Source of the DNA: an uncultured Hyphomicrobiales bacterium
GTDB lineage: Bacteria; Pseudomonadota; Alphaproteobacteria; Rhizobiales; Devosiaceae
Direction of reading: 5' to 3'
Length of the DNA: 46,688 nt
Assembly (NCBI GenBank): GCA_903842455.1
Contig: CAIMLX010000128.1
Span: 1-46,688 of the forward strand
This document shows, in pieces, positions 1 through 46,688 of the stretch. Position 1 is the first letter of the stretch. The number at the start of each line of letters is the position of its first letter. The position numbers and the translations under genes were made by a program. The notes below the pieces were generated by a model that made no database searches, was not told where the DNA came from, and saw only the letters and a program-made list of their open reading frames with translations.

Positions 1-1
1 A

Positions 2-1256
2 GGCCTCGAAAAGCCGAGTGCCGGACGGATCGGCCGGCGTGAGGGGCTGGTGGGCTATGTGTTTTCCGACCCGCGCAAGGCGTTCAACCCGACGCTGCCA
101 GTTGGCGTGTCGCTGACCGAGCCGCTGCGGGTGGAACAGACCTTGCTGGTGGAGGAGCAGGCGGACCGGCTGGTCGATGCGGTGCGGGCCGTGGGTCTCG
201 AACCGGACCTGCTGGCGCGATTGCCGGATGCCCTGGGCTCGGCCGACCTGCAGCGAATGGCGCTGGCCCGTGCGCTGGTGGGGCGCCCGGCCCTGGTGCT
301 GCTCGACGACCCAACGGCCTGCCTCGACCCGGCCGAGGCGCGGGAGTTCCTGGTGTATTTCGCTCGGGCCCGGGCGGATTTCGGCCTGACGGCGATCCTG
401 GCATCGCGCGAGTTCGACGTGCTGCAGGCGGCGGCGGACCGGCTTCTGGTGCTCGACGGTGGTCACATCGTGGAGGGCGGCAAGCCGGGCGAACTGGCCG
501 GGGCACCGCAGCAGGAGATCACCCGCCGCCTTGTGTCGATGCGCTATCCACCACCGGTTCACCACATGGATGAACTGCCGAGGGGTGAGCAGGTGGTCGA
601 GGCTGCCCCGGTCGCTTCGCCTGCCCCGGCAGCCGAACAGGGGGCGGAGGGTCGCGCCGCACCAACCGATCAGCCTGGCGAGTTGCCAGTGGATCCCGGG
701 CAGCAGTCAGAGCCCGCCGTCGCCGAAGGCAGTGAAGGCGCGGGCGCCGCGGTTGTGGAGCCTCCCCTCACCACCCTGCCGGATGGCGCCCCTCCGCCGG
801 CGCCGGAGCGCGAGGCAGAGGCCGTAGTCGATGCTGAGCCTGCGGCGGTGCACGGACTGTCGGCCAGAATCATCATCGCGCCGGTCGTGCTGTCCGACCC
901 GGTGCCGGTTCCGGTTCCGACAGAGGCGGCGATCGGGGCGGAACCCCGCGAACCGTTGCAGCCCGTTCCGGTACCGGACGGCAACGCCAGAGCCGGAGAG
1001 TGTGACGGAAGCAGTGGATGTGGGCGCCCCCATCATCACACTGCCGGAAAGTCCCCCTGCCCCGCTGAGCGGTGAAGAAGCATCCCCCTCGCCGATGCCC
1101 GAAGAGGGGTCAGCCGGCGCCGCGCCTGAGCCGGCAGCACCGTCAGGCGATGGCGCCGACGAAGGTGCCGAAGGCGGGCAGGCTCAGGCTGCCATCGACG
1201 GGGCCATCGACACTGCCCGGCGCATCGACGCCCCGGACAGTGAGGCCAGCCGGTAG
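2..1256 (+). CDS. Degenerate oligopeptide-type ABC transporter ATPase, 5'-partial, frameshifted tail
   Basis: The frame is open from base 2, so the N-terminus with Walker A lies outside the window. Visible residues match the C-terminal two thirds of a Dpp/Opp-type ATPase: the Q-loop region reads VFSDPRKAFNP where the family has FQDP, the signature reads LGSADLQRMALARAL where the family has LSGGQ, Walker B is ALVLLDDPTACLDP with Asp in place of the catalytic Glu, and the H-switch region reads ILASREF with Arg where His is expected. Four ATP-handling motifs are thus altered together, which suggests an NBD that no longer hydrolyses ATP, perhaps the weak half of a tandem or heterodimeric ATPase. 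From about base 600 the protein becomes a long Pro/Ala/Glu-rich tail. The frame ends with TGA at 1073-1075, but the same composition continues in the +1 frame to TAG at 1254-1256, so an extra base near 978-982 is likely. The corrected tail overlaps the convergent alpha-glucosidase gene by 114 bases. Confidence 0.75.
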
Positions 1257-2831
1257 CGGCACGCTGACCTCGTTCTCGGTCATGTTGTAGGCGCAGAGCA
1301 GTTTCTCGCCGCTGCCTTCGCGCGTGAACATCAGCACGCCTGCGGGGGCGTCGAGTGTCGCGATGGCGCCCTTGACCAGAGCGGGGTGCTGCTTGCGGAA
1401 GTTCAGCGTCGCCCGGTAGTGGTGCAGCAGGCTGTCGTTCTGTTGCTCCTGCAGGTCGGGCGCCTTCAGCAGGTGATCGGAGGGCACCGGGAGCCAGGCC
1501 CGCTGCGCAGTGGAGAAGCCGCCCATCGGCGCATTGGCCTGCCAGACCATCGGGGTGCGGCAGCCGTCGCGGCCCTTGAACTCGGGCCAGAACTCGATGC
1601 CGTAGGGGTCAACCAGGTCCTCGAAGGACAGTTCGGCTTCGGTCAGGCCCAGTTCCTCGCCCTGGTAGAGGCAGACCGAGCCACGCATGGTGAGCAGCAT
1701 GGTGGCGGTCAACCGCGCGAAGGCGTCCTTGTTGGCATGGGCGGCCCAGCGGCTGACATGGCGGACGACGTCGTGGTTGGAGAAGGCGAGGCAGATCCAG
1801 CCTTCCGGTGCATCCTTCTCGGTGAGGTCGATGGCCTTGCGGAAATGGCCGGCATCGAAGGCGCCGCCGAGGTAGTCGAAGGTGTAGGCCATGTGCAGCT
1901 TGTCGGTGCCCGAGGTGTACTGGGCCATGACTTCGAGCTGGTGCTGGCTGTCGCCGATCTCACCGACGGTGGTCCGGCCGGGATACTGATCCATCAGGGC
2001 GCGCAGGCGCTTCAGGAACGCGAGGTTTTCCGGCTGGCTCTTGTCGTAGACGTGCTCCTGGAAATTGTAGGGGTTCACGGCGGGGGCAGTGGAGGCGTTG
2101 AAGTCCTCCGGCTTGACCACCGGGTTCGACTCGAGGCCGAGCGAGCAGAAGTAGAAGTTGACGGTATCGAGCCGGAAGCCATCGACGCCGCGCTCGAGCC
2201 AGAAGCGCAAGTCGGAAAGGACGGCGTCCTGCACGGCGGGGTTGTGGAAGTTCAGGTCGGGCTGGGAGGCGAGGAAATTGTGCAGGTAGTACTGCATGCG
2301 CCGGCTGTCCCACGTCCAGGCGGACCCGCCGAAGATCGAGAGCCAGTTGTTGGGCGGCGTACCATCGGGGTTGGGATCGGCCCAGACATACCAGTCGTGC
2401 CGCTCGTTGGTCCGGTTCATGCGCGATTCCTGGAACCACGTATGCTTGTCGGACGAGTGCGAGATCACCTGGTCGATGATAACCTTCAGGCCCAGGGCGT
2501 GGGCCTTTTCGAGCAGCCGGTCGAAATCGCCGAGCGAGCCGAAGATCGGGTCGACGTCGCGGTAGTTCGAGACGTCGTAACCGAAATCCTGCATCGGCGA
2601 GGTGAAGAAGGGGCTGAGCCAGATGGCATCGACGCCGAGGCCGGCGACATAATCGAGGCGCTCGGTGATGCCGACGAGGTCGCCGACGCCGTCGCCGTTG
2701 TGATCCTGGAAGGAGCGCGGGTAGATCTGGTAGATCACCGCGCCACGCCACCAATCCTGATCGATGGGGGTCGGCGGCACGGACTTCTGCTCGGTCATCC
2801 CAAGGGAGGCGGCGGGCGGCACGAGGCTCAT
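1143..2831 (-). CDS. GH13 alpha-glucosidase (AglA-like)
   Basis: A 562-residue cytoplasmic glycoside hydrolase of family GH13, of the kind that cleaves alpha-glucosides such as sucrose, maltose or trehalulose after import. After a short leader the protein opens with WWRGAVIYQIYPRSFQD, the classical first beta strand of the barrel. Catalytic residues are recognisable: nucleophile Asp in GFRLDTVNF, acid/base Glu in TVGEIGDS and the third acid in FSNHDVVRH. The KVIIDQVISHSS loop is also present. The frame extends to 2894, but I chose the ATG at 2831 because GGAG stands five bases upstream; an ATG at 2798 is another option. A clear paralogue lies at 13669-15324 with the same RBS context. No signal peptide is seen. 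The 3' end is convergent with the preceding ABC gene. The exact sugar specificity cannot be told from sequence alone. Confidence 0.92.
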   Translation of the reverse strand: MSLVPPAASLGMTEQKSVPPTPIDQDWWRGAVIYQIYPRSFQDHNGDGVGDLVGITERLDYVAGLGVDAIWLSPFFTSPMQDFGYDVSNYRDVDPIFGSLGDFDRLLEKAHALGLKVIIDQVISHSSDKHTWFQESRMNRTNERHDWYVWADPNPDGTPPNNWLSIFGGSAWTWDSRRMQYYLHNFLASQPDLNFHNPAVQDAVLSDLRFWLERGVDGFRLDTVNFYFCSLGLESNPVVKPEDFNASTAPAVNPYNFQEHVYDKSQPENLAFLKRLRALMDQYPGRTTVGEIGDSQHQLEVMAQYTSGTDKLHMAYTFDYLGGAFDAGHFRKAIDLTEKDAPEGWICLAFSNHDVVRHVSRWAAHANKDAFARLTATMLLTMRGSVCLYQGEELGLTEAELSFEDLVDPYGIEFWPEFKGRDGCRTPMVWQANAPMGGFSTAQRAWLPVPSDHLLKAPDLQEQQNDSLLHHYRATLNFRKQHPALVKGAIATLDAPAGVLMFTREGSGEKLLCAYNMTENEVSVPLPAGLTVRGVDAPGSVDGPVDGSLSLPAFGTFVGAIA

Positions 2832-2918
2832 GGGGGTCTCCGGTAGTGGCACGAGGTTGGGGCTGGGTTTGGCGCGGGGCGGGATGGGAGTCAATCGAGG
2901 CAGGGTGCCGACCAGGCG

Positions 2919-3239
2919 CTAGTCCTGCACCAGCCGGAAGGTCTTCTCGTCGTAGTACTGCGTGTTCCACGACCCATCGGAGTTCTGCACGAAGGCCTCG
3001 AGGCAGCCATCATCGGTGCGGGTGACGTCCCGTGCGTCTATTCCATGCTGCCGAAGCTGCATCTTCCACAGCTGCTTGTCGGTGTCGCGGTCGCGCTTCA
3101 CGTTGCCGCCCGAGATGCTGAACTCGAAGTGCAGCCCGGGCGTGTTGTCGTCGGCATCGCAGCGCGCCCGGCCCTCTGCCCAGGCGGGCGTCGCCAGCAG
3201 CGCGAGGGCGCAGACGGAAATGATGAGGCGATGCAGCAT
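2919..3239 (-). CDS. Small secreted protein, PepSY-like
   Basis: A 106-residue protein with a clean Sec signal peptide: hydrophobic core LIISVCALALLATP and cleavage expected after AWA. The mature part is small, charged and has two Cys. Its C-terminal half (GIDARDVTRTDDGCLEAF then a Trp/Tyr-rich YYDEKTFRLV end) resembles a PepSY_2-type beta hairpin in which a dG-type residue contacts a protein substrate, but the match is only by eye. An in-frame GTG at 3248 is possible; the ATG at 3239 is preferred because GGAG lies eight bases upstream. It is upstream of the alpha-glucosidase on the same strand with 87 bases between, so co-transcription is possible but not obvious. Function is not known. Confidence 0.7.
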   Translation of the reverse strand: MLHRLIISVCALALLATPAWAEGRARCDADDNTPGLHFEFSISGGNVKRDRDTDKQLWKMQLRQHGIDARDVTRTDDGCLEAFVQNSDGSWNTQYYDEKTFRLVQD

Positions 3240-3309
3240 TGTCGGCACTCCGAGGCTGCCGTGACTTAAGCGCGCGATCTGGGCGATACAATGAGGGTTG
3301 GCCCTGCCT

Positions 3310-4365
3310 TCAGGTCGGTGGCTTTTCCCGCACCAGCGTCGTCACGAAGGGAATGGCGAAGGTCAGCAGCAGCAGCCGGCTGACATGGTGGGCGGCGATG
3401 AACGCCGTATCGAACCCTAGCGCGATGCCCAGCGCCCCCATGCCCTCGAGCCCGCCCGGCGACAGCCCGAGCCAGATCTGCCCGAACGGCATCGCCACCA
3501 GCGGCGTGATCGCCAGCACCACGGTGGTGCTGATGGCGACGGTGATCGCGGTGCCCGCAAGGCCGCCCTTCGCCGCCCGCCAGAACTCCTGCCGGGTGAT
3601 GCCGTTGAAACGCACGCCGATCATGGCGCCCACCATGATGAAGGTGATGGTCAGCAGCAGCGGCGGGATCTGCCCTTCGAACCAGCCCGCGAGCTTGGCG
3701 GCAATCGAGAACGCCATGGCGCCGAGCACGTAGCCGGCCGGCGCGCGGAGCTTGGTCAGGATGAACCCGGCGATGGCGCAGCCGATCGCCACCGGCAGCA
3801 GCGTCATCACCTCCATCGGCGGAGCGGTGGAAACCAGCCCCTCGAAGTGCCCGATCGGCAGGAACAGCGCCCCGATCGGCACGCAGATGGTGAGCAGCAG
3901 GATGCGGATGACCTGGATGATGACGATCTGCCGGCTGTCGCCGACCCCTGCCGCCGCGATCGACATGACAAAGCTGAGGTGGCCGGGGAACGAACTGAGA
4001 TAGGCGGTGCCCCGGTCGAGCCCGAAGAATTTCCTGAGCACATAGCCGGTGATCGAGATGATGAGGACCAGTTCGAGCACCAGCCCCGCCAGCGTCACCG
4101 GCCACTGGATCATCATGGCCACCGAGTCGCGGGCGACGGAGGCGCCCATCGAGAGGCCGGTGGCGACGAATGTGGCGTCGCGCAGCCAGTTCGGCAGCAT
4201 CACCCTGACGCCCGAAAGCGCGGCAATGGCGACAGCCAGCGCCCCGCCCATCAGCCACCCGGCCGGCAGGCCCACCGCAGCCGCGATGCCGCCGCCGGCT
4301 GCCGAGATTGCGATGGTGAGGAGGGTCCGGCGCGCGATCACGACGGAGGAAGCGGAGTGAGGCAT
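3310..4365 (-). CDS. AbrB family (PF05145-type) polytopic membrane protein
   Basis: A 351-residue very hydrophobic protein with about ten predicted membrane segments. It shows the internal duplication of the AbrB/'ammonia monooxygenase' family: an N-terminal half with GLPAGWLMGGALAVA and a C-terminal half with LRAPAGYVLGAMAFSIA, each followed by further helices and a SFPGHLSFV or LSPGGLEGMG turn. Members are annotated as putative regulators or transporters, but the biochemical role is poorly settled. It is located in the inner membrane. The start ATG at 4365 gives the usual family length. Its neighbours give no functional hint; a palindromic repeat element lies just upstream. Confidence 0.85.
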   Translation of the reverse strand: MPHSASSVVIARRTLLTIAISAAGGGIAAAVGLPAGWLMGGALAVAIAALSGVRVMLPNWLRDATFVATGLSMGASVARDSVAMMIQWPVTLAGLVLELVLIISITGYVLRKFFGLDRGTAYLSSFPGHLSFVMSIAAAGVGDSRQIVIIQVIRILLLTICVPIGALFLPIGHFEGLVSTAPPMEVMTLLPVAIGCAIAGFILTKLRAPAGYVLGAMAFSIAAKLAGWFEGQIPPLLLTITFIMVGAMIGVRFNGITRQEFWRAAKGGLAGTAITVAISTTVVLAITPLVAMPFGQIWLGLSPGGLEGMGALGIALGFDTAFIAAHHVSRLLLLTFAIPFVTTLVREKPPT

Positions 4366-4430
4366 GGCGCGGACTTTAGGGGCTGTAGCCGGGTGGGCAA
4401 ATCGTCATATGGGCTAAGCTGGGGTTGTTC

Positions 4431-4574
4431 GTCCCCTCATCCGTCTCGGCCTTCGGCCTCGCCACCTTCTCCCTCAAGGGGAGAAGGGAGACGGCGCTCC
4501 GCCTCATCCAAGGAGGCACCGTTTCCCCTCTCCCCTTGAGGGAGAGGGTGGCGCGCAGCGCCGGGTGAGGGGAC
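4431..4574. repeat. 144-bp palindromic intergenic element
   Basis: The whole gap between the AbrB-like gene and the M20 gene is filled by an element whose ends are inverted copies (GTCCCCTCA at 4431 and TGAGGGGAC ending at 4574). Inside are further hairpins: CCTTCTCCC at 4465-4473 against GGGAGAAGG at 4479-4487, and CTCTCCCCTTGAGGGAGAG. The left third (CCCCTCATCCG ... CCTTCTCCC) recurs at 18924-18968. It looks like a non-coding interspersed palindromic repeat; it may act as a bidirectional terminator. Confidence 0.75.
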
Positions 4575-4576
4575 GT

Positions 4577-5740
4577 TCAGCCCTTTGCCGAAGCGCCTTC
4601 GACCAGCCGGACCCAGTAGCTGACGCCGACGGGGATCACGTCGTCGTTGAAGTCGTAGGTGTCGGAGTGCAGTTCCGGACCGTCGCCGGTGCCGAGGAAC
4701 ATGAAGGCGCCCGGTCGGGCCTGCAGCATGTAGGAGAAATCCTCGCCGCCCATGGAGGGATCGGTGTTCGCATCGACGCGATCGTCTCCGGCTACGGAAG
4801 CCGCGATGCCGGCGGCGAAATCGACGGCTTCGGGTGCGTTCACCGTCACCGGGTAGCCGCGGTGGTAGGTCACCGCCGCCTTGCCGCCGAGGGTTTCCAC
4901 GAGGCCGACAGTCACCGCCTTGAGCCGGGTTTCCATCAGACCGCGCACGTCCTCGTCGAGGGTCCGCACGGTGCCGGCCAGTTCGACGCGCTGCGGGATG
5001 ATGTTGAAGGCATCGCCGGCGTGGAACATGGTCACGCTCAGCACCGCAGACCGCATCGGATCGACGTTGCGCGATACCAGCGTCTGCAAGGTGACGATCA
5101 GCTGCGCGGCGATGGAGACAGGATCGACCGCGAAGTGCGGCCGGGCGGCATGCCCGCCCTTGCCCTCGATGACGATGTCGAAGCGGTCGCTCGCCGCCAT
5201 GATGCCACCGGGGCGGGTGGCGAAGCTGCCCTTGGGGATGCCGGGCATGTTGTGCATGCCGAACACCTGGGCGATGGCGAAACGCTCCATCATACCGTCA
5301 TCGACCATGGCCTTGCCGCCGGCGCCGCCCTCTTCGGCGGGCTGGAAGATCAGCACCGCGTCGCCGTCGAAATTGCGGGTCTCGGCCAGGTACTTGGCCG
5401 CGCCGAGCAGCATGGCGGTGTGCCCGTCGTGGCCGCAGGCATGCATCTTGCCGGGGACGGTGCTGGAATGGGGTTTGCCGGAGCGCTCCAGGATCGGCAG
5501 GGCGTCCATGTCGGCGCGCAGGCCGATGTTGGCACCGGGTCCACGGCCCTTGATCACTCCGACGACGCCCGTCCGCCCGATCCCTTCCACTACCTCGTCC
5601 ACGCCGAACGAGCGCAGCAGTTCGGCCACCCGGGCAGCCGTGCGGTGGACGTCGTAGAGCGTTTCGGGGTGGGCATGGAAATCGTGGCGCCAGCCGACGA
5701 TCTCCTCGGAGAACTCGGCGATGCGGTTGATGACGGGCAT
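4577..5740 (-). CDS. M20 family amidohydrolase (hippurate hydrolase-like)
   Basis: A 387-residue metal-dependent aminoacylase/carboxypeptidase of the M20D type. Such enzymes remove the acyl group of N-acyl amino acids. The metal-site motif MHACGHDGHTAMLL contains the conserved Cys, His and Asp, the catalytic Glu is in PAEEGGAGG, a further His ligand sits in GMHNMPG, and the C-terminal PSMGGEDFSYML carries the final ligands. The dimerisation/lid domain lies between. The frame is open to 5893, but homology starts at MPVINRIAEFSEEIVGWRHD, so ATG 5740 is taken as the start; the RBS there (AGAGCTC) is weak. No signal peptide, so cytoplasmic. It is followed upstream by the secreted FG-GAP gene on the same strand, with 64 bases between. 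Substrate unknown. Confidence 0.92.
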   Translation of the reverse strand: MPVINRIAEFSEEIVGWRHDFHAHPETLYDVHRTAARVAELLRSFGVDEVVEGIGRTGVVGVIKGRGPGANIGLRADMDALPILERSGKPHSSTVPGKMHACGHDGHTAMLLGAAKYLAETRNFDGDAVLIFQPAEEGGAGGKAMVDDGMMERFAIAQVFGMHNMPGIPKGSFATRPGGIMAASDRFDIVIEGKGGHAARPHFAVDPVSIAAQLIVTLQTLVSRNVDPMRSAVLSVTMFHAGDAFNIIPQRVELAGTVRTLDEDVRGLMETRLKAVTVGLVETLGGKAAVTYHRGYPVTVNAPEAVDFAAGIAASVAGDDRVDANTDPSMGGEDFSYMLQARPGAFMFLGTGDGPELHSDTYDFNDDVIPVGVSYWVRLVEGASAKG

Positions 5741-5804
5741 AAAGAGCTCTGGTGCTGTTAAGCCGCCACTGTGCCGTTTGCCCGTTGGAGGGTCAACCCA
5801 CGGG

Positions 5805-6632
5805 CTAGGGGATGGCCACCCGCTGCGTGCGACCGTCGGCCAGTCGTACCGAGAACGTGCCCTCGTAGGTGAGGTCGCCGACCGCAGCGCCATCGAGCGC
5901 CAGTTGCACCAGCTCGGTCACACGACCTTCCGTGAAACTAATCACCCGCAGCGCCTCCCGGCTCCCGGACGGAATGACCAGGTCGGGAACGCCGTCGCCG
6001 TTTATGTCCCTTGCGAGCGACAGGCTCTGTTGCTCCGTACCGATCGCGTGGTTCGATACGTCGTCGACCTGCGCCACCCGCCGCAGTGTGCTGCCCTCCA
6101 GCCGCCACAGTTCCAGTCGCTTCACCAAGTGCGGCATCTGCACCAGCGCAATCTCGAGCCGGCCGTCCCCATCGAAATCGGCGATCTGCGCCGGGTTGAG
6201 CCACCGATGCGGTTGCCCGATGAACGGCGTTGCAGCGATAATCCCGAGACGGTCTCCGTCGATGCCGATGACCGCCAGCGCCGCCCCCTGGGACAGCGAG
6301 CTCAACACGGCGATGATTTCTTCGGTGCCGTCGCCGTCGAGATCGGCGAGCCGAACGATGGAGTCCTCGAAGACTACGGTCGATGGCAACACCAGCGAAA
6401 CGATCCGGCCGTCGGCCATGCGGGCCCGGAGCCCACCCGCCTCGGCGCTGTTGTCGTGGACGAAGTGGTCGTACCGGCCGGTCGGCAGGATGAACCAGGC
6501 CTCCGCGACTGCGCTGCCACGCGCCGCCACGCTGTCGCGAAGCGCGTCGGGATCGCTGCCAAAATCAATCGCGCGCGCCGATCCGGCAGAGCCCAGCAGA
6601 AACGCCAGGAGCACCGCCATCAACAGGGGCAT
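5805..6632 (-). CDS. Secreted FG-GAP/VCBS repeat protein
   Basis: A 275-residue exported protein. The start ATG at 6632 is fixed by AGGAG six bases upstream; it gives signal peptide MPLLMAVLLAFLLGSAGSARA with cleavage after ARA. The mature protein holds three calcium-loop repeats of the FG-GAP/VCBS kind: ADLDGDGTEEIIAV, ADFDGDGRLEIALV and RDINGDGVPDLVIP, spaced as expected for blades of a beta propeller. The family is extracytoplasmic and binds Ca2+ in these DxDGDG loops. No enzyme motif is visible. It is divergent from etfB with a 128-base intergenic region. Function unknown. Confidence 0.82.
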   Translation of the reverse strand: MPLLMAVLLAFLLGSAGSARAIDFGSDPDALRDSVAARGSAVAEAWFILPTGRYDHFVHDNSAEAGGLRARMADGRIVSLVLPSTVVFEDSIVRLADLDGDGTEEIIAVLSSLSQGAALAVIGIDGDRLGIIAATPFIGQPHRWLNPAQIADFDGDGRLEIALVQMPHLVKRLELWRLEGSTLRRVAQVDDVSNHAIGTEQQSLSLARDINGDGVPDLVIPSGSREALRVISFTEGRVTELVQLALDGAAVGDLTYEGTFSVRLADGRTQRVAIP

Positions 6633-6683
6633 GGTTTTCTCCTGTTGTGGCATCGGACTGACCATATATTGCTTCCCCCGAAC

Positions 6684-6704
6684 TTGCCCACTCCGGGCAA
6701 TTTT
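6684..6704 (+). promoter_or_regulatory. Inverted repeat with T-run between divergent genes
   Basis: TTGCCC-actcc-GGGCAA followed by TTTT lies in the divergent promoter region of the FG-GAP gene and etfB. A related ACTTGCCC ... CACTCCGGGC string recurs at about 6720-6750. It could be an operator or a small leader terminator; the short stem makes this tentative. Confidence 0.35.
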
Positions 6705-6760
6705 GCAAATACACCCGGCACTTGCCCTGTCAATTTACCACTCCGGGCGTGGAGGACACG

Positions 6761-7519
6761 ATGAAAATCCTCGTTGCCGTCAAGCGTGTGATCGACCACG
6801 CCGTTCGCGTGCGGGTGAAGCCCGATGGCTCGGGCGTCGAAACCGCCAATGTGCGCATGTCGATGAACCCTTTCGACAAGCATGCCGTCGAAGCCGCCGT
6901 GCAGCTAGTCGAGGCTGGGGCAGCGACCGAGATCGTCGTTGTCTCGATCGGGCCGAAGCAGTCGACCGATGTCATTCTGACGGCGATGGCCATGGGCGGG
7001 CATCGCGGCATTCTCATCGAGACCGAGGCCCGCGTCGAAACGCTTGCGGTGGCCAAGCTGCTGCGGGCGGTGGTGGCCGAGGAAGCGCCGGACCTGGTGT
7101 TGCTCGGCAAGCAGGCGGTGGACGACGATTCCAACCAGGTGGGCCAGATGCTCGCCGGCCTGCTCGACTGGCCGCAGGCCACCTTCGCGTCGGAGATCAC
7201 GGTGGTGGATGGCGGCCTCGAGGTGACCCGCGAGGTCGACTACGGCCGTGCCACGGTATCGGTGCCGCTGCCGGCCATCGTGACGGCCGACCTGCGCCTC
7301 AACGAGCCCCGCAACGCCGCCCTGCCGATGGTGATGAAGGCGCGGAGCAAGCCGCTGGCGGTGCGTCCCGTCGCGGAGTTCGGCGTCGATGTTACGCCGC
7401 GCCTGACCATAGAGAAGGTCAGCCCGCCGGCCGAACGGCCCGGCGGCAAGCTGGTTGGCTCGGCCGACGAGCTGATTGCTGCGCTGAAGGGCGAACTCTC
7501 CGAGCTGGAGGCGCTTTGA
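6761..7519 (+). CDS. etfB: Electron transfer flavoprotein beta subunit
   Basis: A 252-residue protein beginning MKILVAVKRVIDHAVRVRVK, the standard EtfB N-terminus, with GGAGG seven bases upstream of the ATG. It shows the adenosine-phosphate binding domain (MSMNPFDKHAVEAA; GKQAVDDDSNQVGQML) and the recognition-loop region LRLNEPRNAALPMVMKARSKPL, where the loop docks acyl-CoA dehydrogenases and its Lys residues may be methylated in relatives. With EtfA it forms the FAD-containing heterodimer that carries electrons from acyl-CoA and other dehydrogenases to ETF:quinone oxidoreductase. The stop overlaps the start of etfA as TGATG, so the two are translationally coupled. Confidence 0.96.
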   Translation: MKILVAVKRVIDHAVRVRVKPDGSGVETANVRMSMNPFDKHAVEAAVQLVEAGAATEIVVVSIGPKQSTDVILTAMAMGGHRGILIETEARVETLAVAKLLRAVVAEEAPDLVLLGKQAVDDDSNQVGQMLAGLLDWPQATFASEITVVDGGLEVTREVDYGRATVSVPLPAIVTADLRLNEPRNAALPMVMKARSKPLAVRPVAEFGVDVTPRLTIEKVSPPAERPGGKLVGSADELIAALKGELSELEAL

Positions 7520-8445
7520 TGACCGTCCTTGTTCTCGCCGAACACGATCTCGGCCATCTGTCGCCCGCCACCGCGCGGATCGTCGCGGCTGCCGAACAAC
7601 TCGGAACAGTCGATGTTCTCGTCGCCGGGCACGATGTCTCCGGTGTTGCAGCCGAGGCGTCGGAGATCGCCGGGGTCGCCCGGGTTCTGGTTGCCGATAG
7701 CGACGCGCTGGCCGCGCTCGCGCCCGACGCGCTGGTGGGGTTGCTGCTGCCGCTGAGCGAGCGTTACACGCACATCGTCGCTGCCGCTGCCGCGACCGGT
7801 CGCGACGCCATCCCGCGGCTCGCGGCAAAGCTCGACCTGATGCCGGTCACCGACGTCATCGCCATCCACGGACCCGGCCGGTTCGATCGGCCGATCTACG
7901 CCGGCAACGCCATCGAGACGGTGTCGTCGGGCCAGCCGAAGCAGTTGCTCACCATCCGCGCCTCGGCCTTCCGCCCCGCCGCAACGGGCAACGCGGCGCC
8001 GATCGAGCCGCTGCTGCCGACGGTCGGTACGGTGACGAAGTTCCTCGCGGACTACCGGACGGAGGGCGACCTGCCTGATCTCGGAACCGCGCAGATCGTG
8101 GTGGCCGGTGGGGTCAGCTTCGGTTCGGCGGAGAAGTTCGCGCTGGTTGCTGACCTCGCCAAGGCCCTCGGCGCCGCCGTCGGCGCTACCCGGGCCGCGG
8201 TGGATGCAGGATACGCGCCCAACGACTGGCAGGTCGGCCAGACCGGCAAGATCGTGGCGCCTGATCTCTATATCGGCATCGGCGTATCGGGCGCGCTGCA
8301 GCATCTGGCCGGTATCCAGGGGGCGAAGAAGATCATCGCCATCAACAAGGATCCGGAGGCGCCGCTGATGAAGATTGCTGACTATGCGCTGGTGGGGGAT
8401 CTGTTCGAGATCGTGCCCGCGCTGATCGAAGCTTTGAAACGCTGA
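7519..8445 (+). CDS. etfA: Electron transfer flavoprotein alpha subunit
   Basis: A 308-residue protein that starts within the stop codon of etfB (TGATG). The N-terminal domain (MTVLVLAEHDLGHLSPATARIV) is followed by the C-terminal FAD domain, which carries VVAGGVSFGSAEKF, the VGQTGKIVAPDLYIGIGVSG stretch, and HLAGIQGAKKIIAINKD, the conserved FAD-binding core. It ends normally with LVGDLFEIVPALIEALKR. Cytoplasmic partner of EtfB. In relatives a 3-hydroxybutyryl-CoA dehydrogenase gene often follows; here a palindromic repeat and an aminotransferase gene come next. Confidence 0.96.
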   Translation: MTVLVLAEHDLGHLSPATARIVAAAEQLGTVDVLVAGHDVSGVAAEASEIAGVARVLVADSDALAALAPDALVGLLLPLSERYTHIVAAAAATGRDAIPRLAAKLDLMPVTDVIAIHGPGRFDRPIYAGNAIETVSSGQPKQLLTIRASAFRPAATGNAAPIEPLLPTVGTVTKFLADYRTEGDLPDLGTAQIVVAGGVSFGSAEKFALVADLAKALGAAVGATRAAVDAGYAPNDWQVGQTGKIVAPDLYIGIGVSGALQHLAGIQGAKKIIAINKDPEAPLMKIADYALVGDLFEIVPALIEALKR

Positions 8446-8455
8446 GGCTGCCGGT

Positions 8456-8490
8456 GGTCCTCCACTGTGGCGAAGCCACGGGGGAGGACC
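8456..8490. terminator. Strong hairpin after etfA
   Basis: GGTCCTCC (8456-8463) pairs with GGAGGACC (8483-8490) and inside it GTGGC (8467-8471) pairs with GCCAC (8475-8479) around a GAA loop. There is no U-tract, so it may be a factor-independent terminator-like stem or another intergenic palindromic repeat. Confidence 0.55.
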
Positions 8491-8585
8491 CCGGCGACCT
8501 CGGCGCCAACCCGTCGCCGCCCGTTGCAATTCGCCTCCCACCGCCTATAACTCCCCCGCCTTAATCTCCCCCGGAAACCTGCAGA

Positions 8586-9770
8586 ATGTTTGAGACGCTC
8601 AAGAAGGCCACGCTCGACAAGATTTTCGTGCTGATGGCCGAGTACGCCGCCGATCCCCGCAACGGCAAGATCGACCTCGGCGTGGGCGTCTACAAGGACC
8701 CTGGCAACAACACCCCGATCATGACCTCGGTGAAGAAGGCCGAGCAGCGCATCCTCGATGGCGCCAAGACCAAGACCTACAAGGGCGTCGTCGGCAACAA
8801 GGAGTTCTCCTCGGCCATCGTCGACCTGGCGCTGGGTGGCGTCGTCGACAAGTCGCGCATCCGCACCGTGAACGGCGCTGGCGGCACCGGCGCGCTGATG
8901 ATCCTGCTGCAGGTGCTCGGCCGGGCCCGTCCGGGTGGCCGCATCTTCATCTCCGACCCGACCTGGCCGAACCACATTCCGCTCGCCGAGAATGCCGGCC
9001 TCGCGGTCAACTACTACCCGTACTTCGACCCCAAGACCCGCGCCGTCGATTTCGACGCGATGATGAAAACGCTCGACGGGCTCACCAGCCACGACATCGT
9101 GCTGTTGCACGGCTGCTGCCACAACCCGACCGGCGCCAACCTGACCACGGCGCAGTGGGACATCGTGGTCGAGAGTCTGAAGCGCACCGGCGCCTTCCCG
9201 CTGGTCGATCTCGCCTATCTCGGCTTCGGCGACGGCATCGAGGCCGACGCCTATGGGGTTCGCAAGGTGGCGTCCTCGGTACCGGAGTCGCTGATCGCCT
9301 TCTCGGCATCGAAGAATTTTGGCCTCTACCGTGAGCGTGCCGGCGTCGCCATCGCCATTGCGGCAGACAGCGAGACTGCCGACGTGGTCTCGTCGCAGAT
9401 GCAGAACATCATCCGCGGCACCATCAGCCAGACCCCCGACCACGGCGCCGAAATCGTCCGCGTCATCCTCGAGGACAAGGAGCTGCGCGCCGAGTGGGAG
9501 GCCGAGCTGACCATGATGCGCGAGCGCATGCAGCGCCTGCGCGTCAAGCTTGCCGACGCCATCCGCCAGCGCTCGAACTCGAAGGATTTCGACTTCATCG
9601 CCGAGCATTCCGGCATGTTCTCGCTGCTCGGCCTGCCCGAGGACGTCGTTACGAAACTGAAGCTCGACGATGCGATCTACATGATCAACGACAGCCGCAT
9701 CAACGTCGCCGGCATCCCCGAGGATCGCGTCGGCGAACTGGCCGACAAGCTGCTCGCCGCCATCCGCTGA
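8586..9770 (+). CDS. Class I aromatic/aspartate aminotransferase
   Basis: A 394-residue PLP enzyme of the AspC/TyrB (I-alpha) subgroup. Visible marks are IDLGVGVYKD near the N-terminus, the glycine-rich VNGAGGTGAL phosphate region, the NPTGANLT turn, DLAYLGFGDG (Asp contacting the pyridine nitrogen), the Schiff-base Lys in SASKNFGLYRER and the substrate-carboxylate Arg in NDSRINVAGI. It transfers amino groups between aspartate or aromatic amino acids and 2-oxoglutarate. It is cytoplasmic and probably a homodimer. The RBS before ATG 8586 is weak (GGAAA). Which amino acid is preferred cannot be read from the sequence. Confidence 0.94.
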   Translation: MFETLKKATLDKIFVLMAEYAADPRNGKIDLGVGVYKDPGNNTPIMTSVKKAEQRILDGAKTKTYKGVVGNKEFSSAIVDLALGGVVDKSRIRTVNGAGGTGALMILLQVLGRARPGGRIFISDPTWPNHIPLAENAGLAVNYYPYFDPKTRAVDFDAMMKTLDGLTSHDIVLLHGCCHNPTGANLTTAQWDIVVESLKRTGAFPLVDLAYLGFGDGIEADAYGVRKVASSVPESLIAFSASKNFGLYRERAGVAIAIAADSETADVVSSQMQNIIRGTISQTPDHGAEIVRVILEDKELRAEWEAELTMMRERMQRLRVKLADAIRQRSNSKDFDFIAEHSGMFSLLGLPEDVVTKLKLDDAIYMINDSRINVAGIPEDRVGELADKLLAAIR

Positions 9771-9854
9771 TCCTTCAGTACAGCCCCGCTTGAAGCCGGC
9801 CCCAAAGGGCTTAGGTTAGGGGCACAAAGCCAGTTTCCGTTGGAGGGGACAAAG

Positions 9855-10508
9855 ATGAAGTTCTTCGCAGATACCGCCGAGATCGAGGACATCAAGAAGC
9901 TGCAGGAGAGCGGGCTCCTCGATGGCATCACCACCAATCCCTCGCTGATCGCGAAATCCGGCCGTGACTTCAAGGAAGTCATCCAGGAGATCTGCGGTAT
10001 CGTCCCCGGCCCGGTTTCCGCCGAAGTCGCCTCCACCGATTTCGAAACCATCATGAAGGAAGCCCACGTCCTGCGTAAGCTCGCGGACAACGTGGTGGTG
10101 AAGCTGCCGCTCACCGTCGACGGCCTCAAGGCGTGCAAGATCCTCACCGGCGAAGGCACCAAGACCAACGTCACGCTCTGCTTTTCGGCCAACCAGGCGC
10201 TGCTCGCCGCCAAGGTCGGCGCTACCTATATCTCGCCCTTCATCGGCCGCCTCGACGACATCAACCTCGAAGGCATGCAGCTGATCCGCGACATCCGCCA
10301 GATCTACGACAACTACGCCTTCTCGACCGAAATCCTCGCGGCCTCCATCCGCACGCCCAACCACATCACCGAAGCCGCGCTGGCCGGTGCCGACGTCGCC
10401 ACCATCCCGCCGGCGGTGATCTACAAGCTCGCCGACCACCCGCTGACCAAGTCGGGCCTCGAGCAGTTCGTGAAGGACTGGAAGGGCACCGGCCAGAGCA
10501 TTCTCTGA
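9855..10508 (+). CDS. tal: Transaldolase (small, FSA/TalC type)
   Basis: A 217-residue TIM-barrel aldolase starting [16 protein letters not shown], with GGAGGGG upstream. Family signature parts are [14 protein letters not shown], the Schiff-base Lys in [28 protein letters not shown] and SPFIGRLDD. Length fits the 210-230-residue transaldolase subfamily, which moves dihydroxyacetone units between sedoheptulose-7-P and glyceraldehyde-3-P in the non-oxidative pentose phosphate pathway; some members are instead fructose-6-phosphate aldolases. The gene stands alone between the aminotransferase gene and a palindromic repeat. Confidence 0.94.
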
Positions 10509-10541
10509 GCTGGCAGGGTGTCAAGGCAAGGGGCGGCGCTT

Positions 10542-10683
10542 GTTGCTCCCCCCTCCACCGCCTTCGGCGGTCCCCCTCCCCCGTAAACGGGAGAGGATGG
10601 CGTTCAGTCCACCCCGCGGCCAACATCGATCCTTCTCACGCTCGCGGGGGAAGGTGCCCGGCAGGGCGGAAGGGGGGAGCAAC
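10542..10683. repeat. 142-bp palindromic intergenic element
   Basis: The ends are 12-bp inverted repeats (GTTGCTCCCCCC at 10542-10553, GGGGGGAGCAAC at 10672-10683). Internal stems include CCGCCTTCGGCGG near 10557. Length and nested design match the 4431-4574 element although the sequence differs. It fills the gap between transaldolase and the Mrp-type gene. Confidence 0.75.
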
Positions 10684-10714
10684 ACGCTCCACCCGCGACA
10701 ACGGACCCGACCCA

Positions 10715-11794
10715 ATGGCCAATGAATCCATCGCCGCTGCAGTCCGCACCGCGCTGAACGCCGTCGAAATCCCCGGCGGCGGGGCGCTTGCCGGCTATGG
10801 CGGGCTCAGCGAAATCATCGTCACGACCGGCGCCGTCGCCTTCGCCATCTCGGTGGCTCCCGGCATGGAGGCCGCCTTCGGCCCCGCCCGCGTTGCCGCA
10901 CAGGCCGCAGCAGAACGCGTCGCCGAAGGCCGCAAGGTGATGGTGTCGCTCACCTCCGACCGCAACCAGGCCGCCACCGGCCAGGCCAAGGCGCAGGGGC
11001 GCCCTGGCCCTGCCCCGCGTGAAGCCGTCCCCGGCATCCGCCACATCATCGCAGTCGGCTCGGGCAAGGGCGGCGTCGGCAAGTCGACCGTCGCGGTGAA
11101 CCTTGCCCTCAGCTTTGCGGCCGAGGGCCTCCGCACCGGCATTCTCGATGCCGATCTTTATGGCCCGTCGATCCCGAAACTGCTCGGCCTCGAGGGCAAG
11201 CCGGCCGTCCGCGCCGATGGCATCTTCTCGCCGCACGAAGCCTATGGCCTCAAGGCGATGTCGATCGGCTCGATGCTGACCGCCAACCAGGCGGTGGTGT
11301 GGCGCGGCCCGATGGCCACCTCGGCGCTGCGCCAGCTGCTGCGCGAGAGCGACTGGGGTGACCTCGACGTGCTCGTCGTCGACCTGCCGCCGGGCACCGG
11401 CGACATCCAGATCTCGCTGGTCCAGCAGGTGCCGCTGCTCGGCGCGGTCATCGTCTCGACCCCGCAGGATCTGGCGCTGATCGATGCGAAAAAGGCGATG
11501 GACATGCTGCTGCGCACCGAGGTGCCCATACTCGGCCTCGTCGAGAACATGAGCTATTTCGTCGCCCCCGATACCGGCACACGCTACGACATTTTCGGCC
11601 ATGGTGGGGCGCGGCAGGCGGCGGACACTTTCGACATCCCGTTCCTCGGGGAGATTCCGCTAGTCATGTCGATCCGCGAAACCTCCGATGCCGGCAGGCC
11701 GGTCGTTGCCACCCGTCCCGACGGCCCCGAGGCCCAGGCCTTCCGCGCCATCGCAAAAAAGCTGATCGCCACCGTGCCGGCACTGAAGCGCTGA
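10715..11794 (+). CDS. Mrp/ApbC/NBP35-type iron-sulfur carrier ATPase
   Basis: A 359-residue P-loop protein of the Mrp family, which loads or transfers Fe-S clusters to apoproteins. It has an N-terminal MIP18/DUF59-like segment (residues about 1-85), a low-complexity linker, then the ATPase with deviant Walker A GSGKGGVGKSTVAVNLAL, DADLYGPSIPKLLG, VVDLPPGTGDIQISLVQQ and VENMSYFVAPDTGTRYDIFG. The last region lacks the CxxC motif seen in ApbC of enterobacteria; no Cys pair is visible, which is common in alphaproteobacterial relatives as far as I recall. Its TGA overlaps the ATG of the GNAT gene (TGATG). The RBS of ATG 10715 is weak, so the start is less certain. Confidence 0.92.
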   Translation: MANESIAAAVRTALNAVEIPGGGALAGYGGLSEIIVTTGAVAFAISVAPGMEAAFGPARVAAQAAAERVAEGRKVMVSLTSDRNQAATGQAKAQGRPGPAPREAVPGIRHIIAVGSGKGGVGKSTVAVNLALSFAAEGLRTGILDADLYGPSIPKLLGLEGKPAVRADGIFSPHEAYGLKAMSIGSMLTANQAVVWRGPMATSALRQLLRESDWGDLDVLVVDLPPGTGDIQISLVQQVPLLGAVIVSTPQDLALIDAKKAMDMLLRTEVPILGLVENMSYFVAPDTGTRYDIFGHGGARQAADTFDIPFLGEIPLVMSIRETSDAGRPVVATRPDGPEAQAFRAIAKKLIATVPALKR

Positions 11795-12219
11795 TGCGCG
11801 AGATCCGCCTCGCGACGCCCGCCGAGATCGACGCCGTCATCGGCATCGCCCCGGCCGGCCGCGAGCGTCAGGAGGCCATCGCCGAGTGGGTGCAGGCGGG
11901 CCAGTGCCACGTGCTCTGGCAGGATGGCATGGCGGCAGGCTACACCGCCTTCACCCGCAGCTTTTTCCGATCGGCTTTCATCGAAATGCTGGTGGTTTCG
12001 CCGCTGACCCGCCGCCAGGGCATCGGACGGACGCTCGTGGAGCACTGCATCGGCCTCGTGCCGGCCGACGAGAAGCTCTGGACCTCGACCAACGAGTCCA
12101 ACACCCCGATGCGGGCCCTGCTGCCGCAACTGGGCTTCGTCTACACCGGCCAGTTCGCCGGCCTCGACGAGGGCGATCCGGAGCGCATCTACCTGCGCTG
12201 GTCCGGCCTGCCGGACTGA
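11794..12219 (+). CDS. GNAT family N-acetyltransferase
   Basis: A 141-residue acetyltransferase. The acetyl-CoA pyrophosphate loop is VVSPLTRRQGIGRTLVEH (R/Q-x-x-G-x-G/A type), followed by a strand with STNESNTPMRALLPQLGFVYTG, the usual motif B. The start codon overlaps the stop of the Mrp-type gene, so the pair is translationally coupled. Substrate unknown; the coupling is operonic and does not prove a role in Fe-S assembly. Confidence 0.88.
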   Translation: MREIRLATPAEIDAVIGIAPAGRERQEAIAEWVQAGQCHVLWQDGMAAGYTAFTRSFFRSAFIEMLVVSPLTRRQGIGRTLVEHCIGLVPADEKLWTSTNESNTPMRALLPQLGFVYTGQFAGLDEGDPERIYLRWSGLPD

Positions 12220-12252
12220 TCACCCCGGCGTGACATACCTTCGTCACCTGTA

Positions 12253-12270
12253 TATGAAATCGATTGCATA
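12253..12270. promoter_or_regulatory. LacI-type operator upstream of GH1 gene
   Basis: TATGAAATCGATTGCATA is an 18-bp palindrome with a single mismatched pair (TATGnAATCGATTnCATA), centred on CG as in LacI/GalR-family operators. It begins 91 bases before the ATG of the beta-glucosidase and overlaps a possible -10 (TATATG, 12251-12256). An AglR-like sugar repressor encoded elsewhere is the natural candidate. Confidence 0.6.
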
Positions 12271-12343
12271 ACGCTGGGGCGTCGAGAATCGGCCTCCTGA
12301 ACCGACGACATGCGCGTCAACACGCCAAGCGAGGAGCGCCTCC

Positions 12344-13651
12344 ATGTTCACCACGACCCGCCACGACCTCGGCCCCAATTTCACCTTCGGCACCGCCACC
12401 GCCGCCTACCAGATCGAGGGTGGGCAGACCGATGGCCGCGGCTCCGCCATCTGGGATACGTTCGCCAAGACGCCCGGCAACGTGAAGCAGGCGCATGACG
12501 GCACCACCGCCACCGACCACTACAACCGCTGGCCCGAAGACCTCGACCTGATCCGCGACGGCGGCTTCGAAGCCTATCGCTTCTCGCTGAGCTGGCCGCG
12601 CCTCATTCCCAACGGCACCGGTGAAATCAACCAGGCTGGCCTCGATTTCTACGACCGGCTGATCGATGGCATGCTGGAGCGCGGCCTGAAACCGTTCGCC
12701 ACGCTCTACCACTGGGACCTGCCGAGCGCGCTGCAGGACAAGGGCGGCTGGATGAACCGCGACATCGCCGGATGGTTCGCCGACTACGCCGCGCTGGTCG
12801 CCCGAAACTTCGGCGATCGGCTGCACGCCACCGCGACCATCAACGAGCCGTGGTGCGTCGCCTGGCTCAGCCATTTCCTCGGCGTGCATGCGCCGGGATA
12901 CCGCGACGTCCGCGCCGCCGCCCGGGCCATGCACCATGTGCTCTACGCCCATGGCAGCGCCATCGACGCGTTGCGGGCCGAGGGGGCGAAGAACCTCGGC
13001 ATCGTGCTCAATCTCGAAAAGTCGGAGCCGCTGACCGACAAGCCCGAGGACCTCGCGGCCGCCAGCCTCGGCGACGCCATCTTCAACCGCTGGTACCTCG
13101 GCGGCGTGTTCAAGGGCGAGTATCCCGAGGAACTGACGGCGATCCTCGCGCCGTTCCTGCCTGAGGGATACGAGCGCGACATGGAGACCGTGTCCCGCCC
13201 GCTCGACTGGCTCGGCATCAACTACTACACGCGCGGCCTCTACAAGGCCGACCCCAGCCGCGCCCTCATCGGCATCGGCCAGGAAAAGGGGCCGCTCGAA
13301 AAGTCCGACCTCGGCTGGGAAATCTACCCGCAGGGCCTCGAAGACTTGCTGGTCCGCGTCAGCCGCGAATACACCAAGCTGCCGCTCTACATCACCGAGA
13401 CCGGCATGAGCGAAACCGACGACACCCGGCGGGTGAAGTTCTACGACGACCACCTTCAGGCAGTGGTGCGCGCGCAGGCCCAGGGCGCCGACGTGCGCGG
13501 CTTCTTTGCCTGGTCGCTGCTCGACAACTATGAGTGGGCCGAGGGCTACCAGAGCCGCTTCGGCATTGTCGAGGTCGACTACGAAACGCAGAAGCGGACG
13601 CCGAAAGGCAGCTACCGCGCCTTCCAGGGCATGCTGCACAACACGCGGTAG
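12344..13651 (+). CDS. GH1 beta-glucosidase
   Basis: A 435-residue family 1 glycoside hydrolase, cytoplasmic (no signal peptide), that hydrolyses beta-glucosides such as cellobiose. Start region FTFGTATAAYQIEGG is the GH1 N-terminal signature. Acid/base Glu is in TINEPWC and nucleophile Glu in YITETGMSE; the canonical ITENG reads ITETG here, and the following loop is shorter than usual. Other marks: GINYYTRG and the C-terminal aglycone motif FAWSLLDNYEWAEGY. GAGGAG lies upstream of the ATG. The palindrome at 12253-12270 suggests repression by a LacI-family regulator. It converges on the second GH13 gene 17 bases away; together they cover alpha and beta glucosides. Confidence 0.95.
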   Translation: MFTTTRHDLGPNFTFGTATAAYQIEGGQTDGRGSAIWDTFAKTPGNVKQAHDGTTATDHYNRWPEDLDLIRDGGFEAYRFSLSWPRLIPNGTGEINQAGLDFYDRLIDGMLERGLKPFATLYHWDLPSALQDKGGWMNRDIAGWFADYAALVARNFGDRLHATATINEPWCVAWLSHFLGVHAPGYRDVRAAARAMHHVLYAHGSAIDALRAEGAKNLGIVLNLEKSEPLTDKPEDLAAASLGDAIFNRWYLGGVFKGEYPEELTAILAPFLPEGYERDMETVSRPLDWLGINYYTRGLYKADPSRALIGIGQEKGPLEKSDLGWEIYPQGLEDLLVRVSREYTKLPLYITETGMSETDDTRRVKFYDDHLQAVVRAQAQGADVRGFFAWSLLDNYEWAEGYQSRFGIVEVDYETQKRTPKGSYRAFQGMLHNTR

Positions 13652-13668
13652 GGCAAAGGCGGGCGCGC

Positions 13669-15324
13669 CTACCTGGCGCGCCGGCCCCCGAACTTCGGCG
13701 TCACATCCCCGCTGGGCAGGAAGGCGAAGCCGTTCGCGGCAAGGGTCAGCTTGGACTTCTTCGCCTCGACACCCTGCGACATCGCCAGCGGTTCGACACC
13801 GTCTGCCCCGGCCAGGGTGACGGTGATCGGTTCGGCGGAGAGGTTGAACAGGCAGGTCATTGCCTCGTTGCTCGACTTGGAGCCAAAGCGGCGGAAGGCG
13901 AGCAGCGGTTCGGCGACCTTGAAGAACTCGATGTCGCCGTCGGTGAGCACTGGATGGGCTTTGCGGAAGGCGATCATCTGCCGGTAGAAATGCAGGGTCG
14001 AGGCCGGGTCGGCTTCCTGGTGGGCCACGTTGAGCATCGAGTGCTCCCGCTTGACCGGCAGCCAGGGTTTTCCCGACGAGAAGCCGTTTGGCGCCTCGCC
14101 CTCGTCCCAGGGCATCGGGGTGCGGCAGCCGTCGCGTCCTTTGTATTCGGGCCAGAAGCGGATGCCCGGCGGGTCGGTTAGCTCTTCGAACAGCAGGTCG
14201 GCTTCGGGCAGGCCGAGTTCTTCGCCCTGGTAGAGGCAGATCGAGCCCTTGAAGCTCAGCAGCATGGCAGCGGCCTGCCGTGACAGGGCCCGCTGATCGG
14301 CGGCGTAGGGCGACCAGCGCGAGACGTGGCGGTTGACGTCGTGGTTGGAGAAGGCCCAGCACGGCCAGCCGTTCGGGGCGTGGGCGAAAAACTTGCGCTG
14401 CTTTTCGCGGAAATGCTCGGCGGTGAATTCCTTGCCGAGCATATCGAAGGTGTAGGCCATGTGCAGCTTGTCGCCGCCGGAGGTGTATTCCTCCATCAGC
14501 TGCATGCCCTTGTGGCTGTCGCCGATCTCGCCGACCGTGGTGCGGTTCTCGAACTGGTCGAGGAGCGTGCGGATCCGCTTCAGGAACTCGACGTTCTCGG
14601 GCTGGCTCTTGCCGAAGCGGTGCTCCTGCATGTCGTAGGGATTGACGGCGTAAGGCAAATGCTTCGGGCGCTTGGCGGGCGGATTGTTCCGCAGCTGCTT
14701 GTCGTGGAAGTAGTAGTTGACGGTGTCGAGGCGGAAGCCGTCGACACCGCGCTCGAGCCAGAAGCGCAGCACGTCGAGCAGCGCGTCCTGCACTTCGGGG
14801 TTGTGGAAGTTGAGGTCCGGCTGGCTGCCGAGGAAGTTGTGGAAATAGTACTGGCCGCGGGAGGGGTTCCACTCCCAGGCGCGGCCGCCGAACACCGATG
14901 GCCAGTTGTTGGGCGGCGAGCCGTCCTTTTTCGGGTCGGCCCAGACATACCAGTCGGCGCGGGCGTTGTTGCGGCTGAGCTTGCTTTCGCGGAACCAGGG
15001 GTGCTGGTCGGAGGAATGCGAGATCACCTGGTCGATGATGACCTTGAGGCCGAGCGCGTGGGCGCGCTTGATGAGGTCGTCGAAGTCCTCGAGGCTGCCG
15101 AACAGGCGATCGACCTCCTTGTAGTCAGAGACGTCGTAGCCCATGTCGGCCTGGGGCGACTGGTTGATGGGACTGAGCCAGATGGCATCGACGCCGAGGC
15201 TGGCGATATGGTCGAGCCGCCGCATGATGCCGGGCAGGTCCCCTACCCCGTCGCCGTTCGTATCCTGAAACGAGCGCGGGTAGACCTGATAGATCACCGC
15301 GCCGCGCCACCACTCAGCCGTCAT
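13669..15324 (-). CDS. GH13 alpha-glucosidase (second paralogue)
   Basis: A 551-residue GH13 enzyme close in sequence along its whole length to the one at 1143-2831 (shared EWWRGAVIYQVYPRSFQD-type start, VISHSSDQHPWFRES, FHNFLGSQPDLNFHNP). Catalytic acids: Asp in GFRLDTVNYY, Glu in TVGEIGDS, Asp in FSNHDVNRH. The frame runs to 15351, but ATG 15324 has GGAG eight bases upstream and starts where homology starts. No signal peptide. A C-terminal beta domain ends in an Arg-rich tail. It converges with the GH1 gene. Sugar specificity remains open; two diverged copies suggest different alpha-glucoside preferences. Confidence 0.93.
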   Translation of the reverse strand: MTAEWWRGAVIYQVYPRSFQDTNGDGVGDLPGIMRRLDHIASLGVDAIWLSPINQSPQADMGYDVSDYKEVDRLFGSLEDFDDLIKRAHALGLKVIIDQVISHSSDQHPWFRESKLSRNNARADWYVWADPKKDGSPPNNWPSVFGGRAWEWNPSRGQYYFHNFLGSQPDLNFHNPEVQDALLDVLRFWLERGVDGFRLDTVNYYFHDKQLRNNPPAKRPKHLPYAVNPYDMQEHRFGKSQPENVEFLKRIRTLLDQFENRTTVGEIGDSHKGMQLMEEYTSGGDKLHMAYTFDMLGKEFTAEHFREKQRKFFAHAPNGWPCWAFSNHDVNRHVSRWSPYAADQRALSRQAAAMLLSFKGSICLYQGEELGLPEADLLFEELTDPPGIRFWPEYKGRDGCRTPMPWDEGEAPNGFSSGKPWLPVKREHSMLNVAHQEADPASTLHFYRQMIAFRKAHPVLTDGDIEFFKVAEPLLAFRRFGSKSSNEAMTCLFNLSAEPITVTLAGADGVEPLAMSQGVEAKKSKLTLAANGFAFLPSGDVTPKFGGRRAR

Positions 15325-15427
15325 TGCCGTCTCCGATTTGCCTCGCGCCAAGTGTTGCGGCGCGAGAGGAAGAAACGCAAATCCTTTGACAGCCGGACGG
15401 GTCCCAAGGATTTGTCGCAGCCCCGAC

Positions 15428-15508
15428 GTGTCATCCCTCGCAAGCAGGGACCCATGTCAACACCAGCGCAGATTTCGAGGTGGGTCCCCGCTTTCGCGGG
15501 GATGACAC
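15428..15508. repeat. 81-bp palindromic intergenic repeat
   Basis: Outer arms GTGTCATCCC (15428) and GGGATGACAC (ending 15508), inner arms GGGACCCAT and TGGGTCCC, plus a CCCCGCTTTCGCGGGG stem near 15486. It sits in the 228-base gap between the SDR (15553) and the GH13 start (15324), both on the minus strand, and I see no gene in that gap. Confidence 0.7.
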
Positions 15509-15552
15509 CGCAGTGGAACGTTGCTCGTCAGGTACCCGGTCGACGTTGAAGG

Positions 15553-16338
15553 CTAGACCTGCTCGTACGCCAGCGAGGGGAACTGGGTGGCGTATTTGCC
15601 GCCGGAGCAGTCGATGTGGGCGCCGGTGATGTACTGGGCGAGGTCGGAGGCGAGGAAGGCCAGGAGGTTGGCGACATCCTCGGGAGTGCCCCAGCGGCGC
15701 AGGGTGAGGGTGTCGAGCAGCTTTTCCTTGCGGTCGGGCGGTGCGTCGGCGAAGCGGTTCATCAGGGTCGGGACCATGCCGGGCGAGTAGCAGTTGACCG
15801 TGACGTCGTAGGGGCCGAGTTCGCCCGCCATGACGCGGGTGAAGCCGACGACGGCGTATTTCGAGCTCGCGTAGGCGGCGCTGCCGATCGAGGGGGTGAT
15901 GGCGGCGTAGGAGGCGGCATTAAGGATGCGGCCCCACTTCTGGCGCTTCATGATCGGCGCCACGGCCTGGCACATCAGGAAGGTGCCCTTGGTGTTGGTG
16001 TCGAAATTGGCGTCCCAGGTCTCCTCGGCGAGTTCGGTAACCTTGGCGCCCGAGGCGACGCCGGCATCGTTGACGAGGATATCGACGCGGCCGTACTTCG
16101 CCTCGATCTCGGCGACCGCGCTTGCCACCTGGTCCTTGTGGCGGACGTCGGCATTGACCTGCAGCCCGTCCCAGCCGGCCTTCTGCCACTCCGCGGTGGC
16201 ATCATCGAGCAGGTCCTGCTTGAAATCGATGATCGCGACCTTTGCCCCTTCCTGGGCGAAGGTGCGGGCGATGACGCGCCCGATGCCGCGGCCGCCGCCG
16301 GTGACGATGGCGACCTTGTCGTTGAGATTGATCTGCAT
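15553..16338 (-). CDS. SDR family oxidoreductase
   Basis: A 261-residue classical short-chain dehydrogenase. NAD(P)-binding motif TGGGRGIG at residues about 13-20, structural motif as NDAG (usually NNAG), catalytic Ser in LNAASYAA and Tyr/Lys in YASSK. The C-terminal GAHIDCSGGKY is the normal family end. The ATG at 16338 is chosen because AGGAGG stands just upstream. It is probably the second gene of an operon with the D-2-hydroxyacid dehydrogenase, 39 bases apart on the same strand. A sugar, polyol or hydroxy-acid substrate is likely, but not determinable. Confidence 0.9.
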   Translation of the reverse strand: MQINLNDKVAIVTGGGRGIGRVIARTFAQEGAKVAIIDFKQDLLDDATAEWQKAGWDGLQVNADVRHKDQVASAVAEIEAKYGRVDILVNDAGVASGAKVTELAEETWDANFDTNTKGTFLMCQAVAPIMKRQKWGRILNAASYAAITPSIGSAAYASSKYAVVGFTRVMAGELGPYDVTVNCYSPGMVPTLMNRFADAPPDRKEKLLDTLTLRRWGTPEDVANLLAFLASDLAQYITGAHIDCSGGKYATQFPSLAYEQV

Positions 16339-16377
16339 AGTTCCTCCTGAGGCCCTCTCCCGGGGGCGATCCAAATT

Positions 16378-17307
16378 CTAGACGACGGCGCTGATAAGCG
16401 GTTCGCCGGCGAAGTGGGCGACAAGGTTGGCGACGACGAGGTCGCCCATCTTGTTGCGCGTCTGGTGGGTGGCGCTGCCCTGGTGGGGCGAAAGCACGAC
16501 GTTGTCGAGGCCGAACAGCGCCTCGGGGACCGTCGGCTCGTTCTCGAACACGTCGAGCGCGGCGCCGCCGATCTTGCCCTGCTGCAGCATCTCGACCAGC
16601 ACGGGTTCGTCGACGAGCGTGCCGCGGCCCATGTTGACGAGGTAGCCCTCGGGGCCGAGCGCTTCGAGCACCTGGCGGTTGACGATCTTTTCGGTGGCCT
16701 TGCCGCCCGGCGCGATCAGCACCAGCCAGTCGACGTCGCGGGCCATGTCGGCGAGGTTGTCGTAGTAGATGTAGGGCTCATCGGGCTGGCGGCTGCGGCC
16801 GTGATAGACGACGCGCATCTTCATGGCCTGGAGGCGGACGGCGATCTCCTTGCCGATGCGGCCAAGGCCGAGGATGCCGACGGTCTTGGCGTTGAGCTCG
16901 ACCTGCAGGGGGTAGCTGCCCTTCAGCCACTTGCCATCCCGCACGAAGCGGTCGGACTGCGGAATCTTTCGGGCTAGCGCGATCATCAGGCCGACGGTGA
17001 TCTCGGCCATGGCGTCGTTCAGCACGTTGGGGGTGTTGGTGACGCGGATGCCGCGCGTCTTGGCCGCCTTGGTGTCGATCGAGTCATAGCCGACGCCGAA
17101 ATTGGCGATCATCTCGAGCTTGGGGAGCTTGTCCATCAGCCCGGCGTTGACATTGCCGCCGGCGATGGCGCGGAGGCGCGGCGCGAGTTCGGCGATCAGC
17201 GCGTCCTTGTCGGCCGCCTCGTGCAGCTTGTGCACGGTGAAGCGCTCGGCAAGCGCCTTCTCGCAGCGGTCGAGCAGCTTGTGCGTCTGCAGGATTTCAT
17301 CGGCCAT
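16378..17307 (-). CDS. D-2-hydroxyacid dehydrogenase (hydroxypyruvate/glyoxylate reductase-like)
   Basis: A 309-residue NAD(P)-dependent 2-hydroxyacid dehydrogenase. The dinucleotide motif is GLGRIGKEIAVRLQAM; the catalytic Arg, Glu and His lie in LVNMGRGTLVDE, VFENEPTVPEALF and VVLSPHQGSATHQTR. An N-terminal substrate domain precedes with IANFGVGYDSID. Such enzymes reduce hydroxypyruvate, glyoxylate or other 2-ketoacids. The frame is open upstream to 17490, but MADEILQTHKLLDR is the natural N-terminus. It is divergent from the ATP-grasp gene and heads a likely two-gene operon with the downstream SDR. Confidence 0.9.
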   Translation of the reverse strand: MADEILQTHKLLDRCEKALAERFTVHKLHEAADKDALIAELAPRLRAIAGGNVNAGLMDKLPKLEMIANFGVGYDSIDTKAAKTRGIRVTNTPNVLNDAMAEITVGLMIALARKIPQSDRFVRDGKWLKGSYPLQVELNAKTVGILGLGRIGKEIAVRLQAMKMRVVYHGRSRQPDEPYIYYDNLADMARDVDWLVLIAPGGKATEKIVNRQVLEALGPEGYLVNMGRGTLVDEPVLVEMLQQGKIGGAALDVFENEPTVPEALFGLDNVVLSPHQGSATHQTRNKMGDLVVANLVAHFAGEPLISAVV

Positions 17308-17480
17308 TCGTTCCGTCCCTTTTGCTTGCGCGCCTTTGTAGGGGGAATCGCGCGAGGGGTGAAGGCGACATTGGTCGGCAAACAAACATGGCCCGTGAAC
17401 GGAACTTGGCTTGTTCGGCACGCTTAAATGTGTAGCAATACTAGTGCAGTGGGTGGCCGCAGAGCCCGAAGCGGGAGTGA

Positions 17481-18899
17481 ATGAGCGCAACGCCGTTCGA
17501 CGAAATGCATAATGCGGATGGGTCGGTCCGCGAGCCTTACCTTATTCTGGAAGAATGGCTGAAGGAGCAGCCGCCTCAAGCCTTGAGCCTGATGTCGAAC
17601 GACGCCGAGAGCCTGTTCAGGCGCCTTGGCATCACCTTCGCCGTCTATGGCAGCAACGAGGGCAGCGAGAAGCTGATCCCGTTCGACATCATTCCGCGGA
17701 TCGTTTCGGCGATCGAGTGGCGGAAGCTGTCGAAGGGTATCGAGCAGCGGGTGCGGGCGCTCAACGCCTTCCTGCATGACATTTACCACCGGCAGGAAAT
17801 CCTGAAGGCGGGGCGGGTGCCGGAAAAACTGATCCTCAACAACTCGGCGTTCTGTCCCGAGATGATGGGGCTGGACCCGGCACGCGGGGTGTATTCGCAC
17901 ATTATCGGCGTCGACATGGTTCGCGTCGGGCCGGACGACTGGTATGTGCTCGAGGACAACCTGCGCACGCCGTCGGGCGTGAGCTACATGCTCGAAAACC
18001 GCGAGGCGATGCTGCAACTGGCGCCGGAGCTGTTCCAGCGCTACAAGGTGGCTTCGGTCGAGACCTACCCCGAGACGTTGCGGCGGACGATGGAATCGGT
18101 GGCGCCAGCGGGCGTCAACGGCGCGCCGAACCTCGTGGTGCTGACGCCGGGCATCCACAACTCGGCCTATTTCGAGCACTCGTTCCTCGCCGACCAGATG
18201 GGGGCGGAGCTCTGCGAAGGGCAGGACCTGTTCGTCGAAAACGGCAAGGTCTACATGCGGACTACCACGGGACCTGAGCGGGTGGACGTGATCTACCGCC
18301 GGATCGACGACGATTTTCTCGACCCCCTCACCTTCCGTCCGGATTCGATGCTGGGCGTACCGGGGCTGTTCGATGCCTATCGCGCCGGCACCGTCACGCT
18401 GGTGAACGCGCCGGGTACCGGCATCGCCGACGACAAGGCGGTCTACACCTACGTGCCGGAGATCATCGAGTTCTACCTCGGTGAGAAGGCACTGCTGAAG
18501 AACGTGCCGACGTACAATTGCACCGACCTCGACCAGCGGGCCTATGTGCTCGAACACCTGCAGGAACTGGTGGTGAAGGAAGTGCACGGCTCGGGCGGCT
18601 ACGGCATGATGGTGGGGCCGGCCTCCACCAAGGCGATGCGGGAGGAGTTCCGCCGCAAGATCCTGGCGCGGCCGGACAACTATATCGTGCAGCCGACGCT
18701 GGCACTTTCGACGTGCCCGACCTTCGTCGACCGGGGGATTGCGCCACGGCACGTTGACCTCAGGCCTTACGTGCTGGTGGGCGACGATATCCGCATCACG
18801 CCGGGTGGACTGACCCGCGTGGCGCTGAAGAAGGGATCGCTGGTGGTGAACTCGTCGCAGGGCGGCGGGACGAAGGATACGTGGGTGCTGGAGGAATGA
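17481..18899 (+). CDS. Circularly permuted ATP-grasp protein (DUF404/DUF407)
   Basis: A 472-residue protein of the COG2308 family, a predicted ATP-grasp amide ligase with permuted domains. Recognisable family blocks are AVYGSNEGSEKLIPFDIIPR, LNAFLHDIYHRQEIL, WYVLEDNLRTPSGVSYMLENR, VVKEVHGSGGYGMMVGP and RHVDLRPYVL near the end. Comparative genomics links this family with alpha-E and transglutaminase-like genes, predicting a peptide-forming or peptide-modifying system of unknown product; no reaction has been shown that I know of. GGGAG stands five bases before the ATG. It is first in the cluster; a short palindromic repeat separates it from the alpha-E gene. Confidence 0.93.
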   Translation: MSATPFDEMHNADGSVREPYLILEEWLKEQPPQALSLMSNDAESLFRRLGITFAVYGSNEGSEKLIPFDIIPRIVSAIEWRKLSKGIEQRVRALNAFLHDIYHRQEILKAGRVPEKLILNNSAFCPEMMGLDPARGVYSHIIGVDMVRVGPDDWYVLEDNLRTPSGVSYMLENREAMLQLAPELFQRYKVASVETYPETLRRTMESVAPAGVNGAPNLVVLTPGIHNSAYFEHSFLADQMGAELCEGQDLFVENGKVYMRTTTGPERVDVIYRRIDDDFLDPLTFRPDSMLGVPGLFDAYRAGTVTLVNAPGTGIADDKAVYTYVPEIIEFYLGEKALLKNVPTYNCTDLDQRAYVLEHLQELVVKEVHGSGGYGMMVGPASTKAMREEFRRKILARPDNYIVQPTLALSTCPTFVDRGIAPRHVDLRPYVLVGDDIRITPGGLTRVALKKGSLVVNSSQGGGTKDTWVLEE

Positions 18900-18923
18900 G
18901 GATGGATCAGAGCGCGTTTCCGA

Positions 18924-18968
18924 CCCCTCATCCGCCCTTCGGGCACCTTCTCCCACAAGGGGAGAAGG
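18924..18968. repeat. Short palindromic repeat between ATP-grasp and alpha-E genes
   Basis: CCCCTCATCCG followed by CCTTCTCCC-acaag-GGGAGAAGG (18946-18968). The same string order and the same 9-bp stem occur at 4433-4487. It is an insertion of a dispersed repeat inside a conserved operon and may modulate the transcript. Confidence 0.65.
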
Positions 18969-19004
18969 CCATGTTGCGCGGTGGTGCCTTGCGGGAGACC
19001 GGCC

Positions 19005-19949
19005 ATGCTCGGTAGGACCGCGCAGAACCTGTTCTGGCTCAGCCGCTATATCGAGCGGGCGGAGAACATGGCCCGGATGTTCGAGGTGGGCTATCGCATG
19101 AGCCTGACCTCGCGGCGCGAGGGATCGGCCTCGGAACACCTGATCTCGATGATGCAGGCGGCCGAAGTCGATGAGGGGTTCAACCTCAAGTACAAGCAGG
19201 CCGACGTGAATGCGGTGGCGCATTACATGCTGTTCGACGAGGAGAACTACTCCTCGGTGCGATCGTGCCTGCTGGCTGCAAGGACCAATGCGCGATCGGT
19301 GCGCACCGCCCTGACCCTCGACATGTGGGAGTCGATCAACTCGGCCTGGCTGGAGTTTTCCGCCATCCGGCCGCGCGACGTGAACGGGGCGAAGCTGCAG
19401 GAACTGCTTGGGTGGATCAAGCAGGTGAGCCATCGCTACCGCGGCGCGCTGCTTTCGACCTTCCTGCGGGATTCCGGCTATGCGTTCAGCCAGCTGGGCA
19501 ATTTCGTCGAGCGGGCCGACAACACGGCGCGCATTCTCGACATGAAGTACTACGTGCTGCTGCCGCGGGCCTCGCTCGTCGGCAGCGATGTAGATGTGGC
19601 GCAGTGGACGATGATCCTGCGCGCGGCGTCGGCGCATCGCAGCTACCGGCACGTCTACCATGACCGCTACAAGGCCTGGAACATTGCCGACTACCTGATC
19701 CTTCGCTCCGAAATGCCGCGGTCGCTGAGTTTCTGCGTCGACTGGATCAACCGGACGATCGACATGCTCGAGGACATTTACGGGACCCGCACAAAGGGGC
19801 ACGACGCGGCGGATTCGGTGACGGCACTGCTCGCCGATGCTACGGTGGACCGCATCTTCGAGTATGGGCTGCACGAGTTCCTGACGGAATTCATCCACCG
19901 CAACAACCAGATCACCGAAGCGCTGGCCGAAAGCTACAATTTCTACTGA
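19005..19949 (+). CDS. Alpha-E domain protein (DUF403)
   Basis: A 314-residue all-alpha protein of the COG2307 family. It starts MLGRTAQNLFWLSRYIERAENMAR, the hallmark N-terminus, and repeats the pattern later with FSQLGNFVERADNTARILDMKYY. The family is of unknown biochemistry and nearly always neighbours the permuted ATP-grasp protein. ATG 19005 is preferred to the upstream GTG because GGGAG precedes it and the family begins there. The stop overlaps the start of the next gene (TGATG). Confidence 0.92.
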   Translation: MLGRTAQNLFWLSRYIERAENMARMFEVGYRMSLTSRREGSASEHLISMMQAAEVDEGFNLKYKQADVNAVAHYMLFDEENYSSVRSCLLAARTNARSVRTALTLDMWESINSAWLEFSAIRPRDVNGAKLQELLGWIKQVSHRYRGALLSTFLRDSGYAFSQLGNFVERADNTARILDMKYYVLLPRASLVGSDVDVAQWTMILRAASAHRSYRHVYHDRYKAWNIADYLILRSEMPRSLSFCVDWINRTIDMLEDIYGTRTKGHDAADSVTALLADATVDRIFEYGLHEFLTEFIHRNNQITEALAESYNFY

Positions 19950-20755
19950 TGCTGATCACCATACGCCACAAGCTGAGCCTGACGCTGGGACCGGGGATTG
20001 TCCGGAGCGTGCAGCACGTGCTGCTGACGCCGCAGGCCGGACCGGCGCAGACGGTTCGCGAGTGGGCGATCGATATGCCGGGGTTTGCCGATGCGGCGAG
20101 CTTTCTCGACGGGTTCGGCAACCGGGCGCAGCTGGTGAGCCAGCACCGGCCGGAAGCGGAGCTCGTGGTATCGGTATCGGGCGTGGTGGAAACGATCGAC
20201 CGCAACGGGGTGATCGGCCGGGTAGCCGGCGAGCCGCCACCGACGCTCTACCGCCGGCCATCGCCCTTGGCCAAGGCTGCAGGCGCGATTACCTCGAAAT
20301 TCAGGTCCGGGCCGAAGGGCGGCCAGGGCCGCATCGCGCTGCTGCACGACCTGATGGCGCGGGTCGAAGAAGTGGTCGGCGGGACGCCACAGCAGACGCA
20401 GAGCCAGTCGCAGGGTGGCCAATCGCAGAGCCAATCGCAGGGTGAAGCGGTGACAGCGGCAGCCGCGGCGGATTTCGCCCATGCGTTCATCGGCGCGGCA
20501 CGCGGGCTGGAGATTCCGGCGCGCTATGTGACTGGCTACGTGGCCGAGCATGGCGAGGACGCCTACTGGCATGCCTGGGCCGAGGCCTGGGACGAAGGGC
20601 TGGGCTGGATCGGGTTCGACCCGACGCTCGGCTATTGCCCGACGGACAAGCATGTGCGGGTGGCGGTGGGGCTCGATGCCGGGAGCGTGCCGCCGGTGCG
20701 GAGCGTGCCGGTGATTGCGGCGCCGGTGGTGGAACTGACGGTCGCGGGGCAGTAG
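19949..20755 (+). CDS. Transglutaminase-like protein lacking the catalytic Cys
   Basis: A 268-residue protein with an N-terminal Bact_transglu_N beta domain (residues about 1-95) and a C-terminal transglutaminase-like core. In the core the usual GVCQDFAH reads AAAADFAH, so the nucleophilic Cys is replaced by Ala, while the His (YWHAWAEAW) and Asp (WIGFDPTLGY) positions remain. The end VAVGLDAGSVPPVRSV keeps the family pattern. Between the domains is a Gln/Ser-rich stretch, QSQSQGGQSQSQSQGE, coded by an imperfect CAGAGCCAGTCG-type repeat. It is translationally coupled to the alpha-E gene. It should be non-proteolytic, perhaps a binding subunit of the ATP-grasp/alpha-E system. This assumes no sequencing error at codons near 20455-20470. 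Confidence 0.88.
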   Translation: MLITIRHKLSLTLGPGIVRSVQHVLLTPQAGPAQTVREWAIDMPGFADAASFLDGFGNRAQLVSQHRPEAELVVSVSGVVETIDRNGVIGRVAGEPPPTLYRRPSPLAKAAGAITSKFRSGPKGGQGRIALLHDLMARVEEVVGGTPQQTQSQSQGGQSQSQSQGEAVTAAAAADFAHAFIGAARGLEIPARYVTGYVAEHGEDAYWHAWAEAWDEGLGWIGFDPTLGYCPTDKHVRVAVGLDAGSVPPVRSVPVIAAPVVELTVAGQ

Positions 20756-20764
20756 GCTGTCGGG

Positions 20765-20935
20765 ATGCAACATATGCTGACCGGCATCGGAGGCGCGCTA
20801 GCGATCGCAACGGCGTTCGCGATCTGGATCCGGCCGATCAGCCCGTTCGTCTTCATGATCTCGACGATCGGACTCTCCGTAGTCCTTACGGCAGCATCGA
20901 TTGTGCTCCACGTATTCCTCAACGGGCTTGAATAA
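20765..20935 (+). CDS. Small membrane protein (56 aa)
   Basis: ATG at 20765 opens a 56-residue frame ending TAA at 20935. It encodes two hydrophobic segments (LTGIGGALAIATAFAIWI and FVFMISTIGLSVVLTAASIV) separated by RPISP, a plausible two-helix inner-membrane protein. It starts nine bases after the transglutaminase-like stop and may belong to that operon. The RBS is weak and no family is recognised, so this is a tentative gene. Confidence 0.45.
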   Translation: MQHMLTGIGGALAIATAFAIWIRPISPFVFMISTIGLSVVLTAASIVLHVFLNGLE

Positions 20936-20955
20936 GCACGCCAGGAACCCGGACC

Positions 20956-21891
20956 CTATAGTCCCAGCAGATACAGCCAGATACTCACCGTCACTACGCT
21001 CAGCACCGTCGAGATGAGGATGGTGTTGGTGGCGACGTTGACGCTGCGGTTGTAGTAGGTGGCGAAGACGAAGGCGTTGATGCCGGTGGGCATGGCGGCG
21101 AGCAGGACGCCGTAGCGCAGAACCTCGTGATCGACGTGGAAGACGTAGACCATGAGGAGGTAGGCGATGATCGGCTGCACCAGCAACTTGAGCAGCGACA
21201 TGGCGAGCGACTGGGCCCAGCTATCGGACAGGCGGTATTCGTTGAGCGCGCCGCCGAGGCCGAACAGGGCGGCGGGAGTCACGGCCGCGGCCATCATCGT
21301 GACAAAGGCGTTCACGGGCTCGATGAGGCCGATATCGAGGAGGTTCACCGCGACGCCGAGAGCGATGCCCCAGAGCAGCGGGTTGGCGATGATGCGCTGG
21401 AAGGCCACCCACAGCGTCTTGTGCAGCGGCGCACCGTCGCGGCGGGCGAACTCCATCACCAGCATGCCCAGCGTGATCAGCATGGAGGCGTGGAAGGCGA
21501 TGATGGAGAACGCCGTCACCAGCGCATCGTCGCCATAGGCACGCTGCAGGATGGGGATACCGATCAGCACCGTGTTGGTGAAGGTGCCCGAAAAGCCAGA
21601 GGCGACGCTTTCGCCCGGGCGGTCCTTGAACAGGTGTTGCGAAATCAGGATCCCGGACGCAAACACCACGAGCGCACCGGCGTAGAACGAGCCGATGACC
21701 GACCAGTTGAAGGTGGTCGAGAAATCGGACGTCGCCATGGCGTAGAACAACAGGCAGGGCGTCGCGAAATTGTTCACGAACATCACGAGGCCGCGGACGC
21801 CTTCGGAGGGGAACAGGCGGAAGCGGACGGCCGAATAGCCGAGCACCATCAGCGCGAAGACCGGCAGGATGACGTTGACGATGGCGAGCAT
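20956..21891 (-). CDS. AEC family transporter (auxin efflux carrier type)
   Basis: A 311-residue integral membrane protein with about ten helices. It begins MLAIVNVILPVFALMVLGYSA, the usual AEC/MdcF-like start, with VMFVNNFATPCLLFYAMA in helix 2, SGTFTNTVLIGIPI in the middle and PTGINAFVFATYYNR in the C-terminal half, which match conserved Asn/Pro-containing regions of the family. Members export or import organic acids such as malate or malonate. Substrate cannot be inferred. Its 3' end faces the small protein at 20765-20935. Confidence 0.9.
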   Translation of the reverse strand: MLAIVNVILPVFALMVLGYSAVRFRLFPSEGVRGLVMFVNNFATPCLLFYAMATSDFSTTFNWSVIGSFYAGALVVFASGILISQHLFKDRPGESVASGFSGTFTNTVLIGIPILQRAYGDDALVTAFSIIAFHASMLITLGMLVMEFARRDGAPLHKTLWVAFQRIIANPLLWGIALGVAVNLLDIGLIEPVNAFVTMMAAAVTPAALFGLGGALNEYRLSDSWAQSLAMSLLKLLVQPIIAYLLMVYVFHVDHEVLRYGVLLAAMPTGINAFVFATYYNRSVNVATNTILISTVLSVVTVSIWLYLLGL

Positions 21892-22085
21892 GGCGAACCG
21901 GCAGAGGGTTTAGGCGCCTAGTGCACCTCAAGCGCGCGCCGGTCAATGGCGGCGCATCTCAGCCTTTCGCCAGCGGGGCGGCAAGGGGGTGCCCCGGTGG
22001 TCGTGGCCGGGACAATATGACGTTGATCCGGCGGGGGTTTGTCTCCTAGATCAGCGGCAGTGCTTTTGTTCGAGACCCCGCCGAA

Positions 22086-23600
22086 ATGACCAGTGCAGCA
22101 GTGCCCTACGATGTGTTCGTCATCGGCGGGGGCGTCAACGGAACGGGGGTCGCCCGCGATGCGGCGGGGCGCGGCTATGCGGTGATGCTGGCCGAGATGC
22201 ACGACCTTGCCTCGGGCACCTCGTCGGCGGCGACCAAGCTGGTGCATGGGGGCCTGCGCTACCTCGAGCACTACGAGTTCCGCTTGGTGCATGAGGCGCT
22301 GGCGGAGCGCGAGGTGCTGTGGGCTTCGGCGCCGCACATCATCTGGCCGCTGCGCTTCGTGCTGCCCTACGAGAAGGGACAGCGGCCGGCGTGGCTGCTG
22401 CGCGCCGGGCTGTTCCTCTACGACAATCTCGGCGGGCGGAAGCTGCTGCCAGCGACGAAGACGCTCGACCTGCGCAAGGATGTAGCGGGGAAGCCGCTGA
22501 AGCCGGGATACACGATCGGGTTCGAATACTCGGATGGCTGGGTGGACGATGCGCGCCTAGTGGCGCTCAACGCCCGCGATGCGGCCGACAAGGGCGCGCG
22601 GGTGGTGACGCAGACCAAGGTGGTCTCGGCGCGGCGCAACGGCGGGCTCTGGCAGATCGAGTTGGCCGGGCCTGACGGGCGGGAGACAGTGTCGGCCAGG
22701 ATGCTGGTGAATGCCGGCGGGCCGTGGGTCGATACGGTGATCCGCGAGACAGTGGGCCGGAACGACGCGCACAACGTGCGGATGGTGAAGGGCAGCCACA
22801 TCGTGGTGAAGAAGATGTTCGACCACGACCGCTGCTATTTCTTCCAGAACGCCGACGGGCGGATCTTCTTCGCTATCCCTTACGAGGGGGATTTCACCCT
22901 GATCGGCACGACCGACCAGGACTATTCCGGCGATCCGCGCGACGTGCAGATCTCCGACGAGGAGACGGACTACCTGCTCGCGGCCACCAACGAGTATTTT
23001 GCCAAGCCGATCACCCGCGACGATATCATGTGGACCTATTCGGGGGTGCGGCCGCTGTTCGACGACGGCGCGACGGCGGCGCAGGAGGCGACGCGCGACT
23101 ATGTGCTGCAGGTGGACGGCGAAGGGGATGGTCCGCTGCTCAACATCTTCGGCGGCAAGCTGACGACACACCGGCGGTTGAGCGAGCAGGCGGTCGACAA
23201 GATCGAGACGCTGATCGGCGCCAAGGGCGCGCGCTGGACCAAGACCGGTCGCCTGCCGGGCGGGACATTCCCTGCCACGGGGTTCGAGGCGCTGGTGCGG
23301 GCACACACGGCGAGCTATCCGCGGCTCGACGGCGGGCTGGTACGGCGGCTGACGCGGGCCTATGGGACGCTGATGCCGGCGGTGGTGGCGGGCGCGACCA
23401 CGATGGAAGAGCTGGGGCAGCATTTCGGCTCGAACCTCTATGCCCGCGAGGTCGACTACCTGATCGGGCGCGAGTGGGCGCGGACGGCCGAGGATGTGCT
23501 GTGGCGGCGCAGCAAGCTGGGACTGCGCGTTGGCGCGGAAGACAAGGCAAGCCTGGCGCGCTACATGGAGGAAAAAACGAGGGGGATCGAACTGGCATGA
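22086..23600 (+). CDS. glpD: Glycerol-3-phosphate dehydrogenase (aerobic, FAD)
   Basis: A 504-residue FAD enzyme that oxidises glycerol-3-phosphate to dihydroxyacetone phosphate and passes electrons to quinone at the inner membrane. Rossmann FAD motif [23 protein letters not shown], then [25 protein letters not shown], typical of Glp[18 protein letters not shown] and [17 protein letters not shown]; a C-terminal helical cap follows. Stop and glpK start overlap (ATGA). No glpF or glpR is adjacent, so uptake and control must be elsewhere. Confidence 0.96.
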
Positions 23601-25090
23601 GCGGCAATATTCTGGCCATCGACCAGGGGACAACGTCGAGCCGGGCCATCGTCTTCAACGATCGGCAGCAGATCGCCGGCATCGGCAAGATGGAGTTTAC
23701 CCAGCACTTTCCGCAGGATGGCTGGGTCGAGCATGTGCCCGAGGAAATCTGGGCGACGTGCATCTGGTCGGCGAAGACCGCGCTGAAGCAGGCGAAGCTC
23801 AAGGCCGAGGATATCGCGGCGATCGGCATCACCAACCAGCGCGAGACGACGATCGTGTGGGACCGGGCAACCGGCAAGGCGATCCACAATGCCATCGTCT
23901 GGCAGGACCGGCGCACCCACAAGGCCTGCGAGAAGCTGAAGGCGCAGGGACACGAGCCAGGGATCAACAAGAAGACCGGGCTGCTGCTCGACCCGTACTT
24001 TTCGGCGACGAAGCTGGCGTGGATACTCGACACCGTGCCGGGAGCCCGGAAGCGGGCGGAGAAGGGTGAGCTCGCCTTCGGCACGGTGGACAGCTACCTG
24101 ATCTGGCGGCTGACGGGCGGCAAGTCGCACGCCACCGACGTGACCAATGCGTGCCGCACGCTGCTCTACAATATCCGGACCAACGCCTGGGACGACGAGT
24201 TGCTGGCGCTGTTCCGCATCCCACGCCCCATCCTGCCGGAAGTGAAGGACAATGCGGCCGATTTCGGCACGACCGACCCCGATGTGCTGGGGGCGGCGAT
24301 CCCGATCTACGGGTCGGCGGGCGACCAGCAGGCAGCAACGATCGGGCAGGCCTGCTTTGCGCCGGGCATGCTGAAATCGACCTATGGCACGGGGTGTTTC
24401 GCGCTGCTGAACACCGGCAAGGACCTGGTGCGCTCGAAGAACCGGCTGCTGACGACGATCGCCTACCGGATCGACGGCGAGACGACGTATGCGCTCGAGG
24501 GCGCCATCTTCATCGCCGGGGCCTCGGTGCAGTGGATGCGCGACATGCTCGGGCTGTTCGAGAAATCGACCGATGCCGGCGCGCTCGCGGCCAAGGCCGA
24601 CCCGACGCAGAATGTCTATCTCGTGCCGGCGTTCGTCGGGCTGGGGGCGCCGTGGTGGGATGCGGAGGCGCGCGCCTCGATCACCGGGCTGACGCGCGGA
24701 TCGGGACCGGCGGAGTTTGCCCGGGCGGCGCTCGAATCCGTCAGTTACCAGACGCGCGACCTGATCGATGCGATGCGCAAGGACTGGAAGGGCGCGACTG
24801 ACACGGTGCTGCGGGTGGATGGCGGCATGGTGGGTTCGGACTGGACGATGCAGTTCCTCGCCGACATGCTCGATACGCCGGTCGACCGGCCGACGATCAT
24901 GGAGACGACGGCGCTGGGGGCGGCGTGGCTCGCGGGCTACAAGGCCGGGGTCTGGCCCGACATGGCAGGGTTCGCGGAGCGCTGGGCGCTCGACCGGCAG
25001 TTCAACCCGCGCATGGACGAGGCGACCCGCAAGCGCAAGCTCAAAGGCTGGCGCGAAGCGGTGAAGCGCACGCTGAGCGACGCCGTCTAG
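23597..25090 (+). CDS. glpK: Glycerol kinase
   Basis: A 497-residue FGGY-family kinase phosphorylating glycerol with ATP. The N-terminus [43 protein letters not shown], and the C-terminal [31 protein letters not shown]-type region and [16 protein letters not shown] all match GlpK. It is translationally coupled to glpD, so the two steps from glycerol to dihydroxyacetone phosphate are co-expressed. Nothing unusual seen. Confidence 0.96.
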
Positions 25091-25093
25091 GCG

Positions 25094-25597
25094 CTAGCGC
25101 CAGGCCTCGAACGGGCCGCCGGCAACGAAGGCCCAGTAGGTGCCGTAGCGCGACTTGCGGTCCGGCGAGACCCTCGCGACCGCGAGACCGAACTCGACGA
25201 AACGGGTGGAGAGCAGCGTGTTGCGGTGGCCGGGCGAGTTGAGCCAGCCTTCTATCGCCTGCTCCAGCGTCTTCTGGCCACCAGCGACGTTCTCGCCCAC
25301 GGCGCCATCGTAGCCGGCGGAACTGACGCGCTGGCGCAGCGTGACGCCGAGGTCGTGGCTCAACTGATCCTTCGACGCCATCAGGTTGGCCTGCGAGCGG
25401 GCGGCAGCCTCGAGGTTTGCATTATAGCGCAGAGGCGGCACGCCGTTGCGTTGCCGGGTGCCGTTGATGGCAGCCAGGATGGCGGCGCGTGTCAGAACGG
25501 TCGGGTTGGTGGCGCCGGGCGGTGGCGGGATGGTGGCGCTGCAACCGGCGAGAAAGGCACTCCCGAGGATGAGCAGGCTGCGGCGAGACAGAGACAT
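25094..25597 (-). CDS. CAP-domain (SCP/PR1) lipoprotein
   Basis: A 167-residue exported protein. The N-terminus MSLSRRSLLILGSAFLAGCSAT has twin Arg/Ser, a hydrophobic core and the lipobox LAGC, so it should be lipidated at that Cys. The rest is a CAP domain: AAINGTRQRNGVPPLRYN, LSHDLGVTLRQRV, GENVAGGQKTLEQAIEGWLNSPGHR and an aromatic C-terminus YGTYWAFVAGG. Bacterial CAP proteins are extracytoplasmic and mostly of unknown role. The RBS before ATG 25597 is poor, but the lipoprotein signal fixes the start. It converges with glpK with three bases between. Confidence 0.85.
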   Translation of the reverse strand: MSLSRRSLLILGSAFLAGCSATIPPPPGATNPTVLTRAAILAAINGTRQRNGVPPLRYNANLEAAARSQANLMASKDQLSHDLGVTLRQRVSSAGYDGAVGENVAGGQKTLEQAIEGWLNSPGHRNTLLSTRFVEFGLAVARVSPDRKSRYGTYWAFVAGGPFEAWR

Positions 25598-25845
25598 AGG
25601 CGAACGTATCCAAGGCCAGGCTGACGCGAATTTGCTCTCAGGAAGGTGTCGGTAGCAAGGTGGCAAACGGGTTGCCTCAGGCGCTTTGCACATCATCGCG
25701 GCAATTGAGTCACAAGCTCGTGGAAGCGCCGGTGAGCACCCACGGCATTTGAATAGAATTAAGCATGAAATTGCATTGCGCTGGCGGGATCGACCGCTCG
25801 CGCGCACCCTTCAGTCACCAACGAGGGCTGAGGGGCTTTCCGGCA

Positions 25846-26004
25846 ATGATCGACTCCGACGTTGCGCGCTTTGACGTGCGCGCCTTGAGCCGCAGCGAAG
25901 AGCGGCAACACCTGAGCTATGCGCGCAACATGCTGATCGCCACGGCGGCAGCGTCACTGTCGATTGTCGGCGCGGGCGCTTTCTTTATCAGCCTCTGGCT
26001 GTAG
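25846..26004 (+). CDS. Small single-pass membrane protein (52 aa)
   Basis: A 52-residue frame with an acidic/basic N-terminus (MIDSDVARFDVRALSRSEERQ) and one C-terminal hydrophobic helix (MLIATAAASLSIVGAGAFFISLWL). The frame is open from ATG 25765; ATG 25846 has GAGGGG upstream. Its end overlaps the convergent WecA/MraY-like gene by 51 bases. No family recognised. Confidence 0.5.
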   Translation: MIDSDVARFDVRALSRSEERQHLSYARNMLIATAAASLSIVGAGAFFISLWL

Positions 26005-27015
26005 CGGCGCCCCTGCCCCGGCCACGATCGCGGCAGGGATCAGGATCGCGTAGGCAATCAGGGCGCAGGCCCAGCCAAGGCCCGGGAGTACGCCGGCCAT
26101 GAAGGCCAGCGGCAGCAGCAGCACGATATCGATGCCGATATAGAGCAGCGTTGCCCGGGCGTGCGAGCCAAGGCGGCGCTGCAGGTGCTGATAAGCATGG
26201 CGCTTGTGGGCCTGCCACACCGGCTCGCGGTTCAGCGCCCGGCGGACCAGCGTGGTCAGGCTGTCGGCGAGGAAGGCGGCGGCGAGGATCAGCCACTGCA
26301 CGAGGCTCAGCCAGCCACTGGTGGTGGTGGCGAGGGCGAAGAAGAACAGCATCAGCCCCAGGTAGGTGCTGCCGGCATCGCCCATGAAGATTTTCGCGGG
26401 CGCCCAGTTCAGCAGCAGGAAGCCGAGGCAGGCGGCGGCGAGCCAGGCCATCCACCAGAACATGCCCTGGGCGAGGATTTCGGGGGTGGCGGACCAGGCG
26501 AGACCGAGGGCCGCCAGCAGCAGGAAGATCGCCTCGGAGGCAGCGAGGCCGTCGATGCCGTCCATGAAGTTGTAGAGGTTGATCCACAGCGCGCCGCCGA
26601 GAACCAGCGCCACGAAGATTGCGGGCCCGGGCAGTGGCACGCCGATCTGGGCTGCGATCGCATCGAGCGGCACGAGGCTGCCAACCGCGCCGGTGATGAC
26701 GATGTGCGCGCCGAGCCGCCACCTGGCCGGAATGGGTTGCCGGTCGTCCCAGTAGCCGAGGACGGCGATCAGCACGCCAGCCATGAGCACGGGCAGGACT
26801 TCGTAAGGGTAGGACCAGGCGAGCAGCAGGCCCGCCAGGCTCGTGGCGGCGACGATGCCGACGCCGCCGCCAGATGGGGTGGGGATGGCGTGCGAGGAGC
26901 GTTCGTTGACCTCGGCGAGCAGCCCAAGTGCAGCGGCGCGCCTACGGATGAGAAGCGCCGTTGCGAACGCGACAGCAAGGCAGGCGGCAGCGATGAGGAG
27001 GCCGAAGGTGAGCAT
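25954..27015 (-). CDS. WecA/MraY-like glycosyl-1-phosphate transferase (GT4 phospho-type)
   Basis: A 353-residue polytopic protein of the UDP-sugar:undecaprenyl-phosphate sugar-1-phosphate transferase family, which starts lipid-linked glycan synthesis. Family motifs in order: HAIPTPSGGGVGI, LGYWDDRQPIP (DDR Mg2+/polyprenyl site), NLYNFMDGIDGLA, AKIFMGDAGSTYLG, and the cytoplasmic HKRHAYQHLQRRLGSHA loop. About ten or eleven membrane helices. It differs from MraY in having the WecA/WbpL-like HxxHxxQ loop, so O-antigen, capsule or exopolysaccharide priming is likelier than peptidoglycan. Neighbours do not include other polysaccharide genes. Confidence 0.88.
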   Translation of the reverse strand: MLTFGLLIAAACLAVAFATALLIRRRAAALGLLAEVNERSSHAIPTPSGGGVGIVAATSLAGLLLAWSYPYEVLPVLMAGVLIAVLGYWDDRQPIPARWRLGAHIVITGAVGSLVPLDAIAAQIGVPLPGPAIFVALVLGGALWINLYNFMDGIDGLAASEAIFLLLAALGLAWSATPEILAQGMFWWMAWLAAACLGFLLLNWAPAKIFMGDAGSTYLGLMLFFFALATTTSGWLSLVQWLILAAAFLADSLTTLVRRALNREPVWQAHKRHAYQHLQRRLGSHARATLLYIGIDIVLLLPLAFMAGVLPGLGWACALIAYAILIPAAIVAGAGAPLQPEADKESARADNRQ

Positions 27016-27075
27016 GGGATGGTGTTAGCGGGGCCGATCGAAGCGGGCAAGGACGAGCGCGTTGCGGGGGATCTC

Positions 27076-27092
27076 ACAAATTGCTAAATTGT
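27076..27092. promoter_or_regulatory. Candidate parDE autoregulatory operator
   Basis: ACAAATTGCTAAATTGT is a 17-bp imperfect palindrome (ACAA ... TTGT arms) that also contains a direct repeat AAATTG. It sits 21 bases before the antitoxin ATG in an AT-rich patch, where ParD/ParDE autorepressors bind in other systems. Tentative. Confidence 0.45.
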
Positions 27093-27112
27093 AAGACACG
27101 AAAGGTCGCTAC

Positions 27113-27364
27113 ATGGCATCGAGCTTCAGCCTCGGACAGCACTATGAATCGCTGATCAGCGAACTGGTGAGCAGCGGCCGATATGCCACCGCCAGCGAGG
27201 TGATGCGGGACAGTCTTCGTTTGCTTGAGGAGCGCGAAGAACTGCGCAAGGTCCGGCTCGAAGCACTGCGCGAGGAGATCCAGCGCGGTCGGGATAGCGG
27301 GCCATCCATCCCGGCGGAGGATGCTTTCGACCGTCTCGAGCGTCGCTACAGCACCGGGACCTGA
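27113..27364 (+). CDS. parD: ParD-family antitoxin
   Basis: An 83-residue type II antitoxin. The N-terminal ribbon-helix-helix reads SFSLGQHYESLISELVSSGRYATASEVMRDSLRLLEERE, typical of the ParD/CopG family, followed by a charged C-terminal tail (EALREEIQRGRDSG) that would wrap the toxin. It precedes parE with five bases between the stop and the GTG, an ordinary antitoxin-first order. AAGG lies upstream of the ATG. Confidence 0.9.
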   Translation: MASSFSLGQHYESLISELVSSGRYATASEVMRDSLRLLEEREELRKVRLEALREEIQRGRDSGPSIPAEDAFDRLERRYSTGT

Positions 27365-27369
27365 CGGTC

Positions 27370-27660
27370 GTGCGGCTCGCATTCTCGCCGCTGGCCCTTT
27401 CCGATCTCGAATCCATCGGCGACTACATTGCCGAGGACAGTCCGCGTGCCGCTCGCTTGTTCGTAGGGGAACTGCCTGACCGGTGCGGGCGCCTGCTGAA
27501 CGCACCTCTCGGTGGCGTGCAGCGGCCCGAGCTCGGCGATGGCCTGCGCTCGGTGCCGTTTGGCCGCTACGTCATCTTCTACGACGTGATTGACCAAGTG
27601 CTCACTGTGCAGCGCGTACTGCACAGTGCCCGTGACATCGGCGCCGTGTTTGGCGAGTAG
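27370..27660 (+). CDS. parE: ParE/RelE-superfamily toxin
   Basis: A 96-residue protein with the ParE fold: LAFSPLALSDLESIGDYIAEDSPRAARLFVGEL, then GGVQRPELGDGLRSVPFGRYVIFYDVIDQVLTVQRVLHSARDIGAVF. The C-terminal strands and the HSARD end are characteristic. ParE toxins inhibit DNA gyrase. The start is GTG at 27370. It is coupled to the ParD gene. It is complete, so the module is presumably active. Confidence 0.9.
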   Translation: MRLAFSPLALSDLESIGDYIAEDSPRAARLFVGELPDRCGRLLNAPLGGVQRPELGDGLRSVPFGRYVIFYDVIDQVLTVQRVLHSARDIGAVFGE

Positions 27661-27663
27661 GTA

Positions 27664-28473
27664 TCAGCCGGCGTAGAGCTGCAGGCCGCCGTCGACGCGG
27701 AGGAGCTGGCCGTGGATGAACTTGGCTTCGGGCGAGCAGAGGAACACCACCGCGTCGGCGATTTCCTCGGGCTCGGCGTAGCGATCCAGCGAGACCTTGT
27801 TGGAGTTCATCTTGTCGGGATCGACGGTGCGGGTGGCCTGGAAGCGGGCGGTCTTGGACGGGCCGGGGCTCACGACGTTGACGCGCACGCCGTGCTCCTT
27901 CACTTCCTCGGCGAGGCAGCGGGTGTAGTGGGTGACGGCCGCCTTGAGGGTCGCATAGATGCCGCCGCCGGAGACGCCGATATGAGCGGCGACCGAAGCG
28001 ATGTTGACGACGATGCCGTGCTGGCGCTCGACCATCTGCGGCACGAAGGCCTGGGTGACCAGCATGGTGCCGATCAGGTTGTTGGTGGTGAGGACCATCA
28101 GATCCTCGTAGGTGATGCCGAGGATGTTGTTGGGCACCGGCTTGCCGCCAGCCGCACCGATGTCGCCGCCGGCGCAGTTGACGAGGATTTCGACCGGGCC
28201 GAACTTCTCCTCGATCTCCTTGCGCATGGCGCTGACCGCGTCGCGATCGCCGATATTGCCGGTGACGCCCATGGAGCGGACGCCGAGGCCCTCGATGGTC
28301 TTGATCATGGCGCCAAGGTTGTCGGCCTCGCCGTACTGGGCGGCCGAGTCCCACTTGAGGTCATGCACCACGACGTCGGCGCCGCGGGCTGCGAGCTTGC
28401 GCGCCATGACGCTGCCGAGGCCACGTCCCGAGCCCGTTACCAGAGCGATTTTACCTGCGAGATCCTTTGCCAC
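27664..28473 (-). CDS. SDR family oxidoreductase
   Basis: A 269-residue short-chain dehydrogenase starting at GTG 28473 with GGAGG six to seven bases upstream. Motifs: NAD(P) loop TGSGRGLG, NCAG in place of NNAG, Ser in NIASVAAHIG and YATLK for the YxxxK pair. A long insert (KWDSAAQYGEADNLGAM) follows strand 2, as in some SDRs acting on longer substrates. It is the last gene of the minus-strand ABC/sugar cluster, 78 bases beyond the isomerase-like gene, so a role in oxidation of a sugar or sugar acid is likely. Substrate unknown. Confidence 0.88.
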   Translation of the reverse strand: MAKDLAGKIALVTGSGRGLGSVMARKLAARGADVVVHDLKWDSAAQYGEADNLGAMIKTIEGLGVRSMGVTGNIGDRDAVSAMRKEIEEKFGPVEILVNCAGGDIGAAGGKPVPNNILGITYEDLMVLTTNNLIGTMLVTQAFVPQMVERQHGIVVNIASVAAHIGVSGGGIYATLKAAVTHYTRCLAEEVKEHGVRVNVVSPGPSKTARFQATRTVDPDKMNSNKVSLDRYAEPEEIADAVVFLCSPEAKFIHGQLLRVDGGLQLYAG

Positions 28474-28551
28474 TTGTGGCCTCCAATTTCTGAAAACTTG
28501 CGTTGGGTCGGGCCGACCTACATCGGGCCCGTCATTATGCGTGTGGCCTGA

Positions 28552-29535
28552 CTACATCAGGCCCTGGGCCTTGAGGTTGGCGGCGCTCTTGCGGTACTGG
28601 CCCAGCTCGTAATCGATCAGCTGGTCGTCGGCATCGAGCTGCCACGGGGTGCGCCATTCCTCGCCCGGCTCGAAGCGGTTCTTCTGCACGGCGAGCAGGC
28701 AGGCGGCGAGTTTCTCCGCCTGCTTGGGGGCGTAGCCGTGCCACCACTCGGGCCTGTAGAGCTTGACGTGACGATCATCGAGCGCACCGATTTCGATGCA
28801 GGCGACCATCTCGTCATTGTGCCTGGCGAGGATGTCGAACATTTCCTTGTGCGGCACACAGCCATCGCCCGACGGGCAGCGGACGAGGCGGAAGCCATCG
28901 GGTTCGATGACCGCGCGGTAGTCCTTGACGTGGCAGTGGCGCACATAGGGGGCGATGACGCGGGCGAAATCGAGCGGGCTTTCGGCCACCGGGAAGGTGT
29001 TGGCCATGTCGAAGACGATACGGACATGCTCGCCGTATTCGTCGCAGAGGCCGACCAGTTCACGCGAGGTGAAATCCTGGTGGTTCTCGATCAGCAGCGT
29101 GACATTGGCCGCTTCGAGCTTGGGCACCACGGCCTCGAGCTTGTCACGCACCGAGTGCACGAGGTCGTGCCACTGCTGGCCGGCGGCAGCGCGGTCGCCG
29201 CAGAGGATGGGGGTCAGCGCGACGCGGATATACTTTGCGTCGAGCGCCTTGGCGCAGCGGATCAGCAGGTCCATGTCGCCGTGCTGCAGGCCGGACGAGA
29301 GCACGCGTTTCCAGCCCAAGGCGTCGAGGCGAACCTTCAGCGCGGCGAGTTCGGCGTCGGACATGGTCTTGAACCAGCCCTCCCACAGCTCGATGGCCTT
29401 GCCGCCGAGTTCCTCGGTGAGCTTGATGAAGCCCTCGAGGCCGGCCCCGTTGGGGTTGTGCCGCGGCGTGCCGGCGCCTTGCAGACCGAGGTAGTAGGTC
29501 AGTCCGTACGGGTTGAGGCCGGTCGTGAGTTTCAT
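28552..29535 (-). CDS. Sugar phosphate isomerase/epimerase-like TIM-barrel protein (AP endonuclease family 2)
   Basis: A 327-residue protein of the xylose-isomerase-like TIM-barrel superfamily. Conserved points are GGKAIELWEGWF, LLIENHQDFTSRELV (Glu metal ligand), VRIVFDMANTFPV (Asp), VRHCHVKDYRAV (His/Asp) and MVACIEIGALDDRHV (Glu), a divalent-metal set. ATG 29535 has a GGGGGGA stretch upstream. It lies between two SDR genes in the sugar cluster and may isomerise or epimerise an intermediate. Family members span epimerases, dehydratases and isomerases, so the exact activity cannot be named. Confidence 0.85.
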   Translation of the reverse strand: MKLTTGLNPYGLTYYLGLQGAGTPRHNPNGAGLEGFIKLTEELGGKAIELWEGWFKTMSDAELAALKVRLDALGWKRVLSSGLQHGDMDLLIRCAKALDAKYIRVALTPILCGDRAAAGQQWHDLVHSVRDKLEAVVPKLEAANVTLLIENHQDFTSRELVGLCDEYGEHVRIVFDMANTFPVAESPLDFARVIAPYVRHCHVKDYRAVIEPDGFRLVRCPSGDGCVPHKEMFDILARHNDEMVACIEIGALDDRHVKLYRPEWWHGYAPKQAEKLAACLLAVQKNRFEPGEEWRTPWQLDADDQLIDYELGQYRKSAANLKAQGLM

Positions 29536-29629
29536 GCAATCCCCCCAGGCAGAATGCTTGTTTGAGCGGTGCAGTTTGCACGGCACGTCGCCGAATGCAC
29601 CCTCGCCTTAAGCATCAACGCCGTCTCAT

Positions 29630-30382
29630 CTAGCGCAGGCCGGCATCGACGGTGATCGACTGCTTGGTGATCATCCGGCTGTCGTCGGACGCGAGGAACA
29701 GCACGGTGCGGGCGATTTCTTCGCCGAGCAGCACGTGGTGCAGGGCCTGGCGCTGGACCACGGCGTCGATCTGCTTGGGATCGGGGAACCACAGGCGCTT
29801 CTGGCGCTCGGTGATCACCGCACCCGGCTCGATCGAGTTGACCCGGATATTGTCTTCGCCGAAGCCGCGGCCGAGGGCACGGGTGAGGCCGATGGTGCCG
29901 GACTTGGCGATCGCATAGACCGGCATGTTCGAGGCGCCACCGCGCCAGGCAATCGAAGAGAAGTTGATGATCGAGCCGCCACCAAGCGCCTTCATCATCG
30001 GGCGGACGGCCTGGGCGGCGAAGAACTGCGGCTTCAGGTTGAGGCCGAGCGAGGCGTCCCAGTAGTCCTCGGTGACAGCATCGATCTCGTGCCGCTGGTC
30101 GTTGGCGGCGTTGTTGACGAGCACGCTGATCGGGCCAAGCCGCTCGCCGGTGACCTCGATGGCAGCCTTGAGCGCCGGGATATCGGTGACGTCGCAACGG
30201 ATGAATTCGGCGCCGGTTTCGGCTGTGAGTGCCCTGCCATCGTCCTCGAGGATATCGACGAAGGCGACCTTGCTGCCCTGGCCGGCAAAGGCGCGGACGA
30301 TGTCGGCACCGATGCCGCTCGCGCCGCCCGTGACGAAGACCACCCGCCCGGCAAGGCTCGGATATTGTGCGAAAGCAGGAAT
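29630..30382 (-). CDS. XylB-like sugar 1-dehydrogenase (SDR), start uncertain
   Basis: A short-chain dehydrogenase resembling Caulobacter D-xylose 1-dehydrogenase and rhizobial galactose dehydrogenases: AGRVVFVTGGASGIG, LVNNAANDQRHEIDAVTEDYWD, INFSSIAWRGG, RQKRLWFPDPKQ, FLASDDSRMIT and a DAGLR end. Such enzymes oxidise an aldose to its lactone. The first ATG/GTG (30343) gives only 237 residues and cuts into the first beta strand; the reading frame upstream codes AFAQYPSLAGR, which matches the family start YPSLKGK. I therefore place the start at an ATT codon at 30382, with AAGGG eight bases upstream, giving 250 residues. No standard start codon is found in that stretch. A rare start or a sequence error is possible. 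Confidence 0.82.
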   Translation of the reverse strand: MPAFAQYPSLAGRVVFVTGGASGIGADIVRAFAGQGSKVAFVDILEDDGRALTAETGAEFIRCDVTDIPALKAAIEVTGERLGPISVLVNNAANDQRHEIDAVTEDYWDASLGLNLKPQFFAAQAVRPMMKALGGGSIINFSSIAWRGGASNMPVYAIAKSGTIGLTRALGRGFGEDNIRVNSIEPGAVITERQKRLWFPDPKQIDAVVQRQALHHVLLGEEIARTVLFLASDDSRMITKQSITVDAGLR

Positions 30383-30405
30383 TTTCTGGACCCTTGAAAT
30401 AGACT

Positions 30406-30433
30406 GCGGGCTCCCTCGGCAGAAGGAGCCCGC
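30406..30433 (-). terminator. Hairpin between ATPase and XylB-like genes
   Basis: GCGGGCTCC and GGAGCCCGC form a perfect 9-bp stem around a 10-base loop just downstream of the ATPase stop (minus strand), followed by CTATTTC. It may be a partial terminator or mRNA-stabilising stem that separates transporter and enzyme genes. Confidence 0.6.
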
Positions 30434-30446
30434 TGGAGGCAGACGA

Positions 30447-31553
<1,107 letters not shown>

Positions 31554-31607
31554 TTGAAATACGCCTCCGAACTTATTTGATCGCGCCGGTCGCCTGACAG
31601 GTTGCGA

Positions 31608-32516
31608 TCATTTGATGGCTCCCTGGGTCAGGCCACGGACGAAGTACTTGCCGCCGAAGAAGTAAACGAGCAGCGGCGGCAGCGCGCCGATCAGCACGGC
31701 GGCACTCATGACGTCGTAGGTCCGCACGGTGGTCCCGCTCATGGAGAGAGCGACCAGCGCGGCAGTGATCGGCTGGTTGGCACCGGAGTTCAGCACGACG
31801 CCGAACAGGTACTCGTTCCAGATACCGGTGAACTGCCAGATGACCGTGACGATGAGGATCGGCGGGGAAATCGGCAGGATGATGCGGTAGAAGATCCGCC
31901 AGAAGCCGGCGCCGTCGATACGGGCCGCCTTCACCAGATCGTCGGGGATGCCGACGAAGTAGTTGCGGCAGAACAGCGTGGTGAACGCCAGACCCTGGAT
32001 GCAGTGCACGAGCACGAGGCCATAGACGGAGTTGGCGAGGCCGATCTTGCCCAGGATGAAGGCCCAGGGGAGCAGTGCGATCTGGCCGGGCATGAACACC
32101 CCAAGCAGCATCATGCCGAAGACGATTTCCGAGCCGCGGAACTTCCACTTCGACAGCACGTAGCCGGTGATGGCGCCCATGGCGGTCGAAATGATCGTGG
32201 CGGGCACGACCATCATGATCGAGTTCCAGAAGTAGCGCTGCATGCCGGCGCATTGTCCGCCGATGCAGAACTCGCTCCAGGCCTGCGGCCAGGCATCGAG
32301 CCGGAAGCTCTGCGGGAAGGCGATGAGGCCGTTCGCGGAGATTTCGGCCAGCGGCCGGAAGGAGTTGAAGAACACGACCCAGAGCGGCATCAGGTAGATG
32401 ATCGCGAAGAAGGTCAGCAGGCCGTAGATCACGATGCGGCTGATCAGGTGCCGGCGCCCTGCCCGTCCGGCCTCGAGGTCGAGGGCGGGAGCGGATGAAA
32501 TAGTTGCATCAGACAT
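31608..32516 (-). CDS. Sugar ABC transporter permease (MalG-like)
   Basis: A 302-residue inner-membrane permease with six helices. The EAA loop reads VKAARIDGAGFWRIFYRIILPIS, the docking site for the ATPase. An N-terminal cytosolic tail precedes the first helix VIYGLLTFFAIIYLMPL. The ATG at 32516 is preceded by AGGGAGG and overlaps the end of the upstream permease gene by eight bases, so the two permeases are translationally coupled. Together with the other permease it forms the channel of a CUT1-family sugar importer. Confidence 0.93.
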   Translation of the reverse strand: MSDATISSAPALDLEAGRAGRRHLISRIVIYGLLTFFAIIYLMPLWVVFFNSFRPLAEISANGLIAFPQSFRLDAWPQAWSEFCIGGQCAGMQRYFWNSIMMVVPATIISTAMGAITGYVLSKWKFRGSEIVFGMMLLGVFMPGQIALLPWAFILGKIGLANSVYGLVLVHCIQGLAFTTLFCRNYFVGIPDDLVKAARIDGAGFWRIFYRIILPISPPILIVTVIWQFTGIWNEYLFGVVLNSGANQPITAALVALSMSGTTVRTYDVMSAAVLIGALPPLLVYFFGGKYFVRGLTQGAIK

Positions 32517-33438
32517 GGACAACCTCCCTGCGACGACGCCAGCCGAGGTACATCGAATAGGGCACGAGGACCACGGCAAGGGCTGCGAGGATCATCATCG
32601 CCGCCGCCGCGCCTTCGCCGATCTGTCCGCGCTGGAACATCAGGTCGTAAACGTAGGTGGCCGGGAATGTGGTGGAGATGCCTGGGCCGGAATTGGTCAG
32701 GGCCACGGCAAGATCGAAGGTCTTGATGGCCGACTGCAACTGCACGACGGCGACGGCGAGGAAGATCGGGGTGATCGAGGGCAGGATCACCTTGCGGTAG
32801 ATGCGGAAGGTCGAGGCGCCATCGATCGAGGCGGCCTTGATGATATCGCCATCGACCGAGCGCAGGCCGGCGAGGAACAGGGCCATGGTGAAGCCGGCGC
32901 TCTGCCAGATGCCGGTGATGATGATGGCCCAGATGGCGTTCTTGCGGTCTGTGGTCAGGGCGAACTCGAAATCGGTCCAGCCCATCGACTGAACCAGAAA
33001 CTGGATGCCGCCCGTGGGGTTGTAGAGCCACTGCCACACGGTACCGGTCACGATGAAGCTGACCGCGAGGGGGTACATGTACATGGTGCGCCAGAAGCTC
33101 TCGGCGCGGATCTTCTGGTCGAGCAGCAGCGCCAGCAGCAGGCCGACGGCCATGGTGGTCAGCACGAAGATGCCGGAGAAGAAGAAGAGGTTGCTGTAGG
33201 CGACGCCCCAGCGGCGGTTGGCCCACAGGCTCGCGTAGTTCTCAAGCCCCTTGAAGCCGTAGGTCGGTAGCAGGGTGGAGTCGCTGAGCGAGATATACAT
33301 CGTCCAGCCGGAGAACACGAAGACGTAGACGAAAGAAGCGACGACAGCCGGCGCGATCACGAAGATCGGCGTCCAGCTTTTCAGCTTCTCCCAAAATGAA
33401 TTTCCGCCCGCCATGGCGGCATATCCGGCGCTGCTCAA
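32509..33438 (-). CDS. Sugar ABC transporter permease (MalF-like)
   Basis: A 309-residue inner-membrane permease with about six helices and the EAA motif KAASIDGASTFRIYRKVILPS. The start is TTG at 33438: GGAGGG lies nine bases upstream, while the in-frame ATG at 33414 has no convincing RBS. Its 3' end overlaps the MalG-like gene. A strong hairpin stands just upstream, after the binding-protein gene, and may lower permease expression relative to the binding protein. Confidence 0.92.
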   Translation of the reverse strand: MSSAGYAAMAGGNSFWEKLKSWTPIFVIAPAVVASFVYVFVFSGWTMYISLSDSTLLPTYGFKGLENYASLWANRRWGVAYSNLFFFSGIFVLTTMAVGLLLALLLDQKIRAESFWRTMYMYPLAVSFIVTGTVWQWLYNPTGGIQFLVQSMGWTDFEFALTTDRKNAIWAIIITGIWQSAGFTMALFLAGLRSVDGDIIKAASIDGASTFRIYRKVILPSITPIFLAVAVVQLQSAIKTFDLAVALTNSGPGISTTFPATYVYDLMFQRGQIGEGAAAAMMILAALAVVLVPYSMYLGWRRRREVVHV

Positions 33439-33466
33439 CGGACCACCCTCCGCAAGAATACAGAAA

Positions 33467-33493
33467 CCGGCTGCGGAGGTACTCCGCAGCCGG
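33467..33493 (-). terminator. Hairpin after the binding-protein gene
   Basis: CCGGCTGCGGA and TCCGCAGCCGG form a perfect 11-bp stem with a 5-base loop, followed on the minus strand by TTTCTGT. Position, right after the binding-protein stop and before the permeases, fits an intra-operon attenuator or 3'-end stabiliser that gives more binding protein than permease. Confidence 0.7.
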
Positions 33494-33505
33494 CCGGTTC
33501 GTTGA

Positions 33506-34780
33506 TTACATCTGTGCTTCGACGCCGTCGGCCATCAGGTTGGCCGCTTCTTCGGACGTCATCTCAGGCGAGTTCACGAACTCGGTGATGAGATCCATCA
33601 TGGCGCCGCGGTACTTCTGCAGCACGGTCATGTTGTGCGCCATCGAACGCACCAGCGTGCCGCCTTCGATCGAGCCCTTCAGCTCGGCCTGGCTCTGCTG
33701 CTGGCAGGCGTTGAAGCCCTGGGTCAGGTCAACGTCGAGGCGCGCCGGGATCGAGCCCTTGGCGATGTTGAACACCGTCTGGAACTCGGGGCTCAGGATG
33801 GTCGAAGCGAGCAGCTTCTGGCCTTCCTGGAAATCCGGATTGTTCTGGTTGAAGAACACCACCGAGTCCGAGTTCAGGATGAAGCCGTTGCCATCCCAGT
33901 CGGTCGGCGACTGGCCGCAGAGGATGTCGGAGCCGGGGGTCTTGCCGAGCGAAACGAGACGGCCGAGTTCCCAGTCGCCCATGATGTAGAACAGCGCGTC
34001 GCCGTTGGACATCATGTTGGCTGCGGTGTCGTAGTCACGGCCGGCGATAGCCGGGTCCATGTACTTGGAGACCATGAGCTTCATCTGGTCGAAGGCCTTG
34101 ATCATTTCCGGCGAGCGCAGGGCGTCGACGTCACCCTCGACGAAGGCCTTGCGGTACAGGTCGATGTCCTGGCCGTAGACGACGGTTTCGAACGTGGTCG
34201 CGTCGGACCAGTCGGCGCTGAAGTGAGCGAGACAGACCTTGCCACCGGCAATAGCCTTGTCACAGGCGGCGTTGAAATCGGCCCAGGTCTTGGGAAGCTC
34301 GGCAACGCCGACGCTTTCCATGGCGGCCTTGTTGCCCCAGATCCAGTTGATGCGGTGGATGTTCATGGGCGCGGCGACCCACTTGCCCTGCGGCTTCATC
34401 ACCGGGAGCAACTCGGGAGCGACGACGGCATCCCAGCCCTCGGTGGTCGCGAGTTCATCCATGTCGGCGGTGCCGCCGGTTGCGGCCCACTGGGCGATTT
34501 CCGGCCCCTTCAGCTGCACGGCAGCCGGGGCGTTGCCGGCGACGACGTCGGCGCGCAGCTTGGCGAGGGTGTTGGCGGTGTGACCGGCAATGGCGGTCTG
34601 CTCCCAGGTGCCGCCCTTGGCGGTGAACATCTCACCGAGCTTGGCAATGGAAGCAGCGTCGTTGCCCGACGCCCACTGGTGCAGCATCAGCACCTTGGGC
34701 TCGGCCATGGCGGTGCCCGACAGCAGGGCAGCCGTAATCGTTGCGGCCGCGCCAAGCGCGACCTTCGACTTGAAGTTCAT
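33506..34780 (-). CDS. Sugar ABC transporter substrate-binding protein (GtsA-like)
   Basis: A 424-residue periplasmic binding protein. The signal peptide is MNFKSKVALGAAATITAALLSGTAMA with cleavage at AMA/EP; ATG 34780 has GGGAGAG upstream. The mature start VLMLHQWASGNDAASIAKLGE and ADVVAGNAPAAVQLKGPEIAQWA resemble GtsA-type glucose/mannose binding proteins of pseudomonads (COG1653). Two Cys pairs (GKVCLAHF, ILCGQSP, FNACQQQ) may form disulfides. First gene of the uptake operon and divergent from the ROK repressor; regulation by the palindrome at 34891-34906 is likely. The true ligand is unknown and, given the GH172 gene nearby, may be an oligosaccharide. Confidence 0.92.
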   Translation of the reverse strand: MNFKSKVALGAAATITAALLSGTAMAEPKVLMLHQWASGNDAASIAKLGEMFTAKGGTWEQTAIAGHTANTLAKLRADVVAGNAPAAVQLKGPEIAQWAATGGTADMDELATTEGWDAVVAPELLPVMKPQGKWVAAPMNIHRINWIWGNKAAMESVGVAELPKTWADFNAACDKAIAGGKVCLAHFSADWSDATTFETVVYGQDIDLYRKAFVEGDVDALRSPEMIKAFDQMKLMVSKYMDPAIAGRDYDTAANMMSNGDALFYIMGDWELGRLVSLGKTPGSDILCGQSPTDWDGNGFILNSDSVVFFNQNNPDFQEGQKLLASTILSPEFQTVFNIAKGSIPARLDVDLTQGFNACQQQSQAELKGSIEGGTLVRSMAHNMTVLQKYRGAMMDLITEFVNSPEMTSEEAANLMADGVEAQM

Positions 34781-34890
34781 GTCTTTTCTCTCCCAGTGCG
34801 CCCGTGCCCCATTCCGACTCTTATGGTCGGCCCCTGTGGCCACTTGCGCTTTTCTCGTGCCGGTGTGCATCCTCCGCCACCGGTCGCATT

Positions 34891-34906
34891 AGTTCTATGG
34901 TGAACT
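34891..34906. promoter_or_regulatory. Candidate ROK operator in the divergent promoter
   Basis: AGTTC-tatggt-GAACT, a palindrome with matched T and A also two bases outside each arm. It lies between the binding-protein and ROK genes, 37 bases from the ROK start. A second palindrome, AAGTTCGAACTT (34949-34960), covers the first ROK codons. Both share the GTTC/GAAC half-site. The pair suggests autoregulated control of the divergent operon. Confidence 0.6.
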
Positions 34907-34942
34907 TATTCTTCTTGTCAACGCGCTGAGGGGAGCGGTGAT

Positions 34943-36148
34943 GTGAACAAGTTCGAACTTAAATCACTTCTGGATGACAGTGCTTTGGGCACGCCGTCCG
35001 GACGCATCGTCCGGATGCTCACCGAGCGCGGCGCCATGAGTGCTGCCCAGTTGTCGCGCCTGACCGGATTGGCCAAGTCGACGGTCTCCACCGCCGTGGC
35101 GGAACTGCGCCGATCCGGCATGGTGCTGGATGCCGGCAACGAGTCGGCTGGCGGTGTCGGTCGCCCCGCCACCGCCCTTACGCTCAACCCCGGCGCCGGC
35201 ACCTGCGTCGGCATCCTGATCGGGCAGACGGAAATCCAGCTCATCGTCGCGGACGTGGCGCACACAGTCCTCGCTGACAAGATCGTGGTGATGGAAGACG
35301 GCTATACCCCCGCCATGGCGGCGGACCTTATCCGCCGACTTGTCGCCGAAGCCTATGAAAATCAATGGCAATCGCCCAGCGGCCTGCTTGGGGTCGGGGT
35401 GGCGGTGGGCGGACCGGTGAACCCGGTCAACGGCAAGATGCTGCGCGCCGGCGGCATGCCGGACTGGGCCGGCGTCGATATCAAGGAACTGCTGGGGCCG
35501 CTGTTCGACGGCGTTCCGATCTTCTGCGACAACGAGAGCAACTGCTCGGCCATCGCGGAGATGACATGGGGCGCGGCGCAGGGGCACGACGACTTCGTGG
35601 TCTACACGCTCGACCTTGGGGTGGGCGGCGCGATCGTGTCGGGCGGCCGGGTGCTGCGCGGCGTGGCCGGCGGGGCCGGCGAATTCGGGCATGTGGTGGT
35701 GGACCCCAACGGGCCGCTCTGCCGCTGTGGCAACCGCGGCTGCATCGAGGTCTACGCCAGCTTCCGCGACCTGCTGTCGGAAGCGGAGGCGCATTTCGAT
35801 CGGCCGCTGCGAATTACCGACGTGGTAAAGATGGCGCGGGGCGGCGACGTCTTCTGCCGGTCGCTGGTCGAGCGGGCCGGCGAGGCGGGCGGCTATGGCC
35901 TGGGGCTGATCGGATCGGTGTTCAACCCGCCGCTGGTGGTGGTGAGCGGACGGCTTGCCCTGACCGGCGACATGCTGATGGCCCCGCTGACGCGCAGTTA
36001 CGAGCGCTACACGCTGATCAAGCACGACGACGTACCGGACGTGGCGCGGACGGTGTTCCGGGCCAGCACCTTTACCGACGGCGCCTGCCTCGGCGCGGTG
36101 GGGCTGGTGCTGCGCCATCATGGCCGCCTGCTCGGACAGGCAGCATAG
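34943..36148 (+). CDS. ROK family transcriptional repressor
   Basis: A 401-residue regulator. N-terminal winged helix-turn-helix at about residues 20-75 (SGRIVRMLTERGAMSAAQLSRLTGL, then KSTVSTAVAELRRSGMV), followed by a sugar-kinase-like ROK domain with DLGVGGAIVSGG (phosphate loop), EFGHVVVDPNG and the zinc motif LCRCGNRGCIEVYAS. ROK repressors bind a sugar or sugar phosphate and release DNA. The start is GTG at 34943 with GGGGAG upstream. Divergent from the ABC operon and tail-to-tail with the UPF0261 gene (stops adjacent), so it probably controls both sides of the locus. Confidence 0.93.
   Translation: MNKFELKSLLDDSALGTPSGRIVRMLTERGAMSAAQLSRLTGLAKSTVSTAVAELRRSGMVLDAGNESAGGVGRPATALTLNPGAGTCVGILIGQTEIQLIVADVAHTVLADKIVVMEDGYTPAMAADLIRRLVAEAYENQWQSPSGLLGVGVAVGGPVNPVNGKMLRAGGMPDWAGVDIKELLGPLFDGVPIFCDNESNCSAIAEMTWGAAQGHDDFVVYTLDLGVGGAIVSGGRVLRGVAGGAGEFGHVVVDPNGPLCRCGNRGCIEVYASFRDLLSEAEAHFDRPLRITDVVKMARGGDVFCRSLVERAGEAGGYGLGLIGSVFNPPLVVVSGRLALTGDMLMAPLTRSYERYTLIKHDDVPDVARTVFRASTFTDGACLGAVGLVLRHHGRLLGQAA
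34949..34960. promoter_or_regulatory. Second GTTC/GAAC palindrome at the ROK start
   Basis: AAGTTCGAACTT is a perfect 12-bp palindrome inside codons 3-6 of the ROK gene, next to an overlapping GAAC-aa-GTTC (34945-34954). It shares its half-site with the palindrome at 34891-34906 but without the 6-base spacer. A repressor bound here would block its own transcript. Confidence 0.4.
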
Positions 36149-37348
36149 TCACGCCCCTGAAATCGCTCTGAAATTCTCCACCAGCGCGGCAGCGAAGGCC
36201 GGGTCGTTGATATGGGCGTCCAGTTCCAGCAGTTGCCGGTTTGCCGCGGGCTGCCAGCCCTGCCGGATGGCAGCGAACAGCGCCGTGTCGGCTACCGGAT
36301 CGTGGAAGGGCTGACCCGGCCTGTCGATGGCGGAGACCCCCTGCAGCGGCAGCAGGAAGCGGACCGGGCCCGGCATGCGGTTGATCCGGGAGACGATGAA
36401 CTCGCCGATGCGACGGCTCTCGTCGGGGGTGGTGCGCATCAGGGAGACCTGGGCGTTGTGGACGTGGAAGTGCCGGCCGGCAAACTGCGCCGGCACGGTT
36501 TGTCTCGCGCCGAAATTGACCATGTCCACCGCGCCGACCGAACCGACATAAGGCAGGCCGGTGCGAATGACGGCGCCGAAGCGATCTTCGGTGCAGGGGA
36601 AGATACCGCCGACCAGCAGGTCCGCGACCTCGGTGGTGGTGATGTCGATCAGCCCCGCGACGAGGCGGGACTCGGCCAGCTTTTCCATCGACTGACCTCC
36701 CGTGCCGGTGGCGTGGAAGGTGTAGACCTCGTGGCTCGCCTCCATGGCTTCGCGGACCGAAGTGGCGCAGGCGGTGGTGACACCGAACATGGTGAGGCCG
36801 AGGCCCGGCTTGTCGTTTGCCGCCTCGGGGACGGCGCCGAGCGCCATGCCGGCTGCCGCGTTGGCGGCGTTGCCGATCACCCGGCGCGAGATGGCATTGA
36901 GGCCGGCGACATCAACCACCGAATACATCATGGCGATGTCGTTCGGCCCCACATAGGGCGCGACATTGGCCGAGGCGACGGTGGAGACCATGAGCTTAGG
37001 CACGCCGATGGGCAGCGCCCGCATCGCCTCGGTGACGATGGCGGTGTTGCCGGAACCGCCAAGGCCGAGCACTGCGCCGATATCGTTGCGGGCGCCGAGC
37101 CAGGCGGTCAGCGCCTTTGCCATCGCCGAGACCGCCTGCCCCCGGTCGGCGAGGCCGAGAACCGCTGCGGCGCCTTGCGGATGGTGGGCGGCGATTTCCA
37201 CGGACGAAATGTCCGCCCCCTGCCCCGACAACTGCGTTCCGACATCGACCAGGACTGTTTGTGCGCCGGCGGCGCGAACCCGCTCGACGGCGTAGCGCAG
37301 TTCGGCGCCCTTGGTATCAAGGGTGCCGATCACGTAGACCTTCTTCAT
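36149..37348 (-). CDS. Tm-1-like ATP-binding domain protein (UPF0261)
   Basis: A 399-residue protein of the UPF0261/Tm-1 family. It begins MKKVYVIGTLDTKGAELRYA and contains GLGGSGNTAIVTEAMRALPIG, VSTVASANVAPYVGPNDI and FGVTTACATSVREAME, the characteristic ATP-binding and conserved blocks. Plant Tm-1 inhibits tobamovirus replication; the bacterial role is unknown. In many genomes it neighbours a PEP-hydrolase-like TIM-barrel gene; that partner is absent here and the gene instead follows GH172 with 52 bases between, so it probably belongs to the same operon. A CCGGCC/GGCCGG stem lies in the gap. Confidence 0.9.
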   Translation of the reverse strand: MKKVYVIGTLDTKGAELRYAVERVRAAGAQTVLVDVGTQLSGQGADISSVEIAAHHPQGAAAVLGLADRGQAVSAMAKALTAWLGARNDIGAVLGLGGSGNTAIVTEAMRALPIGVPKLMVSTVASANVAPYVGPNDIAMMYSVVDVAGLNAISRRVIGNAANAAAGMALGAVPEAANDKPGLGLTMFGVTTACATSVREAMEASHEVYTFHATGTGGQSMEKLAESRLVAGLIDITTTEVADLLVGGIFPCTEDRFGAVIRTGLPYVGSVGAVDMVNFGARQTVPAQFAGRHFHVHNAQVSLMRTTPDESRRIGEFIVSRINRMPGPVRFLLPLQGVSAIDRPGQPFHDPVADTALFAAIRQGWQPAANRQLLELDAHINDPAFAAALVENFRAISGA

Positions 37349-37400
37349 GCTGTCCCTCCGGCCGACCCTCCCCGGCCGGCTTTGAGCTGACGATAGCCGG

Positions 37401-38534
37401 TCAGATCACTTCGAGGTAGTCGCGGTCTTTGATCTGCGGAAAGGGTACTGTCGGGAGAGTCTGGTACCAGAAGGCAACGGAGGCGATGTCGTCCTGCAGG
37501 GGCAGGTAGCGGCGATCGGTCTTTTCGGTGCGCCAGCCAAGCGCCTGGATGGTGACGCGCAGGTCCTCTTCGAAGCGGATCGGGTCGGTCAGGTGCCAGC
37601 GGTACATGCCGAAGCGCTGCTGGCTGCGGTAGGTACCGTCGGGGCGAAGCACCTGCGGCAGGCCGGAATACGGCGTGGTGAACTCGCGGTAGGCGCGCTC
37701 CATCGTCGGATCGAGTTCGGCGCCGCCGCCATCGAAATTATAGGCACCGCAGAAGTAGTCCTCGGTGCCGGTGCCACAGATGGTGGGGAACTCGCCGTCG
37801 CCATCCATGAAGAACTTGATCTCGCCCTCGCCCCACCAGCTCGAATTGTTGACGCCCCAGGCCATGTAGGTGCCGACATACTGGCCCTGCCCGCGCACCC
37901 CATCGAGGATGGTGTAGTCCTCCTTGAACGGCAGCGGGTTGGTGCGGCGGAACTGGGCGTGGAAATAGGCCGCGTCGTCCGGGACATCGGTGAGGGTGTA
38001 ATTGATCTGGTAGTAGATGATGCCGTGGCTCTGAGGATCGCGGTTCTCGATCTCGATGCGGGCGGCCTTGCCGAACGGCATCTCCCAGTAGCAGTTGAAG
38101 GCGCGGCCGGGATTGACGCAGACGGCGAGCGAACTGACCTGGGCGTACTGGTTCCAGCCCGAGCAGAAGAAGTCTCCAACTGGTGCTTCAACCGAGGGGT
38201 GCTCCTGGTCGTCCCACCAGATGCGGAGAATGAGGTCGCGCCAGCGCAGATTGGCGGTGGTGAGCCAGATCTGCTGGATGGCGCCCGAGCCCCGGATCTC
38301 GCCGAGCACGCGCTTTTCGCCCGGTTCGATGCGGATGGAGGGGGAGATCTTGACGCCCAGACCAGTGCCGTCCTTGCCGAGGCCGCGGGCGTGGATCTTG
38401 CCAGTGCCCTCGGTGGCCATGCCGCCGCGGCCCTTCTCGCCGGTGAAGTTCTCGGGTGAAATGGACCGGGTTTTCGCGCTGCTGAGCCGGTAGATGTTGG
38501 ACAGGTTCACGCCAAGTCCATGGAATTCTGCCAC
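37401..38534 (-). CDS. GH172 (DUF2961) glycoside hydrolase
   Basis: A 377-residue protein of the DUF2961 family, now glycoside hydrolase family 172, whose known members act on alpha-D-fructofuranosides/difructose anhydride and on D-arabinan. The core motif runs through SSWWGEGEIKFF, MDGDGEFPTICGTG and TEDYFCGAYNF, containing the Glu residues that serve as catalytic pair in the family (GEGE and GTED). Two jelly-roll domains are expected. No signal peptide, so it acts in the cytoplasm on imported oligosaccharides. The start is GTG at 38534 with GGAGG five bases upstream; no ATG fits the frame. It precedes the UPF0261 gene and lies divergent to a glycosyltransferase. Confidence 0.85.
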   Translation of the reverse strand: MAEFHGLGVNLSNIYRLSSAKTRSISPENFTGEKGRGGMATEGTGKIHARGLGKDGTGLGVKISPSIRIEPGEKRVLGEIRGSGAIQQIWLTTANLRWRDLILRIWWDDQEHPSVEAPVGDFFCSGWNQYAQVSSLAVCVNPGRAFNCYWEMPFGKAARIEIENRDPQSHGIIYYQINYTLTDVPDDAAYFHAQFRRTNPLPFKEDYTILDGVRGQGQYVGTYMAWGVNNSSWWGEGEIKFFMDGDGEFPTICGTGTEDYFCGAYNFDGGGAELDPTMERAYREFTTPYSGLPQVLRPDGTYRSQQRFGMYRWHLTDPIRFEEDLRVTIQALGWRTEKTDRRYLPLQDDIASVAFWYQTLPTVPFPQIKDRDYLEVI

Positions 38535-38761
38535 TGGTTCCTCCCCTCGTGGAGCGCCGGCCGCTGGTCCGGCGATGCGGCAGTGAAGCGGCCCGGACGT
38601 TGGCACGCCATCCACCGAAGGTCTGATCGGTTGGCCGGTTCACCGTTGCAATTGAGCCGCATATAGCCGCAAGGTTGGGCGAAGCAACTGCCCGCGTGCT
38701 GGCACCGAGCGGCGAAGTGTGTCACGCATGAGGGATTGGGGCAGGCGTCGAAGAGGCGACA

Positions 38762-39901
38762 TTGCGCGTCCTGCACTTTTTCAAGACCTTTGCACCGGAC
38801 AGCCTGGGCGGCGTCCAGAGCGTTATCCGCGACATTGCGCGCGGTACGGAGCCGTTCGGCGTCGAGACGCAGGTGCTGTCGCTGAGCCGAAACCCGGACG
38901 GAAACTCGGTGCATGTCGATGGGGTGTGGGCCCGGAAAGCCCGGTTGCACCTCGAACTGGCATCGACGGGGCTGTCGCTTTCGGTGCTGTCGGTGTTCAA
39001 CGACATGGCGCGCGACGCCGACCTGATCCACTACCACTTCCCGTGGCCGATGATGGACCTGATCCACTTCCTGTCGCGAACCGACAAGCCGACGGTGGTG
39101 ACCTACCACTCCGATATAGTGAAGCAGCGCTGGCTGAAGGCCGCCTATGACCCGCTGATGCACAGGTTTCTCGATTCGGTGAGCAGCATCGTTGCCACGT
39201 CGCCGCCGTACCTCGAATCGAGCCCGGTGCTGGCCCGGCACCGCGACAAGGTGACGGTGATTCCCCTGGGGACCGGCGACATCACACGGCGGGCGCTGCC
39301 GGAGGCGCGGCGCGCCTACTGGCGGCAGAAGCTGGGATCGCGGTTCTTCGTGTTTGTCGGGGCGCTGCGCTACTACAAGGGGCTGCACTTCCTGCTCGAC
39401 GCGGCGGCCGAGACCGGCTTCCCGGTGGCGATCATCGGGACGGGGCGGCTATCGCAGCAATTGCATGAAGCGGTGGCCGCCCGGAAGCTCGACAACGTGC
39501 ACCTGCTCGGCGAGGTCTCGGAGGACGAGAAGGCGCTGTTGCTCGACATGGCCTATGGCTTCGTCTTTCCCTCGCACCTGCGATCCGAAGCCTTCGGCGT
39601 GGCGCTGCTCGAGGCCTCGGCGTCTCGCCTGCCGATGATCACGTGCGAGATCGGCACGGGAACGAGCTACGTGAACCGGGCGGGCGAAACCGGGCTCGTC
39701 GTTGCCCCGGCGGATCCGACGACACTGGCGGATGCCATGCGACGGCTGTGGGCCGACCCTTCCGCTGCCCGGCGGATGGGCGAGAATGCCCGGCGCCGCT
39801 ACGAGTCGCTGTTCACCGCGCGCCAGATGGGCGCGGCGCATGCCGCACTTTACGCGCAACTGCTGGGCGTCGAACGACCGCTCGAAACCACCCTCGCCTG
39901 A
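38762..39901 (+). CDS. GT4 glycosyltransferase
   Basis: A 379-residue GT-B glycosyltransferase. N-terminal domain: FKTFAPDSLGGVQSVIRDIA; C-terminal GT4 domain: FVGALRYYKGLHFLLDAA and the E-x7-E motif in SEAFGVALLEASA. Donor is most likely a nucleotide sugar; it would elongate a cell-envelope or exopolysaccharide glycan. The start is TTG at 38762 with GAGG upstream, chosen since MRVLHFFKTF is the typical GT4 beginning. No signal peptide, cytoplasmic side. It is isolated from other polysaccharide genes. Confidence 0.9.
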   Translation: MRVLHFFKTFAPDSLGGVQSVIRDIARGTEPFGVETQVLSLSRNPDGNSVHVDGVWARKARLHLELASTGLSLSVLSVFNDMARDADLIHYHFPWPMMDLIHFLSRTDKPTVVTYHSDIVKQRWLKAAYDPLMHRFLDSVSSIVATSPPYLESSPVLARHRDKVTVIPLGTGDITRRALPEARRAYWRQKLGSRFFVFVGALRYYKGLHFLLDAAAETGFPVAIIGTGRLSQQLHEAVAARKLDNVHLLGEVSEDEKALLLDMAYGFVFPSHLRSEAFGVALLEASASRLPMITCEIGTGTSYVNRAGETGLVVAPADPTTLADAMRRLWADPSAARRMGENARRRYESLFTARQMGAAHAALYAQLLGVERPLETTLA

Positions 39902-40003
39902 TCGAGATTTGATGGGTTCCGCGAGGCGGCAAAGCGGCTTCGGGGTTTGCGGCGCGGCGATCCGGTACTAAGCTCGCGCTACCTGATCGGCCACGAGGGC
40001 GAC

Positions 40004-40219
40004 ATGGAAGTTCTCACCGTTGCGCTCATCGGCGCCATCATCGGAGTCGTCTTCATGCTGCTCGATTTCAGCTGGGGCAGCGTGCGCTTCTTTACCGGCT
40101 GGTTCCGGGTGCACCCAGCGACCGTGCTAGCGATGAGCGCTGTCGGCGGCGCGGTCGTCATCAGTGCGGAATTCTGGCTGGTGGCCGCCCTGTGGGAAGC
40201 GCTACAGGCCGGCGGCTGA
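40004..40219 (+). CDS. Small two-helix membrane protein (71 aa)
   Basis: A 71-residue protein starting at ATG 40004 with GAGGG upstream. Two hydrophobic segments (VALIGAIIGVVFMLLDFSW and TVLAMSAVGGAVVISAEFWLV) are joined by a basic/aromatic loop RFFTGWFRVHP. No family recognised. It follows the GT4 gene by 102 bases. Confidence 0.6.
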   Translation: MEVLTVALIGAIIGVVFMLLDFSWGSVRFFTGWFRVHPATVLAMSAVGGAVVISAEFWLVAALWEALQAGG

Positions 40220-40265
40220 GGCTTCGGCCCGTCAGGGTGCGTTTCACTCGAGGCGCGGACCTGGC

Positions 40266-40688
40266 CTAGAACCCCTCGTCCAGCCATCGCGTTCCGAGGC
40301 GGGTCACCGCCTGACCAAGGGCAGGCAGCAAGGCGGGATCGACCTCCTGCGCGGCGATCCGTCCCAACTGGTAAGCAAGCGCAGCGTCGCGGGGGGGCAT
40401 GTGAAGCCGCCCGAGCTTGTCGAGTTCGTGCACCCACTGTGCCACAGCGAGGTGGGCACACCGCAGGCGGTTGGCATCGTCGATCGCCGCAAAGACGCAG
40501 TCGATCTCCGCCTCGATAGCCATGGCACCCCTGGCCATTGCAGCGGGAAGGATCGCACTGAGAGGCTGGGCCTCAGGGTCTCCGATTTGATCGAGGCAGA
40601 GCATGCCCTGCTTAGCCACAAGCCATCGGCGCACGCAAGCGCCGTGGAGGTTGTTCGGGATAGTGGGAGGTGGTGCCGAGACCGGCAT
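40266..40688 (-). CDS. Hypothetical helical protein
   Basis: A 140-residue frame, rich in Ala/Leu with heptad-like amphipathic pattern (AIEAEIDCVFAAIDDANRLRC; QWVHELDKLGRLHMPPRDAAL), so it reads as coding although no family is recognised. The start is uncertain; an ATG at 40688 lacks a clear RBS and a Met further in (MLCLDQIGD) may be used. An AT-rich stretch (40700-40740) lies just upstream on its strand. Confidence 0.5.
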   Translation of the reverse strand: MPVSAPPPTIPNNLHGACVRRWLVAKQGMLCLDQIGDPEAQPLSAILPAAMARGAMAIEAEIDCVFAAIDDANRLRCAHLAVAQWVHELDKLGRLHMPPRDAALAYQLGRIAAQEVDPALLPALGQAVTRLGTRWLDEGF

Positions 40689-40806
40689 CGCATCGCCAAT
40701 TTACGCCTTTGATAAATATCACTATTTTTCTTGATGACCTCACAGATACCCCCAAACACACCCCCAGCGATCAGAGGGCTGAATGGGCTATGCCCTCACG
40801 TCAGTC
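40689..40806. other. AT-rich gap with C-runs (no gene seen)
   Basis: A clear local AT peak (TAAATATCACTATTTTTC near 40712) followed by two CCCCC runs (40749, 40761). No hairpin or gene is visible. The C-rich string ACACCCCCAG resembles the one by the integrase remnant (46183-46204), so it could mark the other side of an integrated segment. Confidence 0.3.
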
Positions 40807-43800
40807 TCAGGGCCTGGGCTTGTCACCCCCGTCCGGAAAATCGAACTCCGGCAGGTCCATCTCGGGCAACTCGATATTGATCTCGGGTTCGAGGCAGCGA
40901 TTGCCGTCGGCGATCATCCCCTTGGGGCACACGCAGGCAGTACCCCTCCGGTTGGGCACGGCCGGGGCACGGCACTGCAGTGCCTCATCCGTCTGTTCGT
41001 CCACCACCTCAACGCAACGCTTGCCCTGGGCAACAGTGCCCTTGGGGCAGATGCAGGCGGTGCCGGCCTTGTTCGGAACGGCGGGCGCGTTGCAGGAGAC
41101 CGGATCAGGCTTGTCCGCCGCGCAGCCTCTCGGTCCGGCGATGGACTGGTCTGGACAGATGCAGGCGGTTCCGGTGCTGTTGGACTTAGCGGGGGCACGG
41201 CACTGAAGCTCGTCATCCTGCTCGTCCGCCACCTCGACGCACCGCTTGCCCTCGGCAACAGTGCCCTTGGGGCAGATGCAGGCGGTGCCAGCCTTGTTGG
41301 GAACGGCGGGCGCGTTGCAGGAGATTGGATCGGGCTCGTCCGGCGCGCAGCCTCTGGGGCCGGCGATGGACTGGTCTGGACAGATGCACGCCGTGCCGGT
41401 GCTATTGGACTGGGCGGGTGCCTTGCACTGCAGGTCGGGAATGCAGACACCCCGCTTGTTCAGCACCTCGCCATCGCCGCATTGCGGTTCTGGTTCGCCC
41501 TCGACAGGCTGCACTATCTGCTGGGGCGGGGCAGCGACGCTGAAGGGCGCGCAGTTGCCCCAGGCCCCACCATATGGAGACGTCGATGGATTGACGTCGA
41601 TCATTGCCGCGTTGAAGTCCGCCGGTTGAGGTGTCTTGCCGTCGGCGACAAAGCAATTGGTGTAGCCGCTGCCGGCGGCAAGGGGCGCCGCCAGCGTGAC
41701 CGTGAACGAGATGCTCTGGTTGACTGGCAACGTCAGGTTGGCAGCACAGGTAGCCGGCGAGGTGGTGCCGCTCCAGCCGGAACTCCAGGCGCAGATTGGT
41801 GGCACGGCGGTATTGGAGATCGAACCGATCGTCGCCGGGACTGGTGTTGTTCCGTTGCTGATGCCATCGCCGAACAGCACCGGTCCGTTGAAGTCCTTAC
41901 ACTGCGCCTTGACGGTGATCGTGAAGGTGCAGGCGGGGCTGCCACCGGGCACGCAGACTTCCGGGAAATCCGTCTTCTTGGTCACCCACAGGTACGAATT
42001 GCCGCAGTCTGTGGGGACGGTCGGCCCCCTGTCCTGGACGCAGATGCTGCTCGAGGCCTCGTCGTGTTCATGCACCGGCCCGGTCACCGGGTTGGCCATG
42101 TTGTTGGGCACGGAGTTCACCGCGCTGTCCGACGCCGTTACCTGGGCGAAGTTGGAGAAACACCGCCATTGCTCGGTCGGTGCAGGATTGGGCGACACGG
42201 AGACCTGAAAGGTCAGCGTCGCCGTGGCGCCGGCCGCTAGGCTGGGAATGGTCCAGCTGATGGTGCTGCCCGTTACCGTAGCCGGCTGGCTGAACCCGAT
42301 GGGTGTGTTCAGCTCCGGGGGCAGCGCGTCCTCGACCGTCACGTTGGTAAGCGCGACCGAAGCGGTGTTGGTCACCGACAGGGTGACGGTCACCTGCGGA
42401 TCGGCCGTCAGTCCGTGGAAGTTGATGTAGTTCGGCCCGATCTGCTTTTTCAGATAGAGGTCGGGACACAATCCTTGCCCCAGCGCCGTCAGGTCGGCCC
42501 CGAGACTACTGTAGCTGCTCGCCTGCGTGGTGGTGCCGAGCAGTGCATTGAGATGGGTCGACACGTTACCGATGCCGATGCCGACGATGGGCGTGCCGGT
42601 GGCATAGATGGCGTTGACGGCAGAGATCGCCTCGTTGGTCGCGAGCACGGAATCCGTCGTGTAGGTGACGGCGTTGCCGCCATCGAGATAAGCCGTCGGC
42701 GTACCGTCGGTGATGAAGACGATGATGGTATTGGGGCTGGGTAGCAAGCCGAGCGCCGCGTTCATCGCCGCTTCCCAGTTGGTGCCGCCACCGGCGTTGG
42801 GATTGTAGCCGGCATTGACCGATCCGTAGGTTGCGGTCGCCATCGGATATGACACCGTGGCGGCGTCGGAGAAGCGGATCACCGCGGCCTGCGAGCCGTT
42901 GGTGTTGAACACGCTTGCGGCATTGGCCAGCGCATTGGTGACGTACCAGGTAGCGTTGGCATCAGCGATCGAGCGGGATTCGTCGACAACGAAGATGACG
43001 TTCACGCCGCAAGTGGCGTTCAGCGGCGGCGGATCGTCCACGTCCTCAAACGGATCATCGGGGCCCTCGACGCCGGCACAGGCGCGGTTGTTGCCGGGTT
43101 CGGTATCCTCATAGCCCGAGGCGAGGGCAATGCCGACCTCGGCGCAGTTCTCGAATGGTCCCGCGCCCTCGGTGGAGGCGGTCAACACCACCTGGCTGGT
43201 GGCGCCGGTCGCCATCACCCCGGTGCCGGTGTACTGGCAGGTCAGCGTTGCCGGTCCGATGATTGGAAGCGGCGTACAGGCCCAGTCGGAGCCGGTCGCG
43301 GCGCTGATGGTCATGCCGGCGGGGATCGCGTCGGTGACCGTCACCGCTGCGGTGGCATCGAAGGGCGCGCCAACATTGGTCACTACCAGCGTGAAGGCGC
43401 CGGTGCCGTCGACCGGTCCTTGCGTCTCCGCAAAGCTCTTGGTGATCGAAACATCGACCGGGTCTGAATCCTCGCCGGTGAACTCCGTGCAGCTCTCGTC
43501 CAGCTCGACCCCATCGAGCAGAAGCGTGGCGCAGTTGGTGGTCTCGACGAGAAAACCGGGATCGGGGAGTTCTACTTCGACATCAATGGTCGAGCTGTTG
43601 CCGGCCACGCTCAGCCCTGGCCAGTCGATCGAGCAGATGGCGGGATCGGTAGCGGCGAACGGCGGCTGGTCGCAGGTCCAGGCATCGGCTGAGCCGACAG
43701 ACACAATCGTGTCGTTGAACGGCGTGCTCGAGCCGAACACCACGCTCTCGTTGACCGACAGCAGGCCGGTGAACGGTACGCCGTTGGACGTCACGTTGAT

Positions 43801-45498
43801 GTGGCACTGGCAGCGCGGCTTGCCGGTCAACGGGTCGATGGTGCAGGCTTCGCAGGTCTTCTCGATCTTGAATTCCGGCTGGGGGCACTCCTCCAGGTCG
43901 GTGCAAAGTTCCGGATCGTCCGGTCCATCTGGCGGATCGCCGCTGATATAGGGCGGATCGAGCGGATAGCCGGCGCCGCCATACTCGGACACATAGGGCA
44001 GGTCTCCACCACACCCGGTGCGATAGACCGCCACATCGCCGACATGCCCGTTCACCTCGGCATCGTCGGCGCGCGGCTCAAGATCGACCATGTAGCTCGC
44101 CCAGGGCGGCGTGTTCTCGGGCTTGACCGGGCCGGCCGGCATCACCTGCAGGCCGTCGATCGCCAACGGCCCTCCGGCCAGCAACTCATCCGCCAGATCG
44201 GGCGCCAGCCGCAGGTCGTCGCCGGTTGTAAGCAGTGATGCCTCGCAGTAGCCGAGGTCGAGCAGGCCTTCGCGGTTGAAGCCGTAGTCGAGATCGACGC
44301 CGCCACTGGTCTGACGATGCTCACCGCCGAAACCGATCGAATACTCCTCCGGTTCCTCGATCCAGCGGCTTGGCGTTTCCGGATCGTCCGGGCTCTCGAG
44401 CCAGTAGCGATAGAGCCGCGACTGTCCAGGATCTGCAAAGCCGGTGTAGTCGTAGGTCGAGCTGATCGCGCCTCGCTGAGCGAGGATCATCGCGCCCTTC
44501 TCGGTGAAGACGATGTCGCTGACCGGCAGTTTCTCCGGGCGCTTGGGGACATCCAGTTCCCACTGCGGATCGTCGCCAAAGGCGCCGGTCTCCGCGTCGA
44601 GGCCAATCGACCAGATCTGGCTGTCATCGACCACAGCGTAATAGAGGCGGCTGTCGTGGACGGCGAGGCCCCACACCTGACGGTCAGGCGCTGCATAGCC
44701 CCAGCTGTCCGGGTCTTCAGTGTCAAAATCGCCGCGGGTGATGTCGAGCGCGCCGGCAGGGTCGTATTCGACGATGGGCAAGTCAGCCGCGGCCCGACCA
44801 GTGGTGCCGTGATCGAAGTAGTCGAGTTCGTTTCCGTCGAGATCAAAGCGGTGGATCATGCCGGTGGCACGATCAGAAACGAAAAGCTGCTGGTGCAGCG
44901 GATCAAAGGCGAGATTGCCGAGGCCGGGACCGGGGTTCTCATCTCCATCGAGGATCACATTGGCAAACAGCGACACTTCGCCGGTTTCGCCGTCGATCTT
45001 CCAGATGCTGCCAGGTCCGCCATCCGGACCCGGGCCGAACAGCCCTTCCATGAACTGTGCATCAGGCTCGCCCGTCTCGATCCGTTCTGGCCGGCCATCG
45101 TCGTCGGCGTCAGGCGCGACAACGGGCAGGCCGTATGCGGATGTCGCCGCCAGATAGATGTTCGGCATCTCCGCGTCATCGAGGGCCACGCCGAAGACCT
45201 GCCCAACATCGCGAGCCAGCACCTCGTGACGGCTGTCGCCCGCCCAGGCGCGCCCATCCCAGATGAAGCCGGGAGCGGCGACGCCGAGCACCCGCGCCGA
45301 GATGCCGTCAAGGTCGATAAGGGTCTCGTCGATGAGCTCGATGCCGGGGGGCAGGCTTTCAGGGTCGGGTGCCACCGTGCCGGAGAAGCCGGTAACGACC
45401 GCGTCGCCCAATTCAAGCAGTGGCCGCTGCGCGTCCTGCCCTTGAGCAGCGAACGCCAAGAAAAGCGATAGACCGACTGCAGCACCAGCTCTGAACAC
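40807..45498 (-). CDS. Giant secreted multidomain protein: DUF11-like, vWA, tandem Cys-rich repeats
   Basis: A 1563-residue exported protein starting at GTG 45498 (AGGA upstream). Signal peptide core AAVGLSLFLAFAA. Residues about 30-470 look like a beta-propeller with repeated SDRATGMIHRFDLDG-type and DDDGRPERI elements. Residues about 560-880 carry Cys-rich and DUF11-like Ig folds (VTNVGAPFDATAAVTVTDAIP). A vWA domain follows with MIDAS FVVDESRSIADAN (DxSxS), FSDAATV and VFITDGTP. Then another DUF11-like domain (TNTASVALTNVTVEDALPP) and, from about residue 1375, two tandem 75-residue units and a half unit, each holding CxAPAxxN, GTACICP and GxxC motifs. The tail is acidic/Pro-rich (NIELPEMDLPEFDFPDG). 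The repeats at DNA level have a 225-bp period. An adhesion or surface-matrix role is plausible; no sorting signal is seen. Confidence 0.85.
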   Translation of the reverse strand: MFRAGAAVGLSLFLAFAAQGQDAQRPLLELGDAVVTGFSGTVAPDPESLPPGIELIDETLIDLDGISARVLGVAAPGFIWDGRAWAGDSRHEVLARDVGQVFGVALDDAEMPNIYLAATSAYGLPVVAPDADDDGRPERIETGEPDAQFMEGLFGPGPDGGPGSIWKIDGETGEVSLFANVILDGDENPGPGLGNLAFDPLHQQLFVSDRATGMIHRFDLDGNELDYFDHGTTGRAAADLPIVEYDPAGALDITRGDFDTEDPDSWGYAAPDRQVWGLAVHDSRLYYAVVDDSQIWSIGLDAETGAFGDDPQWELDVPKRPEKLPVSDIVFTEKGAMILAQRGAISSTYDYTGFADPGQSRLYRYWLESPDDPETPSRWIEEPEEYSIGFGGEHRQTSGGVDLDYGFNREGLLDLGYCEASLLTTGDDLRLAPDLADELLAGGPLAIDGLQVMPAGPVKPENTPPWASYMVDLEPRADDAEVNGHVGDVAVYRTGCGGDLPYVSEYGGAGYPLDPPYISGDPPDGPDDPELCTDLEECPQPEFKIEKTCEACTIDPLTGKPRCQCHINVTSNGVPFTGLLSVNESVVFGSSTPFNDTIVSVGSADAWTCDQPPFAATDPAICSIDWPGLSVAGNSSTIDVEVELPDPGFLVETTNCATLLLDGVELDESCTEFTGEDSDPVDVSITKSFAETQGPVDGTGAFTLVVTNVGAPFDATAAVTVTDAIPAGMTISAATGSDWACTPLPIIGPATLTCQYTGTGVMATGATSQVVLTASTEGAGPFENCAEVGIALASGYEDTEPGNNRACAGVEGPDDPFEDVDDPPPLNATCGVNVIFVVDESRSIADANATWYVTNALANAASVFNTNGSQAAVIRFSDAATVSYPMATATYGSVNAGYNPNAGGGTNWEAAMNAALGLLPSPNTIIVFITDGTPTAYLDGGNAVTYTTDSVLATNEAISAVNAIYATGTPIVGIGIGNVSTHLNALLGTTTQASSYSSLGADLTALGQGLCPDLYLKKQIGPNYINFHGLTADPQVTVTLSVTNTASVALTNVTVEDALPPELNTPIGFSQPATVTGSTISWTIPSLAAGATATLTFQVSVSPNPAPTEQWRCFSNFAQVTASDSAVNSVPNNMANPVTGPVHEHDEASSSICVQDRGPTVPTDCGNSYLWVTKKTDFPEVCVPGGSPACTFTITVKAQCKDFNGPVLFGDGISNGTTPVPATIGSISNTAVPPICAWSSGWSGTTSPATCAANLTLPVNQSISFTVTLAAPLAAGSGYTNCFVADGKTPQPADFNAAMIDVNPSTSPYGGAWGNCAPFSVAAPPQQIVQPVEGEPEPQCGDGEVLNKRGVCIPDLQCKAPAQSNSTGTACICPDQSIAGPRGCAPDEPDPISCNAPAVPNKAGTACICPKGTVAEGKRCVEVADEQDDELQCRAPAKSNSTGTACICPDQSIAGPRGCAADKPDPVSCNAPAVPNKAGTACICPKGTVAQGKRCVEVVDEQTDEALQCRAPAVPNRRGTACVCPKGMIADGNRCLEPEINIELPEMDLPEFDFPDGGDKPRP
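41000..41440. repeat. 225-bp tandem repeat inside the giant gene
   Basis: Two nearly identical 225-bp copies code 75 residues each; for example ATGGACTGGTCTGGACAG occurs at 41141 and 41366. A shortened third copy is at the 3' side (about 40900-41000). Slippage or recombination here would change the number of Cys-rich modules. Confidence 0.75.
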
Positions 45499-45866
45499 GG
45501 CTCAATCCTGACCCGAGAGGCGAGCGCGACGAACCATAGTCGAGTACACGTCGAACCATGCGAGTGTACAACGAACCAACGGTACCCGCGCCCCTCAGAG
45601 CGTGTGCCGTGATCTGGTTCGACCGACAAATCTACTCAGCGCGCTTGGCAGACAGATATCAAGACGATTCAGGCGCCAAGCCTACGCTGGCGCTGTACTT
45701 CGCCGGAACTGAGGGTGGACCGAACTCCACTTGCCGAAGTGACTGTGCAGGTCACGCCTGGCCGTCCCGGTCCGATCGATCCAGAACTCACCGTCCAGGT
45801 GATCGCGAGGCCGGGGTCCCCGTTGGAGCAAATGGAGTAGCAGTCGCCGGATCATCAGGACAAGAG
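45499..45866. other. Intergenic region, no convincing gene
   Basis: Besides the CGAACCA boxes I see no convincing gene here. A plus-strand frame from 45558 to 46007 exists, but it has an unlikely composition and runs over the integrase remnant. Confidence 0.5.
45530..45578. promoter_or_regulatory. Three iterated CGAACCA boxes with GTACAC/GTGTAC inverted repeat
   Basis: CGAACCAT at 45530-45537 and 45552-45559 and CGAACCA at 45572-45578, spaced 22 and 20 bases (about two helical turns each). Between them GTACAC (45544) and GTGTAC (45564) are inverted repeats 20 bases apart. They lie 30-80 bases upstream of the giant gene start and look like repeated regulator sites. Confidence 0.55.
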
Positions 45867-46208
45867 TCAGCCGACCTTCCTGGCCAATGCCGCAACCAGT
45901 TGGGCGACCTCCACATCAGCCAACGGGTCCTCGTCCGAAGGCGCTGCGGAAATCCCCCGGATCAGTTCGGCCTGCCGGTGATCGGGCACTGCGCGGTAGC
46001 TGGTTAAGGTGGTCAGCACGTCGCTGCGCCCCAGATTCTGCGGCCACGCCTTGAACCCCTTGGGAGACCGGCTGATGCGCTGTCCCAACAAAGGCGACCA
46101 GCGCGCGATTGCGTCTCTCCAGTGGAATGGTGCCCCCTATTGCCGTCGCCTTGGGGGTTATTGCGCCAACTACTTCGGAGGCCACCCCCAGCCCCACCCC
46201 CAGAAGTA
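45867..46208 (-). pseudogene. Tyrosine integrase remnant
   Basis: The C-terminal end of a phage-type tyrosine recombinase is plain: GFKAWPQNLGRSDVLTTLTSY followed by RAVPDHRQAELIRGI (the family has FKAWSQNLGHEQVLTTFTSYG ... RQAEI). The catalytic His of NLGH is Arg here. In a neighbouring frame (46107-46197) PLERRNRALVAF matches the beginning of the catalytic domain (RNRALIAFxLLTGAR). Between these two blocks more than 150 residues are missing and the frame changes, so it is a deleted, frameshifted remnant. It lies 107 bases from the tRNA-Phe fragment, the expected place for an integrase. Confidence 0.75.
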
Positions 46209-46314
46209 GGTGGCTGCTGGCGAACGCGGCCGGACAGTCCTTACCAAAAACTACCGATTTCTAAGTGATTTCTGGGGTTTCTCAATCGTTCGCGCAGTTC
46301 GTCGAACAGAGAAG

Positions 46315-46359
46315 TGGTGCCCGAGACCGGAATCGAACCAGTGACACGCGGATTTTCAA
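46315..46359 (-). other. tRNA-Phe 3' fragment (attachment site)
   Basis: The minus strand reads TTGAAAATCCGC, then GTGTCACTGGTTCGATTCC, then GGTCTCGGGCACCA: the anticodon loop with GAA, the 3' half of the anticodon stem, variable loop, T-arm and acceptor end with CCA of tRNA-Phe. The 5' half of the anticodon stem and everything before it is not tRNA. This is the typical direct-repeat scar left by an element integrated in tRNA-Phe. Confidence 0.85.
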
Positions 46360-46688
46360 CGCGCGAAACAGATAGAAAACTGCATTTATTTCAATGTTTT
46401 AGCTGACATGTATGCAACAATGTGTGTAACTCATGTCGCTGACATACACAAGATCGATGCATGGTTGCGACGCGTTAATCGCGTCGCTTTGTATGCGTGA
46501 CCCATTATCAAACCAGGCATTTCGCAAACGCAGCGCGTTCATACGCGCGTGTGACGAGATCAGCTGGTTTTGTGACGGATTGGGTTGGCGAATTGATATT
46601 CCGTCGCATGATCGATCTGCTTGACGTGCTCGATGCATGCACGACGGATCAGTTGCGACAGGTACATGTCCAATGCATGATGGTTTTA
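46360..46688. other. AT-richer flank beyond the att scar
   Basis: Base composition changes visibly from the GC-rich host style, with many short palindromic words (CGATGCAT, GACATGTATG). No recognised gene; two overlapping short frames (46399-46638 minus, 46433-46624 plus) have no recognisable product. Probably another integrated element. Confidence 0.45.
46572..46688 (+). CDS. Possible ORF running off the right edge
   Basis: From GTG 46572 (or ATG 46608) a frame stays open to the window end and reads VTDWVGELIFRRMIDLLDVL and then DACTTDQLRQVHVQ. The helical, Leu/Ile-rich pattern could be a real N-terminus, but there is no RBS and no family is recognised. Confidence 0.2.
   Translation, partial: MTDWVGELIFRRMIDLLDVLDACTTDQLRQVHVQCMMVL

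What the first reader, a model, noticed from the sequence alone, without database searches (positions are those of the whole stretch)
27664..38534. Candidate furanosyl-oligosaccharide utilisation locus: GH172, UPF0261, ROK, CUT1 importer, XylB-like dehydrogenase, TIM-barrel isomerase, SDR
GH172 is a recently defined family acting on fructofuranosyl or D-arabinofuranosyl linkages. Its cytoplasmic location beside a sugar importer, a ROK repressor and an aldose 1-dehydrogenase suggests import of a furanosyl oligosaccharide and oxidative catabolism of the released sugar. The UPF0261 protein, of unknown bacterial function, is tied to the same operon, which gives it a testable context.
Basis: inference. 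Interest (0 to 1): 0.72.

Follow-up and report, generated by a model that had tools for sequence, protein, structure and literature searches.

The report
Sugar-use module beside unrelated GH172 pair
What looked like one gene cluster for eating unusual furanose sugars is a sugar import-and-oxidation module with a separate two-gene insert beside it, and the module's first oxidising enzyme appears to be read from AUU, a start codon bacteria very rarely use.

Summary
(A) ROK | SBP-PermA-PermB-ATPase-SDR1-TIM-SDR2 is a stand-alone module: it is complete, with neither GH172 nor UPF0261 beside it, in six mapped loci of the same genus and of other families of the order. Its binding protein is of the glucose-binding family (8 of 12 glucose contacts identical), which points to a monosaccharide. 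(B) GH172-UPF0261 is a separate two-gene unit, next to A only here and in one close Devosia: 1 of 80 GH172 loci, and 2 of the 17 Devosiaceae genomes holding both families. Elsewhere GH172 follows its own LacI-CUT1 importer in 9 of 11 family loci mapped; nine mapped relatives of this UPF0261 sit beside PF09370. The GH172 is a sound member nearest to exo-alpha-D-arabinofuranosidase ExoMA1. Unexpected: SDR1, the C1-dehydrogenase, has no ATG/GTG/TTG start. Its conserved N-terminus begins at ATT (ATC in one genome) behind a Shine-Dalgarno-like site throughout a 13-genome clade, while TIM and SDR2 start normally. This points to an AUU start, possibly IF3-controlled as in infC and sigR.

The parts
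37401..38534 (-). GH172 (DUF2961); GTG start; acid/base E236, nucleophile E258, D259
   Evidence: PF11175 8.5e-101; 406 bits to 8ic8 ExoMA1, 142 to 7v1v alphaFFase1; alignment A1 set by motif against residues in PMC8605356
36149..37348 (-). UPF0261 (Tm-1-like) protein, 52 nt after GH172, without its usual PF09370 partner beside it
   Evidence: PF06792 + PF23189, NF002673 over cut-off, PDB 3wry/9mpy; only PF06792 match in the genome; only PF09370 match lies on contig C140
34943..36148 (+). ROK-family regulator, divergent from the importer operon
   Evidence: PF00480 and HTH matches; kept with the module in other genomes
33506..34780 (-). Solute-binding protein of the glucose-binding family; probable start ATG 34780 (by eye) inside the 454-aa ORF
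   Evidence: 312 bits to 8hqq, 267 to 5dvf; contacts mapped
32509..33438 (-). CUT1 permease A (TTG start as listed)
   Evidence: PF00528
31608..32516 (-). CUT1 permease B (probable ATG start at 32516)
   Evidence: PF00528; relatives' proteins align from there
30447..31553 (-). UgpC/MalK-type ATPase
   Evidence: NF008653 465 bits, cut-off 432
30406..30433 (-). 12-bp hairpin between ATPase stop and SDR1 Shine-Dalgarno-like site
   Evidence: terminator-like sites as a class not above shuffles; 71-nt fold -28.2 kcal/mol, z -2.14, 6 of 200 shuffles as good
30380..30382 (-). Proposed AUU start codon of SDR1; SD-like TTCAAGGGT, spacer 7
29630..30382 (-). SDR1, XylB-like aldose 1-dehydrogenase (250 aa from ATT; mechanical ORF 29630-30343)
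   Evidence: NF053674 271 bits from GTG, 286 bits with the extension, model 4-251 of 252
28552..29535 (-). TIM, xylose-isomerase-like barrel; E151, D177, H203, E249 invariant in nine sequences
   Evidence: PF01261; A2; weak profile hits to 8z1i Art22, IolE, AsbF, D-psicose 3-epimerase
27664..28473 (-). SDR2, second short-chain dehydrogenase, paired with TIM
   Evidence: PF13561/PF00106; TIM-SDR2 kept in L261 and L264, where SDR1 and this importer are absent

Best explanation
The stretch is two neighbouring units. Unit A (ROK | SBP-PermA-PermB-ATPase-SDR1-TIM-SDR2) imports a monosaccharide-sized sugar through a glucose-family binding protein. SDR1 then oxidises it at C1, and TIM (a metal-dependent isomerase, epimerase or dehydratase) and SDR2 process the product, with a second oxidation and no kinase in the unit; ROK is the likely sugar-sensing repressor. 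Unit B (GH172-UPF0261) is a two-gene insert placed downstream of ROK in the lineage of this species: a cytoplasmic alpha-D-arabino- or alpha-D-fructofuranosidase and a UPF0261 protein separated from its PF09370 partner. Shown: gene content, family membership, module conservation, lack of wider synteny. Inferred: substrate, reaction order, regulation, insertion. In Unit A, SDR1 translation most likely starts at AUU, which would keep its synthesis low or make it sensitive to initiation factor 3.
For: Module A is complete with the same order, and no GH172 or UPF0261 beside it, in G244, G105, G087 and in same-genus G758, G766, G772; all eight genes rechecked by tblastn. B is next to A only in the window and L094/G755. 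In single-contig genome G758 GH172, UPF0261 and TIM lie at C1:1018081, C1:522195 and C1:3486094. GT4 and CAP genes follow SDR2 in G758, G766 and G772 as here, while ROK has an epimerase gene beside it in G758 and UPF0261-GH172 here. GH172 follows LacI-SBP-PermA-PermB in 9 of 11 other Devosiaceae loci mapped. SBP: 8 of 12 glucose contacts identical. AUU: of 22 genomes, ATT in 13 and ATC in 1; one more keeps ATT but has ATG two codons earlier; canonical in the other 7.
Against: Adjacency of A and B is kept in two genomes, so co-use in this species is possible. GH172 could act on an imported disaccharide if the altered pocket (W35 to Q65, E41 to D71, W250 to Y280) admits one. G707 has GH172 and a distant UPF0261 within about 8 kb. 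In 10 of the 17 genomes with both genes they lie on different contigs of drafts, which does not exclude linkage. No substrate, expression or N-terminal data exist; no ROK operator was found.
Confidence: 0.75

Rival explanations
1. One reading: one locus for import of a furanosyl oligosaccharide, cytoplasmic cleavage by GH172 and oxidation of the released D-arabinose or fructose by SDR1, TIM and SDR2.
For: Adjacency in window and L094; GH172 nearest to ExoMA1, whose Microbacterium cluster also has an ABC importer and an intracellular GH172 (PMC10509167 passages); SDR1 is of the family of D-xylose and sulfoquinovose 1-dehydrogenases.
Against: Module A is complete without GH172 beside it in six mapped loci; GH172 has its own importer in 9 of 11 Devosiaceae loci mapped; SBP is of the glucose-binding family; separate transcription units by strand.
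Confidence: 0.15
2. Oxidative decarboxylating pathway in module A: SDR1 gives aldonate, SDR2 a 2-ketoaldonate, TIM an OtnI-like 2-keto/3-keto isomerisation, then loss of CO2 to a ketose one carbon shorter (a refinement of the best explanation).
For: No dehydratase or kinase in the module; TIM keeps four residues that I recall as the superfamily's metal site; in G784 a barrel nearest to D-psicose 3-epimerase (NF051856 144 bits, cut-off 300) precedes SDR1-TIM-SDR2; in G774 TIM-SDR2 stands by a Peripla_BP_4 protein and an extended SDR with weak GalE and D-erythronate dehydrogenase scores (42 and 37 bits, below cut-offs).
Against: TIM has no match over cut-off to any NCBIfam model, OtnI included; best profile hit is Art22, 36 bits over part of the chain.
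Confidence: 0.2
3. SDR1 starts at GTG 30343 and the upstream conserved stretch is untranslated.
For: GTG is the first canonical codon of the frame in the window.
Against: No canonical codon lies within 16 codons from the ATT/ATC in G766 and G764; the pattern FAxYPSL continues in genomes that start ATG/GTG/TTG just before it; the extension adds 14 bits to the XylB model.
Confidence: 0.08
4. SDR1 is made by frameshift or read-through from the ATPase gene.
For: In 8 of the 15 genomes the ATPase stop lies 9-13 nt before the ATT/ATC.
Against: The gap runs from 9 to 194 nt and all three phases occur among the 15; each has a Shine-Dalgarno-like site before the codon.
Confidence: 0.03

Closest known systems
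GH172 ExoMA1 (exo-alpha-D-arabinofuranosidase, PDB 8ic8) and its D-arabinan cluster in Microbacterium
   Same: Family, catalytic motif WWGEGE...GTGTEDYF, GH172 without signal sequence near an ABC importer
   Different: No PF13810 (GH183) found in the genome, but the controls of that search were silent; GH116 not searched; different SBP family; UPF0261 alongside
Glucose-binding proteins of Pseudomonas (5dvf, 8hqq; that 5dvf is the CSV86 protein is recalled, and fits the published residue numbers)
   Same: Sequence family; 8 of 12 contacts
   Different: W35 to Q, E41 to D, W250 to Y, one contact in or beside a gap; followed by SDR1-TIM-SDR2
XylB D-xylose 1-dehydrogenase; sulfoquinovose 1-dehydrogenase (9gwu)
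   Same: SDR aldose 1-dehydrogenase family
   Different: Below the XylB equivalog cut-off; AUU start; no lactonase or dehydratase in the module
UPF0261-PF09370 (Tm-1/TBST) pair
   Same: UPF0261 full length; nearest PF09370-paired relatives 77-79% identical
   Different: PF09370 not adjacent here
Non-canonical starts: infC (ATT), Streptomyces sigR (GTC), Borrelia pncA (AUU)
   Same: Non-canonical start, in sigR conserved in 32 of 34 Streptomyces (PMC5472188 passages), missed by annotation
   Different: Here in a catabolic dehydrogenase inside an operon; no experimental proof

Membership tests
GH172 | DUF2961 domain | tested here: met
   PF11175 over cut-off; PDB hits to GH172 structures
GH172 | Acid/base and nucleophile Glu, neighbouring Asp | tested here: met
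   E236, E258, D259 invariant in 13 sequences of A1, placed by motif against E270/E291/D292 of alphaFFase1
GH172 | Ca ligand Asn272 of alphaFFase1 | tested here: not met
   Glu238 here; ExoMA1, an active member, also has Glu there, so it does not define the family. Asn31 and Asp33 not tested
GH172 | alpha-D-Araf or alpha-D-Fruf hydrolysis | not testable with these tools
   needs enzyme assay
D-arabinan utilisation cluster | GH183 endo-D-arabinanase in cluster or genome | tested here: inconclusive
   none found, but controls silent
D-arabinan utilisation cluster | GH116 exo-beta-D-arabinofuranosidase | not tested
   no search made
XylB D-xylose 1-dehydrogenase (NF053674) | score over equivalog cut-off 400 | tested here: not met
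   271-286 bits
Glucose-binding protein (GltB) | twelve glucose contacts | tested here: not met
   8 identical, 3 changed, 1 in or beside a gap
UPF0261-PF09370 pair | adjacent PF09370 gene | tested here: not met
   only match on another contig
Non-canonical start gene | no canonical start at the conserved N-terminus, SD-like site, conserved codon | tested here: met
   no shuffle control for the SD-like sites
Non-canonical start gene | IF3-dependent translation | not testable with these tools
   needs infC fidelity mutant and reporter

The most novel reading that the evidence does not exclude
In a Devosia clade the first enzyme of a sugar oxidation operon is initiated at a conserved AUU (or AUC), so that initiation factor 3 sets the ratio of dehydrogenase to importer. 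This would extend IF3-sensitive start codons from infC and a stress sigma factor to a carbon catabolic enzyme.
Probability: 0.4. Interest if true: 0.6.

Novelty: new member of a known kind. Interest (0 to 1): 0.42.

Why it matters
It stops a tempting operon reading: GH172 and UPF0261 should not be given functions from this importer. It also defines a portable import-oxidation module with an uncharacterised TIM-SDR2 pair, and offers a clear, cheap test case of a clade-wide AUU start in a metabolic gene, which standard gene finding misses.

Tried and rejected
One-operon reading: rejected on strand order and synteny. UPF0261 function from literature: 'UPF0261' (5 papers listed), 'Tm-1-like ATP-binding' (none) and the four-term search (14 papers listed); in those listings and in passages of PMC5028733 I saw no bacterial function, only co-occurrence with TBST (491 of 504 genomes). 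TIM identity by PDB phmmer (none), profile (weak) and NCBIfam (nothing over cut-off). Plasmid records with TIM: 76 records, all under 60% identity, not used further. Class-wide TIM search: the window's genome alone of 385. Promoter scan: 0 sites against 1.6 in shuffles; terminator-like sites: 4 against 6.4, so neither class is above chance. Palindrome AAGTTCGAACTT at 34949-34960, inside the ROK start: noted, not tested. Literature on AUU starts; in those listings I saw no report for a Devosia gene or a sugar dehydrogenase. Of seven papers (PMC10509167, PMC10115798, PMC8605356, PMC7927077, PMC5472188, PMC13398362, PMC5028733) I saw abstracts or passages found by terms, not whole texts; the rest as listings.
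Full report
What is there. Strands suggest three transcription units, not one: GH172-UPF0261 on the minus strand, ROK on the plus strand converging on UPF0261, and SBP-PermA-PermB-ATPase-SDR1-TIM-SDR2 on the minus strand, divergent from ROK. The source is a Devosia: the closest record is a Devosia equisanguinis MAG, GH172 97% identical, L094.

GH172. PF11175 matches; phmmer gives 406 bits to ExoMA1 (8ic8) and 142 bits to alphaFFase1 (7v1v). Motif alignment places acid/base E236, nucleophile E258 and D259, invariant in 13 aligned sequences (A1), against E270, E291 and D292 of alphaFFase1 (passages of PMC8605356). Passages of PMC10509167 and PMC10115798 show characterised relatives to be exo-alpha-D-arabinofuranosidases; ExoMA1 prefers alpha-D-Araf over alpha-D-Fruf. 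D-arabinofuranosidase is the likelier activity, untested here. The genome has one PF11175 match.

Synteny. In an order sample GH172 homologues occur in 18 of 297 genomes, the window's included. None of 18 regions fetched from the 17 others showed UPF0261 or TIM on the ORF maps; the ORF picker missed GH172 itself in 4 of these 18, and one region is a 4-kb contig. In genome contigs 579 relatives were found and the best 80 kept. The window UPF0261 is found in one of these 80 (L094), the window SBP in the same one, TIM in none; L094's contig ends after SDR1. Only 47 of the 80 loci have more than 5 kb on both sides, so some misses are edge effects. In the family search (136 genomes, E up to 1e-60) GH172 is in 38, UPF0261 in 28, TIM in 24, the window's genome included. 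By my reading of those lists 17 genomes hold both GH172 and UPF0261: adjacent in 2 (G000, G755); about 8 kb apart in G707, where the UPF0261 is a distant one (43%) in a unit with a CUT1 importer and a Gfo/Idh protein; 40 kb or more apart on one contig in 4 (G704, G748, G758, G770); and on different contigs in 10, which in drafts is inconclusive. In 11 other Devosiaceae loci chosen from these lists (window and L094 not counted), GH172 follows LacI-SBP-PermA-PermB in 9, 32-43 nt after PermB in 8 and about 1.2 kb after it in one; in 4 of 11 order-level loci an SBP-PermA-PermB set precedes it (L029 and L035-L038 were not counted). G755 holds such a copy in addition to the UPF0261-linked one, and a third, divergent one. 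This supports an oligosaccharide-import role for GH172 in general, with another importer than the one in this window.

UPF0261. Homologues occur in 103 of 297 order genomes. Four of four downstream neighbours scanned in relatives were PF09370 (L074, L075, L076, L079), and five of five Devosiaceae relatives of 77-79% identity have a PF09370 homologue adjacent by BLAST, and a CUT1 permease gene close by (L255-L259). FCD-type GntR proteins were found beside it in L074, L076 and L257 and a Gfo/Idh protein in L257. In this genome the only PF06792 is the window's and the only PF09370 is on contig C140, beside a gene that looks TetR-like by eye and a CUT1-type importer by BLAST. UPF0261 and PF09370 are known to co-occur (PMC5028733 passages). 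The link to GH172 is therefore local and probably recent.

The import-oxidation module. TIM is rare: 5 of 297 order genomes (window included) and only the window's in 385 class genomes, but 24 of 136 in the family. ROK | SBP-A-B-ATPase-SDR1-TIM-SDR2 is complete in G244, G105, G087 and G758, G766, G772; tblastn finds all eight genes and no GH172 or UPF0261 in those six 20-kb loci. TIM-SDR2 stands without SDR1 or this importer in G770 and G774, SDR1-TIM-SDR2 without it in G784, and TIM alone in G202. GT4 and CAP genes follow SDR2 in G758, G766 and G772 as here, while the ROK side differs, which fits an insertion of GH172-UPF0261. The SBP is nearest to sugar-binding proteins 8hqq and 5dvf; that 5dvf is the Pseudomonas CSV86 glucose-binding protein is recalled. 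Of the twelve contacts listed in PMC7927077 (passages), eight are identical, three differ (W35 to Q65, E41 to D71, W250 to Y280) and one falls in or beside a gap; Q65 and D71 are constant in seven sequences, window included. A monosaccharide near glucose, not glucose itself, is my inference. TIM keeps E151, D177, H203, E249 in nine sequences, which I recall as the metal site of this superfamily.

The AUU start. The listed SDR1 ORF starts at GTG 30343, but the frame continues upstream as I-P-A-F-A-Q-Y-P-S-L-A-G-R. Among 22 genomes in which SDR1 was found, the codon at the conserved upstream position is ATT in 13 (window, G755, G756, G758, G759, G762, G764, G765, G767, G768, G769, G772, G777) and ATC in G766. 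G771 keeps ATT but has ATG two codons earlier. Seven others start ATG (5), GTG or TTG at or one codon after that position. Of the 24 family genomes with TIM, four had no SDR1 in the fetched 4 kb (G770, G774, G688, G760) and G202 none close in 20 kb. In the 15 with ATT or ATC a Shine-Dalgarno-like site lies 5-8 nt before the codon; it was picked as the best 9-mer, without shuffle control. In 12 of the 15 no canonical codon lies in frame between the codon and the upstream stop (or contig edge); the exceptions are G769 (TTG, 21 codons up), G768 (TTG, 6 codons up, before the SD) and G771. The gap from the ATPase stop is 9-13 nt in 8 of the 15 and up to 194 nt in others, in all three phases, which speaks against frameshift or read-through. 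ATT is 5-12% of Ile codons in ten of eleven stretches counted and 31% in G772's, so an ordinary internal Ile would mostly be ATC. A tree of the 22 proteins joins 13 same-genus genomes with support 97/97, all ATT except ATC in G766; G777 and G771 lie outside, so the wider history is unresolved. As controls in the same operon, TIM starts ATG in 20 of 21 and GTG in one, and SDR2 canonically in 20 of 20 found (one locus ends before it), a few with a shift of one to three codons read by eye. Adding the extension raises the XylB-model score from 271 to 286 bits and fills model positions 4-251 of 252. The genome's infC has ATT CGT CGT CCA behind AAGGA, compatible with the usual ATT start, but an ATG follows four codons later. 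Precedents: Streptomyces sigR with GTC, conserved in 32 of 34 species and repressed by IF3 (PMC5472188 passages), and Borrelia pncA with AUU (PMC13398362 passages). Initiation at AUU here is an inference from sequence; control by IF3 is a hypothesis.

Verdict. Observation confirmed; the single furanoside locus is not supported; two units, both of known kinds; one unexpected conserved start codon worth testing.

Noticed in passing
window 30380-30382 (-): Conserved AUU/AUC start of the XylB-like dehydrogenase across a Devosia clade; gene finders will truncate it to GTG 30343.
   Followed up: yes
window 30406-30433 (-): 12-bp hairpin between ATPase stop and SDR1 SD (z -2.14); in 8 of 15 genomes the ATPase stop lies only 9-13 nt before the start, leaving no room for it.
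   Followed up: partly
window 33465-33495 (-): 14-bp hairpin with T-containing tail just after the SBP gene (such sites as a class not above shuffles); may lower expression downstream of SBP.
   Followed up: no
L176 64-900 (-): The genome's only PF09370 gene stands at a contig edge beside a TetR-like gene and a CUT1-type importer with two ATPases (by BLAST), away from UPF0261.
   Followed up: partly
window 40807-45498 (-): 1563-aa protein with DUF11 and VWA domains and repeated Cys-containing C-terminal segments (by eye).
   Followed up: no
L267 (G707): GH172 with divergent LacI, then TetR, CUT1 importer, Gfo/Idh and a distant UPF0261 (43%) with no PF09370 homologue seen in the 20 kb.
   Followed up: partly
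L253 (G755 C116): A second GH172 with its own importer plus a third, divergent one (46-48%) in the D. equisanguinis-like genome.
   Followed up: no
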